50,919 nt of DNA. Source: Acidobacteriota bacterium (GTDB taxonomy: Bacteria > Acidobacteriota > CAIWXX01). Position 1 is the stretch's first letter. Every line of letters begins with the position of its first letter. Of the stretch, positions 1 to 50,919 are shown in pieces. The translations under genes and the position numbers were made by a program. The stretch lies in the NCBI GenBank assembly GCA_016191015.1, contig JACPPM010000217.1:1-50919 (forward strand), written 5' to 3'. Under the pieces are notes generated by a model. The model saw only the letters and a program-made list of their open reading frames with translations, searched no databases and had not been told where the DNA came from.

Positions 1-13
1 GGCAAAGTCCCGG

Positions 14-152
14 AAACCGCAGATTTCACAGATTGACTCGCAGATGTCGCCGATTGCTTCGCGCCGACCCGAGAGTGAGGAGCAAGTTGCTCGTCGGTTG
101 AATGCTGGAAGAATCTGCGCCATCTGCGCGGAAACTGCGCCATCTGCGGTTT
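14..152. repeat. Hairpin repeat, CGCAGAT family, copy 1
   Basis: The left arm AAACCGCAGAT (14-24) is a perfect 11-bp reverse complement of ATCTGCGGTTT (142-152). Each arm has further CGCAGAT/ATCTGCG words inside it, so a long imperfect hairpin is possible. A diverged copy lies at 24280-24370. The stretch 1-431 holds no convincing gene; it also has a loose direct repeat (CAAAGTCCCG near 4 and 232; GCCGACCC followed by GAGTGAG near 63 and 281). Confidence 0.7.
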
Positions 153-431
153 CGCACGGAACGGCCTCGCCCGAGTCGGCGCCTCGACTTTGCCGCAGCC
201 CTGCGCGGGTCCACAGAAGCAGGTCAAAGTCCCGAGCAACCCACGGAGCGGCTGGCCAAGATCGTTGATGATTGCGCGCCGACCCGGGAGTGAGTTGACC
301 GAAAGCGCCAAGAAGCGTCACTGGCCTTGCAAATATTGTCAGTTTCTGCCACATTTTCGTCTGGGATAGAAGGTTATCAGTCGGATGTGGTCAGGCATGT
401 AGATTGCACCTGAAGTGGGTGGGGTCGAGGT

Positions 432-1118
432 ATGCCCGAGAAAAACTGCTATGATGTCCTTGGCGTTTCGCGAACGGCGGAACAGGCCGAGATCAAGAAG
501 GCGTATCTGACACTCGCAAAGCAATGCCACCCGGATCTGAAGTCGGGCAGGAATACTCCAATCACGAAGTACCAGATGCAGTTTGTAGAGATCAACAAGG
601 CCTACGCGATGCTCAGCGACCCGGTGCGCCGTCAGAAATACGACGAGGCGCTGGCCGCGGGGCGGCAGGGGGAGGCATCGATCGAGACACGGGCCAGTAC
701 GAACTTCTTCCGGCATGGAGTGAAGAGTTTCAATCAGGGGAAGATGGAGGAGGCGATCGACGCGTTCGAGTCCTCCCTCCGCACCGACGACTCGAACTCG
801 ACCTGCCGTGCGTACCTCGGCGTCGCCTATTTCCGGAAGGGAGATCCGAGGAAGGCCGAGGTGGCGCTCAAACAGGCGACCGAGGGTGAGGCGCATTCGG
901 CCCAGTTCATCTACTATCTCGGGATGGTTTACAAGCAGCTCGGGTTGACCGACAAAGCACTGGAAGCGTTCGAGGACGCCGTGTCGTTGGATCCGAGCTT
1001 CAAGCCGGCCATGGATGAGCTCGACGCCATGCTGACCGAGAAGCAAAGCAAGGGCACCGCCATCCTGAAATCACTGAACCCGCGCCAGATTCTCTCAAGA
1101 GTCTTCAAGCACCACTGA
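432..1118 (+). CDS. J-domain protein with TPR repeats
   Basis: This 228-residue protein opens with a DnaJ J domain (about residues 5-75, YDVLGVSRTA to DPVRRQKYDEAL) carrying the HPD signature at residues 33-35, which stimulates Hsp70 ATPase activity. It has no Gly/Phe linker or zinc fingers. Residues 100-205 form two to three TPR helices (KMEEAIDAFESSL, PRKAEVALKQA, DKALEAFEDAVSLDP), a protein-docking region, so it is a specialised co-chaperone and not general DnaJ. It is probably cytoplasmic, as no signal peptide is seen. The kinase gene begins 12 bases downstream on the same strand and also carries TPR-like repeats, so the two are probably co-transcribed and may act on a shared client. Confidence 0.92.
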   Translation: MPEKNCYDVLGVSRTAEQAEIKKAYLTLAKQCHPDLKSGRNTPITKYQMQFVEINKAYAMLSDPVRRQKYDEALAAGRQGEASIETRASTNFFRHGVKSFNQGKMEEAIDAFESSLRTDDSNSTCRAYLGVAYFRKGDPRKAEVALKQATEGEAHSAQFIYYLGMVYKQLGLTDKALEAFEDAVSLDPSFKPAMDELDAMLTEKQSKGTAILKSLNPRQILSRVFKHH

Positions 1119-1130
1119 CGCCCGTCGGCC

Positions 1131-3023
1131 ATGGAGCGGATACCAGGTTACAGGACAATCCGGCGCGTGGGCAGCGGTGGGATGGCCGAAGTGTTTCTGG
1201 TCGAGCGCGAAGCGGACGGAAGGCGGGCCGCGATGAAGCGCCTCCTGCCCGCCTATCGCGACAGCGACGTCATGAGGCGGAGGTTCTCGCACGAGGGACG
1301 CACCACAAGCTCGCTCGACCATCCGAACATCATCAAAGTGCTCGATTACATCGAAACCGACGACGACTGCGCGCTTGTGATCGAGTACATCGACGGACCG
1401 TCCCTGGATGACCTGATCGAACAGAACCGGGTCTTCCCTCCCCTCCTGGCCGCGATGGTCGCCGGCGAGATCTTGAAGGCGCTCGAGTGCGCGCACGCGG
1501 CAGGCATCGTGCACCGCGACCTGAAACCATCGAACGTGCTCTTCAGGAGCGACGGCGCGCCGGTTGTGACCGACTTCGGCATCGCCTATGCGCCCGAGTT
1601 GACCCGGCTTACCCAAACCGGCCACCTCATGGGAACGCCGGCGTACATGTCCCCTGAGCAGGCGTCTGGAGAGAAAATCGATCCGCGTGCGGACATCTAT
1701 TCGACAGGAGCCATCCTCTACGAGATGCTCGCCGGCCAACCCGCCTTCGCCGGAGACAGCACGGCGGCGGTGTTCATGAATATTCTCGGCGGGAGCAGGC
1801 GCGATCTGTTCGAACTGAATCCGACAGTCGATGAACAGCTCGAAGGAATCGTCGAACGATGCCTCGCCAAGGACCCGGAAGCGCGTTTCCAGGACGCCAC
1901 GACGGCTCTCAGAGCAGTCGCGGGGTACCTCGAGGGGCGGATCCAACCCGGGGATGCCGGCTGCTTGAAGCGCCTCGTGGATGACCCGCCCGCGGTGTTT
2001 AAAGACCTGCATTCGAGAACCTCGGCCGCCTTCGTGGCGGACGCGGAAAAAACGATCGCCCGAGGCCGGTCGGGACTCGAACGCGCCCACGTGCAGTTCA
2101 GCAGGGCCCACTTCCTCACACCCGACGAACCGGCGATCCAGGCGAGGCTCCGTGACATCGCAACGAAGCTCAATATCTCAGCCTCACCCGACCTGCAGGT
2201 GAAAATCCAGGAGCTCGAAGGAAAGCTCGCATCACATCCCGACAACCCCGCTGTGACCCTCCAGCTTGCCCGGCTCTATCGCCAGACAGGGAATCTCTTG
2301 CGAGTCGAAGGGAGACTCCGCCGGCTGCGCCGCACCCGGCCCGGGGACACCTATCTGCTCAGGCAGGTCGCCAGCCTTGTCGGGGAGACACCGCCGCCTC
2401 CCGCCGCCTCTCCATCGACCGGGCCGATCGTCATCCTCGATGCCCCCGAGCGCAGGAAAATCCCGTGGGGCTGGATCGCCACGGGAATCGTCATTGCGGC
2501 CGCAGCGGCGACAACGTACTTCCTCGGACACTTCATCGACACGCGAAAGTCCTCGCTCGAGGGCGAAATCCTCAGCCAGCCGCTCTTCGATCCCAACGAC
2601 GAGCCGGCGAAGATCGATCCGGCCGAACGGCAGAAGAAGCTGCTTCTCGCTCAGGCGCAACGCCACGCGAACGGCGGGAACCCCTTCGACGCAGTCGCCC
2701 TCTACGATCAGCTCCTGCGGGTGTACCCGAACGACCCCGAGGCGGCATCGTTCAAGCTTGCCAAGGGATTGCTCCTTTCCCGGATGATGCGATGGTTCGA
2801 AGCCGAGCCGCTCCTGCGCGAGGTGGCCGAGGCCGGAGGAAAGCCAGGACTGGACGCGCGCATCGAGATGGCCGCGATCGCGGAAAAGAAGGCCGATTAC
2901 CCTCAAGCGGCACGGGAGTGGCGTGAGATCGAACGGCTGACGCGTTCGGACGATCCGCTCCACCAGAGGGCTGCACAACGAGCCGCCGAGGACGAATCGA
3001 AAACGGGGGATGCTCCATCATGA
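1131..3023 (+). CDS. Hanks-type Ser/Thr protein kinase with TPR-rich C terminus
   Basis: The N-terminal kinase domain (about residues 7-270) has the glycine loop VGSGGMAEVFLV, ATP-binding Lys36, the catalytic loop HRDLKPSN (Asp130) and DFG (Asp148), followed by GTPAYMSPEQ, so it should be active. A helical region with TPR-like repeats follows (about 295-430). One transmembrane helix (WIATGIVIAAAAATTYFLGHFI, about 448-470) precedes more TPR-like repeats (LLLAQAQRHANGGNPFDAVALYDQLLRVYP). This is the usual bacterial PknB-like plan, with a cytoplasmic kinase and a C-terminal sensor outside the membrane, but the C terminus is TPR and not PASTA. It lies 12 bases after the J-domain gene. The natural substrate cannot be read from sequence. 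Confidence 0.95.
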   Translation: MERIPGYRTIRRVGSGGMAEVFLVEREADGRRAAMKRLLPAYRDSDVMRRRFSHEGRTTSSLDHPNIIKVLDYIETDDDCALVIEYIDGPSLDDLIEQNRVFPPLLAAMVAGEILKALECAHAAGIVHRDLKPSNVLFRSDGAPVVTDFGIAYAPELTRLTQTGHLMGTPAYMSPEQASGEKIDPRADIYSTGAILYEMLAGQPAFAGDSTAAVFMNILGGSRRDLFELNPTVDEQLEGIVERCLAKDPEARFQDATTALRAVAGYLEGRIQPGDAGCLKRLVDDPPAVFKDLHSRTSAAFVADAEKTIARGRSGLERAHVQFSRAHFLTPDEPAIQARLRDIATKLNISASPDLQVKIQELEGKLASHPDNPAVTLQLARLYRQTGNLLRVEGRLRRLRRTRPGDTYLLRQVASLVGETPPPPAASPSTGPIVILDAPERRKIPWGWIATGIVIAAAAATTYFLGHFIDTRKSSLEGEILSQPLFDPNDEPAKIDPAERQKKLLLAQAQRHANGGNPFDAVALYDQLLRVYPNDPEAASFKLAKGLLLSRMMRWFEAEPLLREVAEAGGKPGLDARIEMAAIAEKKADYPQAAREWREIERLTRSDDPLHQRAAQRAAEDESKTGDAPS

Positions 3024-3092
3024 TGTCGGTCCCCCCGGTCTCGAAGCCCAGGAGCAACGGCTAATGGCCTCGTCTCGCGATCTGGAGCGAAA

Positions 3093-5591
3093 ATGAATCC
3101 CGTAGACACTCCACACGCGGAAACTGCCCGCGACCCAGTCTGCGGAATGACGGTCCACGCTGAGCGGGCGGCGGGCAGTTACGATTACCGGGGCCAGCGT
3201 TACTACTTCTGCAACGTCCGTTGCCTGGAGAAGTTCAAGGCGGATCCAGACTCCTACCTGGGTGCGCCGCTGGTAGCGATCGGGATGGCCCCGGCGCGCC
3301 CGCGCGCGATGCACAAAGACCCGGTCTGTGGGATGGCAGTGACGCAGGGGAGCGAGGCCGGCACACACGAGCACGACGGCACAATGTACTACTTCTGTAG
3401 CAAACGGTGCATCGATCGTTTTGCTGCCGATCCCGGCCGGTATCTGCAGCCCCTGCCAGCGCCGGTTCCGGTGGCGACAACGGGCGTGACGTACACCTGC
3501 CCGATGCATCCGGAGATTGCGCGTTTCGGGCCGGGGGCATGTCCTCTGTGCGGCATGGCGCTCGAAGCGGTCGAGCCTGTCATGGTCGCGGACACCTCAG
3601 AGCTGCGCGACATGACGCGGCGCTTCTGGACGAGTCTCGTATTCAGCCTGCCGGTGATGGTGCTGGCGATGTCGGAGATGCTGCCGGGCGTGGCGCATCT
3701 GGCAGGCCGGCGGCTCGTCCCCTGGATCGAATTCATTCTGGCGACCCCGGTGATGTTCTGGTGCGGATGGCCGATCTGGCAGCGCGGGTGGGCGTCAATC
3801 GTGAACCGTAGCCCGAACATGTTCACTTTGATCGGCGCCGGGACGTCGACAGCGTATGTCTACAGCGTCGTTGCGGTCCTCATCCCTGGTGTTTTCCCGG
3901 CGTCCTTCCGCGGGCACGCCGGCGATGTGGCGATCTACTTCGAGGCGGCGGCGGTGATCATGACGCTCGTGCTGCTGGGACAGGTTCTCGAGCTGCGCGC
4001 TCGATCGAGGGCCGGCGAAGCCATTCGCGCTCTGCTTGGACTGGCACCGAAGACGGCGCGTCTCATCCGGCCTGACGGCACCGACGTGGATCTGCCGGTG
4101 GATCAGATCAAGAAGGGCGACAAGCTACGCATCAGGCCAGGGGAGAAGGTGCCGGTCGACGGCGTGGTGCTCGAAGGGACCAGCGCGGTCGACGAGTCGA
4201 TGCTGACGGGCGAGCCTCTCCCGGTCGAAAAGAAGACGGGAGACAGGGTCACGGGCGCGACGGTGAATGGTGCGGGCGGATTCGTGATGCGCGCGGAGAG
4301 AGTGGGGAGCGAGACGGTGTTGGCGCAGATCGTCCGGATGGTTGCCGATGCGCAGCGGAGCCGGGCACCGATCCAGCGTCTGGCGGATGTCGTGGCAGGG
4401 TATTTCGTGCCCGTCGTGATGGCGGCCGCGGTTGTGACATTCGCTGCGTGGGGGGTCTACGGACCCGAACCGCGGATGGCGTTTGCGCTGGTGAACGCCG
4501 TCGCAGTGCTCATTATTGCCTGCCCGTGTGCGCTCGGACTTGCGACTCCCATGAGCATCATGGTTGGAGCCGGGAGAGGGGCGTTGGCCGGGGTGCTCAT
4601 CAGAAACGCCGAGGCGCTGGAGGTGCTCGAGCGGATCGACACACTGGTCGTGGACAAGACGGGCACGCTGACTGAGGGCAAGCCGCGTGTCGTGTCCATG
4701 GAAGCGGCCGCCGGTACGGATGAGAAGGCACTCCTCCGGATGGCGGCGGCGGTTGAGGCGGCGAGCGAGCATCCCTTGTCGGCGGCCGTGGTCGCGGCTG
4801 CGCGCGCCGGAGGGATTGTGGCACCCGCTGTCGCAGGGTTCAGGGCGTTTCCGGGCATGGGCGTGGCCGGATCGGTCGACGGGATGAACGTGCTCGTCGG
4901 GAATTGCGCTCTGCTGGAAGCGAAAGGAATTGCAGCCGGCGCGTTCTCGGACACGGCGAAGCGGATGAATGCAGCGGGTCAAACGGTCATGTTCGTGGCG
5001 ATCGACAGGAAGGTGGCCGGTGTGATCGGTCTCGCGGATACGATCAAGTCCACAACGTCTGAGGCGGTGAGTCTGCTCCACCGGGAGAAGATCAGGATCG
5101 TCATGGTCACGGGCGACAGCCGCGTTGCGGCTGATCTCGTGGCGCGGCAGCTCGGCATCGATGAAGTGATCGCGGAGGTGCAGCCGGCCCGGAAGGGTGA
5201 AGTGGTCAAACGCTTGCAGGGAGAGGGCCGCATTGTGGCGATGGCCGGCGACGGTATCAACGTCGCGCCGGCGCTCGCGATCGCCCACGTCGGGATCGCG
5301 ATGGGGACGGGCACGGACGTCGCGATGCAGAGCGCCGGGGTCACGCTGGTGAAGGGGGATCTGCGCGGGATCACGCGCGCGCGGAAGCTAAGCCGGGCAA
5401 CGATGCGGAACATCCGCCAGAATCTTTTCTTCGCGTTCGCCTATAACGCCCTGGGCGTCCCTGTGGCTGCCGGCGTCCTCTACCCCGTCTTCGGCCTCCT
5501 GCTGAGTCCGATGATTGCAAGTGCCGCGATGAGCTTCAGCTCGGTGTCGGTCATCGGCAACGCGCTGAGACTCAGACGGGCGCGGCTCTGA
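3093..5591 (+). CDS. copA: Copper-type P1B ATPase with two YHS domains
   Basis: A heavy-metal-exporting P-type ATPase of 832 residues. The N terminus lacks the usual HMA domain and has two YHS modules (DPVCGM near residues 12 and 78) and a heavy-metal-binding module (YTCPMHPEI...CPLCGM, about 132-155). Then come membrane helices, the actuator loop MLTGEPLPV, the CPC membrane metal site (Cys477, Cys479), the phosphorylated DKTGTLT (Asp521), the HP locus SEHPLS, and a last helix with MSFSS and NALRL, all as in Cu(I) exporters. The hinge motif normally written GDGINDAP reads GDGINVAP: the second acid is Val724 (GTC for GAC), which could weaken Mg binding. It is convergent with the methyltransferase gene 10 bases away and appears to stand alone. 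Confidence 0.93.
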
Positions 5592-5601
5592 TATCCGTCA
5601 G

Positions 5602-6360
5602 CTACTTCCTGCAGAGCCCCATCAGATGCCAGCCGAACCGGCGCACTAATGAGCGTGGGAGCGCGTTGAAGACGCCAACGAAGAGCCCGTTGTAAACAGC
5701 CGCCTTCCAGCCGTGGTGGAGCCGCGATTTCACCGGAAAGCGCTCGGGGATGATCCGCACCTCCGAGAAGCCTCTCAGCATCTCCCGGAGCTCGGCGGCG
5801 GTGAACTTCCGTAACACTGGCGCGTCCTCGTGCTCGAGGCCGACCTTCATCACCTTCGAGAGAGCATTCAGCCAGGAGACTCGATTGTAGACCATGAAGA
5901 TTCCGTCGCCGCCGGGCTTGAGGACTCGGCGGCAGTCGGCAATCAGTCTTGCGGCATCGGCCGTGTACTGGATGACACCGTGGGCGTACACCACGTCAAA
6001 CGTGTTCTCCGCGAAGGGCAGCTGTTCGCCGTTGCCGATTATCATTTGGGCTCCGTTCGACATGCCACGCGATTGGAAGTTCGTCCGCGTGAGGCGGATG
6101 GCTGTTTCCGACAAATCGACGCCCGTGACACGAGCCCCACCCTTGGCGAACCGCACAAGGTCGATGCCGATGCCGCACCCGACCTCGAGCAGGCGGCGCC
6201 CCTTGTGCCCGTTGAAATCCACCAGGCGCGGCAGATATCGCAGCTTGTCAAACCTGTAATCGTCCAGATCATCGAAGAACTCCCGCGTCGCAACCGGGTG
6301 CTTCGCCATCTCGAGATCATGAATGCGCTCGTTCCAATACTCCCTGATCTTCCCAATCAT
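5602..6360 (-). CDS. Class I SAM-dependent methyltransferase
   Basis: A methyltransferase of about 252 residues with motif I LLEVGCGIGIDLVRFA, the acidic SAM-ribose residue in VTGVDLSE, and the downstream motifs FDVVYAHGVIQYT and VLKPGG. It is the UbiE/Methyltransf_11 type, acting on a small molecule or lipid that cannot be named. The C-terminal region (KVGLEHEDAPVLRKFTAAELREML) is typical of relatives in lipid or sugar pathways. I chose the ATG at 6360 because GGAAG stands just upstream; an in-frame ATG at 6405 would add 15 residues of low complexity. It is divergent from the glycerol-3-phosphate dehydrogenase gene. Confidence 0.88.
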   Translation of the reverse strand: MIGKIREYWNERIHDLEMAKHPVATREFFDDLDDYRFDKLRYLPRLVDFNGHKGRRLLEVGCGIGIDLVRFAKGGARVTGVDLSETAIRLTRTNFQSRGMSNGAQMIIGNGEQLPFAENTFDVVYAHGVIQYTADAARLIADCRRVLKPGGDGIFMVYNRVSWLNALSKVMKVGLEHEDAPVLRKFTAAELREMLRGFSEVRIIPERFPVKSRLHHGWKAAVYNGLFVGVFNALPRSLVRRFGWHLMGLCRK

Positions 6361-6434
6361 GCGTCTTCCATCTTGTCCGTCCGGAGCTCGATCTGGCCCT
6401 CTCATTTGCGTCGAAACCGCGCATTGTACAATAT

Positions 6435-8072
6435 GTGCCCGTGAAACGCGATGTGAGCGGGCTGTCCGGAACCGAGTTCGACGTGCTTGTCGTCGGTGCC
6501 GGCATCTACGGAGCGGCTATCGCCCTGGACGCGGCGCAGCGCGGGCTCTCGGTGGCACTCATCGACCGTGGCGATTTCGGTGCCGCAACCTCGTTCAACA
6601 GCCTGAAGACGATCCACGGCGGGGTGCGATCGCTGTTGTCCGGAAATCTGAGGGAGATGCGCGAATTCATCCGCGAGCGGAGGGCACTCAGCAGGATCGC
6701 TCCACACCTCGTCCATCCCCTCCCCTTCCTCATCCCGACCTTCCGCTATTCGGTCAGGAACAGCCTTGCTCTGCGACTGTTCCTGACAGCGTACGATTTG
6801 GGGTCCTGGGACAGAAACGACATCGGAGATCCGTCGAAGCAGCTGCCACCGAGCCGCGTTGTATCTTTCGAGGAATTCGAGCGGCTGTACCCGGAGGTGA
6901 ACGGGAGCCGGGTGAGCGGAGGGGCGATTTGGCATGACTGCCAGATGTACAGCAGCGAGCGCGTCACCTTCGCTTTCGTGCAGACAGCATGCGAGACGGG
7001 TGCCGTGGCAGCCAACTATGTCGAGGCCGTATCGTTTCTGCGCCGAGGCGGGAGAATCGAGGGTGTCCGCGCGCGCGACGCGCTCGGCAGCGCAGAGCTC
7101 GACATCCGTGCCCGGTTGACGATCAACGCCGCAGGCCCGTGGGCGGCCCGTGTGGTCGGCCTGCTGCGCGGTGAATCGCCCCGGCGCCCTGGACCACTTT
7201 CGAAAACAATGAATTTCGTCATCCGGCGGTTGACCGGCGAATATGCGATCGGCGGTGTGGCGGGATCGAGGTTCCTCATCATGGTCCCTTGGCGGGACTG
7301 CTCGGTTGCGGGCACCAGCCATGAACCGTACCACGGAGATCCCGACGACCTCACTGTGACGACTGCAGATGTCGAACGGTTCCTTGCGGAATTGAATATC
7401 GCGTTCCCTTTCGCGAAGCTGACCCCCGCCGACGTTCGGCTCGTGCATTGCGGACTCCTCCCGATGTTTGCGACGAAGGGGCCGGAGGTGAAGTTGGTGA
7501 AGAAGAGCTGGGTTGTGGATCATCGCACCGATGGGATCGAGGGCCTGATGAGCGTGCAAGGGGTCCGGTTCACGACGGCGCGGAGTACTGCGGAGAGGGC
7601 GGTCGATCTCGCTGCATCGATCCTCGGGCGTCGCGTCGGGATCTGCCGTTCGGCGAAGTCCCCGCTGGCCGGCGGTGACATCCCCAATTTCGACGAATTC
7701 CTGAGCGACGCACTCAGTCGAAGACCGGCGGGCATTTCTGAGCAGGCGCTCCGGCGCCTTGTCATGTGTTACGGGACACGATACGGAGAGGTTCTCCGGA
7801 CCCTATCCGGTGACCCAGACGGCGCCCTGCCGATCGGAGAATCGTGCGGCGTGACACGCTCCGAGGTCCTCCGGGCGATCAGGGACGAGATGGCCGTCCG
7901 GCTCGCCGATGTTCTGCTTCGTCGCACGGAAGCCGGCACGGCGGGACATCCGGGAGATGACGCGGTGAGTCACGTGGCAACGCTGATGGCCGCGGAATGT
8001 GGATGGGACAGGGCGAGAATCGGGGCCGAGATCGCGCAGTTCGAGAAAACGTACCGGATCGCCCCCGCGTGA
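6435..8072 (+). CDS. glpD: FAD-dependent glycerol-3-phosphate dehydrogenase
   Basis: 545 residues in the GlpD/GlpA family, which oxidises sn-glycerol-3-phosphate to dihydroxyacetone phosphate and passes electrons to quinone at the inner membrane. The N terminus has the dinucleotide fold DVLVVGAGIYGAAIALDAA, then DRGDFGAATSFNS and the substrate-side IHGGVRSL; the DAO fold runs to about residue 360 and ends GVRFTTARSTAERAVDLA. The start codon is GTG at 6435. A TACAAT hexamer at 6427-6432 leaves little room for a leader, so a leaderless message from the GTG at 6441 is possible. No glycerol kinase or facilitator gene is nearby. Some family members oxidise other substrates, so the exact substrate is inferred. 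Confidence 0.87.
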   Translation: MPVKRDVSGLSGTEFDVLVVGAGIYGAAIALDAAQRGLSVALIDRGDFGAATSFNSLKTIHGGVRSLLSGNLREMREFIRERRALSRIAPHLVHPLPFLIPTFRYSVRNSLALRLFLTAYDLGSWDRNDIGDPSKQLPPSRVVSFEEFERLYPEVNGSRVSGGAIWHDCQMYSSERVTFAFVQTACETGAVAANYVEAVSFLRRGGRIEGVRARDALGSAELDIRARLTINAAGPWAARVVGLLRGESPRRPGPLSKTMNFVIRRLTGEYAIGGVAGSRFLIMVPWRDCSVAGTSHEPYHGDPDDLTVTTADVERFLAELNIAFPFAKLTPADVRLVHCGLLPMFATKGPEVKLVKKSWVVDHRTDGIEGLMSVQGVRFTTARSTAERAVDLAASILGRRVGICRSAKSPLAGGDIPNFDEFLSDALSRRPAGISEQALRRLVMCYGTRYGEVLRTLSGDPDGALPIGESCGVTRSEVLRAIRDEMAVRLADVLLRRTEAGTAGHPGDDAVSHVATLMAAECGWDRARIGAEIAQFEKTYRIAPA

Positions 8073-8145
8073 ATCTGACGCTGGCTTCATCGCTTCTCAT
8101 CCACATGGTGCCCGGGATTCGCCGCTGCGACCCCGGCTGGCACAA

Positions 8146-9984
8146 TCACCGGGCCCGGTCGTTGTAGCCCTTCCCGCGTTTGTTCTCGTACATGAGCGCG
8201 TCGGAGCGCGAGAGAAGCTCCTCGATCGAGCATGGTCCGGCCGGATCGTAGTGGGCGATCCCGACGCTCACAGATAGGCGGTACCGTCGATCAGGCTTGG
8301 ACAAGTTGTGAGTCTCCAGCTTGTCCCTCAGCCTTGCGGCGCACACTTTCGCTCCGCCGTCCTGCACGTCCGCCGCCAGAATCGCGAATTCGTCTCCGCC
8401 GATGCGCGCGAGGACATCGGACTCACGGAAGGTCTGCCTGAGGACCCGTGCCACCTCGATCAGCGCCAAATCGCCCTCCTCGTGTCCGAAGCGGTCGTTG
8501 ATCTGTTTCAGGCCGTCGACGTCGGCGAAGATCTGAAGCAGCCGTGAACGAGCGCGGTTGGCGATCTTCAATTGAAGCTCGGCCAGTTTCATGAATCCGC
8601 GGCGATTGTAGAGGCCGGTGAGCTCATCAACGAGCGACAGGCCCCGCAATCGATCTTCGAGGTGTTTGCGGTCGGTGACGTCTACGGATGCACCCGTGAT
8701 TCCGATGACTTCGCTCGCCTCGTTCCGTAACGGCTCGACGATCAGATCGCAGTAGAATGTCCGGTCCGCTTCGGTCAAGGGGGTTTCCTGACGCGTCCCG
8801 ATGCCGCTATCGAGCGTGCGGCGCTTGATCTCCGTCAGCCTGGAAGCCTGCTCAGGCGGCAGCAGATCGGCATCGGTCTTACCGATGATCGCCTCCGGCT
8901 CGAATTCCTGCTGAGGGTTGTACACCCAGGTATATCGGAGGTTACGATCCTGGTTAAAGACGAAAACCGGTGAATGCTTCATCGCTACCCTGAACCGGTC
9001 TTCACTCTCGCGCAGCGCCTCCTCGGCCCACTTCCTCTCTGCCCGCTCCACTCGCAGCGCTTCGCTCGCTCGGGCCAGCTCGGCCGTACGGCTCTGCACC
9101 TGTTTCTCCAACTCGTCGTGTGCCCGCCGCAGAACCGCTTCAGCCTGCCTGTGCTCGGTAACGTCCCGAAAGACCAGTACCGCGCCAGTCACGCCCCCTC
9201 CGCCATCCTGAATCGCAGACGCGCTCGCTCCGATCGCGATCGATCTGCCGTCGCGCGAACGAAGGATGGTCCGTGCAGGAAGCTCAACCGTCGTACGATC
9301 GAGGAGCGAGCGCGACACGATGTCTTCACGCTCCTCGCCGGCCTGATCGGTATGCTGTACCGGCGAGAGGGTTCCCTCCGGGAGGGTTCCCTCCGCGAGG
9401 GTTCCCTCGGTGAGGGTCCCCTCGGTGAGGGTTCGGAAGACATGTGTGACGTCTCTCCCCAAAGCTTCGGACTGGGACCACCCCGTCAGCGCTTCGGCCA
9501 CGGGGTTCATGAAAGTGATGCGACCTCGAGGGCCGGTGGCGATCACAGCGTCACCGATGCTCTTCAGCGTCGCCGCCAGGCGGCGCTCGGTCTGCCGTAA
9601 CCGCGTGTCCACCTGGCCCCGGTACAGGGCAATCTGGATGGATGCGTGCAGCTCGCTCCCTTGCACCGGTTTGACGATGTACCCGGCGGGCTCGGCCAAC
9701 TTGGCTCGCTGCAAGAGCTCGTCATCCGCGTAGCCGGTCAGGAAGATCAGCGGGATCTCGAGGCGGTTCCGAATTTGCTTGGCTGCTTCGATCCCATCCA
9801 TCTGACCCTTGAGCTTGATGTCCATGAGGACCAGATCCGGCTGGAGCTCGATGGTTTTCTCGATCGCCTCCTCGCCATGCGTCACAACGGCGGCAACCGT
9901 GTAATCGAGGTATTCCAGTTGACTCGACAGGGCCTCTGCTGTGTAGTCATCGTCCTCGACGATCAGAATCCGTGCTTTTGCCAT
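8146..9984 (-). CDS. REC-PAS-PAS-GGDEF diguanylate cyclase
   Basis: A 612-residue signalling protein. The N-terminal receiver domain (1-120) has the acceptor Asp in DLVLMDIKLKG; PAS 1 (about 135-285) is followed by a coiled coil (ELEKQVQSRTAELARASEALR), PAS 2 (about 325-440) and a GGDEF domain with the intact motif IGGDEFAIL. An RESD motif five residues before GGDEF matches the c-di-GMP inhibitory site. It should therefore make c-di-GMP and be feedback-inhibited. Within PAS 1, four copies of TEGTL-like pentapeptides come from a 15-bp tandem repeat (9367-9426), which is unusual. No partner kinase is adjacent. The gene ends close to the convergent dehydrogenase gene. Confidence 0.93.
   Translation of the reverse strand: MAKARILIVEDDDYTAEALSSQLEYLDYTVAAVVTHGEEAIEKTIELQPDLVLMDIKLKGQMDGIEAAKQIRNRLEIPLIFLTGYADDELLQRAKLAEPAGYIVKPVQGSELHASIQIALYRGQVDTRLRQTERRLAATLKSIGDAVIATGPRGRITFMNPVAEALTGWSQSEALGRDVTHVFRTLTEGTLTEGTLAEGTLPEGTLSPVQHTDQAGEEREDIVSRSLLDRTTVELPARTILRSRDGRSIAIGASASAIQDGGGGVTGAVLVFRDVTEHRQAEAVLRRAHDELEKQVQSRTAELARASEALRVERAERKWAEEALRESEDRFRVAMKHSPVFVFNQDRNLRYTWVYNPQQEFEPEAIIGKTDADLLPPEQASRLTEIKRRTLDSGIGTRQETPLTEADRTFYCDLIVEPLRNEASEVIGITGASVDVTDRKHLEDRLRGLSLVDELTGLYNRRGFMKLAELQLKIANRARSRLLQIFADVDGLKQINDRFGHEEGDLALIEVARVLRQTFRESDVLARIGGDEFAILAADVQDGGAKVCAARLRDKLETHNLSKPDRRYRLSVSVGIAHYDPAGPCSIEELLSRSDALMYENKRGKGYNDRAR
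9367..9426. repeat. In-frame 15-bp tandem repeat inside PAS 1
   Basis: Four units of 15 bp on the + strand, each starting GAGGGTTCCCTC or GAGGGTCCCCTC with differences only in the last few bases, followed by a partial fifth (GAGGGTTCGG). On the coding strand they read as TLTEG/TLAEG/TLPEG pentapeptides. Unit length is a multiple of three, so gain or loss of units keeps the frame and only changes a loop length in the PAS domain. Confidence 0.93.
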
Positions 9985-10261
9985 TGCTCCACCCTCCCCC
10001 TTTTGCAGCGCAGTCCATGGCCGTGCCCACGCCTTTCAACAGAGGCATGATCATCCCGGATGACACGTCTGGTTCCTACCCGGACCCCCAGCAGTATTAG
10101 CCACACACGAACGAGCTTCGGATCAAGCCGAGCCGCCATGTTTCCCCTGCCCGACAGTTTACCACACCGCTGGTTCGAGGAGTCCACAAAATGCGCGAAG
10201 GTTTTGACATGAGGCCAGTGGCGGGCAAGCTGACCGGACCACGCGTTGGTCGGTATCCTCG

Positions 10262-10364
10262 AAGTTGAGTGTTGACACGAAATGGAGAACCCCTGTCCAT
10301 CACAGAGACGCAGAGATTGCAGAGGAGGATTCCCATCTCTGCGCACTCCGCGTCTCGGCGGTGG
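10262..10364. repeat. End of AGGAAAGCAGG element plus CACAGAG-family hairpin
   Basis: The first part (10262-10284, GTTGAGTGTTGACACGAAATG) matches the terminal segment of the elements at 24437 and 50909. It is followed by a hairpin-forming repeat: CACAGAGACGCAGAG (10301-10315) pairs imperfectly with CTCCGCGTCTCGGCGGTG near 10346-10363, and GCAGAG pairs with CTCTGC inside. The surrounding gap 9985-10411 separates the regulator start from the convergent end of the next gene; no ORF with coding character is seen in it. Confidence 0.65.
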
Positions 10365-10411
10365 AACGGCACACCCGTCAGCCCGCTCCTCTTGGTTGCG
10401 GCTTCCCCGGG

Positions 10412-10915
10412 TCAGGGCGGCGCGCCCTCCTCAGGGAATGGCAGAAACCCCCTCCTGGCAGATTGCCAAAGGGCGAGGCCATACAGCAGGCCTGTCACGA
10501 GGTGAGCCGCACCTGCGGCGAGCACGCCCCGTCCGGGCGACAGGATCCCCGCGAGGATTCCCGCAGCGGTACAGATGCCGACTGTCACCGGAACGAACAC
10601 GAACGAACCGGGGAGAACTGTGGTGTGCTGGCGAATGGCCCGCGGAGTGCGAGATCGACCGCTTGCCAGCCGCCGGAGAAGCGAGGCCACTCCGAACAGA
10701 ATCGCCATGCCGAGCCAGCAGATCATGCCGACACAGAGGCTGACGGGGAGCATCATGAAGGTCATGGCAGCACCGATCTCTGTGTCGGGGGTCAGGGAAT
10801 GAGCCAGGACCTGCCCGACCGCAATCCCGCCGACGAACATCCCGATCAGGGTTGCTGCCCGGAGAGGCGCTGAGCGTTCACGAAAGACCCTGTCTTCAGT
10901 CTTCTGGCTCATCAT
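10412..10915 (-). CDS. Four-helix membrane protein of unknown function
   Basis: About 167 residues beginning MMSQKTEDRVFRERS. Four hydrophobic helices are visible: AATLIGMFVGGIAVGQVLA, GAAMTFMMLPVSLCVGMICW, GSFVFVPVTVGICTAAGILAG and GVLAAGAAHLVTGLLYGLAL. A basic loop (RRLASGRSRTPRAIR) separates the two pairs. I recognise no family. I chose the ATG at 10915, 25 bases after the stop of the upstream secreted-protein gene; the longer reading to 11215 overlaps that gene in another frame and is not credible. The two are probably co-transcribed. Confidence 0.7.
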   Translation of the reverse strand: MMSQKTEDRVFRERSAPLRAATLIGMFVGGIAVGQVLAHSLTPDTEIGAAMTFMMLPVSLCVGMICWLGMAILFGVASLLRRLASGRSRTPRAIRQHTTVLPGSFVFVPVTVGICTAAGILAGILSPGRGVLAAGAAHLVTGLLYGLALWQSARRGFLPFPEEGAPP

Positions 10916-10940
10916 TGCGGGATGCGGCCACCCACCGCTG

Positions 10941-11786
10941 TCATCTGGTGGCACGGAACTTGGCGAGAAACTCTTGAAGTCGTCGGTGCCCGTCGCCCTC
11001 CCCGAAGACGAGAAACCCGACGCCGTCGACCAGGTCCCGGATTGACTGCACTTTTGACAGGATCTGGTCGGCCGGGACCGGCATGAGCTCCTTACTCCCG
11101 TCCTCTTCCCTTCCGCCCGTCGGCGGGTTTGTCGACAGCTGAGCGATGATCCTGATGCCTGGATTCTCCCTCCGTATGCGGGTGGTGATTTCCTGGACCT
11201 TCGTGCGGAATTCAAGGTCGCTCAGAAGCTGCCACCGCTGAAACTGGTAGGCGAAGATGCCGCTACCGGCAGCGATTCGTGGATTCGCCTCGAAAACGGC
11301 ATGGTCCGGAACGACGATGAGTCGGGCTCCGTGCTGGTCGGCGAATCCGCGCACCATCTTCACCGCCGCTTCCAGATCCTCGAGCTCTTCCGGGGGGGTG
11401 TGACTGGTCCGCCACCCCTCGGGGTTGTAGCACACGTCGTCAACTCGGACACCGTTCGATTTCAGATAGAGGAGATCATCCTGCAGAGCGGCAACGGACT
11501 GCCGAATGATCGAAATCCTGGCCTTCTTCACGCCTTTCAGAAGTGCCAGCACCGTCGGGCTCTTTCTGACGAAGACGATGTCATCTTCGGACAGGTAGGT
11601 GTTCAGCATCGCGACGAATTCCGGCTCGGGCCGCGAGTCCTCGGAATAGAGCGGGATGCCGAGGACAAAGGGCCGATCCGTTGCTGACTCGCCACCCCAA
11701 ACCGAAGGTGCCCACGCGAGCGCGACCGAGAGCGCGCACATCCTGGCGAAATAGAGACGACCTCGGTTCCATCTCCGGGGGATCAT
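10941..11786 (-). CDS. Secreted protein of unknown function
   Basis: About 281 residues. The start ATG at 11786 has GGGAG 9-10 bases upstream; an upstream extension to 11912 lacks such a site. The N terminus (RWNRGRLYFARMCALSVALAWAPSVWGG) looks like a signal peptide, so it is probably periplasmic or extracellular. Stretches such as DLLYLKSNGVRVDDVCYNPEGW, GARLIVVPDHAVFEANPRI and NPGIRIIAQLSTNPP suggest alternating beta strands and helices as in a TIM-barrel or glycosidase-like fold, but no catalytic motif is clear. The protein at 14723-15790 is another secreted, barrel-like protein of the same general character. Confidence 0.75.
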   Translation of the reverse strand: MIPRRWNRGRLYFARMCALSVALAWAPSVWGGESATDRPFVLGIPLYSEDSRPEPEFVAMLNTYLSEDDIVFVRKSPTVLALLKGVKKARISIIRQSVAALQDDLLYLKSNGVRVDDVCYNPEGWRTSHTPPEELEDLEAAVKMVRGFADQHGARLIVVPDHAVFEANPRIAAGSGIFAYQFQRWQLLSDLEFRTKVQEITTRIRRENPGIRIIAQLSTNPPTGGREEDGSKELMPVPADQILSKVQSIRDLVDGVGFLVFGEGDGHRRLQEFLAKFRATR

Positions 11787-12092
11787 GGCGCAGTCTCCCT
11801 TCTGAAACGACTTCACGTCAAGTTGGTGGCCCGGTATCTCAATTCGGTTTAACCACAGGCTACACCTTCGAGGAGCGACCGGGTCGCAACACTCATCATT
11901 CCAACATTCCATTATTCATCTCGAACCGTCCCGGGAATCGCAGCGAGCCGATGGTGTTCAATTGGTCGAGTAGTTTCCGAAACGTTCTGTTATTCTTGGA
12001 GCGATGTCGAGTTTTCTCACCCCCGCTCGTCTACCTTCCGAAAGGACGCGCCGGATGGTCGGTGCGGACCGAACAAGGAAGGAGAAAGCGAG
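11787..12092. other. Divergent intergenic region with half of a GGAATG-family repeat
   Basis: This gap lies between two divergent secreted-protein genes and should hold both promoters. At 11891-11920 it has the words CATCATTCC, ACATTCC and ATTATTC, which match one arm of the hairpin repeat at 35647-35767. AAGGAAGGAGAAAG just before 12093 is the ribosome-binding site of the next gene. No gene is seen. Confidence 0.55.
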
Positions 12093-12719
12093 ATGAACCC
12101 GTCGATTAACGGCAACAGAATGAGGCAGAGCGGCGTCGTCGCATCCATCGCCGCCGTCTTCGTGTGCGCTCAGGCGGCGCTGATGGCCGACCCCGTGGGA
12201 ATCGGAGACATGAAGGAAGCGTATGCGCGGATCGTGGATATGGCTGGTAGGTGGGAGGGCCTGAGTTACGATGGCAAGCCGGCTCAGCTCGAGTACTCGG
12301 TCGTCTCGGGAGGTTCGGCGGTGCTGGAACGCTGGCATGTCCTTGGATCGCCCGCCGATCGTGACATGATCACGCTCTACTATCCGGATGGTGACTCGCT
12401 GCTGCTGACCCATTTCTGCATTGCGAAGAACCAGCCGCGGATGCGTGCTGTCCGATACGATTCAGCGGCCCGTGAAGTGCAGTTCAACATCGTCGACGCG
12501 ACGAATCTGCCGGATGCGAACATCGGTCACATGGACAGCGGATTGATCCGTTTCGACGATCGAGATCACATCACCACAATCTGGACCTTCTATGAAAACG
12601 GCCGGCCTGAATTCACGGAGAATCTCCACTTCACCAGGAGGACGGCTGTCGAGGTCTCGTCAGGGGGTTCACGTTGCTCCCACGCTGCGGCGCCCGCGAT
12701 GAAGGGCGAGATCCGATGA
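12093..12719 (+). CDS. Secreted protein of unknown function, lipocalin-like
   Basis: A 208-residue protein with a strong ribosome-binding site (AAGGAAGGAG) and a cleavable signal peptide (RQSGVVASIAAVFVCAQAALMA). The mature part starts with AYARIVDMAGRWEGLSYDGKPAQLEYSVV, then shows repeated beta-strand stretches (SGGSAVLERWHVL, MITLYYPDGDSLLLTHFC, HITTIWTFYENG). This resembles the small calycin/lipocalin-like barrels that begin with a G-x-W motif. The fold is inferred from pattern only; no ligand or enzyme role can be named. It seems to be monocistronic. Confidence 0.82.
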   Translation: MNPSINGNRMRQSGVVASIAAVFVCAQAALMADPVGIGDMKEAYARIVDMAGRWEGLSYDGKPAQLEYSVVSGGSAVLERWHVLGSPADRDMITLYYPDGDSLLLTHFCIAKNQPRMRAVRYDSAAREVQFNIVDATNLPDANIGHMDSGLIRFDDRDHITTIWTFYENGRPEFTENLHFTRRTAVEVSSGGSRCSHAAAPAMKGEIR

Positions 12720-12986
12720 GATCGTGATCCTGGCGGAGGACGGGCCGGCCATGCGGCCTGACGCACCGGCCGGCTCGATTCCCCCCGTGCGTCCAAGGCA
12801 CTTCCTCACGAGAGCGTTCCTCCACAGGTGCGGTCGCTGTTTCGACATAAGGCATGAGGCAGGGTGCTTCTCGGATGCGAGCAGCGGGGAGCGCGATCCC
12901 GTCCGCGGAGGACCCTTGTCAGGCGACCGCGTGCGGCGGCTAAACCAGAGGAGCTGGAACGGAGTCTAATCCATGGGGAGCGAGGG

Positions 12987-13403
12987 ATGTCAGAACAGAA
13001 AACCACAAAGAACCGGCGAAGCGTCGATGCATTCCTGAGTGCCATTTCGGATGAAGCGAAACGCCGGGATTGCTACACCGTCATGCGACTCATGAAGAAG
13101 ATAACCGGGACGAACCCTCAGATGTGGGGAAATAGTATGGTTGGCTTCGGCACCTATCATTACAAATACGGCAGCGGACGAGAAGGCGACTGGTTCCTGA
13201 CGGGATTCTCACCCCGCAAACAAAACCTGACCCTGTACATCATCTCGGGATTTTCGCGATATGAGGCGCTGATGAAGAAACTCGGAAAGTGCGAGACGGG
13301 GAAGTCCTGTCTGTACATCAAGAAACTTGAAGATATCGATCTTGAGACTCTGAGAGAACTGGTACAGCAATCGGTTGAACACGTTGCCAGGTCGCACCCG
13401 TGA
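12987..13403 (+). CDS. DUF1801 family protein
   Basis: A 138-residue soluble protein. The ATG at 12987 follows GGGGAGCGAGGG; an in-frame extension back to 12864 lacks coding character. The segment SVDAFLSAISDEAKRRDCYTVMRLMKKITG followed by MWGNSMVGFGTYHYKY is the hallmark of DUF1801 (related to YdhG-like proteins), whose members are small cytoplasmic proteins without an agreed biochemical role, some linked to iron handling. Residues FLTGFSPRKQNLTLYI and SCLYIKKLEDIDLETLRELV complete the domain. It looks full length. The 267-base gap upstream (12720-12986) holds no visible feature. Confidence 0.88.
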   Translation: MSEQKTTKNRRSVDAFLSAISDEAKRRDCYTVMRLMKKITGTNPQMWGNSMVGFGTYHYKYGSGREGDWFLTGFSPRKQNLTLYIISGFSRYEALMKKLGKCETGKSCLYIKKLEDIDLETLRELVQQSVEHVARSHP

Positions 13404-13601
13404 TTAGAGTCCGGCCGATCAGAAAATCCAGCCGGATGCCGAATGCGGTGCTGAGTTGGGCATGGAACGACAGGCAGACATCGCAGTGAGGGGGTCTCGC
13501 TGGCTTTTGAGCAATGTGACCATGGGGAACGCGGATCAGATGCTGATCTCTGTAACGCATGGGCGAAGTACCTGACTCTCGGAGGGTGAGGGAGAAGATC
13601 T

Positions 13602-14090
13602 ATGATGGGAATCAACATCGGACGGTGGCTAGCGGGCGGATTGGTGGCCGGGCTCGTGGGCTGGATCATCGAAGGTGTCGCAGGGACAACGTATACGCGG
13701 GACGTGCAAAGCGCGCTCGAAGCGCACAATCTTCCGATGGACATGAGTGCCAGCGTGTTCATATTGAGCGTCGTGGCCAGTCTGATCGAGGGACTCACTT
13801 TGGTTTTCTTCTACGCGGTCGCGCGGGTGAGGTTTGGCCCGGGGCCGAGGACCGCAGTCATTGTCGCCGTGACGCTCTGGATCGGCGGCAACCTGCTCTC
13901 GTTGTTCGGTTACCAGATCATCGGACTCTTCCCATTGAGAGTGCTCCTCATGTGGGGCGCAATTGGTCTGGCCAAGATGATCCTCGCCGCGCTCGTGGGC
14001 GGGTGGATCTATCGCGAATCGTGGTCGAGCTCAAAGCCGCCTCGCGCGACGGCGGGCCGGCACGGACCGGAGTTCGCGGCTTCGACGTAA
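13602..14090 (+). CDS. Small integral membrane protein of unknown function
   Basis: 162 residues with four predicted helices: GRWLAGGLVAGLVGWIIEG, ASVFILSVVASLIEGLTLVFFY, AVIVAVTLWIGGNLLSLFGY and VLLMWGAIGLAKMILAALVG, and a polar C-terminal tail. GAGGGAGAAG precedes the ATG. I recognise no named family. The next gene starts 81 bases downstream on the same strand and also encodes a small membrane protein, so the two may form one unit. A second reading frame over the same stretch (13559-14116) is Arg/Gly-rich noise. Confidence 0.8.
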   Translation: MMGINIGRWLAGGLVAGLVGWIIEGVAGTTYTRDVQSALEAHNLPMDMSASVFILSVVASLIEGLTLVFFYAVARVRFGPGPRTAVIVAVTLWIGGNLLSLFGYQIIGLFPLRVLLMWGAIGLAKMILAALVGGWIYRESWSSSKPPRATAGRHGPEFAAST

Positions 14091-14171
14091 ACCTTGGTGG
14101 CGAGAACAAGGTCTAATCCGACAACAGGCAGCTTTCGAATCCTGACCTTTCGACAAGCAGAGGTGGACGAA

Positions 14172-14591
14172 ATGGAACAAGAACCAAGGACCATGCCGCG
14201 ATTCTGGATCAGAGGGCTCGTGCCGGGAGTGTTGATCGGGGTCGGGCTCCTCCACAGCGCCGTCGGATTCGCGTCGGGCCGCGCGCTTCTCGCTGAGATC
14301 GCCCGGGAGGGGTTGTGGAACACAGTGGTACCCGGCTCGGAGCCTCTGACTCGTCCTTTGCTTCTCTGGTTTCTCGTCGGAGGCTTCTTCCTCCTGATGC
14401 TCGGTCATCTGGCGATCTGGGTTGAACGGCACGTGAGACGACCGTTGCCATCGGCCCTCGGGATCGAGCTGCTCGTCTTCGCGATCACGCTTGGGGTGGT
14501 CAGCGGTGGAGCTGTGCCGGCGTGGCTTTTCGCCGCAAGCGGTGTGTACATCGTGATCGTTGCCAAGTCAGCAAGGAGACAGGGGCCATAG
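14172..14591 (+). CDS. Small membrane protein, possibly DUF6463-like
   Basis: About 139 residues from the ATG at 14172; an extension to 14094 is possible but adds non-conserved sequence. Four hydrophobic segments are present: FWIRGLVPGVLIGVGLLHSAVG, PLLLWFLVGGFFLLMLGHLAIW, ALGIELLVFAITLGVVSGG and AWLFAASGVYIVIV. The patterns GLLHSAVG, IAREGLWNTV and LLLWFLVGGFFLLMLG resemble the DUF6463 family, an assignment made from memory of the pattern and only tentative. No catalytic residues stand out. Confidence 0.78.
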   Translation: MEQEPRTMPRFWIRGLVPGVLIGVGLLHSAVGFASGRALLAEIAREGLWNTVVPGSEPLTRPLLLWFLVGGFFLLMLGHLAIWVERHVRRPLPSALGIELLVFAITLGVVSGGAVPAWLFAASGVYIVIVAKSARRQGP

Positions 14592-14722
14592 GCAACGTGG
14601 CAACGCTCACCGCCCCGTTGTGAATCCCGAGATCTGTGCGTGGTGTAAACCATCGGGCCGCGGCGGGGATCAAACGCTGATGAACCCGGGAATGGACCAG
14701 GGCAGCCCGGGAGGAGGCATCG

Positions 14723-15790
14723 ATGACAGGCACACGAACCCTCACTCTAGTACTCGGACTTTACCTCTCCGCAGCGAGTACAGCGATCGGGGCGGATGAG
14801 CTCGCCGTCCCGCTGCAGTTCGGAGTCGCGCCGGTGGTGCCGATGGGACTCGCCACCGCATCTAATCGGTTTCAGATAAGTGCCGAGTTGGAGCGAGTCA
14901 AAACCGAGCTGCCTCGTGTTTCTGTGGTGGGCTTCCTCTTCGACGTGCGGACGTCGCACCGTGCGGACTGGCTCACCGCCCTGGACCTTTGCTCGGAGAA
15001 GAAACTGAAAGCGTTCGTCTCGTTTGGAGAGATCCAGAACGGCAATGAACGGATCTACCGCCCAACACTCCGGTACGGTCAGTGGCAGTTCTCCAAGCTC
15101 GGCACGTTCGTCGCTGACCCCGAATGCATCTCACACCCCGCGGTCTATGCTGTGTATCTCGTGGACGAGCCGTGGCACGAAACGAAGCTTCCGGTCTACT
15201 CGGGGGACGATCTCAAAGCCATGTATGCAGCGCTCAAGGCACGGGCCCCTGCCGGCGCATCCTTCAAGGTCATGCTCCAGTTCAGTCGTGAGCTCTGGAA
15301 GATGGTTCACGACCGCAACGTTCCCGGCCTCTACTGGGATCGGGGCATGGCGGACATCGTGCAGATCAGCGCCCTGGAGCTGCAGAACTCCACCTATCAG
15401 CATGAGCTGCTCCACCGCAACCACTACTGGTCCCGCTCCATCATCCACGAGAAGACGCCGGGCATCCCCCTGTGGACATCGGTCCAGGTTTTCGGAGGAC
15501 GATACGGGCCGAATCCCGGCTATTGGTTCCCGAGGGAGCGGGACGGGTACCATGACCTTCGTCGCATGCTCGACGACGTCACCTCGGACGAGTACGAGGC
15601 GCAACACCCGCTGCGCGGGATCATGTTCCAGGCGTGGGATTCGTCCTCCGTCGAACGGCGCCCCAGCCAGTACACCCTCGGCGACCGGGATGCGGGGGGC
15701 ACTCCCCTTCCCCAATGGCGGGCCGCAGCCGATGCGCTGGCGGCCATTCGGCGATGGATCGATGAGAGGCTGGCGAGCATCGATCGATGA
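14723..15790 (+). CDS. Secreted glycosidase-like (beta/alpha)8 protein
   Basis: 355 residues, with GGAGGAGG five bases before the ATG and a signal peptide (RTLTLVLGLYLSAASTAIGA). The mature part alternates strands and helices: VSVVGFLFDVRTSHRADW, KKLKAFVSFGEIQ, HPAVYAVYLVDEPWHE, ASFKVMLQFSREL, VQISALELQNS, GIPLWTSVQVFGG and RGIMFQAWDSSS. The motif YLVDEPW is the kind of strand-end acidic motif found in glycoside-hydrolase-like barrels (for example DUF4434-type proteins), so a carbohydrate-related role is plausible but not shown. It appears complete and monocistronic; the 131-base gap to the next gene has no feature. Confidence 0.8.
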   Translation: MTGTRTLTLVLGLYLSAASTAIGADELAVPLQFGVAPVVPMGLATASNRFQISAELERVKTELPRVSVVGFLFDVRTSHRADWLTALDLCSEKKLKAFVSFGEIQNGNERIYRPTLRYGQWQFSKLGTFVADPECISHPAVYAVYLVDEPWHETKLPVYSGDDLKAMYAALKARAPAGASFKVMLQFSRELWKMVHDRNVPGLYWDRGMADIVQISALELQNSTYQHELLHRNHYWSRSIIHEKTPGIPLWTSVQVFGGRYGPNPGYWFPRERDGYHDLRRMLDDVTSDEYEAQHPLRGIMFQAWDSSSVERRPSQYTLGDRDAGGTPLPQWRAAADALAAIRRWIDERLASIDR

Positions 15791-15922
15791 CATCTCGGAA
15801 ACTCTACTATGCGACCTGGACTCCGTCGCGGAGGCACGGCAAAGGGTATTACCACGCACCGGTGAGAATGTCCCGCCGTTGACGCCACCTCCCCACAGGC
15901 GCTACCATCGATCGCGAGTGAC

Positions 15923-16816
15923 ATGAGATTTCTCTTGAGTGGCTCGACCGGATTCGTCGGCTCAGCGCTGGCGCCCTGGCTGCGGGCGCAGGGCCACGAA
16001 GTGATCCCCCTCGTCCGACATCGTGCCCGGCACGATGTGAGTGTGGCTTCGTGGGACCCGACGACCGGAGCCCTCAACCTGGAGACGTGTGGACCGATCG
16101 ACGCCGTGCTCCATCTCGCGGGCGAGAACATCGCGGGCCGGTGGACCAGGGCCAAGAAACAGCGCATCTTGGACAGCCGCGTGGCTGGGACCAGATTGCT
16201 GAGCGAAACGATCGCGGGCCTCGATCGTCGGCCGGTCGTCATGATTTCGGCCTCAGCGGTCGGATACTACGGGGACCGTGGAGACGAAGTTCTAGACGAG
16301 GGTAGCAGGGCCGGGGTGGGCTTTCTGGCAGATGTGTGTAGGCAGTGGGAGGCCGCGACCGCGTCTGCAGCGGCGGCTGGAATCAGGGTCGTGAACCTTC
16401 GCATGGGGGTTGTCCTGGGAGCGAAGGGCGGGGCCCTGGCCAGGATGCTCCTCCCCTTCCGCCTCGGGCTCGGGGGCCGGATCGGAAGCGGGCGCCAATA
16501 CATGAGCTGGATTGCGATCGACGACCTTCTCGCCGCCGTTCATCATGTGATATCCATGCCTGCGATTACCGGGCCCGTCAACGCGGTCTCACCGCAACCG
16601 ATCACGAACCGAGAATTCACGCGAGCCCTGGGCACGGTTCTCGCCCGGCCGGCGATTCTCCCGGTGCCGCCAGTCAGTCTCCGTCTCGTTTTCGGCGAGG
16701 CAGCAGATCAGATGATCCTCGCCAGTTGCCGCGCAGTCCCCCAACGGCTTGAGCAGACGGGGTTCGTCTTTCGCTTCGGCGATCTCGAGGGCGCCCTCCG
16801 CCACATTCTGGCGTAA
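15923..16816 (+). CDS. TIGR01777 family NAD-dependent epimerase/dehydratase
   Basis: 297 residues of the extended SDR subgroup TIGR01777 (YfcH/SulA-like). It starts with the Rossmann motif FLLSGSTGFVGSAL and has the family marks DAVLHLAGENIAG, RWTRAKKQRILDSRVAGTRLL, SASAVGYYGDRGDE, the VVLGAKGGALARML strand and a C-terminal GPVNAVSPQPITNREFTRAL. The usual YxxxK is replaced by the GYYGD region, as in other members. The substrate of the family is unknown; some relatives sit in cell-division or photosynthesis contexts. It is convergent with the SDR gene 26 bases downstream. Confidence 0.93.
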   Translation: MRFLLSGSTGFVGSALAPWLRAQGHEVIPLVRHRARHDVSVASWDPTTGALNLETCGPIDAVLHLAGENIAGRWTRAKKQRILDSRVAGTRLLSETIAGLDRRPVVMISASAVGYYGDRGDEVLDEGSRAGVGFLADVCRQWEAATASAAAAGIRVVNLRMGVVLGAKGGALARMLLPFRLGLGGRIGSGRQYMSWIAIDDLLAAVHHVISMPAITGPVNAVSPQPITNREFTRALGTVLARPAILPVPPVSLRLVFGEAADQMILASCRAVPQRLEQTGFVFRFGDLEGALRHILA

Positions 16817-16842
16817 GTCGTACGCTCGCGTGCGAGCGCCCT

Positions 16843-17727
16843 CTACCTCATCGGTCGCAGACGACGGGCGTGGAGCCCGAGCTGCCGGTGGATGATGAAA
16901 TCGACGGCACGATCAGGCAAAACCCTTCTGAGGAACACGAGAAACCGCGCGTGCCCGGGAGCCGCGTAGCGGGTCCGGGGGTTGCGCGCGCGGAGCGCTT
17001 TCGCGATCACGTCGGCGATCTGGCTGGGCTGGCCGGCCAGGGAGCTCGCCTGTTGGATGTTCAGAGCGGTCTTGTCCATGAACGGCGCGTAAGGCCCGGG
17101 ATCGCTCCAGACATCCGTCGAGACCTCGTTGGCGACCCGGAGGAACTCGGTCCTGATAAAACCCGGTTCGATGAGCACCACCTTGATCCCGAATGGAGCC
17201 AGCTCGCCGCGCATCCCATCCGAGACGGCTTCCAGCGCGTGCTTGGTTGAGTCGTAGACGGCCGAGAGCGGCCGCGCGATCTTGCCGGCAACCGAACCGA
17301 CGTTGATGATCTTCCCGCTCCCCTGCTTCCGCATGATCGGTATGACGAGCTGCGAGAGCCCGATCAGGGCAAAGACGTTGGTTTCGTAATTGCGGCGGAT
17401 GTCGTCGAGTGGCACGAGCTCGATCGGACCCCGATGACCGTAGCCCGCGTTGTTGACCAGCACGTCGATGCGGCCGAACGCCGCCAGTGTCTCGCCGACG
17501 AGCCGCCGGCGATCGTCGGCCGAGGTCACGTCGGTCTGGAACGCCAGCGATCGGCAGGTCGTCCCGTGCCGGGTTTGGATGTCTCGTCGGACGGCCTCGA
17601 GATTGTTCAACCTCCGCCCCGCCAGCACCAGGTTCATTCCCTCACGTGCCAGTCGAACTGCGGTCGCGGCGCCGATGCCCGAGCTGGCGCCCGTGATGAT
17701 TGCGACCTGACCAGCCAGCGCCGGCAT
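16843..17727 (-). CDS. Short-chain dehydrogenase/reductase
   Basis: 294 residues, a classical SDR. It has the cofactor motif TGASSGIG at the N terminus, LVNNAGYG, a Ser in INVGSVAGK and the catalytic YDSTK. The C terminus is extended and basic (TRYAAPGHARFLVFLRRVLPDRAVDFIIHRQLG), as in many membrane-associated SDRs acting on lipids or sterol-like substrates. The start overlaps the stop of the GtrA-like gene by one base (TGATG on the minus strand), so translation is coupled. It is the third gene of an operon with a CDP-alcohol phosphatidyltransferase and a GtrA-like protein, which suggests a lipid or lipid-linked sugar substrate. Confidence 0.93.
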   Translation of the reverse strand: MPALAGQVAIITGASSGIGAATAVRLAREGMNLVLAGRRLNNLEAVRRDIQTRHGTTCRSLAFQTDVTSADDRRRLVGETLAAFGRIDVLVNNAGYGHRGPIELVPLDDIRRNYETNVFALIGLSQLVIPIMRKQGSGKIINVGSVAGKIARPLSAVYDSTKHALEAVSDGMRGELAPFGIKVVLIEPGFIRTEFLRVANEVSTDVWSDPGPYAPFMDKTALNIQQASSLAGQPSQIADVIAKALRARNPRTRYAAPGHARFLVFLRRVLPDRAVDFIIHRQLGLHARRLRPMR

Positions 17728-18161
17728 CACGATTCCCGAGTGCGGAAGACGAACCAATCGCTGACGAGGAAATTGAGCACGGAGCAGGCGGCGATCGTGA
17801 TCATGTTCGCCGGCAAGTAGTGGAGCTGCGAGTAGCCGACAAGCACCCTCATCAAGACGAGATTGCCAGCGACCGACATAGCGCCTGTTGTGCAGTTGAA
17901 CCTGACGAACCGCCACAGCGACTCCATCCGGCCCGTGCTCGCCCTGTCCTCCCACGTCCACCGCTCATGCCAGAAGAAATTGTGGATCACAGCCGCTTCG
18001 ACAGCCAGCGCCGTGGCGACGAGATAGTTGACCTGCAGCACTCCGGTGAGGGCGGCCAGAAGGGCAAGTTGCACTCCGATGCCCACGGCACCGACGGCGT
18101 TGAACTTGAAGTAGTGCCGGGCCACGTCGCCCCAGGTCTCGCCTTCCGCCCGGAATCTCAC
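17727..18161 (-). CDS. GtrA-like membrane protein
   Basis: 144 residues of the GtrA family, with four transmembrane helices (YFKFNAVGAVGIGVQLALLAAL, YLVATALAVEAAVIHNFFWHE, FNCTTGAMSVAGNLVLMRVL, MITIAACSVLNFLVSDWFVF). The motifs FNAVGAVG, NFFWHERWTW and LNFLVSDWFVF are typical. GtrA proteins are thought to flip or carry lipid-linked sugars across the inner membrane. It overlaps the upstream phosphatidyltransferase gene by four bases (ATGA) and the downstream SDR gene by one base, so it is the middle gene of a tightly coupled operon. Confidence 0.92.
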   Translation of the reverse strand: MRFRAEGETWGDVARHYFKFNAVGAVGIGVQLALLAALTGVLQVNYLVATALAVEAAVIHNFFWHERWTWEDRASTGRMESLWRFVRFNCTTGAMSVAGNLVLMRVLVGYSQLHYLPANMITIAACSVLNFLVSDWFVFRTRES

Positions 18162-18832
18162 GGAAGCCGCTCCTCGTTGTACAGCGCCCGAGCGTGGCGA
18201 CCGACGGCCGCGAGGAGCATCAGAGACATGCCCGCAATTCCGCAGACACCGCCCACATCGAACAGCAGATATGAGTCCCCGGCAATCCGGACGGTGGGCC
18301 GGAAGAGAAGCACGATGTTGCCGATTGCGAGCAGGATCCTGAGCTCGGTCGGACTCATCTTCCAGTGCGACAGATGAAACGTTCCGAGCGTGTAGGTCGC
18401 CAGGTAGACCTCGATTGAGATCATGAAATACGAGATCAGCACGCCCATCGCCACCCAGGGGCTCATGTAGCCGGACAGTCCCATCCCAGCCACCAGAAAA
18501 AGCGTCCCGAAGGCGTCGACGACGTGGTCGACATAGAATCCGTAGCGAGGTCGCAGGCGGTTTCGGACGCGCGCGAGGGTACCATCGAGGCTATCGCCGA
18601 ACCAGTTGACGGCCAGCCAGAAGATGACGGCCAGCAACGTGAACCGGCTCCATCGTGCCGCCCAATAAGAAAGGCCGGCCATCAGCATCGCCACCAGGCC
18701 GAGGGCGGTCAGATGGTCCGAGTTGACCCAGCCCGGCATGCGCTCGGCCAGCCAGATCAGGCAGCGCTTTTCCAACGGGGCAAGCAGGCTCACCTGAGCA
18801 CGTTTGGCGTCCTTGAACGATTGACTAGACAT
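18158..18832 (-). CDS. CDP-alcohol phosphatidyltransferase
   Basis: 224 residues of the CDP-alcohol phosphatidyltransferase family, which moves a phosphoalcohol or phosphatidyl group between CDP-linked donor and alcohol in the inner membrane. The full motif D-x2-DG-x2-AR-x8-G-x3-D-x3-D is present in GDSLDGTLARVRNRLRPRYG plus the following FYVDHVVD. About six helices flank it. It is the first gene of the operon with the GtrA-like and SDR genes. Whether it makes a phospholipid such as phosphatidylinositol or something else is not shown by the sequence. Confidence 0.93.
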   Translation of the reverse strand: MSSQSFKDAKRAQVSLLAPLEKRCLIWLAERMPGWVNSDHLTALGLVAMLMAGLSYWAARWSRFTLLAVIFWLAVNWFGDSLDGTLARVRNRLRPRYGFYVDHVVDAFGTLFLVAGMGLSGYMSPWVAMGVLISYFMISIEVYLATYTLGTFHLSHWKMSPTELRILLAIGNIVLLFRPTVRIAGDSYLLFDVGGVCGIAGMSLMLLAAVGRHARALYNEERLP

Positions 18833-18994
18833 ATGCGTGGTGTGGGGTCGCTAGCCAGTCGCGACTGACACCGGACCGCGCAAGGGCCATGTCCGGTCGT
18901 GATTGTCACAGCGAGCTGTCTGCATCAGCACCAGATTACGGGATGACATCGGATCGAGTCAACAGCACGACATGCGTGCCCTGATCGCCTCTGA

Positions 18995-19021
18995 TACAAT
19001 ATTAGTTCAATTCTGTGAACT
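18995..19021 (+). promoter_or_regulatory. Candidate -10 box and dyad operator before the 19061 gene
   Basis: TACAAT at 18995-19000 is a good -10 match, though no clear -35 box precedes it. Immediately downstream, AGTTCA (19004-19009) and TGAACT (19016-19021) form a perfect 6-bp inverted repeat with a 6-base spacer. That places a dyad at the expected transcription start, a typical repressor site. The regulator is unknown. Confidence 0.45.
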
Positions 19022-19060
19022 TGACGGGACCCGGGCAGGAAACAAAGAGGAGGAACATTC

Positions 19061-20248
19061 ATGAAGGCGAGGATTCTTGTCTCGATGGCTCTGGCGCTTG
19101 TGCACACGCACATCGCCGCCGCTCAGGCAGTCGTGACACGCACCCGGGTCAGCGACGGAAAGGGCTACGATGAGCGGCCGTTGATCACGCCCCTCGCCAA
19201 CGGAACCTACGCGGTCGTCTGGGATCGAACTACCGGCGATGTCCCGATCAGCCTTCAGGGACGAGTTGTCCGGCAGGACGGCACCATGGCCACGCCGGTC
19301 AAGAAGGGTGTTCTCGGGCCTCCTCTGAATCAATACACCAGCTTCTCTACCTCGGCGCTCGGCGGCACCGATCGCATTGTGATCTCCGGGACACGGTCGT
19401 CGGACACACAGATCGTCACGAGGGTGTACGACTCGAAACTGGCTGCGAAATCACCCCTGCGCGCCTCCGGTCAGACCGGATACGACTCGCATCTGGCGAT
19501 GGCGGCGAGTGGCGCGGTGCTGGCCTGGAACGGCCCGGACGGGGCGGTGATTGCGCCGGTTGGCACCACGGGTTTCGTCGGCGATACCCGGTTGGGAATC
19601 GACTCGACGTCCACGTCCACGTTTCTCCAGCCCACGCGCGTCGGTCTGGCACCAGGCGGCTATTGTGTGGCCGGCGTCGAGACCAAGTCTGACTACAGCA
19701 CGTCGCGCCCCGCCACCATCTATGTCCCGGCAGACCTCTCGGCTCCCGGCACCCTGAGCCCGCTGCGTTCTGCGTTCGGCACCGGCACTTTCTCCCCGGA
19801 CGCTGCCTTCCTGGAAGACGCCGGATACGCGCTTTTCGGTCTGACGACCAGCGATACAGCGAGCAGCGGCTACATCCGCAAGCTCAAGACTGACGGCCGG
19901 CCGACCGGCGGCGCGAAGAAATTCCCCGTCAGCAGTGCAGGCTTCACCGCATACTACCGGATCCTCCCCCTGACCGGAACGGACCGCTATGCCGTTGCAT
20001 GGTACAACTTTGGCGACGGGCTGATGTACCTCCAGCTCAGGTCAGACAAGGGCACGGCCCTGGCCGATCCCGTCCGGATCTCGGACAACTCGTACTCGAT
20101 CGACGACGCGCTCGTGGACCTGGCCTATGACGCCGCCACATCCAGGTTGCTCGTGGTCTATTCCGAATTCCCGGCCATCCCGATCACGCACCAGGACGTG
20201 ATGCTCGCCGTCTTCGATGTGAGCGCAGCAACGGCGCGGATTCGTTGA
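19061..20248 (+). CDS. Secreted protein of unknown function, beta-rich
   Basis: 395 residues, with AGAGGAGG ahead of the ATG and a signal peptide (ARILVSMALALVHTHIAAAQA). The mature part is beta-rich with repeated blade-like units (RPLITPLANGTYAVVWDRTTG, RIVISGTRSSDTQIVTRVYD, YRILPLTGTDRYAVAWYNFG), so a beta-propeller or similar secreted fold is likely. No enzyme motif is seen. The last 45 or so codons (from about 20104) are duplicated at 48812-48955 as an isolated fragment. A palindromic site at 19004-19021 may regulate it. It is convergent with the large hybrid kinase gene, with a hairpin repeat between. Confidence 0.82.
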   Translation: MKARILVSMALALVHTHIAAAQAVVTRTRVSDGKGYDERPLITPLANGTYAVVWDRTTGDVPISLQGRVVRQDGTMATPVKKGVLGPPLNQYTSFSTSALGGTDRIVISGTRSSDTQIVTRVYDSKLAAKSPLRASGQTGYDSHLAMAASGAVLAWNGPDGAVIAPVGTTGFVGDTRLGIDSTSTSTFLQPTRVGLAPGGYCVAGVETKSDYSTSRPATIYVPADLSAPGTLSPLRSAFGTGTFSPDAAFLEDAGYALFGLTTSDTASSGYIRKLKTDGRPTGGAKKFPVSSAGFTAYYRILPLTGTDRYAVAWYNFGDGLMYLQLRSDKGTALADPVRISDNSYSIDDALVDLAYDAATSRLLVVYSEFPAIPITHQDVMLAVFDVSAATARIR

Positions 20249-20255
20249 CGCATCG

Positions 20256-20498
20256 TAGCTACTCAGGCAGGCCCACCACAGAAGGCACAAAAGGAATGGA
20301 TGAAGAAGAGGTATTGAGCATTGGTGACTTCTGCGCATTTTGTGCATTTTGTGGTGTGCTCTACCTGACCTGAGCAGCTACTCTTATTTTTGCATTTTTG
20401 ATTCCTGAATCCGTGCGTCTTACGCGCCGATTGAGGGAGAAATGAACAGCTTTGACTTTTCCGCGTCTTGTGGTGGGTTCTACCCGAGCCGAGCAGCG
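20256..20498. repeat. Hairpin repeat, CCACCACAGAAGGCACAAAA family
   Basis: The left arm (TAGCTACTCAGGCAGG at 20256, then CCACCACAG and GGCACAAAA) pairs imperfectly with the right arm (TTTTGTGCATTTTGTGGTG, then GAGCAGCTA ending at 20380). A further partial right arm (TTGTGGTGGGTTCTACC) follows at about 20465-20498. The element fills most of the gap between two convergent genes (20249-20575) and could end transcription from both sides. No gene is seen there. Confidence 0.7.
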
Positions 20499-20575
20499 AC
20501 AATGCATCCGAATCCAGGAAGGAATGCCGGCCTCGACCGCTCGCGTCCGCTCATTGCTCTGTCGCGTGTTCCGAA

Positions 20576-23500
20576 TCAGAGCTGCGACCGTGAGGGAGCG
20601 GTTGCTGCATGCAGTGCTCTCGCCAGCTCCTCCAGCGTGCATGGCTTGGCGATGAATCCGCAAAAGCCACGGTCCATGCAATCGGCGATGACCGGACCAT
20701 CGGAGTAGCCGCTGGTCGCGACTGCCCTCACGGCGGCATCGACCTTGAGAAGCTCCATCACCGTCTCCCTGCCACCCATGCCTCCGGGCACGGTCAAATC
20801 CAGAATCACCGTGCAGAAGGGCCTGCCCGCGCTCAGAGCGTCGCGGTAGGCGTCCACGGCCTCGGTCCCATCATTGGCAGAAACAACCTCATATCCGAGG
20901 AGCAGTAGCATTTCGCCCAGCGCAGCGCGCACGCCGGGCTCATCATCCATCAGGAGGACCCGACAGTTGCCCTGCGGTGGCGCACCCAGCTCGACCTCAA
21001 TCGTCTTCACGTTGACCTGTCCTTCGGAGGCTGGAAGGTACACGTGGAAAGCCGTCCCGACGCCCAATCTCGACTCCAGTCCGATGTGCCCACCATGACT
21101 CTTGACGACAGAGTATGAGACAGAGAGACCCAGCCCGCTACCCCTCTGTTTGGTGGTGAAAAACGGGTCGAAGATCCTCTGACGGTGTTCTTCGGGTATG
21201 CCGGGCCCCTGGTCCTTCACGGACACTTTGACGTAGCGTCCCGCCTCGAGGAGCATGCTGTCTTCCGGGCGGACGAGGATGTTTCCGGCCTCAATCGTGA
21301 CCACCCCGCCCGAGGGCATCGCCTGGTCGGCGTTGAGAACCAGGTTTTGGACGACTTGACTGATTTGGCCTTCGTCCACATCCACGGGCCAGAGATCCGC
21401 CGCTATCGCGAAATCGCATCTCACCTTGGACCCGCTCAAGACGAAACCTGCGGAGTCCCTGATCAGGTCGCCGATCGATGCGGTCTTCTTGATCGGAGAC
21501 CCGCCTTTGGCGAAGGTGAGGAGCTGGCGGGTCAGATCTCGCGCGCGAATCGATGCGTTCTCCGCTCCCCTGAGGCTTGTCAGAGCATGGTCTTCCTTGC
21601 CGGAGACAATGTCGGCATGGGCGATCGAGATATTGCCCAGGATGGCTGTCAAAAGGTTGTTGAAATCATGGGCGACGCCGCCGGCGAGAACGGCGATGGA
21701 CTCCAACGTGCTGGTTTTCGAGAGTTCCTCCTCGAGAGCGCGTTTCTCAGTGATGTCGCGGAAGACGAGCACCACGCCGATGATCTCGCCATTCCGGTCC
21801 ACGATCGGTGCACCCTGCTCAGCCACGATCCGCTCGGTCCCATCCCTGGCCACGAGGACCGCGCCGATCAGACGGCTGGCCGGGATCCGCTGTCGCAAGA
21901 CTCTCTCAGCGGGGTTGTCACACCTCCGGCGGGTTTTCTCCTCCACGAGGTGAAACACCTCCTCCAGCGGCCTCCCCAGCGACTCCTCCTGTGTCCAGCC
22001 GGTGAGTGTTTCCGCAGCCTTGTTGATCAGGGCCACTGCACCGTTGGTGTCGGTGGTGACGACACCGTCACCGATGCTGCGCAGCGTCACGGCGAGTCGT
22101 TCTTTCTCCGATGCGAGCGCTATCTCGGCACGGCCGAGCTGCTCAAACATCCTGGCGTCACGGATGGCCGATCCGACATACGTCCCAACTGCTGCGACCA
22201 GGGAGACGTCTTCTTGTCCGAGCCCGGCTGGCGGGCGCGTTAGGATGTTCATGACGGCCACGATTTCGCCTCCGGCGTAGATGGGGACGCCGATGAAGGA
22301 ATTGAGTCCCTCCTCGCGCGCCACTGGCCGCGTGACGCGGGGGTCGTGAGACGCCTCATGAGGCAAAAAGATCGGCGTGCCCGACTGGGCGATCCGGCCG
22401 GTGAGCCCCTCGCCGTGCCGAATCAACGTCTCCCTGTAATCGGTCACGAAGGCTTCCGAAAGCCCGATGGAGGTGCCCCACGAGAGGCATTCGTTTATCG
22501 GATCGTTGAGGAATATCATCCCGACCGAGGCACCCGTGGCTTCCAGCGTGCCGCGCAGAACCCCCAATAGCACCTCCTCCAGATTCAGCGTCGCACCCGC
22601 CCGGACGCCGATTCGCGTGATCATCTCCATCTTCCGTTGTGAGGCGACCATCATCTCCTCGGCCCTCTTGCGCTCAGTCAGGTCCATCGCGATTTCGAGC
22701 CTCGCGAGACCCCCGCCGGCCCAATGGATTGTGCGCCCACGGATTTCATACCATCGTCCGGTGATGGGATTCTGTCGCAGCCGGCCGTATGTTCCACTTG
22801 TCTGCCCTTCTTCCGCCACCGTGGTGCGGCCGGGACAGTCTTCACAGGGTTCGGATTGTCCCTCGCGCATGACGCGCCAGCACGGATGTCCAACGACGTC
22901 CCCGAAATTCTCCCGAACCTGCCTGTTCGCGAACAGGATCGCGTAGGTCTCAAGATCCGCGACGAAAATGAGCGCGTCCAGGCTGTCCAGAACCGTGATG
23001 AGTCTCTCGTGCGACTCCCTGAGCTCCGCGGTCTGTGCGTCGACCTGTTTCTGCAGGACCTTGTTCACCCGGTGGAACACAACCAGCGCTCCCGAGGAGC
23101 CGACCAGGACAATCATGATAATGAGGCCGACCAGGGTGAGTTGAGTCCGATACGCGGCGCGGATCAGCTGTCGCGCATCTTCGGTGGGGGCCCACACGCC
23201 GAGCGACCACGAGCCCTGCCCGAGGCGGATCGGCCTGTAGGCGATAAGCTTCTCCTCTGCCTCACGCGTGGGCTCTCCTATCGACGGTTCCAACCCGGAG
23301 AATCTACATTGCTCCACCCCTGACTTCCCTGCGGCCATCCGCTGGCAGACCTGACGGAATTCGGCCAGCCCACGCGTCTTGTCGAGGAGATCCATCCCGA
23401 TCTGTCCGCGCCCGGGCGCCCAGAGGACGGTTCCGAGGCCATCAATCAGAAAGGCGCTCCCCCGATCCGAGGATTTGATGGGAGCCACGAATCTCTCTGT

Positions 23501-24082
23501 GACCGTCTGCAGAGTGAGCGTGCACAGTGCGACCCCGGTGAAAGGGTCCGGCTCCACCGGAGCTGCTCGACCATGGCCCGTACGTAGCATCGGGACAGCG
23601 ACCAGGACCCCCTTCTCTCCGGGGTGCACACCTCTGAATTCGATGAACTCGGTGACGTAGGTGACGTCTGACCGCATTGTCTTCGCCTGCTGGTAGTACC
23701 ACCGCCACGAGAGATCCGTCCCTTCGATCTGCGGTGCGGCTGCGTTGTAGCGGAGCACGCCGTGAGCATCCAGGATTCCCACATCGTTGATGCCCATCGA
23801 TCGGAGCTCATCCAGAGCCCTCCCCACCTCCCGCCTGATTGCGATCTCGTCCATGCGCTGAACATCGGGATTCCTCGCAATGGTCCGCAGAGTCCCCGCG
23901 AGGCTGTCGAAGTACATCTCGACCGCGCTCGCTGATCCGGAGGCCAGTGCGAGCTGCCGTCGGTTGAATTCGTCGAAGGCAGCTTGCTCCGTGCTCTTGA
24001 ACGATCGTTCTCCCAGCACGAGAATGACAGCGACCAGCAGAAGGGCTGAAAGCGATATGGCCCAGGGTCTGGACATGTTCAC
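20576..24082 (-). CDS. Hybrid histidine kinase (Cache-PAS-GAF-PAS-HisKA-HATPase-REC)
   Basis: 1168 residues. One helix (WAISLSALLLVAVILVLG) leads into a periplasmic Cache-type sensor (about 40-300), then a second helix (LVGLIIMIVLVGSSGALVVF). Next are a coiled coil, a PAS domain with CEDCPG, a GAF domain (about 480-640), a second PAS, the phospho-acceptor His805 in GGVAHDFNNLL, and an ATPase domain (NLVLNADQAMPSGG, DQGPGIPEEH, GSGLGLSVSYSVVKSHGG). A receiver domain (acceptor Asp in TVILDLTVPGG) ends the protein. Phosphate can pass internally from His805 to this receiver. It has no output domain, so a separate partner is required. The gap upstream holds repeats, and the NarL-type regulator gene ends 545 bases away in the same direction. 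Confidence 0.95.
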   Translation of the reverse strand: MNMSRPWAISLSALLLVAVILVLGERSFKSTEQAAFDEFNRRQLALASGSASAVEMYFDSLAGTLRTIARNPDVQRMDEIAIRREVGRALDELRSMGINDVGILDAHGVLRYNAAAPQIEGTDLSWRWYYQQAKTMRSDVTYVTEFIEFRGVHPGEKGVLVAVPMLRTGHGRAAPVEPDPFTGVALCTLTLQTVTERFVAPIKSSDRGSAFLIDGLGTVLWAPGRGQIGMDLLDKTRGLAEFRQVCQRMAAGKSGVEQCRFSGLEPSIGEPTREAEEKLIAYRPIRLGQGSWSLGVWAPTEDARQLIRAAYRTQLTLVGLIIMIVLVGSSGALVVFHRVNKVLQKQVDAQTAELRESHERLITVLDSLDALIFVADLETYAILFANRQVRENFGDVVGHPCWRVMREGQSEPCEDCPGRTTVAEEGQTSGTYGRLRQNPITGRWYEIRGRTIHWAGGGLARLEIAMDLTERKRAEEMMVASQRKMEMITRIGVRAGATLNLEEVLLGVLRGTLEATGASVGMIFLNDPINECLSWGTSIGLSEAFVTDYRETLIRHGEGLTGRIAQSGTPIFLPHEASHDPRVTRPVAREEGLNSFIGVPIYAGGEIVAVMNILTRPPAGLGQEDVSLVAAVGTYVGSAIRDARMFEQLGRAEIALASEKERLAVTLRSIGDGVVTTDTNGAVALINKAAETLTGWTQEESLGRPLEEVFHLVEEKTRRRCDNPAERVLRQRIPASRLIGAVLVARDGTERIVAEQGAPIVDRNGEIIGVVLVFRDITEKRALEEELSKTSTLESIAVLAGGVAHDFNNLLTAILGNISIAHADIVSGKEDHALTSLRGAENASIRARDLTRQLLTFAKGGSPIKKTASIGDLIRDSAGFVLSGSKVRCDFAIAADLWPVDVDEGQISQVVQNLVLNADQAMPSGGVVTIEAGNILVRPEDSMLLEAGRYVKVSVKDQGPGIPEEHRQRIFDPFFTTKQRGSGLGLSVSYSVVKSHGGHIGLESRLGVGTAFHVYLPASEGQVNVKTIEVELGAPPQGNCRVLLMDDEPGVRAALGEMLLLLGYEVVSANDGTEAVDAYRDALSAGRPFCTVILDLTVPGGMGGRETVMELLKVDAAVRAVATSGYSDGPVIADCMDRGFCGFIAKPCTLEELARALHAATAPSRSQL

Positions 24083-24279
24083 GTCCCCGGCTCGGGAGAT
24101 CTTGGAGCAACCGGCGAGGTCGAGAGCCCGGAACGGAATTCGGGATCACTCGACCTCGCCGATTGCGAACTGTGCAGCGAGTCTATGGCCGGGCCACTCC
24201 CCAAGTCAAGCTTTCGATCCGTCTGAGCACGGGAACGTCAGAGTCGTCTGAGACTGAGAATGCTTGTTCCTCCGGCATC

Positions 24280-24370
24280 AACCACAGATCTCGGAGATTT
24301 CACAGATCCGACCGCTGAGCACTCACTGCCGCGAGATGCGAGCTCCGGGGATTCCGCGCAATCTGCGGTT
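24280..24370. repeat. Hairpin repeat, CGCAGAT family, copy 2
   Basis: AACCACAGAT (24280-24289) pairs, with one mismatch, with ATCTGCGGTT (24361-24370). An inner GATTTCACAGAT word is shared with the left arm of the copy at 14-152. The wider gap 24083-24627 also holds a half copy of the AGGAAAGCAGG element and a GC-rich stem near 24570-24588 (GCGGC/GCCGC); no gene is seen in it. Confidence 0.65.
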
Positions 24371-24436
24371 TTTCCTTTCCGGTCTTCCGGCTGCCGCAAC
24401 GCGGCCTCTGGCCGCAGGCGCAGACCTTCGACGAGC

Positions 24437-24530
24437 CTAGTGTCCAAGAAGTTGGGTGTTGATACGAAATGGCAAAACTCTTGAGGGAGCGAGACCTTCC
24501 GAACTCCTCTCAGGAAGGCAGAAACGGACC
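24437..24530 (-). repeat. AGGAAAGCAGG element, half copy in inverse orientation
   Basis: The run AGTGTCCAAGAAGT, then ACGAAATGGCAAAA, ACCTTCCGAAC and CCTCTCAGGAA matches the reverse complement of 30240-30322 (for example CCTCTCAGGAA and ACTTCTTGGACACT). The match fades after about 24520, so only one arm remains. It sits between two genes of the same direction. Confidence 0.7.
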
Positions 24531-24627
24531 GGTTCTCCAGGACGCGCAGGATGGCACCGAACGCTCTCACGCGCGGCCCCGCCGCGTTGGGGTAGTACTT
24601 CAGTGGTTCGGGGCTCGGTTCGGTGCA

Positions 24628-25260
24628 CTACTTCAACCGTATCAATCCCCGGCGCACCGCCACGACCAGGGCGCGGGTGCGGTCGCTCACCGAGAGTTTG
24701 TGGAAGATGTTGTCTAGGTGACCCTTGATCGTTCGTGGTGCTACTCGCAGGGCGGTGGCGATCTGCTTGTTGCTCTCGCCTTCGGCAATGTGGCTCAGGA
24801 CTTGGAGCTCGCGAGCACTGAGCGAATCGCTGGTGATACGGCCAGCCAGGCTCGCGGCCGCAAGCGGTGAAATGAAGCGTTTCCCCGCGTGGACGGTTCG
24901 GATGGCCGCAAGCAGCTCATCGGTCGGCGCGCTCTTCACCACATACCCGTCCGCGCCCGCGCGTAGGGCTCGATAGATGTCCTCCTCTTCATCGTGAATC
25001 GTGAGCACGACGATTCTCGTGGCGGCCGAAATCGACTTCACAGCCGCGGCGACATCGTGACCGCTCATCCCGGGCATGCTCACATCCACCAGCAGCACAT
25101 CGGGGCGTTTCTCCCGGCATTCCTGAACCGCCTCGTCACCGCTGCCCGCCACCCCCACGACGTGCATGTCAGATTGGCGGCCGATCACCGCCCGGAGACC
25201 CTCGCGAACAAGGGCATGGTCGTCGGCGATGACGATCCCGATGCGGGCGCGGTGAGTCAT
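24628..25260 (-). CDS. NarL/FixJ-type response regulator
   Basis: 210 residues: a receiver domain (1-120; IVIADDHALVREGL, acceptor Asp in DVLLVDVSMPG, Lys in VVKSAPTDELL) and a LuxR-type helix-turn-helix (about 145-208; LSARELQVLSHIAEGESNKQIA, VAPRTIKGHLDNIFHKL). It should be activated by phosphorylation and bind DNA as a dimer. The ATG at 25260 overlaps the stop of the propeller kinase gene by four bases (ATGA), so that kinase is its cognate partner. A longer reading to 25509 overlaps the kinase in another frame and is discarded. Confidence 0.95.
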   Translation of the reverse strand: MTHRARIGIVIADDHALVREGLRAVIGRQSDMHVVGVAGSGDEAVQECREKRPDVLLVDVSMPGMSGHDVAAAVKSISAATRIVVLTIHDEEEDIYRALRAGADGYVVKSAPTDELLAAIRTVHAGKRFISPLAAASLAGRITSDSLSARELQVLSHIAEGESNKQIATALRVAPRTIKGHLDNIFHKLSVSDRTRALVVAVRRGLIRLK

Positions 25261-28200
25261 GCTTCCTTCGAGCCTCCACCTCGGCGCCCGGTTCGGAAAG
25301 GGGCCTCCACTGCGACCTGCGTGCCCCCATCGGGGCTGCTGGTGATCTCGAGGCGGCCGCCCACCAGCCGGGCCCGCTCCCGCATTCCCCGGAGCCCGAA
25401 TCGGGCGCTGCCGGCCATCCCGTCGCTCTCCGGATCGAAGCCCGTGCCGTCGTCCCGCACCGCCAGCCTGACGCCACCCTCCGCGAAAGCCAGCTCCACC
25501 ACGACACATCGCGCTCCCGCATGATGCACTGCGTTGTGGAGAGCTTCCTGAGCGATTCGAGCGAGTTGATGGGCCAGTGCGAAGGGCACTGCCCTCACGC
25601 TCCCGAGAACCAACATCCGGATGGCGACGTCCCCCGCGCCGTTGTGAGCGCGATTCTCCGCCTCGGATAGCATCTCCGGCAAATCCCCCTCCGCGCCGTC
25701 ACTCCGGCGAAGATCCCAGATGACCTGCCGGACTTCATCGAGGCTCTGTTGAATCGATGTCCGCGCTCGGTCGATCACCGCCTTCACGATCGCCGGATCG
25801 CTAGCTGCGTGATCGCCGATGGAGTCGAAATGGAGTCGAATGCCTGCGAGGTCCTGGGCCAGTGTGTCGTGCAGATCGCGAGCGATCCGCATTCGCTCCT
25901 CCAGCACCACTGTCCTGGCACGGAGCTGCCGCGTCCGGAGGCGGTGGAGCCACGCCATCGTTGCGAGGAGAGCCGTGCCGCTCAGCAGGTAGAACCAAGC
26001 GGTTTGGTAGAAGTACGGACGCACAGCGAACTTGATCGACACCTCAACCGGCTCCCTCGTCTCGCCGAGCGAGGCGCGAACCGAAAACGTATGGCGTCCC
26101 GACGGGATGTTCGCGTAGAAGGCCGCGCGTCTCGCGCCGGCGTCGATCCATCCCCCATCGACACCCGCCAGCCGGTACTGAAACCGGACCTTGTCGGGGG
26201 CCAGCAAGGTCGGAGCCGTGTACCGCAGCTCGACGTTCCGCATGTGAGGGGAAAGCACGATTTCCTGCCTGAGATCGACCGCCCTACCGGCCGCGATTAG
26301 AGCGACGATCTGCGGCGACAGGACCGCCGTGTTTCCCCACACTCCAGCCGGGTCGACTCGCGCCACACCTCGCCTGGTCGGAAACCAGAGCAGTCCGCGA
26401 GCGTCGCGCCACGCGGGCGGCTGGAAGCCGCCGGTGCACTCGGCAGTTCTCATTCCGTCCCCGCGGCCGAACTCCGTACAGCTCACGGATCCAGCCTCCC
26501 CTCGCGCGACGCGTTCGAGATCGCGTTTGCTCACGCGAACGAGGCCATGGAGGCTGCTGAGCCAGAGGTGCCCGCCGTCATCCTCGATGATGCCAAAGAT
26601 CTCATCAGACGGTAAACCGTTCTCCTTGGAGACGCTTGTCAACGTGCCGTCCCGCCATCGACTCAACCCGGATTCGGTGCCGATCCAGAGTGTCCCTTCG
26701 CCGTCCTCGTAGAAGCAGAACACGGCGTCATCTGCCAGACCATCGGCGGTCGTGTAGACGATCTGGCCGCGGTCAGTGTATCGCAGGAGTCCCGCGCTTC
26801 TGGTACCCGCCCACACCGATCGAGTGCTGCTTTGATAATGGAGCGCGGGGACGGCCGCGGACGTCTCCGGACCGCAGCGAACGAATCGGCGACCGGTGCT
26901 TCGGCACACGCCGTCACCGGTGCCGACCCAGAGCTCCCCACCCGGTCCCTCGCACATCGAGAGCACGAGATCGCTGGTGAGTCCGTCCCGCGTGGTAAAT
27001 GACCGGACGGCGTGCCCGTCCTTGAAGAGACACAGCCCCCGACCTCGCGTCCCCACCCAGATCCCCCCGCCCGCTGCGGGGCAGAGTGACAGAATCGAGT
27101 CGCTCGGAAGTCCGCTGCGGACCGTGAAGCTCTCCACAGCGCCGTCCTGCACCCTGTTGAGTCCTCCATAGGTCCCGATCCACACCGCCCCCTCGGAATC
27201 CCCGCAGACTGGCATCACGACATCGTGGCTCAGACCCTCGCTCTCCCCGTACACCGTGACAAACCCATCGCTCAGCCGGCTCAACTCGCCACCAAGCGTC
27301 CCCGTCCAGAGACTGCCATCCACGTCCTCGTAAAGGGTCATGACCATATCGTTGGACGTCCCTTCGGCCGTATTCCAGCGGGCGAAGCGATTCCGGTAGA
27401 ATCTGCTGAGCCCCCGATGAGTCCCGACCCAGACACTCCCCTGACGATCGATCCGGATGGCGCCGATCACATCATGAGGGAGCCCATCGGCCGATGTGTA
27501 GGTCGCGACTCTCCCGTCCTTGAGGCGGCGAAGTCCGCTGGTCGTACCGACCCAGAGAGCACCTTCCCCATCCTCGGAGATCGCCGTGATCTCCTGTTGG
27601 GGCGCGAAGCCACCCACGGGCATGGGCGTGAATCTGTCTTCGCGCAGTCGTCCCAGCCGGCCGCCGGCAGTGGCAACCCAGCAACTGCCGTCTCGGGAAG
27701 GACAGATTGCCAGCACGGTGTCGCCGGCAAGCTCACTACAGGGGCGTCGCGTGGCGACCCGGCCGTTATCGAGCTCGCAAACCCCATGATCCGTCCCCAC
27801 CCACATTCGGCCACCACCCGTCGCGCTCAAGCTCGTGATGCGATTGCTGGGCAGCCCGTCCTTTGTCGACAGACTCGTGAATCGGCCGTGCTGGTATCGG
27901 ATCAGCCCACCTCCGCGGGTCCCGCACCAAAGGGAGCCGTCCGAGGACGCCTCCAAGACGTCGATCTCGTCGTCGATGAGCGCCGGGGAATCGGCCGAGC
28001 TGAACACTGTGAACTGCTGCCCGTCGAATCGTGCCAGGCCCGAGCCCGTGCCGACCCACAGGTAGCCGTCTTGCGTCTGCACGATAGAGAGGATCGGCTC
28101 CCGCGGAAGACCGTCTTCCGCACGCCATTGAGAATGTCGGTATTGCGTGAAGGCCCGAGCAGGATCGAGAGCCATGGCTGGTGGAAGACCTCCATCGAAT

Positions 28201-28280
28201 CTCAAAAGCGCCATGGCACACGACGCCATCACGATTCCACGCCGAGACCATCCTCTTGCCTTTGACGCCCACGGAGGCAT
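25257..28280 (-). CDS. Two-component propeller sensor histidine kinase
   Basis: 1007 residues. A signal-like N terminus is followed by about 13-14 two-component-propeller repeats of the type GLPSDxIxSLxxxxxGxLWVGT (about 50-640), forming two seven-bladed periplasmic propellers, then a Y_Y_Y domain (about 660-740) and one transmembrane helix (FYLLSGTALLATMAWL). The cytoplasmic part has the HisKA_3 motif RIARDLHDTLAQDLAGI (His804) and an HATPase domain (DDGTGFDPESDGMAGSARFG). This plan is common in Bacteroidota and Acidobacteriota sensors of polysaccharides or other extracellular ligands. It is the first gene of the pair with the NarL-type regulator. The ligand is unknown. Confidence 0.94.
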   Translation of the reverse strand: MPPWASKARGWSRRGIVMASCAMALLRFDGGLPPAMALDPARAFTQYRHSQWRAEDGLPREPILSIVQTQDGYLWVGTGSGLARFDGQQFTVFSSADSPALIDDEIDVLEASSDGSLWCGTRGGGLIRYQHGRFTSLSTKDGLPSNRITSLSATGGGRMWVGTDHGVCELDNGRVATRRPCSELAGDTVLAICPSRDGSCWVATAGGRLGRLREDRFTPMPVGGFAPQQEITAISEDGEGALWVGTTSGLRRLKDGRVATYTSADGLPHDVIGAIRIDRQGSVWVGTHRGLSRFYRNRFARWNTAEGTSNDMVMTLYEDVDGSLWTGTLGGELSRLSDGFVTVYGESEGLSHDVVMPVCGDSEGAVWIGTYGGLNRVQDGAVESFTVRSGLPSDSILSLCPAAGGGIWVGTRGRGLCLFKDGHAVRSFTTRDGLTSDLVLSMCEGPGGELWVGTGDGVCRSTGRRFVRCGPETSAAVPALHYQSSTRSVWAGTRSAGLLRYTDRGQIVYTTADGLADDAVFCFYEDGEGTLWIGTESGLSRWRDGTLTSVSKENGLPSDEIFGIIEDDGGHLWLSSLHGLVRVSKRDLERVARGEAGSVSCTEFGRGDGMRTAECTGGFQPPAWRDARGLLWFPTRRGVARVDPAGVWGNTAVLSPQIVALIAAGRAVDLRQEIVLSPHMRNVELRYTAPTLLAPDKVRFQYRLAGVDGGWIDAGARRAAFYANIPSGRHTFSVRASLGETREPVEVSIKFAVRPYFYQTAWFYLLSGTALLATMAWLHRLRTRQLRARTVVLEERMRIARDLHDTLAQDLAGIRLHFDSIGDHAASDPAIVKAVIDRARTSIQQSLDEVRQVIWDLRRSDGAEGDLPEMLSEAENRAHNGAGDVAIRMLVLGSVRAVPFALAHQLARIAQEALHNAVHHAGARCVVVELAFAEGGVRLAVRDDGTGFDPESDGMAGSARFGLRGMRERARLVGGRLEITSSPDGGTQVAVEAPFRTGRRGGGSKEA

Positions 28281-28401
28281 GTTACAGGGCTCACCTGCCG
28301 GTCATCTATCACAGCGACGAGTCGGGCCGGAATGGGAGTCTACTCGGGGAGGGGCCGCACGGTCAACAAGCGCCCGCGAGTCGCCGGCCGGTCTTCCGCT
28401 G

Positions 28402-30075
28402 CTAAAACGATCCTCGCAGCTCCCATCCCTTCCTGTGTCCGGTATGACAGCCGAAGCAGAGACCCCAGAAGTGGTACATGGGTCCAACGGAGTGACACGT
28501 TCTGCAGAAATCGGTCATCGTGTCGTCAGTCGGATCCTGGCGAACCTTCGTCACGTAGCTGCTTGTTGGAGCGATGTAAGGGGTCTGAGGCCAGAGCCAG
28601 CGCCCGATGCCGTCCTCGGAGCCGTTGTCGTACTGTTGGTATTCGGAGGAGATCACGTTTCGCAGCGCGTAGACGTTGCCGTTCCATGAGCGATCGGTGT
28701 AAGTGGATCCGTGTGGATCGTGGCATACGTCGCACGCAAGGGAGATGCCACCTGGCGGCACAGCGGTCCGGCCGTCGACTCCGAGCGGGATCTGTCGATC
28801 ACCCGGGGTGGACAGATAGCCGTAGGCGGAGGGAGAGCTCGGGCCGACCCCCCTCATCGTGGCTCCGCCGTGCACTTTCGCATTCCCGTTGGACCAAGCG
28901 TTACCTGTCTCGGTCATCCAGCCACGCGCGTCGAGCATGCTGGGAGGCTGGGTCACCCCCTGTGGAGTCGATTGGTGGTCGTGGCAGGCGAGGCAGAAGG
29001 CGACCTTCTCACCGACAGTGGAGTAGGCCATGGTCTGGGTGAGGTCATCCGGGTTGGCCAGCGTGGTGGCTTGGCTGGATAAGTGGGCGTTGTGGCAGCT
29101 CGTGCACTCGACCTTCCCGCCGCTCCGCGCCTGATCTGAGCTCGAGAGGTCATGGTGCGTGTTGGGCTTGGTGTACCCCCGGAGCTGACTCCCGGGCATC
29201 CGTGAGCTGGTGGCTGTTCCTCCGAAGGATGCCGCAATATTCGGCGGTTGATTGCCGCTGCCGAAGGGGTTCATCGGAGTGCTGGATCGCCTGGCCCCGT
29301 CGGAGTCGTGACAGTTCATGCAGAAATCGGAGAGGTCGGGATCAGAGCTGAGGTCACTGACGGTGGCGAATCTGTAGTTCGAGCCCCCGTCCGGGTCATA
29401 GAGATCCACGTATCCGTCGCGGTGTGTCGTCTGGTCGTGACAGACCGTGCAGTCCGCATCGCTCACCCCGCCGGTCGCCGCGGAAAGATGGGCGTGGTTA
29501 TCCGCGATGTGGGAAAACTCCGATCCGGCGGCGCGCCGAGAACCTTGAGGTGTGTTGTGACAGTCCAGGCAGCTTCCTCCGACGGGCTTGAACCCGTCGC
29601 TGTGGGGATGGCACGTAGTGCAATACTGGCCCGTGTGACCATGATCGTACCGCTGACCGCCGTCCTTCCGGTAGTAGGCTGTCCTGGTGTGACAGACCTC
29701 GCAGATCCCGTTCCAGGGCGATGCGTTGGCGGCATACCCCTGCGGCTTCGCGCTGAAATCGACAGTGGTGGTTGCGGTCGAGTACAGCAGCTTCTGACGG
29801 ATCATCGAAAGATTGGAGCCGGTTGAGGTGCCGTGGAGGTCGTGGCATGTGTAACAGTCGGTTTTCCACGTGCCGTAAGTCGCGCTCGTTGTTCTGCTGG
29901 AGTGGGGTCGATACAGGCGGCCCGCTGCCAGTGCCTTTACGTGTCTCTCAGTACGGATGTCTGGGGCGGACGATTTCCGACTGCCCTCATCAGGTGCATC
30001 CGGGCTATCAGCATACGACGGCCGTCCCTGACAAAGGGCCGAAATGATTGCGAGGAGAATGATCATTGCAGACAT
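28402..30075 (-). CDS. Multihaem cytochrome c, 11 CxxCH motifs
   Basis: 557 residues with a signal peptide (SAMIILLAIISALCQGRPSYA) and 11 CxxCH haem sites: CYTCH, CEVCH, CTTCH, CLDCH, CTVCH, CMNCH, CTSCH, CLACH, CDVCH, CRTCH and CFGCH. Many additional His residues could be distal ligands. The spacing resembles the doubled-CXXCH/cytochrome c3-like families. It is exported and matured in the periplasm, where it would carry electrons; no terminal reductase or porin partner is encoded next to it. A tetrahaem protein lies at 31933-32700, also on the minus strand. Exact electron donor and acceptor are unknown. Confidence 0.93.
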   Translation of the reverse strand: MSAMIILLAIISALCQGRPSYADSPDAPDEGSRKSSAPDIRTERHVKALAAGRLYRPHSSRTTSATYGTWKTDCYTCHDLHGTSTGSNLSMIRQKLLYSTATTTVDFSAKPQGYAANASPWNGICEVCHTRTAYYRKDGGQRYDHGHTGQYCTTCHPHSDGFKPVGGSCLDCHNTPQGSRRAAGSEFSHIADNHAHLSAATGGVSDADCTVCHDQTTHRDGYVDLYDPDGGSNYRFATVSDLSSDPDLSDFCMNCHDSDGARRSSTPMNPFGSGNQPPNIAASFGGTATSSRMPGSQLRGYTKPNTHHDLSSSDQARSGGKVECTSCHNAHLSSQATTLANPDDLTQTMAYSTVGEKVAFCLACHDHQSTPQGVTQPPSMLDARGWMTETGNAWSNGNAKVHGGATMRGVGPSSPSAYGYLSTPGDRQIPLGVDGRTAVPPGGISLACDVCHDPHGSTYTDRSWNGNVYALRNVISSEYQQYDNGSEDGIGRWLWPQTPYIAPTSSYVTKVRQDPTDDTMTDFCRTCHSVGPMYHFWGLCFGCHTGHRKGWELRGSF

Positions 30076-30085
30076 GGAGTACTCC

Positions 30086-30322
30086 TAACGCGGCGGAGCC
30101 GCAACCAAACAGGCAAGACCCAGGCACGCTGCAAGACCCTTCCGAGCACCTCTCAGGAAAGCAGGAAGTTAGGAAGGGGTCTGTTCGATGCCACCCTGAG
30201 CTCCGGAGATGACTGCTCCATTCCTGCATTCCTCCCTTCCTGCTTTCCTGAGAGGGGTTCGGAGGATCTCACCCACTCGAATGTTTTGCCATTTCGTGTA
30301 GGCACGACTTCTTGGACACTAA
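30086..30322. repeat. AGGAAAGCAGG element, full copy 1
   Basis: About 240 bp, starting TAACGCGGCGGAGCCGCAAC and ending ACTTCTTGGACACT. Inside, CCTCTCAGGAAAGCAGGAAG (30149-30168) is a perfect 20-bp inverted repeat of 30236-30255, and the arms extend imperfectly to about 35 bp. The loop (GTCTGTTCGATGCCACCCTG and onward) is conserved with the copy at 50676. It lies between divergent genes; the rest of the gap (30323-30731) has no gene or clear repeat, only a ribosome-binding site (GGAGGG) before 30732. Confidence 0.88.
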
Positions 30323-30731
30323 GCATGACTTCCGAATGCCGCGTGCCGCGCCCGAGATCGCACGTAGACCCGGAGCTGAGTGTCCGACGGCGTGGTGCGG
30401 CCTCTTCAAGAATGACCGGGAAAGAAATCTCAGATCCGTCAGCATGCGTCGGAGAGAATGAGCTTTTGCGCCCACGTGCGCAACGCCCGTTTGCCCGTCG
30501 GTCCGCCGGGCCAAATGGCCGGGTGAGAGATCGCCCCACAGGGCCTTGCCGAGCGGCGCGACGTCACAGATAATGACTCGTCGCGGGATCTCTGGAGTGG
30601 TGGAAAGGGGTCGATGCGTTACGGGTCAGCGTTGCTCCGGCCGGTCGTTCCCAGCGACCCGAGGCAGTCCATAGCTCAGAGGGTCTCTCGCGGGCCAGCC
30701 TTCGTGAGAGCCGCAATGGAGGGTAGCGCTG

Positions 30732-31652
30732 ATGAGTAGCAGGATTGGCAATTACACGCGCACGGACTCGGATTTCGTCAGCCGCGGAACCCGGTGTGCA
30801 GGCTGGCTGTACATTCCAGACGGGGTGGCGGCGCCACCCGCGGTCATCATGGCGCACGGGTTCGGTGCGGAACGCACGTTCCGGCTGCCTGCGTATGCGG
30901 CGAGACTTGCGGAAGCGGGGTATGCCGTTTTTCTCTTCGACTACCGATGTTTCGGCGCCAGCGATGGCCGGCCGAGGCAGCTTGTGTCCCCGTCCCGCCA
31001 TGTTCAGGACTGGTTGGCCGCGATCGATCATGTGCGCGCTCTGCGCGAGGTGGATGGCGAGAGGATTGCGTTGTGGGGGACCTCGTTCAGCGGGGGGCAC
31101 GTGATCGCTGCCGCGGCGAAGGGTGCACCCGTCAGAGCTATCGTAGCCCAGGTCCCATACGTCGACCCGTTTTCCACGTTTTCACGCCTTGGCCTCACTC
31201 ACATCCTCCGCAGCTTGATTGCCGCGTTGAGAGACGCGGTGCGGCTCCTCACCTCCCGTCCTCCCTACTACGTCCCCATTGTGGGCGAGCCGGGGACACT
31301 GGCGTGCATGAATACCCCCGACAGCAAACCGGGCTACCTCGCCCTCGTTCCGCCCGATTCATCCTGGAAGAACGAATGCCCGGCCAGGATCCTCTTCACA
31401 GTTTCATTCTATCGCCCCCTGGGACTGTCTGCCCGCGTCAAGTGCCCGGCGCTGCTGATGGCGGCGGAAAAGGACTCGTTGATATCGCTGGAGGCCGTAG
31501 AACGAACCGCCGCGAGGATCCAGGGCGCCGTGATCGTGCGCCTGCCGGTAGGGCACTTTGACGTCTACTGGGGCGGTGCTTTCGAGGACACGATCAGGAT
31601 CGGGTCGGATTTCCTGAAGGCGCAGATGAGGGCAGGAATGATCATGGTGTGA
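30732..31652 (+). CDS. Alpha/beta hydrolase
   Basis: 306 residues of the alpha/beta hydrolase superfamily. HGFGAERTFRL forms the oxyanion region and WGTSFSGGH holds the nucleophile Ser; the acid is probably in LLMAAEKDSLIS and the His in LPVGHFDVYWG. The first part (SRGTRCAGWLYIPDGV) and the FDYRCFGASDGRPRQLV strand are typical of a serine esterase or dipeptidyl-peptidase-like subgroup. No signal peptide is seen, so it is probably cytoplasmic. GGAGGG stands before the ATG. It lies between the two cytochrome genes but on the opposite strand, so it is not in their transcription units. Confidence 0.93.
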   Translation: MSSRIGNYTRTDSDFVSRGTRCAGWLYIPDGVAAPPAVIMAHGFGAERTFRLPAYAARLAEAGYAVFLFDYRCFGASDGRPRQLVSPSRHVQDWLAAIDHVRALREVDGERIALWGTSFSGGHVIAAAAKGAPVRAIVAQVPYVDPFSTFSRLGLTHILRSLIAALRDAVRLLTSRPPYYVPIVGEPGTLACMNTPDSKPGYLALVPPDSSWKNECPARILFTVSFYRPLGLSARVKCPALLMAAEKDSLISLEAVERTAARIQGAVIVRLPVGHFDVYWGGAFEDTIRIGSDFLKAQMRAGMIMV

Positions 31653-31714
31653 TCCGATTGTGTGGTGGTGGCCGTGGAGCCGGGTATCGTGCGCCCGTGC
31701 CACGTCACGAGCTC

Positions 31715-31930
31715 GTCTCTGGTTGGGACATTGCGCGCTGGCGGCCGAACGATCTCTCGGCGGGAGCTCAACGGAGTTCTCGGGAACAATGAACGGATTG
31801 TAGGATGCGTCTCCGGCCGCCTATGTGCAGGCATTCGAAGAAACGATGTTACTTGATCGATGGATCGGGAGAACGCAGCTCCTGCCGCGCAGCCACGCCG
31901 AGCTCGCACCCCCTACCGCAGGACCAAGTG
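31715..31930 (+). pseudogene. Decayed copy of the unknown gene at 49711-49962
   Basis: The DNA from GGGACATTGCGCGCTGGC onward aligns with 49770-49930 (GAGGACATCACCCGCTGGC onward), sharing CGATCTCTCGG and GGGAGCTC exactly. The reading frame is broken: one frame carries the first part, and another carries AAYVQAFEETMLLDRWI, which matches VYMQATDETLSMLKWL of the other copy. It has no start codon or ribosome-binding site. The protein family is not recognised. Confidence 0.6.
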
Positions 31931-31932
31931 GC

Positions 31933-32700
31933 CTATTTGACGTGGCACGTCAGGCACAGGTCGCTGTTCGTATTGGGCTTTCGCAAGAAGTAGAGGTACT
32001 GGTTGTTGTGGGCCTCGTGGCAACTGATGCACTCCACCGTTGCATCATCGAGCGTCATGTCCGGCCTCCCCGCCAAGGGCAGGTATCCTGTTGGTGACGG
32101 CACGACGAACTTGCAGACACCGGTCTGCTCGACCGGTTGGACAAGCTCGGCCGGGGTCGCCGACCGGGCCTCTTCGTAGATGATCGTGATCGGGTGGTGA
32201 ATCCGAAGATCCGTGCCTATAAGCGGTGGGCCGCCGGCAATCAGGTTGTTGACTCCGGGAGCGGCGTTTCCGTACGTGGCAGTCGCCGTCGTCTGCACGT
32301 CGAACGAGATTGCGGGACCGAATGCTTGCCCGTCGAAATTGATGAGGGTGTCAATCGCAATGCTCCCGTCATGACAGCTCAGACATGCTCCGGAAATGTT
32401 TCTCTGCGTCCGAGGGACCGGCCACTGTGAGGCATCCATTGTGGAGCTGCTGTAGAGCTGATAGGCGGAGGTCGTGTTGTTGCGGTTCCATAGCGGCTTC
32501 GGATAGTTGCCGCCGTGCGGTGTGTGGCAGAAGATGCAGGTCTGCGCTGCCATGAGGGGATCGGTGTTTCGGATCGCCGAACCTGCGCTGAGATCGTGCG
32601 GCCCGGTCGCGATCACCGACGAGTTTCTGGCAGCGGAGGCGATCGACGCCACGAGAAAGAATGAACCGACTAGCAGAAAGAGACGCCGCTTCACAGTCAC
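31933..32700 (-). CDS. Tetrahaem cytochrome c-like protein
   Basis: About 255 residues from a GTG at 32700, which has GAGG a few bases upstream and leads straight into a signal peptide (VKRRLFLLVGSFFLVASIASAA). In-frame ATGs at 32742 and 32772 lack such a site. Four CxxCH motifs are present (CIFCH, CLSCH, CISCH, CLTCH), with TPHGGNYPKPLWNRNN and ECISCHEAHNNQYLYFLRKPN typical of doubled-CXXCH proteins. It should be a periplasmic electron-transfer protein. The 11-haem cytochrome gene lies on the same strand about 1.9 kb away, past the oppositely oriented hydrolase gene. Confidence 0.9.
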   Translation of the reverse strand: MTVKRRLFLLVGSFFLVASIASAARNSSVIATGPHDLSAGSAIRNTDPLMAAQTCIFCHTPHGGNYPKPLWNRNNTTSAYQLYSSSTMDASQWPVPRTQRNISGACLSCHDGSIAIDTLINFDGQAFGPAISFDVQTTATATYGNAAPGVNNLIAGGPPLIGTDLRIHHPITIIYEEARSATPAELVQPVEQTGVCKFVVPSPTGYLPLAGRPDMTLDDATVECISCHEAHNNQYLYFLRKPNTNSDLCLTCHVK

Positions 32701-32911
32701 CGGCGTCCTCGAAATTCCTTTTCTTCGATCTCGGTGAGTCATGGCTAGGTGCCACAGCGGCACCTGCGGCATTCGTGCCAGGCGCCTGAGACATGGGACT
32801 CAACGAGCTATCGGCCGATACCGGGAGGCGCTGAGTCAGATGACCCAGAGACGGGCCACAATTCCGGGTGAAGACACCCACCGTTCGGATCCAGACCGCT
32901 GGGCTTCTGGT

Positions 32912-35410
32912 CTATGATTTCAACTCGAACTGCACCATGTTGCTGGTCTTGCCGTTCACCACCACGTACACATCGACAGTCCCCGAGATGCCTCGCGGGA
33001 TCTTGAGCCTGATCAAGGTGTCTTTGAGCTTGAGGATACGTTTGACCGCCTTCGTGCCGAAGAACACCGCGATCTTCTTCCGGTCGATCCCGAATCCATC
33101 ACCGCGGATTGTGGCGATCGAGCCTGCCTTGGCGGTCTTGGCCGTGATGGAGGTAATCGTCGGGCAATCCGTGCAGCCGCCGCCAGAGTAGGGCTCCTGA
33201 GAAATTGTGAATGAGCTCCCCGCGACCGCCACTGTGCCGCTCCTGGCCTCGCCGGCGTTGGACTCGACGTTGATCGCCACACTGCCATCGCCGACGCCAT
33301 TCGCGGGAGACACACCGATCCAGTCAACCGAGCTGGCTGCCGTCCAAAGGCAGCCCGCGGAGGCTCTCACGGTCGAGCTCGTGCTCCCGCCTTCCCAGGC
33401 GAACGAGTTCGTGGGGTCCGTCGCGCTGTAGTTACAGCTCTGTCCGCTTTGCGAGATCGAAAATGTGTACGTCTCTTCCATTTGATTGGGAGGGGAGTGT
33501 AGATCCGAGGCTCTGACGGTCACCTCCACTATTTGCCCGGCTTGAAAATCCGCCGGCGCATCGTAGAGGAGAACATAGTCGGAGGCAGTGCCGGTGAGGC
33601 TGGGGGCTGCCTGAGCTCCATCCACGTGCATCGCGATCTTCGTGCTGTCCACACCGTCGCCGCCGTCTTCGATGTGGAGACTGATGCTGGCATTCACGGG
33701 AACATTCACCGCATTCTTGTCCGGGTTGTGACTGGAGCTGACTGGTGGAGTGGTGTCGCCTCCTCCACCGCAAAGGTAGGTGACTCCATCGAAACGATCT
33801 TTGGCGGGCAACGAGGTCACCGTGCCCGTCAAAGGATCAACCGACGGCCACGGCCTGCATTCGAAGAAGGCAGGCTTGTTCGTCAAATAGAGGGAATCCG
33901 GCAGGTTGTGGTCTGAGATACTCGCGTCCCACAGTATCTGTCGGTTGTAGTTGTCGAAGTTGCCGTGCCGAAGGGCTGTGGCCTTGGCTTGAGGATCGAG
34001 CGGGCCTCCTTCAGTTGATTGATTCCTGCGTCCCCAAACGTATATGTGCCTTCTCGAAGGGTCGGGCGGATCGGGGGCATCGTAATCGTCCCATGTCACC
34101 TTGCTGTCGCCCAGGACGTTCCCCAAAACGTTGTGGTACCGGTTGTGGCTCTCAACGTCGATGCATCGCCGTGCAGATGTAGTCCCCGGATATGTCGAGT
34201 CTCCCACCGCATAGTTACGGAACGCGGTATCATGTGCCCCACTGCAATGAGTGTCATCCATGGAAATCTGCTCGACATAATTCCCCTCAAAAAGATTCAT
34301 GTGGGGATGGCCCCCGTGCATGACGATTGCACCGCTCAGCCACCACGGTGAATCGGACGCGTAGGTGTAGGTGGAGTAGTTGTATGCGAAGACGCAGCCG
34401 GATGGCCCCTGGGAAGCAGTCATGGGGTGCCTGAGATGGAAGAACACGTTGTTCTCGACCAGCACGGCGGTCGAAGCCTCGTAGAGCGAGACTCCGTAAC
34501 CCTGACCTCCGCCCCCCTGTCCCCAGGCGTGGTGATAGTAGCTGTCCCTGATTTCGCATCCGAAGGATTGCTCACACTCAACGTGAGCGACCGAGCATCT
34601 GTAGCTTTCGACATTCTTGAGCCAGCCATGAGCAGCGTACAGGAATCTGAAATTGTAGCTCACCGCGTCACCGGCATCATTTGAGACGTACAGGTCTTCG
34701 ACACCGGCCTGTGTCACCATCCCCGGGTGTGAGTTTCCTCCGAGCTTCCGAAGTTCCGGACTGAATGACGACGAATACGAGTGGTACAAAGGCGGATCTA
34801 TCGTCAGGGTGCGCCCGCTGATGCCCGTGATCCTGAATATCTGCCGTAGGTTTCTTGTCCCACTTTCCCTGCTGGTCCAAGTCTCGCCCGTTGTGTTGTA
34901 TACCTCCACGCCGTCGTCGATCTGATCTATGACGGCGTAGTCACCGACCGCATAGCCGGATACATCCGTCACTGTGACGCTTGTCGCGTCCTTGGCGGGA
35001 CTGCCGGAGACGCCGGTCTCATGAGCAGTTCCGTACCAGTTTCCAATGAGAATCGCCGCGGCCGATCCGGACGTGAAGTGGAGCCGGGTGGAGCCGGGGC
35101 CTGCTCCCCGCAGCGCGATTCCGTTCTCGATCGTCAACGAAGAGGTGAGTGTGTAGTCCCCGGCGCTCAGATACACCACCTCCCCAGCCGGACAACTGTC
35201 AATCGCGGCCTGTATGTCGTCTCCCGGTCCGAGCGTCGCGTGGATGGTCGTACGGGTTGGGACGCCCCCCGGTATCCCCGGGCTCCAGCTGATCCTCCGG
35301 TTCGGGGGGATGACCGTGGCCATGACGACGGATGGCAGGAAAAGCATGGTCAAGACCGCCATGTTCCCTCTGGTTCCGAGCCCTATTGCCCTTCCACGCG
35401 GACTTCTCAT
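32912..35410 (-). CDS. Secreted right-handed beta-helix protein with BACON and IPT domains
   Basis: 832 residues. The N terminus is a signal peptide (LTMLFLPSVVMA). A pectate-lyase-like beta-helix (about 55-490) opens with DDIQAAIDSCPAGEVVYLSAGDY and contains stacked units such as NLFEGNYVEQ and ENNVFFHLRHP. Next are an Ig-like module (about 550-660), a BACON domain (about 665-745; CLWTAASSVDWIGVSP, GTVAVAGSSFTISQ) and a C-terminal IPT/TIG domain (about 755-830; PTITSITAKTAKAGSIATIRG). BACON and IPT domains usually bind carbohydrate or act as linkers, so it is probably an extracellular polysaccharide-binding or -cleaving protein. The catalytic residues of pectate lyases cannot be confirmed by eye. 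Confidence 0.88.
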   Translation of the reverse strand: MRSPRGRAIGLGTRGNMAVLTMLFLPSVVMATVIPPNRRISWSPGIPGGVPTRTTIHATLGPGDDIQAAIDSCPAGEVVYLSAGDYTLTSSLTIENGIALRGAGPGSTRLHFTSGSAAAILIGNWYGTAHETGVSGSPAKDATSVTVTDVSGYAVGDYAVIDQIDDGVEVYNTTGETWTSRESGTRNLRQIFRITGISGRTLTIDPPLYHSYSSSFSPELRKLGGNSHPGMVTQAGVEDLYVSNDAGDAVSYNFRFLYAAHGWLKNVESYRCSVAHVECEQSFGCEIRDSYYHHAWGQGGGGQGYGVSLYEASTAVLVENNVFFHLRHPMTASQGPSGCVFAYNYSTYTYASDSPWWLSGAIVMHGGHPHMNLFEGNYVEQISMDDTHCSGAHDTAFRNYAVGDSTYPGTTSARRCIDVESHNRYHNVLGNVLGDSKVTWDDYDAPDPPDPSRRHIYVWGRRNQSTEGGPLDPQAKATALRHGNFDNYNRQILWDASISDHNLPDSLYLTNKPAFFECRPWPSVDPLTGTVTSLPAKDRFDGVTYLCGGGGDTTPPVSSSHNPDKNAVNVPVNASISLHIEDGGDGVDSTKIAMHVDGAQAAPSLTGTASDYVLLYDAPADFQAGQIVEVTVRASDLHSPPNQMEETYTFSISQSGQSCNYSATDPTNSFAWEGGSTSSTVRASAGCLWTAASSVDWIGVSPANGVGDGSVAINVESNAGEARSGTVAVAGSSFTISQEPYSGGGCTDCPTITSITAKTAKAGSIATIRGDGFGIDRKKIAVFFGTKAVKRILKLKDTLIRLKIPRGISGTVDVYVVVNGKTSNMVQFELKS

Positions 35411-36168
35411 TTCGTTCCTCCGGCGTTTTCCAAAACGCGCGCATGTATCCCTGCGCGGGGTCCCACTCCTTCAGATCGAATGGCTTAGCAACGCTGTCAG
35501 CGGTGCTGCCCAAGTCCCTGACAGCGCTTTGGCTGTGCGACGTGGCTTCGGCGCCGAGCATGAACTGCCATCCTATTCACGTCTCGGAAACTCTACAACC
35601 AATTGCAAATCAATGGTTCGCTGCGAGGCTGCGGACGGTTCGAGAGGAATAGTGGAATGTCGGAAGGTTGGCTGCTGCGGCCCCGCCATAGCGGCCTAAT
35701 GCCAAGGAGGTCCCATTCCCGCCGCTGCTCGCGTCCGGAACCCACAATTCCATCATTCCATCATTCTGATTGCGCGCGAAGCGCGCTATGTCCAAATCTG
35801 GTGCGTGACCGGCGTCACGTCAAGTGGCGTGTGATCACCGTCACTGAGCTCTCGCTCCCAGCGAGCGGAGTTGATCAGACGCCACGAACTGTCGGAGCTT
35901 GCGTCTTTTCTGGGTGCTCACCGTCTATGGAGATGAAGGCGGCCGGGCGTGATGCCGCAAGCACGACATCAGCCGGAGCTGCTGCTGAAGGCAGGCTTTA
36001 GAGTCGTCGAATTTCGCCCGGCGATTGCCCTGTTTCTTGAACGCATGCAGCCATCCCGCGGTCAGGTCGCCCGGGCGCACTAGATTACCCCCCTTCCACT
36101 GCGTCCTGGCTCCTCAAACAACTGCAATCGGCCGGCCACCCTGATATCGGATGCCATAATCCATCGCG
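35411..36168. other. Long gene-free stretch with GGAATG-family hairpin repeat
   Basis: No ORF here has coding character. The main feature is at about 35647-35767: GAATAGTGGAATG and GGAAGG form the left arm, and CCACAATTCC, ATCATTCC, ATCATTC the right arm, of an imperfect hairpin. Half of the same repeat is at 11891-11920. The rest (35411-35640 and 35770-36168) shows nothing I can name. The stretch lies between divergent genes, so promoters for both should be here. Confidence 0.55.
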
Positions 36169-36263
36169 TTTTACATCGCTTACGAACATCTTACCCGGCC
36201 ATGAAGACTCCGCGCCCCGACTGCCCTACTCTTCTCCATGACGGGAGAGAGGAAGGATGGAGT
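36169..36263 (+). promoter_or_regulatory. Duplicated leader with TTAC repeats, copy 1 (HXXEE-CrtI operon)
   Basis: TTTTACATCGCTTACG (36169) carries TTAC at 36171, 36180 and 36191, spaced 9 and 11 bases, close to the CpxR-like pattern of two TTTAC-type half-sites. From TTTTACATC to the ATGAAGACT at 36201 the distance is 32 bases, identical to the copy at 38568, and the match continues past that ATG (CGACTGC, CTAC). The ATG has no ribosome-binding site, so the region is more probably promoter and 5' leader than coding. Confidence 0.55.
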
Positions 36264-36923
36264 ATGGAAGTTGCCGCCTTTGTTGAGCATCTCACGTACG
36301 GGGAAGCTGTGTGGCTGCTGCCCGTGGTGTACGCCGTGCATTTCCTGGAAGAGCACCCGCGTTTCCCGCTGTGGGCTACTGACGCGCTTCGCACACCTTA
36401 CACCACGAAAAAGTTCCTGGTGGAAAACGCCGTGCTGTGGTCCATGGTCCTAGCCTGGGTGCTGCTCAATGCCTATTCGCCAGGGCAGGCGGGAACGATC
36501 TTGACGCTGTCCGCGGCGTTTGGATTCCTCACGAATGTGGTCTTCCACGCTGCCTACACGCTCCGGACGGGTGTCTATTCCCCCGGTACGGTGACGGCTT
36601 GTCTGTTCTTTGCGCCCACATCGATCCATCTCTACTACCTGGCCGTCAGAGAAGGCCGGCTGACGGTGACGACGGCCGTGTCGTCCGCCGTCATCGGACT
36701 GGCGACCCTGCCTATTGTGGTTGCTGTCGTCCACGGCATCATCGACGGCAGGATTCCGCCGAGGTGGGTGATCCTCGCTGCGCTGCCACCGGTTCTCCTC
36801 CAATTGGCATCGGCCCTCCTCGGTCGTGCGACCGTCATGAATGTCATGGTCTACGCGGGGCCGTTGGTGTTGCTCCCCTTGGTCTTGAAGAGTGCCTCGT
36901 GGCTGAAAGGATGGAGGAGATGA
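36264..36923 (+). CDS. HXXEE domain membrane protein
   Basis: 219 residues from the ATG at 36264, which follows AGGAAGGATGG. It has the family signature HFLEEHPRFPLWA near the N terminus and six or so hydrophobic helices (VENAVLWSMVLAWVLLNAY, GTILTLSAAFGFLTNVVF, TVTACLFFAPTSIHLYYLAV and others); conserved His and Glu lie in the membrane part, suggesting a metal or redox site. The function of the family is unknown. Its stop overlaps the start of the CrtI-like oxidoreductase gene by four bases (ATGA), so the two proteins are made together, and the partner is a redox flavoenzyme. Confidence 0.88.
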   Translation: MEVAAFVEHLTYGEAVWLLPVVYAVHFLEEHPRFPLWATDALRTPYTTKKFLVENAVLWSMVLAWVLLNAYSPGQAGTILTLSAAFGFLTNVVFHAAYTLRTGVYSPGTVTACLFFAPTSIHLYYLAVREGRLTVTTAVSSAVIGLATLPIVVAVVHGIIDGRIPPRWVILAALPPVLLQLASALLGRATVMNVMVYAGPLVLLPLVLKSASWLKGWRR

Positions 36924-38461
36924 AACACGATGTGATTGTGATTGGCAGCGGGTTGGGGGGATTGCTTGCCTCCGCTCTGCTGGCCAAGCGGGGAATGGCG
37001 GTCCTGCTGCTGGAGCAGCACTCGATTCCTGGAGGCTACTGTACTTCCTACCGGCGTCAGGGATTCCTCTTCGACATACCGTCGGTCATGAACAAGGTCG
37101 GTGGTGAGCTGGCGGAGTCCCTCGAGAGCTTGGGCTTCTATGATGAGATCGACTGGGTGAACATACGGAATTTCGCCAAGTACGTCTACCCGGATCTGGA
37201 GGTGGTCATGCCTGCGAACGACATCGAAGGGTGTCGTGCGAATATGCACAAGGCATTCCCCTCCGAGAAGACGGCCATTGACCGCATTTTTGGCGAGATG
37301 GAGAAGCTTAAGAGGGATCTGGAGATGTTGCAGGGAGGAACGCGTTCCGTGAGGAGCCTGTTCTCTCTCGGTCTGGCGATTGCCCGATTTGTGCGGCTCT
37401 CCCGCGTGAGTTGGTATGACTACCTCTCGGCGTTCACAAGCAATCCCCGGTTAGTCGCCGTTCTCTCGACGCTCTGGGGCTACGCCGGGTTGCCGCCGGG
37501 AAAGGCGACGGCATTGAGCCTCCTGACGATGTCTGGCAGCTGCTATGGGAGCCTGATGCTCTTTCCCAGGGAGGGATTCCAGTGTGTCTCTGACTTTCTG
37601 GCCAGGAAGCTGACTGGATTCGGAGGGGAGATCAGATACAACACCAGAGTCACCAGGATCCTGGTGAGGGACGGGGCCGCAGGGGGCGTTCAGACGGAAT
37701 CCGGCGAGACGCTCTTCGCGGGGACAGTGGTCTCGAACGCCGACAGCAGGAGGACGGTCTTGGAGCTGGTGGGGCGGGAGCAGTTGCCCGCGAGGTTCGT
37801 ATCTCGAGTCGCTGCCTACACTCCGTCGGCATCAGGGCTCTCCCTGCAGGTGGGAACGAACCTCGATCTCTCAAAGCACGATCTGATGTACGCGCAGGTT
37901 TTCTACAACGAGTCGTGGGAGGATGGCGATGGCTTCTATCGCAGGGCCGTGGCGAATGAGCTGGACCTCGAACTGGACCGAATCCCGATCGGGCTGCAGG
38001 CTTCCTCCTTGCTCTCCAGCAAGCTGGCGCCGCACGGAATGCATACTCTGCACATCCTCGTCGCGCCGGTGTCTCGCGAGTACATGAGCTCGTTTGGCAC
38101 CACCAACGGGGTCAGGGGAGATCGATACCGGTGCGTGAAAGCCAAGTTGACAGAGATTCTCATTCGGAAAGTGGAGAGCATCATTCCGCGCCTGTCAAGC
38201 GCCGTCCTCGTGAGCGATCTGTCCACACCGCTCACGTTCGAGCGATACACGGGGGCCACGGACGGTGCATGGTACGATCGCGTCATACGCGCCGGCGACA
38301 AGCCGAACATCCCTTCTTCAAGGACCCCCATAGCGAATCTCTACTTCACGGGGACGAAGGCGATGGGAGGCGGCGGGATGCCATGCGCTCTGATGGGTGG
38401 AGCTCAGGCGGCCAGGGCTATCTTGGGTCGGAAAGGCCGACCTCTAGAGCTAGGCACCTGA
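36920..38461 (+). CDS. CrtI/phytoene-desaturase-like FAD oxidoreductase
   Basis: 513 residues. The N-terminal Rossmann motif HDVIVIGSGLGGLLASALLAKRG, then LLEQHSIPGGYCTSYRRQGFLFDIPSV, and the C-terminal LYFTGTKAMGGGGMPCALMGGAQAARAIL are typical of the phytoene desaturase/retinol saturase family. These enzymes insert or saturate double bonds in polyenes. No other carotenoid gene is in the window, so the substrate may be a different isoprenoid or lipid. I chose the ATG at 36920, which follows GGATGGAGG and overlaps the HXXEE stop; the in-frame reading back to 36437 lies over the HXXEE gene and is discarded. Confidence 0.92.
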   Translation: MKHDVIVIGSGLGGLLASALLAKRGMAVLLLEQHSIPGGYCTSYRRQGFLFDIPSVMNKVGGELAESLESLGFYDEIDWVNIRNFAKYVYPDLEVVMPANDIEGCRANMHKAFPSEKTAIDRIFGEMEKLKRDLEMLQGGTRSVRSLFSLGLAIARFVRLSRVSWYDYLSAFTSNPRLVAVLSTLWGYAGLPPGKATALSLLTMSGSCYGSLMLFPREGFQCVSDFLARKLTGFGGEIRYNTRVTRILVRDGAAGGVQTESGETLFAGTVVSNADSRRTVLELVGREQLPARFVSRVAAYTPSASGLSLQVGTNLDLSKHDLMYAQVFYNESWEDGDGFYRRAVANELDLELDRIPIGLQASSLLSSKLAPHGMHTLHILVAPVSREYMSSFGTTNGVRGDRYRCVKAKLTEILIRKVESIIPRLSSAVLVSDLSTPLTFERYTGATDGAWYDRVIRAGDKPNIPSSRTPIANLYFTGTKAMGGGGMPCALMGGAQAARAILGRKGRPLELGT

Positions 38462-38567
38462 ATCTGAGGGTATGGACCGGTGTGCCATCGCCAATCGATG
38501 CCACGTCGGCGTCTGCACGGCGGCGCGGAAGCGGCGCCCTCCCGTCCGGACTTCGAGCAGAGCTTTC

Positions 38568-38704
38568 TTTTACATCTCTTACGCACTCTTTTCATCGCCA
38601 TGAAGACTTCAAGCTACGACTGCACTACCTTTGTGCTGAGACGAGAGGAAACGATGAAAACGAGACGGAACAACAGAAGCAAGCCCGGAGGAGGTGGCTC
38701 AAGC
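38568..38704 (+). promoter_or_regulatory. Duplicated leader with TTAC repeats, copy 2 (Spy-CotH operon)
   Basis: TTTTACATCTCTTACG (38568) matches copy 1 at 36169 in 15 of 16 bases, and 23 of the 32 bases before ATGAAGACT (38600) are identical without gaps; CGACTGC and CTAC follow as in copy 1. TTAC occurs at 38570 and 38579. In both copies the ATGAAGACT reading frame runs on into the downstream gene, so a short N-terminal extension or leader peptide with the pattern MKT-x3-DC cannot be excluded. The remaining 38462-38567 shows nothing. Confidence 0.55.
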
Positions 38705-39262
38705 ATGAACAAAACTGTCGCAACTCTTTTCGCGCTCTCGCTGTTCACCGCGTCGAGTGCTTCGGCGCAGCCTGGCTTTGCGGAGCCTTTTCCGATGCTA
38801 CCCCCGCCGGGAATGATGACGTCGAACGGCACGTTGATTCCGCCTCATGACCGGATCGTCGAGGTGTTGACGAAGGTTCTCGGGCTTACAACAAAGCAGC
38901 AGGCCGCATGGAAGAGCTTGAGAGCCGGAGCGGAGAAGCGCGTCGAGTCGCCCCTGACAGAGCTCAAGAACCTGCACCAGCAGATTCGTGCGAAGCTCGA
39001 GAGCGATACCGCCGACCCCGCGGATATCGGCCAATTGATGATCGACGCGTATGCCACCGAGAAGCAGATCTACGCCGCCGCCAACCCGGTGGACGACTCC
39101 TTCCTCGCCATCCTGACAGATGCACAGCGCACCAAGCTCGACATCTTCCGCGAGATCGTGGAGGCGACGCTGCCCTTCCCGCTGCCCGGCCCCTGGCCGA
39201 GCTTCCCGGTCTTCACACGTGATCATCGCCCACCGCACGAGACAAAAGGAGAATCACAATGA
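38705..39262 (+). CDS. Spy/CpxP-like periplasmic protein
   Basis: 185 residues from the ATG at 38705, which has GGAGGAGGTGG about 10 bases upstream; ATGs at 38654 and 38600 are in frame. A signal peptide (KTVATLFALSLFTASSASAQ) is followed by helices: VEVLTKVLGLTTKQQAAWKSL and DSFLAILTDAQRTKLDIFRE, the two LTxxQ-type motifs of the Spy/CpxP family, with ELKNLHQQIRAKLES between. Such proteins are periplasmic chaperones or metal-sensing negative regulators of envelope-stress systems, so a role in sensing the envelope state fits. Its stop overlaps the CotH start by four bases (ATGA), making it the head of the CotH operon. A CpxR-like box lies upstream. Confidence 0.85.
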   Translation: MNKTVATLFALSLFTASSASAQPGFAEPFPMLPPPGMMTSNGTLIPPHDRIVEVLTKVLGLTTKQQAAWKSLRAGAEKRVESPLTELKNLHQQIRAKLESDTADPADIGQLMIDAYATEKQIYAAANPVDDSFLAILTDAQRTKLDIFREIVEATLPFPLPGPWPSFPVFTRDHRPPHETKGESQ

Positions 39263-41889
39263 TCCCAAGCACGCAACGATCGAGATTTCCGAGATTGAGC
39301 GATCCGTGGGGGTTCATCGTTACCCCGTTCGCCCTGACCACACTGCTTATGCTGAGCCTCCTCACGCCGCACATGGGGGCGGCAGACGAGGCAGCAGCGT
39401 TCTTCGATGACCCAGGCGTGCACGAAATCCGCCTCACGTTCGCCGACGAAGGATGGTACGGCAAACTGTATGACAGCCACGCGAATGACTCTGACGACCC
39501 ATACTTCCCGGCTTCTTTCGCTGGTGAAGGCGTAGCGATTCCCCAAATCGGCGTGCGCTTCAAGGGCAACTCATCGTTCATGGGCGCCGGCACAAGCGTG
39601 AAGCGGCCCTTCAAGCTCGACTTCGACGCCTACGATGACGACGCCCGGTTCTTCGGCATCGCCAAGCTCAATCTCCACAATGGATTCAGGGATCCCAGCA
39701 TGCTTCGCGAGAAGCTCTTCCTTGACTTCGCCGGCCGGTTTGTCCCCGCTCCGCGTGCGACGTTCGTCCGGCTCGTGGTCAATGGAACCTACTGGGGGCT
39801 GTACACGGCTGTCGAGCAGGTTGACAGCACCTTCGTTCGGAGCCGGTTCGGGAGTGACGAGGATGGAAACCTGTTCAAGGGTCAGGCGAGTGACGAAGGC
39901 GGAGGGGACCCCACGGCGGATTTCGGCTCCGACCTCACCTACCTGGGCGCTGATCCCACGGAGTACAAGAAATACTACCAGCTCAAGACCAACGAGGCGA
40001 TCGATGACTATTCCCAGCTCATCAAGCTCATCGACGTCCTCAACAACTCCGCACCCCCGTCGTTCCCCAAGAATCTCGAGCCGCTCCTCGACGTTCGTGA
40101 GACACTGTATTCGCTCGCGCTCAACAACCTCTTCGTGAATCTCGATTCCTACAACGGATCGGCTCACAACTACTACCTCTACCAGCGTGACGACACGGGC
40201 GCCTTCTCTCACATCTTCTGGGATACCAACGAAGCGTTCGGCCGGTTTCTGATGGGAGTCGACGCCGACACGGATATTCACGAGATGGACCCCTTCTGGC
40301 TTCCGTCCCAGGATGCAGCAGGCCAGGCCCAGAAACGGCCGTTGATGGAGCAGCTATGGGCCAACTCGTCCTACAAGAATGACTACCTTTGCGCCATGAA
40401 GGATCTCCTGAGCGGGGGCTTCGACAAGGCCACGATGTCCCGTCAAGTCACCGCCCTCGCCAAGGTCATCCGTGCCGAGCTCAAGGCCGATCCCAACAAG
40501 CTCTATAGCTATGACGAGTTTGAGCAATCCCTCACGAGCGACATCTCCGACGGGTTCCAGACGATCTACGGGTTGGTGCCATACGTCGAGCGCCGCGCAG
40601 CATATATGAAAACCCGTCTCGACGAGCTGGCCCCGACCTGTTCGGACGCAGCTACGGGCCTCGCCGGTGTGCTCCGCATCAACGAGCTCATGGCGGAGAA
40701 CGCCCATACGCTGGAAGACCCGGATGATCCGGGCGAGTACCCGGATTGGATCGAGCTCCACAATTCCGGCACCAAGGCCATCGATCTCAAGGGACTGTGG
40801 CTCACCGATGACCTACTGGCGCCGACGAAGCACCGGATCGACACTTCAGTGATCGTGCCCGCCAAGGGGTTTGTCGTCCTGTTTGCCGATAGAGACTCCG
40901 AGCAGGGAGGGAAGCATCTTGGTCTGAGCCTCTCCGCGAGCGGCGACGGCATCGCCGTCATCGCAGCCGACGGCCACACGGTGATCGATAGCACCAGCTT
41001 CGGCATACAGGCACCTGACACTGCGCGCGGCCGCCTGCCGGATGGATCCGGGTCCTGGTACATGCTCGCCCCAGCCAGCCCGGGTGCGAGCAACGCCGGA
41101 TCATCCAAGTCACCGCCGGCCTTCGTCGCCGTCAATCACGCACCCTCGCACCCAACGGCGGTGCAGAAAGCGACCGTGACCGCAACCATCGCCTCCGAAG
41201 GGAAGCTGAAGTCAGTTGCCCTGTCCTATCGCGTGAAAGGGAAGAGCTTCGTCAATGTCAAGATGACCGCGCCATCGGGTGGGAGATGGACCGCGAGCAT
41301 CCCGGCGGCGAAGAACGGAACCACGATCGAGTACTACCTCAAAGCCACCGACACCGTGGGCAGATCCGCGACAAGCCCAGCGGACGCACCTGCCAGCCTG
41401 CACTCCTATGTTGTCGGCAGCTCGATGCCGAAGCTATGGATCAACGAGGTGATGGCCGAGAACGACACGACGATCCAGGACCCCGATGGGACCGGCTTTC
41501 CCGATTGGATCGAGATCTACAACGCCGGCGCCGAAGCCGTCGCGATCGGCGGCATGTACTTGACCGACGACCCGACAGACCCCGCGCGCTTTCGGATACC
41601 GGACGGAGTTGAGGTGCCGGCACGTGGATTCATTCTCTTCTGGGCCGACAATGACCCTGACCAGGGGGATACTCACGCGAGCTTCAAGCTCGGCGTGAGC
41701 GGCGAGACCATCGCCCTCGTTGACGCGGACGGGGCCACAGTCATCGACTCGGTCAGCTACCCTGCTCTCGCAACGGACGTCTCCTATGGTCGCAAGAAGG
41801 ACGGCGCGACGGCCTGGAAGAAACTCACCAAGGCCACGCCCGGTACGAGCAATGGGGGCAGTTCCAACAATGTGCAGCCCCGGACGTAG
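39259..41889 (+). CDS. CotH kinase-like protein with two lamin-tail domains
   Basis: 876 residues. A signal peptide or anchor (PFALTTLLMLSLLTPHMGAA) is followed by a CotH domain (about 55-450): the KRPFKLDFD segment with Lys115, YWGLYTAVEQVDSTF, and WDTNEAFG with Asp322, matching the ATP- and metal-binding parts of the CotH atypical kinase fold. Two lamin-tail (LTD) domains follow (about 472-615 and 724-860; each with INEx-MAEN and PDWIEL/PDWIEI). CotH proteins phosphorylate Ser of secreted or envelope proteins. It overlaps the Spy-like gene by four bases, and the HlyD-like gene begins 11 bases after it. A collapsed paralogue lies at 45877-46165. Confidence 0.93.
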   Translation: MIPSTQRSRFPRLSDPWGFIVTPFALTTLLMLSLLTPHMGAADEAAAFFDDPGVHEIRLTFADEGWYGKLYDSHANDSDDPYFPASFAGEGVAIPQIGVRFKGNSSFMGAGTSVKRPFKLDFDAYDDDARFFGIAKLNLHNGFRDPSMLREKLFLDFAGRFVPAPRATFVRLVVNGTYWGLYTAVEQVDSTFVRSRFGSDEDGNLFKGQASDEGGGDPTADFGSDLTYLGADPTEYKKYYQLKTNEAIDDYSQLIKLIDVLNNSAPPSFPKNLEPLLDVRETLYSLALNNLFVNLDSYNGSAHNYYLYQRDDTGAFSHIFWDTNEAFGRFLMGVDADTDIHEMDPFWLPSQDAAGQAQKRPLMEQLWANSSYKNDYLCAMKDLLSGGFDKATMSRQVTALAKVIRAELKADPNKLYSYDEFEQSLTSDISDGFQTIYGLVPYVERRAAYMKTRLDELAPTCSDAATGLAGVLRINELMAENAHTLEDPDDPGEYPDWIELHNSGTKAIDLKGLWLTDDLLAPTKHRIDTSVIVPAKGFVVLFADRDSEQGGKHLGLSLSASGDGIAVIAADGHTVIDSTSFGIQAPDTARGRLPDGSGSWYMLAPASPGASNAGSSKSPPAFVAVNHAPSHPTAVQKATVTATIASEGKLKSVALSYRVKGKSFVNVKMTAPSGGRWTASIPAAKNGTTIEYYLKATDTVGRSATSPADAPASLHSYVVGSSMPKLWINEVMAENDTTIQDPDGTGFPDWIEIYNAGAEAVAIGGMYLTDDPTDPARFRIPDGVEVPARGFILFWADNDPDQGDTHASFKLGVSGETIALVDADGATVIDSVSYPALATDVSYGRKKDGATAWKKLTKATPGTSNGGSSNNVQPRT

Positions 41890-41900
41890 GGACGAACGCG

Positions 41901-43010
41901 ATGGCTGAGGTTGCTCAGATGCTCGGAGGCCCTCGTCGACCGTGGAAGCATCGGATGCTCGGCATGCTGTCATTGGGCATTCTTTCGTGGATGGGCATCG
42001 TTGGTTCCCCGTGGAGCGGCGTGCGCCTGCCGGCAGTCGTCGAAGCAGGCCGCACCTTCTCACTGTCCGTCGTGGAAGGAGGTCGTGTTCAGTGGAACCT
42101 GCGGGACGGCCGCCGGCCGGGCGGCTCCAGCCTCCTCCGCCAATCCGTGCGCGCGTATGATGGAGGAGACCAGGTGGAGCTCGCGCTCGTGCCCGGCGTC
42201 GCGGCTGGAGAATCGGTTCGTGCCGGCCAGCAGATTGCGTCATTGCGGTCGGTCCGCGAGGAGAGCCGGCTCCTCGAGCAGCGCTCCGAGCGGGCATCGC
42301 TCCTGGCCCGCCGTCAGTTGCTGATGGCGGGCGGGCGGCCGGAGGTGGTGGCCGAGGCCGAGCGGAACCTGGATGTTGTGCGCGCCCGGCGGGAGGTGGT
42401 GCGGGTCGAGCTGGATCGCGCCAGGTCCTTGGCCGAGCTGGGGTTGATCAGCGCGGTCGATCTCGAGAAGCTGCAAGCTTCCGACGACGTGCATCGGCTG
42501 CAGATCGAGCATGCCGCCGCCGCCGTGGACGTGGCTCGCGCCACGCCCCGGACTGAGGAGCTCGCGTCTCTCGATGCTCGCATTGCAGCCATTGACGCGA
42601 CTATTCACGAAGCCGAGGCTCTGCTTGCAGGCACGACCGTCCTGGCCCCGATCGACGGTGTCGCCCGTGTCGGCGAGGACAATGCAGCACTCGATATCCT
42701 CGATCTCAGGACGATCTACCTGGCCGTGGGTGTGCCGATGCACCAGCGCGCACGCCTCGAGCTCGGTGCGCCCGTTGAGTTCACCCCTGCCACGGCGCCC
42801 CAGACGGTCCTGACCGGGACGCTCATCGAGATATCGGAAGAGACTGTCCTCGTACGCGGAGCGCCGTCGGTCTGGGCCAGCGTTGTCGTGGACAACGGGA
42901 GCGGTGCCCTCGCGGCCGGCATGTCAGGTATGGCCACGATCGCGGTGGACCGGTCACCATGGCGGTATCTGGCTGGACTCGGCCGGTCCATCCTCCAAAG
43001 CCTGTCATGA
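41901..43010 (+). CDS. HlyD-like membrane fusion protein
   Basis: 369 residues. One N-terminal helix (HRMLGMLSLGILSWMGIVGSPW) anchors it; a long coiled coil (about 120-230; ERASLLARRQLL, RREVVRVELDRARSLAELGLIS, DVHRLQIEHAAAAVDV) lies between the two halves of a lipoyl-like barrel (VRAGQQIASLR and GTTVLAPIDGVARVGED). This is the plan of periplasmic adaptor (HlyD/EmrA) proteins, which link inner-membrane transporters to outer-membrane channels; no transporter ATPase or RND gene is adjacent, so here the partner may be another cassette protein. The ATG at 41919 is an alternative start with a better ribosome-binding site. It overlaps the VTC gene by four bases. Confidence 0.88.
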   Translation: MAEVAQMLGGPRRPWKHRMLGMLSLGILSWMGIVGSPWSGVRLPAVVEAGRTFSLSVVEGGRVQWNLRDGRRPGGSSLLRQSVRAYDGGDQVELALVPGVAAGESVRAGQQIASLRSVREESRLLEQRSERASLLARRQLLMAGGRPEVVAEAERNLDVVRARREVVRVELDRARSLAELGLISAVDLEKLQASDDVHRLQIEHAAAAVDVARATPRTEELASLDARIAAIDATIHEAEALLAGTTVLAPIDGVARVGEDNAALDILDLRTIYLAVGVPMHQRARLELGAPVEFTPATAPQTVLTGTLIEISEETVLVRGAPSVWASVVVDNGSGALAAGMSGMATIAVDRSPWRYLAGLGRSILQSLS

Positions 43011-43816
43011 GCCCACTCTATGAGGGTGGCCGTTTCGAGCTCAAATACGTGCTTCCGGCAGCATGTCGGGCGGATGTCTTGCGATTGACTCAACCCCATG
43101 TGCAACCGGATCCCCATGCCGTGGAGCTGCCAAACGGGCGTCGCGGGTACTTCGTGCGCAGCCTCTACCTCGATACATCCGACCTCGCCGACTACTTTGA
43201 TCGCCTCGACCGGAAGCGGGTCCGCAATCGGCTGCGTGTTCGAACGTATGGCCAGCCACAGCAGAAGCAGCCTGTCTTCATCGAGGTCAAACGCAAATCG
43301 GGGCCCTGGGTGATCAAGCACCGCGCGGCGGTAGGCGACGCTGATGAATGGTGTCGGTGCCCTGCCGCCAGACCGTGGGTGACGTTTGCCTCCCGCGTCG
43401 AGGGACGCGGCCGCTACGCGGCATCGGCATTTCTGCAACTGGTGGAGGGGGCCGAGCGCAGTCCGGTGTCGCTTGTGCACTACGAGCGTGAGGTGTTCGT
43501 ACCTCTCGAAAAGGACTCACGTCGAGTCCGGTTGACCCTCGACACTCACGTCGCTGCCAGCAGCGTATCGAGCGCGCGTGATCTCTTCGCACCGGCCACG
43601 ATCGATCTCATACCTCCGGACTGGCTGGTCATGGAGCTGAAGTTCGAGCGTTTCGCTCCGGCCTGGATGACACGCTTGCGGCGCGAGCTGGGTGTCACGG
43701 CGGTCCCGGTCTCCAAGTTCGGGCTCTCCGTGGCTCAGGTTCTGCGCCCGGCCTACCCGGACGAGCTCCATGCTCTGCTGCCGGCACCGATTCTCCAGAG
43801 AAGGAGAGCGGCATGA
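43007..43816 (+). CDS. VTC-domain polyphosphate polymerase-like protein
   Basis: 269 residues forming one triphosphate-tunnel (VTC) domain: RFELKYVLP with Glu11 and Lys13, YFVRSLYLDTSD, KRVRNRLRVRTYG, VFIEVKRKSGPWVIKHRA and LVMELKFERFAPAWM. These Glu, Arg and Lys pairs line the tunnel in VTC4 and related enzymes, so nucleotide or polyphosphate chemistry is expected. Bacterial members are often found beside CotH and DUF4956 genes. It has no membrane helix or signal peptide, so it is cytoplasmic. Overlaps of four bases with the HlyD-like gene and with the DUF4956 gene show coupled translation. Confidence 0.92.
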   Translation: MSPLYEGGRFELKYVLPAACRADVLRLTQPHVQPDPHAVELPNGRRGYFVRSLYLDTSDLADYFDRLDRKRVRNRLRVRTYGQPQQKQPVFIEVKRKSGPWVIKHRAAVGDADEWCRCPAARPWVTFASRVEGRGRYAASAFLQLVEGAERSPVSLVHYEREVFVPLEKDSRRVRLTLDTHVAASSVSSARDLFAPATIDLIPPDWLVMELKFERFAPAWMTRLRRELGVTAVPVSKFGLSVAQVLRPAYPDELHALLPAPILQRRRAA

Positions 43817-44514
43817 ACGAGACGGATTTCGGGCGCGCGCTCGAGCCCGTGATGGCTGGGGATGGCGGCCAGGTCCTTGCGGCCATGCTGCTCTCTCTCG
43901 TTCTCGGCGTCGCGGTCGCGCTTCTGTACCGTGTTTCGGTGCCAGGCCGGGTGCTGTCTCCGACGATTCAAAACTCTCTGGTGTTGCTCGCCATGGTCTC
44001 CGCAATGGTCATGATGGCGATCGGCAATAGCGTCGCGCGCGCCTTCGCACTCGTCGGCGCTCTTTCCATCGTTCGCTTCCGCACGCGGCTTCGAACGGCC
44101 TGGGACATCAGCTTCGTCTTTCTGAGCCTTGCCGTCGGGATCGGCTGTGGCGTGTCTTCCTACCACATCACGATCGTCGGCACCGTGCTCATCGCCCTCG
44201 CCGTCCTCGCGCTCAACGTCCTCCGCCTCACGGGAATGCGCGCCGATTGCATCCACATGCTCCGGTGCGACGTGGCCTCGTACGAGGGGATTGAGGCGGC
44301 CATGAACGCAGTCCTCGACCGCTTCGTCGCGCGCCGGTGGTTGATGGAGGCCCGTTCACTGCGATTCGGCGAGAGCCTCTCTCTGCGCTATCGAGTCCTC
44401 TTGCGCGGCCCCGATCGGCTCGGCGCCCTTCTCCGCGAGCTGGCCGGCGTCGAGGGGATCGAGCGCGTCGTGCTCGACACGACGGAGGAGGCGGCAGACG
44501 CAGAAGACGCATAG
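43813..44514 (+). CDS. DUF4956 membrane protein
   Basis: 233 residues with four helices (QVLAAMLLSLVLGVAVALLY, ILSPTIQNSLVLLAMVSAMVMMAIG-like, FVFLSLAVGIGCGVSSYHITI, TVLIALAVLALNVLRLTG) and the DUF4956 signature RAFALVGALSIVRFRTRLRT, followed by a cytoplasmic ferredoxin-like domain (about 145-225). The family resembles MgtC in plan and regularly accompanies VTC and CotH genes; its job is unknown, but an inner-membrane channel or adaptor for the VTC product is a reasonable guess. It overlaps the VTC gene by four bases. The FadL-like gene follows after 75 bases. Confidence 0.92.
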   Translation: MNETDFGRALEPVMAGDGGQVLAAMLLSLVLGVAVALLYRVSVPGRVLSPTIQNSLVLLAMVSAMVMMAIGNSVARAFALVGALSIVRFRTRLRTAWDISFVFLSLAVGIGCGVSSYHITIVGTVLIALAVLALNVLRLTGMRADCIHMLRCDVASYEGIEAAMNAVLDRFVARRWLMEARSLRFGESLSLRYRVLLRGPDRLGALLRELAGVEGIERVVLDTTEEAADAEDA

Positions 44515-44589
44515 ATGGGCCGGCGGATCAGAACCGCCGGCGAGATCCGGTCACTCGCAATCATGTTGACACATCCCAAAGGAGGGAAA

Positions 44590-45843
44590 ATGAAATCACC
44601 AAGGTCAGTTGCAGTTCTCGTGGGCTTCCTCATGGCCGGCGCGGCACCGGCGATCCACGCTGCCGGCTACGCGATCTATGAGCACGGTGCCAGAGCGATG
44701 GCGATGGGGGGTGCATTCACCGCCATCGCCGAGGGCCCCTACGCCATTTTCTACAACCCGGCCGGCATCGTCTGGAACGAAGGCACGGAGATCGGTTTCG
44801 GAACCACATTCATCAAGCCGTCCAGCTCATTCACCAGCGCCGCTGGCGCCGAGACCGACCAGGTCGAACGAACGTTCTTTCCTACGCACATCTATATGAC
44901 GAAGGACATCGGGGAGAAGGCGGCACTCGGCATCGGCTTCTTCTCGCCCTTTGGCCTGGCTGCCGAATGGCCGTCGAGCTGGACCGGCAAGTATCGCACG
45001 GTCAAGGCCGAATTGGAGACCTACTATCTGAACCCGACCCTGGCATACGAGCTCACCCCGAAGCTGTCTGTGGCCGGCGGCGTGGACGTGATCATCTCAA
45101 CGGCCGCTCTCGGACAGAAGATCTCTGCCGGCGGAGGACCGTTCGGTAGCCAGGGCGATGTGACGATGGACCTCACCGGAGACGGAACCGCGGTCAGCTT
45201 CAACGCCGGCATGCTCTACAAGCCCAGCGACAAGGTTTCGATCGGAGTCTCCTACCGGCACGGCGCCAATCTGGAGCTCGATGGACTGGCGGATTTCACC
45301 GCAGACGGAATGCTGTCATACGCCTTCCCGGACGGCAGGGCGACGACCGAGATCCATGTGCCCTACCTCATGGCGGCCGGTGTTGCCTTCAAGCCGTTCG
45401 ATCGCACCCGGATCGCTGTGGACGTCGACTTTCATGGATGGTCGGGCGCGGAGCAGATCACGATCACATACGACAACGCAATCGGCGACCCGTCTCATCA
45501 GACCAAGGAGAGCACGCTCGTTCAGAACTACGAGAATTCGGTCGTGCTCCGGATCGGACTCGAGCAGCAGATAGGCGATTCGATGTACCTGCGGGGCGGC
45601 TACGTCTACGATCAGACGCCTGTGCAGGACGCCTACCTCTCCCCCTCTCTGCCCGATGCGAACAGAAACGACTTCACGGCCGGCTTCGGGATCGCCCTGA
45701 AGAAGCTGAATCTCGATTTTGCGTACATGGCAGTCCTCAACGAGGATCGCGAAAGCGAGAACCAGGATCTTCCCGAGCTACTCGGTGGCTCGTATGAGAC
45801 GGTGGCGCATCTGTTCTCTGTGAGCCTCGGCTACAGGTTCTAG
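44590..45843 (+). CDS. FadL-family outer-membrane transport protein
   Basis: 417 residues from the ATG at 44590, which follows GGAGGG; an extension to 44515 is not supported. After the signal peptide (VAVLVGFLMAGAAPAIHAA) comes GYAIYEHGARAMAMGGAFTAIAEGPYAIFYNPAGI, with the NPAG motif of FadL/TodX/OmpP1 proteins. The rest is beta-barrel strands, ending SLGYRF with a terminal aromatic residue as outer-membrane barrels do. Relatives take up fatty acids or other hydrophobic compounds. The gene is 75 bases after DUF4956 on the same strand, so it may belong to the same operon. Confidence 0.93.
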   Translation: MKSPRSVAVLVGFLMAGAAPAIHAAGYAIYEHGARAMAMGGAFTAIAEGPYAIFYNPAGIVWNEGTEIGFGTTFIKPSSSFTSAAGAETDQVERTFFPTHIYMTKDIGEKAALGIGFFSPFGLAAEWPSSWTGKYRTVKAELETYYLNPTLAYELTPKLSVAGGVDVIISTAALGQKISAGGGPFGSQGDVTMDLTGDGTAVSFNAGMLYKPSDKVSIGVSYRHGANLELDGLADFTADGMLSYAFPDGRATTEIHVPYLMAAGVAFKPFDRTRIAVDVDFHGWSGAEQITITYDNAIGDPSHQTKESTLVQNYENSVVLRIGLEQQIGDSMYLRGGYVYDQTPVQDAYLSPSLPDANRNDFTAGFGIALKKLNLDFAYMAVLNEDRESENQDLPELLGGSYETVAHLFSVSLGYRF

Positions 45844-45876
45844 AAGCGGATTCTAGGAGACAGAAGGGGTGCAACA

Positions 45877-46165
45877 ATGATCCTGACCGATCGATGTTCG
45901 GAACATCTGAGATCCATCGACCCGTGCAGGTCGAGCTCAGTCATTCTGCTGCTCGCACTGGCAACAGTGCTCTTTCCTTGCGTGCTCCAGCCGCACATCG
46001 CCGGAGCGGACGATGCGGCCGCGTTTTTCGACAATCCCGGCGTGCACGAAATCCGAATCACGTTTGCCGATGAAGGATGGGGCGGCTGCATGGAGGAAAT
46101 TCACCAAGGCCACACCGGGCAGGAGCAACCGGGGCGCTTCGTCGGTGGTCCGGCCCGACACGTAG
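45877..46165 (+). pseudogene. CotH-gene remnant made by an internal deletion
   Basis: The first 65 codons match the start of the CotH gene, with AAAFFDNPGVHEIRITFADEGW near the end (AAAFFDDPGVHEIRLTFADEGW in CotH). The DNA then aligns with the last 94 bases of CotH, ending at the same TAG (46163-46165), but in another frame; read in that frame it gives WRKFTKATPGRSN (CotH: WKKLTKATPGTSN). The junction falls in GAAGGATGG, which is at 39448 in CotH and as GAAGGACGG at 41796. So about 2,348 bp were lost between 9-bp direct repeats. The kinase gene follows at once. Confidence 0.9.
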
Positions 46166-46201
46166 GGACAAGCGTGAAGCCGGATGAGGTGGGCTCTAGA
46201 G

Positions 46202-48037
46202 ATGCAAAAACCAACGCCCGAGCCGACGCCGAGTGCTAGACTAGCGGAGATGCGTCGAACCCGGACCTATCGACCAAAGACACTCTGGATCATTGCCGGT
46301 CTCGTCGGGCTTCTCGTGATACTCGCGATTCTCCAGTACACCTGGTTGAAGAAGTTGAGTGAGGACGAGCGGCAGCGCCTGCAGGCGAGTGCGGAGGTGT
46401 CGGCGGCGCACTTCGGCGAGGACTTCGAGCGTGAGATGGCGCGCCCGCTCACCTTTTTTCTGCCAAATCCCACGGCCCCAGATGAGGATCCCGTGCAGGC
46501 GCTCATCGAGAAGTACCGGAGATGGCGGTCGGAGGCACGGTATCCGACTCTCATCGGAGGCGCCTACGTCGTGGAGAGGACGCGGGAGAACACATTGGTG
46601 GTCCGTCGAGTCGAGGGCGAGGGGCTGAGCGAGGGACATCGTCCATGGCCACGAGGGCTCGAGGCTCACCGGGAGGCCATTGGTCAGGGGGAGGTCATCT
46701 TCGCTCTCCTCGGAGACCTCCCTGGGTTCCTGGTCCCGCTCGCCCCCTTCCCCTTCATGCCACCCGCAGGCGATACCTTGCCCACGGTCCGTGGATATGC
46801 AGTGATCGAGCTCAACATCGAGTTCATATCGAAGAGTTTCATCCCGGAGCTCGTGGATCGCTACTTCGGCATCGCAAAGGGACTCGACCTCGATGTGACC
46901 ATCCTCAACGGCGCACACCCTCAGGAGGTGGTCTACACCACGAGTCAGTTGCCGCGCGACGGGCCCCCGCCACCCAAGGTCACCGAGAGGCTCTTGTTCT
47001 CGCTGCGAAACATTCCGGAGCTCGGCGAGAGGGACGAGGGGCGTCCGGGCAGCGTTGGCTTCCCGTACGGTCAGGGACCGCCGTCACCGCCGAACCTCCC
47101 GGCCTTCGCGCGTCTGTTTCCCCCTCTATTCCCGCTCCCCAGCGCGCAACTCGCAGGCGAATGGAGGATCGTGGTGACGCACCCCGATGGATCTTTGGAG
47201 GAAGCCGTCAGGCGAATGCACGTCAGGCAGCTCGCCATCGGCCTCTCTGTCCTTCTCTTGCTCGGTGTGAGCGGCGTGCTGGTGATCGTTTCAGGGCATC
47301 GGGCACAGATCCTGGCGCGACAGCAGATGGAGTTCGTCGCCGGCGTTTCGCACGAGCTGTGCACGCCTCTGACGGCAATCAGGTCCGCCGGGCAGAACCT
47401 CGCCGATGGCATCATCTCGGACCCACAGACGGTGAAGAGCTACGGGAGCCTGGTCGAACGAGAGGGGCGCCGCCTCTCGGAGATGCTCACCGGCGTCATG
47501 GCCTTCGCGGGGATCGCATCCGGGCAGAGAGTGTACACACGAAAGTGCGTTTCGGTCTCTGCGGTCATCGACGAGGTCCTGGCAGACTGCAAGAGAGCTC
47601 TTGACGAGAGAGGGTTTACCGTCGAGACGCAGATTGAGGAGGTGGAGGTGGACGCGGATCCGTCCGCGTTGCGCCGCGCGCTCCAGAACCTCATCGACAA
47701 TGCGATCAAGTACGCCGGCTCCGAGCGGTGGATTGGAGTGGGCGCCAAGAAACTACTGGGAGAGGGAGGAAGCGAGATCGTCATCACCGTGACGGACCGC
47801 GGGATAGGGATTCCCAAGAAAGACCTGCCCCATATCTACGATCCTTTCTATCGATCCGAGGCGGTCGCCGCAGGTGGGACCCCCGGGAGCGGGCTGGGGC
47901 TGAATGTGGTGAGGCACATCATCGAAGGACACGGCGGCCGCATCGTGGTCGAGAGCACGCCCGGCAGGGGCACCTCCTTCGCACTCCATCTACCGGAATC
48001 CACGACCGCTGCCGGTCTGACTGGAGGTTCTGCATGA
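46202..48037 (+). CDS. Sensor histidine kinase
   Basis: About 611 residues from the ATG at 46202, preceded by GAGGTGGG; the ATG at 46250 is an alternative. Two helices (LWIIAGLVGLLVILAILQY and LAIGLSVLLLLGVSGVLVIVS) flank a periplasmic region (about 50-340). The cytoplasmic part has the HisKA motif GVSHELCTPLTAIRS with phospho-acceptor His384, then an HATPase domain (NLIDNAIKYAG, DRGIGIPKKDLPHIYDPFYR, GSGLGLNVVRHIIEGHGG). The residue after HEL is Cys387, where nearly all relatives have Arg. Its stop overlaps the OmpR-type regulator start by four bases, so the two form a cognate pair. Confidence 0.93.
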   Translation: MQKPTPEPTPSARLAEMRRTRTYRPKTLWIIAGLVGLLVILAILQYTWLKKLSEDERQRLQASAEVSAAHFGEDFEREMARPLTFFLPNPTAPDEDPVQALIEKYRRWRSEARYPTLIGGAYVVERTRENTLVVRRVEGEGLSEGHRPWPRGLEAHREAIGQGEVIFALLGDLPGFLVPLAPFPFMPPAGDTLPTVRGYAVIELNIEFISKSFIPELVDRYFGIAKGLDLDVTILNGAHPQEVVYTTSQLPRDGPPPPKVTERLLFSLRNIPELGERDEGRPGSVGFPYGQGPPSPPNLPAFARLFPPLFPLPSAQLAGEWRIVVTHPDGSLEEAVRRMHVRQLAIGLSVLLLLGVSGVLVIVSGHRAQILARQQMEFVAGVSHELCTPLTAIRSAGQNLADGIISDPQTVKSYGSLVEREGRRLSEMLTGVMAFAGIASGQRVYTRKCVSVSAVIDEVLADCKRALDERGFTVETQIEEVEVDADPSALRRALQNLIDNAIKYAGSERWIGVGAKKLLGEGGSEIVITVTDRGIGIPKKDLPHIYDPFYRSEAVAAGGTPGSGLGLNVVRHIIEGHGGRIVVESTPGRGTSFALHLPESTTAAGLTGGSA

Positions 48038-48777
48038 TGCCCGACACCGGGACGCAAGGGAGGGCGCCTGACGAGGAGCGCGCGATACCCGCGGCCAGGA
48101 TCCTGCTGGTCGAAGACGAGCCGAGCCTAGTGTTGACGCTGCGCGATCGCCTGGTGGCAAACGGCTATCACGTCGAGTCGTGCGGAGACGGCCAGTCGGC
48201 GTTGGCGCTCGCGAATCGCAAGCCGTTCGACCTCGTCATTCTCGATGTCATGCTCCCGGGAATGGACGGGTTGGACGTCTGTCGCGAGCTGCGGAGGCGT
48301 GGAATGGAGCTTCCGATTCTCATGTTGACCGCGCGATCGCAGGTCGTCGACAAAGTCGTCGGACTGAAGCTGGGAGCGGACGACTATGTGACGAAGCCCT
48401 TCGAGATGATGGAGCTTCTGGCCCGAGTGGAGGCGATGCTTCGACGGGGCCGCGGGCCGCTGCTGCTAACCGGCGAGGGGGTGTTTTGCTTTGGCGATAT
48501 CCGCGTCGATTTCAAGAGAGCCGAAGTGTGTCGCAACGGCGAGGTCATCGCCCTGTCGGCGATGGAGTATCGATTGCTCCGCCATTTCGTCGAGAACCGC
48601 GGAGCTGTGATTTCACGCGACAAGCTCCTCGACCACGTATGGGGCTATGATGCCACCGCGTTCTCACGCACCGTCGACGTGCACGTCGCATCCTTGCGCC
48701 AGAAGATCGAACCCTCCCCGCAGCACCCACGATTCATCATCACGGTGCACAGACTGGGATACCGTTTCGACGGATGA
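48034..48777 (+). CDS. OmpR/PhoB-type response regulator
   Basis: 247 residues: a receiver domain (about 22-138; ILLVEDEPSLVLTLRD, acceptor Asp71 in LVILDVMLPG, Lys in YVTKPFEMMEL) and an OmpR-type winged helix (about 148-245; ALSAMEYRLLRHFVENRG, ending TVHRLGYRFDG). The receiver carries a short N-terminal extension. It is translationally coupled to the kinase at 46202. OmpR-type regulators bind direct repeats spaced about one helical turn; the TTAC repeats at 36169 and 38568 are candidate targets because the CpxP-like gene of the cassette lies behind one of them. Confidence 0.95.
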   Translation: MMPDTGTQGRAPDEERAIPAARILLVEDEPSLVLTLRDRLVANGYHVESCGDGQSALALANRKPFDLVILDVMLPGMDGLDVCRELRRRGMELPILMLTARSQVVDKVVGLKLGADDYVTKPFEMMELLARVEAMLRRGRGPLLLTGEGVFCFGDIRVDFKRAEVCRNGEVIALSAMEYRLLRHFVENRGAVISRDKLLDHVWGYDATAFSRTVDVHVASLRQKIEPSPQHPRFIITVHRLGYRFDG

Positions 48778-48811
48778 CCCACGGCAGAGCCGCGAGGGTG
48801 AGGGAGCGGTC

Positions 48812-48955
48812 GAGACAGACTTGGATCCGGCTTTCGACGCTCCGATTTCCAGGCTGCTCGCGGTCTACTCCGAATTCCCGGCCATCCCAATCACGCACCG
48901 GGACGTGAGGCGCGCCGTCTCCGATTTGAGCGCAGTGGTCTCGCGGGCCCGTTAG
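48812..48955 (+). pseudogene. Duplicated 3' end of the secreted-protein gene at 19061
   Basis: Starting at TAGCCGCGAGGG-like sequence, the DNA from about 48819 matches 20108-20248, for example GAATTCCCGGCCATCCC and ATCACGCACC, and ends with a stop at the homologous place. The frame is kept: LLAVYSEFPAIPITHRDV here against LLVVYSEFPAIPITHQDV in the parent. There is no start codon with a ribosome-binding site, so it is a gene fragment. It lies directly after the OmpR-type regulator gene. Confidence 0.85.
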
Positions 48956-49221
48956 AGCACGCCTCGAGCAGCCTCATTCCCTGAACCTGAACGGGAGTGC
49001 GCCTGCCGGATCAAGCGGCGCGCGATCGCGGGCAGGGGGATGTCGAGTGACAGAGCGTCCTCGAAGTCGAGGGCGGGCGAGAAGTCATTCCCGGTGAAAC
49101 GCGCCCGGTCGGTCGAGCGGTCCTCGGCGACGACAATCTCGGTGCCGAAATCCGCCTCTTGTGAGAGGATGCTATCGAGCGCCTGCGCGAGGAACCGCTC
49201 GTGGTCTGAGGGGTGATGCAC
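48952..49221 (-). pseudogene. Glycosyltransferase family 2 fragment with unknown tail
   Basis: The frame reads SDHERFLAQALDSILSQ, then EIVVAEDRSTD, the opening part of GT2 glycosyltransferases up to the nucleotide-binding strand. The reading then passes into FTGNDFSPALDFEDALSLD, whose origin I do not recognise, and stops at about 48952. It begins inside the sequence that ends the aminotransferase fragment, so it is fused to it out of frame. The DxD motif and the rest of the enzyme are missing. Confidence 0.7.
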
Positions 49222-49625
49222 TCCGCGACACGTGCTGGGTCGAGGGTGCCGGTGCGAGGGTCGACGTCGCAGAAGACGGGCTTCAGGCCGATCCAGCTAA
49301 GGGCATGCGCAGTAGCGATGAAGGTGAGCGATGGCACGACGACCTCGCCCGTGAGGCCCAGAGCGTGAGCAACAATCTGCAAACCCGTCGTGGCGTTGCA
49401 GACCGCAATGCAGAACGCCACTTTCAGGCGCTCCGAGACCTGCCTCTCGAACTCGCGCACCATCGCGCCGTCGTTCGTCAGCCATCGGCGGTCCAGCACC
49501 TCCGTGATGCGGCGCGCGAAATCCTCACGCCTTCCGATGTGCGGGCTCCCGACGAAAACGGTCTCGGTGAAGGCAGGCGGTCCGCCGAACAGTGCCAGAT
49601 CGCTCACGCACCTCTTGATCATCAA
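49205..49625 (-). pseudogene. DegT/DnrJ/EryC1 aminotransferase, truncated
   Basis: About 140 residues of the N-terminal half of a sugar aminotransferase: RRWLTNDGAMVREFERQVSE, AVCNATTGLQIVAHALGLTG, VVVPSLTFIATAHALSWIG and PVFCDVDPRTGTLDP, ending at ECITPQT. The catalytic Lys lies further on and is missing, as the DNA changes at about 49205 into a glycosyltransferase fragment in another frame. Such proteins make amino sugars for surface polysaccharides, so a larger sugar locus was probably here once. Confidence 0.8.
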
Positions 49626-49710
49626 CGGCCACGATGGCGACAGTTCATTCCCTCGACCGGGATCATATCGATAACTGATAGCAGGTTTACGCCGGCGAGT
49701 AAACTCGCCG

Positions 49711-49962
49711 TTGCTCGCAGTGTGCGATCAGCCGTTGGCTAATAAGAAGTATGCCAACGCGCACGTCGAGGACATCACCCGCTGGCTGGCCAGACGATCT
49801 CTCGGAGGGAGCTCGGCTGATTTCTCCGAAACGATGAAGGGCTTGTTCAATGCGTCCTCGTCCGTGTACATGCAGGCGACAGACGAGACACTGTCGATGC
49901 TCAAATGGCTGCGGCAGTTTGCCGATGCGCTCTCCAAGCAGGAGGGGCAGCCAGGAGAATGA
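49711..49962 (+). pseudogene. Fragment of an unrecognised gene, paralogue of 31715
   Basis: One open frame covers NAHVEDITRWLARRSLGGSS, then FSETMKGLFNASSSVYMQATD and LSMLKWLRQFADALSKQEG. Its codon pattern looks coding, but the start is poor (no ribosome-binding site), and the last 62 bases overlap the convergent PIN gene. A decayed copy lies at 31715-31930. It may be the 3' end of a larger lost gene or a small intact one. No family is recognised. The stretch 49626-49710 upstream shows nothing. Confidence 0.5.
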
Positions 49963-50329
49963 GCCAGGCATCGCGAGGGCTTACGATGCGCATTGGGCCC
50001 ACGTGGCGACGGGCCAGGACCTCCTTGTCTTCTGTGACGAATAGGTCCGCACCAGCCGTGGCCGCAGCGGCTACCAGGCGTTCGTCGGGACTTCCGAGAC
50101 GAAGGGGGGCATCCTCGATGGCGACCGTCATCGCCCATAGCTCCTTGATCCACTTCAGCACCCCGTTGGGTGGCCGGAGTTTCCGCGAAACCACATCGAA
50201 CAACTCGCGCCGGCTCAGATCACAGGTGAGAACGACATGGTCGCTCAGGCACACGGTCACAAGATCCTGGCACAGTCCGTTGGTGGCGACTGCGGCGACC
50301 CAGACATTGGTGTCGAGAAAGACCCTCAA
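49901..50329 (-). CDS. PIN-domain toxin (VapC-like ribonuclease)
   Basis: About 142 residues. The PIN fold is shown by the acidic residues in RVFLDTNVWVAA, LSRRELFDVVSRKL, GSPDERLVAAAATAGADLFVTEDKEVL, the usual Mg-binding site of VapC-like ribonucleases. The start is probably the TTG at 50329, which overlaps the antitoxin stop by four bases (TTGA); an ATG at 50365 inside the antitoxin gene is the alternative. The tail (LAAPPAWRAHRQTAAAI) may be longer than usual. With the gene before it, it forms a toxin-antitoxin pair. Confidence 0.85.
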   Translation of the reverse strand: MRVFLDTNVWVAAVATNGLCQDLVTVCLSDHVVLTCDLSRRELFDVVSRKLRPPNGVLKWIKELWAMTVAIEDAPLRLGSPDERLVAAAATAGADLFVTEDKEVLARRHVGPMRIVSPRDAWLILLAAPPAWRAHRQTAAAI

Positions 50330-50544
50330 GACACTTCCCGAAAGACGTCCTCTTCGGTCAACCACCCAATGGTGCGGGCTCGCGGCACTAGACTGGCTCG
50401 AATTACGTCGAGCTTGGCCTGGACGAAATGGCGGCGCAACGCCTCCCGCACGACATCACTCCGCGATTTCCCGGAATGCGAGGCCAACTTGGCGAGCTCG
50501 GCCGCTTCTCGTTTGCTCAGCCGCACTGTCAGCGTCGTCTCCAC
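50326..50544 (-). CDS. Ribbon-helix-helix antitoxin
   Basis: About 72 residues from a GTG at 50544, which follows GGGAGG by 7 bases. An upstream ATG at 50565 overlaps that ribosome-binding site. TTLTVRLSKREAAELAKLA and GKSRSDVVREALRRHF are a typical ribbon-helix-helix DNA-binding domain, and the C-terminal part would bind and inhibit the PIN toxin. Such proteins repress their own promoter; the palindrome-like TCATACGGAGTGTATCATGA just upstream (50571-50591) is a candidate operator. Confidence 0.87.
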   Translation of the reverse strand: METTLTVRLSKREAAELAKLASHSGKSRSDVVREALRRHFVQAKLDVIRASLVPRARTIGWLTEEDVFREVS

Positions 50545-50570
50545 AATGTGCCTCCCATAATGCACGACAT

Positions 50571-50591
50571 TGTCATACGGAGTGTATCATG
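50571..50591 (-). promoter_or_regulatory. Candidate operator of the toxin-antitoxin pair
   Basis: In this stretch the sequence TCATAC and GTATCATGA form an imperfect dyad (CATAC/GTATC with GTATGA in reverse) about 30 bases before the antitoxin start. Ribbon-helix-helix antitoxins normally bind such sites to repress the operon. Inference only. Confidence 0.35.
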
Positions 50592-50675
50592 ACACGTCAG
50601 GCCGCTGTACCGAAGTACATGGGGACGGACTTCAACTCGGCGCCGCCCGGTCACCGGTTCCAGATGGTCCTTCCC

Positions 50676-50919
50676 TAACGCGGACCAGCCGCAACCAAAC
50701 AGGGTGGCGGCGTCCCAGGGTCTGGCCGCTCCGGACTCCTCTCAGGAAAGCAGGAAGTTAGGAAGGCAGGAAGGGGTCTGTTCGATGCCACCCTGTGCTC
50801 CGCAGATGACTGCTCCGTTCCTGCATTCCTCCCTTCCTGCTTTCCTGAGAGGGGGTTCGGAGGATCTCGCCCTCTCGAGAGTCTTGCCATTTCGTGTCAA
50901 CACGCAACTTGTAAGAGAC
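50676..50919. repeat. AGGAAAGCAGG element, full copy 2
   Basis: The element begins TAACGCGGACCAGCCGCAAC and continues past the window end. CCTCTCAGGAAAGCAGGAAG (50738-50757) is a perfect 20-bp inverted repeat of 50833-50852, as in copy 1 at 30086; the loop differs by a few bases and a short insertion. It ends GCCATTTCGTGTCAACACGC, the terminal motif shared with 10262 and 24455. It lies just upstream of the toxin-antitoxin operon. Confidence 0.88.

Follow-up and report, generated by a model that had tools for sequence, protein, structure and literature searches.

We find that four adjacent genes in an Acidobacteriota genome, encoding a secreted CotH-type kinase, an HlyD-type periplasmic adaptor, a VTC triphosphate-tunnel enzyme and a DUF4956 membrane protein, form a recurrent unit (positions 39259–44514 of the window, the whole 50,919-nucleotide stretch of DNA analysed here). 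We propose that they may constitute one envelope-spanning, adaptor-bearing functional module that makes a phosphate polymer in the cytosol and exports it to the cell surface, a reading to which we give a probability of about 0.4; a role of the set in the envelope and in phosphate biology is plausible. The genes lie in the following setting:

38705–39262, plus strand: secreted Spy-like (LTXXQ) protein (PF07813, E=2.1e-6); local, not a conserved part
39259–41889, plus strand: secreted CotH-type kinase (PF08757, E=3.7e-62, with two LTD domains and CBM56); core
41901–43010, plus strand: TolC-type periplasmic adaptor of the HlyD/MacA fold (HlyD_D23, AF2 model, RLS motif); core
43007–43816, plus strand: VTC triphosphate-tunnel enzyme (PF09359, E=1.7e-28); core
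43813–44514, plus strand: DUF4956 membrane protein, MgtC-like (PF16316, E=3.1e-11); core
44590–45843, plus strand: FadL/OmpP1 outer-membrane barrel (PF03349, Toluene_X, E=3e-56); local, not conserved
45953–46135, plus strand: relic of a CotH gene (blastn against the window CotH gene)
46250–48037 and 48034–48777: sensor histidine kinase and OmpR-type regulator, a pair directly downstream

ATGA overlaps join the Spy-like gene to CotH (stop 39262, start 39259; translational coupling), HlyD to VTC (stop 43010, start 43007) and VTC to DUF4956 (stop 43816, start 43813). The CotH stop (41889) and the HlyD start (41901) are separated by 11 bases, and the DUF4956 stop (44514) and the FadL start (44590) by 75 bases, with a ribosome site (AGGAGGG) preceding FadL. 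A preliminary description of this region had given the same gene order and junctions, which proved exact to the base, and its family names (Spy-like, CotH, HlyD, VTC, DUF4956 and FadL) were each confirmed by Pfam (Spy-like as LTXXQ), the HlyD_D23 match (3e-4) lying below the curated cut-off and the fold being clear from structure search. NCBIfam returned no names for CotH, VTC or DUF4956. A promoter scan of the region detected no sigma-70-type site, and terminator-like sites occurred there at about chance level. The genes from Spy-like through DUF4956 look like one transcript, to which FadL may or may not belong. The core of the downstream histidine kinase is closest to PnpS/PhoR-type NCBIfam models and the regulator to RpaB/MtrA/PhoB-type models, in both cases far below cut-off; judged from sequence, control by phosphate or envelope stress through this pair is possible.

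The limits of the unit are defined by a second copy in the same 6.4-Mb genome. On another contig, CotH, HlyD, VTC and DUF4956 occur in identical order, without a Spy-like gene and without FadL; identity between the copies is 80% for DUF4956, 71% for VTC and about 62% (62–63%) for HlyD. That two copies in one genome share exactly four genes counts in favour of a four-gene module. The window's class, in which HlyD was also searched for, comprises two genomes only. FadL and Spy-like are ordinary gene families in the source genome, given its four above-cut-off FadL loci and eight LTXXQ loci. The preliminary description had treated all six genes as probably one envelope system and had asked whether Spy-like, HlyD and FadL genes recur beside CotH, VTC and DUF4956. 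HlyD does (23 of 95 loci), and CotH, HlyD, VTC and DUF4956 stand as a recurrent unit. FadL was seen in the window only (0 of the 94 other loci), and a Spy-like gene was met at one other locus (L106:7387–7821), directly upstream of HlyD-VTC-DUF4956. With both genes missing from the second copy as well, we rejected them as core or constant parts. The CotH relic lies just downstream of FadL, before the histidine kinase gene; a stretch from the N-terminal end (134 nt at 75% DNA identity) runs straight into one from the C-terminal end (64 nt at 80%), the middle of the gene having been deleted, and this points to an earlier duplication and deletion here.

We examined recurrence across genomes with a DUF4956-alignment scan of named genomes, which gave 80 loci, and counted neighbours over 95 DUF4956/VTC loci, using a codon model for gene calling in GC-rich loci. 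Because loci were chosen by DUF4956, its presence is a condition and not a result. VTC lies within 1.5 kb of DUF4956 in 67/95 loci, and 59/95 have a CotH kinase domain no more than 7 kb away. An HlyD adaptor gene is found within 1.5 kb, directly adjacent, in 23/95, where about 1.2 would be expected if such genes were as dense there as in the rest of these loci. Among 247 genomes of the same phylum, 13 carry VTC, 27 carry CotH and 10 carry both (Fisher p = 1e-8), and in most of these 10 the genes are physically linked. Co-occurrence of VTC with CotH and adjacency of HlyD both point to linkage beyond chance. The adaptor occurs in two gene orders, HlyD-VTC-DUF4956 (18 loci) and VTC-DUF4956-HlyD (5 loci), and its loci belong to Myxococcota, Bdellovibrionota, LCP-89, Electryoneota, Zixiibacteriota, Ignavibacteriota, Bacteroidota, Planctomycetota and Pseudomonadota. 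It is present throughout the window's own DUF4956 clade, whose eight members are the window, the second copy, and Myxococcota and Bdellovibrionota kin. On the DUF4956 tree the two adaptor arrangements are explained by 3 and 2 changes, where shuffling gave means of about 16 and 5. Chloroflexota are mostly monoderm. The adaptor was found in none of their five loci, two of which are nested beside adaptor-bearing kin on the DUF4956 tree; this small sample fits a role that depends on an outer membrane. Eleven adaptor loci have no CotH or LTD gene within 7 kb.

Other genes accompany parts of the set. A 94-residue stub right after DUF4956 (L024:10892–11176) resembles the start of the adaptor of a neighbouring clade and is probably a broken adaptor gene. 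In about ten loci (L044–L049, L057, L078, L085, L106), a secreted β-propeller of 250–410 residues is encoded beside HlyD-VTC-DUF4956; it is SdiA-regulated or phytase-like in four loci and had no clear Pfam match in those tested from L044–L049. Such a propeller also adjoins DUF4956 in three Poribacteria, and none was found in the window. In Poribacteria loci (L068, L082, L086, L091, L102 and others), a CotH-LTD(-CBM56) gene directly follows DUF4956 and VTC is absent from the vicinity, which shows that DUF4956 and CotH can exist together without VTC. Adaptor-less CotH-VTC-DUF4956 loci (L058, L060, L065, L080, L094, L114) share a membrane-anchored protein of about 340 residues beside CotH or DUF4956, with no Pfam match for the one tested.

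The window CotH carries a signal peptide, two lamin-tail (LTD) domains and a CBM56-like domain, and matches the solved CotH structure 5JD9 (E=1.6e-14). It has in common with that Bacillus spore-coat kinase the kinase fold and two Asp positions, the catalytic-type pair being kept as D296 (LDSY) and D322 (WD); unlike Bacillus CotH, it is secreted, fused to LTD and CBM56 and encoded outside a spore former's coat cluster. In B. subtilis CotH, D228 is catalytic and the D228Q substitution inactivates the enzyme (PMC7821199); the column aligned with D228 through a short insertion is likely its counterpart in the window protein.

Genes for CotH, a polyphosphate polymerase and DUF4956 are known as accessory genes of Gram-positive Pel clusters (PMC7112168, PMC12345266). 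In Streptococcus intermedius they are SIR_1592–1594, and deletion of DUF4956 (SIR_1592) or CotH (SIR_1594) lowers Pel and aggregation (PMC12345266). As in the Gram-positive set, the three families are contiguous on one strand in the window and in the second copy, there with HlyD between CotH and VTC, and in both kinds of set CotH is secreted, the polymerase has no membrane segment and DUF4956 is in the membrane. The Gram-positive set, however, lacks a periplasmic adaptor and is tied to the pel operon and DUF4832, whereas the window set has the adaptor and no Pel genes beside it: none was present among the Pfam-scanned flanking genes (36–49 kb of the window), and none was seen around the second copy. 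The three-gene synteny had been reported as not found outside Pel loci (PMC12345266), but the cotH-VTC-DUF4956 synteny occurs in many phyla without a pel link. Our literature search found no paper naming CotH, VTC and DUF4956 together by those names. The preliminary description had called the three genes frequent neighbours; the cotH-polymerase-DUF4956 combination had in fact been described in Gram-positive Pel clusters, and what is new is the adaptor-bearing form, on which we found no paper in the literature searched.

The model of DUF4956 (AF2 pLDDT 88.9) has five membrane helices and a C-terminal ACT-like domain, which matches ACT structures including the MgtC C-terminus (2lqj). The Pfam MgtC family does not match the window protein and gives weak matches to 41/69 homologues (best 1.9e-5). 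The layout of membrane helices plus ACT domain is common to MgtC and DUF4956, but an ALSIxRFRT motif and linkage to VTC are DUF4956's own. R88 and R90 are invariant (69/69), and positions R40, R76 and R/K94 are mostly basic; with the ACT domain placed inside, the model would put R40, R88, R90 and R94 on the cytosolic side.

Likeness to MgtC is part of what favours the main rival explanation, control of a surface polymer, which we consider somewhat unlikely. The set would regulate how an exopolysaccharide or surface glycan is made or anchored, CotH would phosphorylate a surface protein or sugar, and VTC with DUF4956 would adjust phosphate or ATP supply, DUF4956 acting on the ATP synthase in the manner of MgtC, with no polyphosphate export. 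The S. intermedius deletion phenotypes agree with this, as do the CBM56 and LTD domains of the window CotH and the glycan genes that adjoin some CotH-VTC-DUF4956 loci. Surface-polymer control nevertheless leaves unexplained why a TolC-type adaptor has been retained beside VTC-DUF4956 over deep divergence, and no glycan synthesis genes were seen immediately flanking either the window set or its second copy.

VTC has no membrane segment and is predicted from sequence to be a cytosolic polyphosphate polymerase. The bacterial VTC profile matches yeast Vtc4 with E=1.6e-22, and in the profile alignment Vtc4 residues K200, R264, R266, K281 and K294 correspond to K13, R77, R79, K95 and K104 of the window VTC, and R361, R373, E426, K428 and K458 to R161, R175, E210, K212 and K237. 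All ten mapped tunnel residues are kept in 57–58 of 58 homologues, so the lack of tunnel residues that the preliminary description had considered a possible objection did not materialize. We take K200, K281, K294, R361, R373 and K428 to be important as well as the residues named catalytic in Vtc4, namely R264, R266, E426 and K458. The latter assignments come from published work (PMC9911596, PMC4641920).

The acidic patch used by tripolyphosphatases is missing from Vtc4 (PMC4641920). When the patch of AtTTM3 (E2, E4, E90, E171) is mapped onto the window VTC, E2 becomes R9, E171 becomes K212, E4 is kept as E11 and E90 has no mapped counterpart in the VTC alignment; the window protein thus does not have the tripolyphosphatase patch. 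E11 is invariant (58/58 homologues). With R9 and K212 basic and E11 kept, the bacterial VTC leans towards a polymerase without being identical to Vtc4, and the invariant hydrolase-type glutamate makes hydrolysis or other triphosphate chemistry possible. The TTM fold serves many chemistries, and VTC could be a triphosphate hydrolase or nucleotide processor whose soluble small-molecule product (for example, a nucleotide or tripolyphosphate signal) is exported through the adaptor. E11 matches one acidic-patch glutamate of tripolyphosphatases, but two other mapped patch positions are basic as in Vtc4, and the equivalent of K458, needed by polymerases, is kept in 57/58 homologues; we regard this explanation as improbable. 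The source genome has no PPK1 but does have three PPK2 genes, of which two are neighbours on contig C186. PPK1 is present in 7/13 VTC genomes, the same as its overall frequency, and VTC as a general replacement for PPK1 was rejected on this ground.

The yeast VTC complex (Vtc1/3/4) couples polyphosphate synthesis to export via basic membrane helices (PMC9911596). It has the same catalytic TTM domain as bacterial VTC, with all mapped tunnel residues in common, and both systems pair VTC with a small membrane protein bearing basic residues. Bacterial VTC differs in having no SPX domain and in its invariant E11, absent in Vtc4, and its membrane partner is the MgtC-like DUF4956 and not a Vtc1 domain. 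Since polyphosphate passes through basic membrane helices in yeast, we propose by analogy that DUF4956 may be the membrane partner or conduit of VTC.

The adaptor model (AF2 pLDDT 88.8) comprises an N-terminal membrane helix, lipoyl halves, a long hairpin and a barrel, which is the domain set of TolC-type adaptors (membrane anchor, lipoyl, α-hairpin, barrel). Foldseek retrieved MacA of MacAB-TolC (E=1e-16) and EmrA (5e-16), where a sequence search against the PDB gave nothing useful. At the hairpin tip, R173, L177 and S184 form the TolC-docking motif RxxxLxxxxxxS (defined in PMC3391258). This motif is present at the tip in 11/23 adaptors, or 12/23 with one RLT variant, and five adaptors of the Myxococcota/Bdellovibrionota type do not have it. 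Other contigs of the genome encode eight or more complete TolC-family proteins; no TolC gene is linked to the set. The window adaptor thus has the fold, hairpin and RLS tip motif of the MacA/EmrA-type adaptors of tripartite TolC pumps, but it is only about 19% identical to them and its linked partners are VTC and DUF4956, not a pump. A further rival, in which the adaptor is part of a conventional efflux pump or type I secretion system and owes its position to operon hitch-hiking, is very unlikely. In its favour, the fold and motif match those of MacA, EmrA and AcrA, and a MacAB-like ABC set lies upstream in L046, but no transporter gene lies beside the adaptor in the window, the second copy or most loci, and in 23 loci this adaptor type stays beside VTC-DUF4956, the tree requiring few changes.

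Sequence and structural models show which genes are conserved together, how the proteins fold, which catalytic and docking residues they carry, and where VTC (no membrane segment) and CotH (signal peptide) are placed; from these we infer polymerase activity, transport by DUF4956, docking to TolC and a role of CotH as acceptor or user. In the proposed export module, cytosolic VTC, sitting on DUF4956, would use ATP or a different NTP to build the phosphate polymer within its tunnel. The invariant arginines of DUF4956 would surround the entrance on the cytosolic side of the membrane bundle and hand the chain outward as it grows, like the helices of yeast Vtc1/3/4. The adaptor would bridge the periplasm, linking the polymer path to TolC, and secreted CotH, held at the surface by its LTD and CBM domains, would use the exported phosphate or attach it to surface proteins or glycans. 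The TolC-family proteins and the missing PPK1 of the source genome count for an export module. Against it count E11, the three PPK2 genes, the adaptors without RLS, the 11 loci without CotH or LTD genes and the lack of a linked TolC. The likeness of DUF4956 to MgtC also counts against it, MgtC not being known, to our knowledge, as a polymer channel. The most specific version of the idea, a trans-envelope machine of diderm bacteria in which VTC, an MgtC-like conduit, a MacA-like adaptor and TolC export polyphosphate as a phosphoryl donor to surface CotH, where there is no ATP, is doubtful.

If true, the export machine would be to prokaryotes what the VTC translocase is to yeast, and it would add to the tripartite systems a new type driven at the inner membrane by a polymerase and not by a pump. 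The module makes testable how secreted kinases might be supplied with a phosphate donor outside the cell and by which route polyphosphate might reach bacterial surfaces. The gene set, until now reported only next to the Pel operons of Gram-positive bacteria, is seen to be wider, and DUF4956, a widespread family, gains a concrete functional hypothesis.
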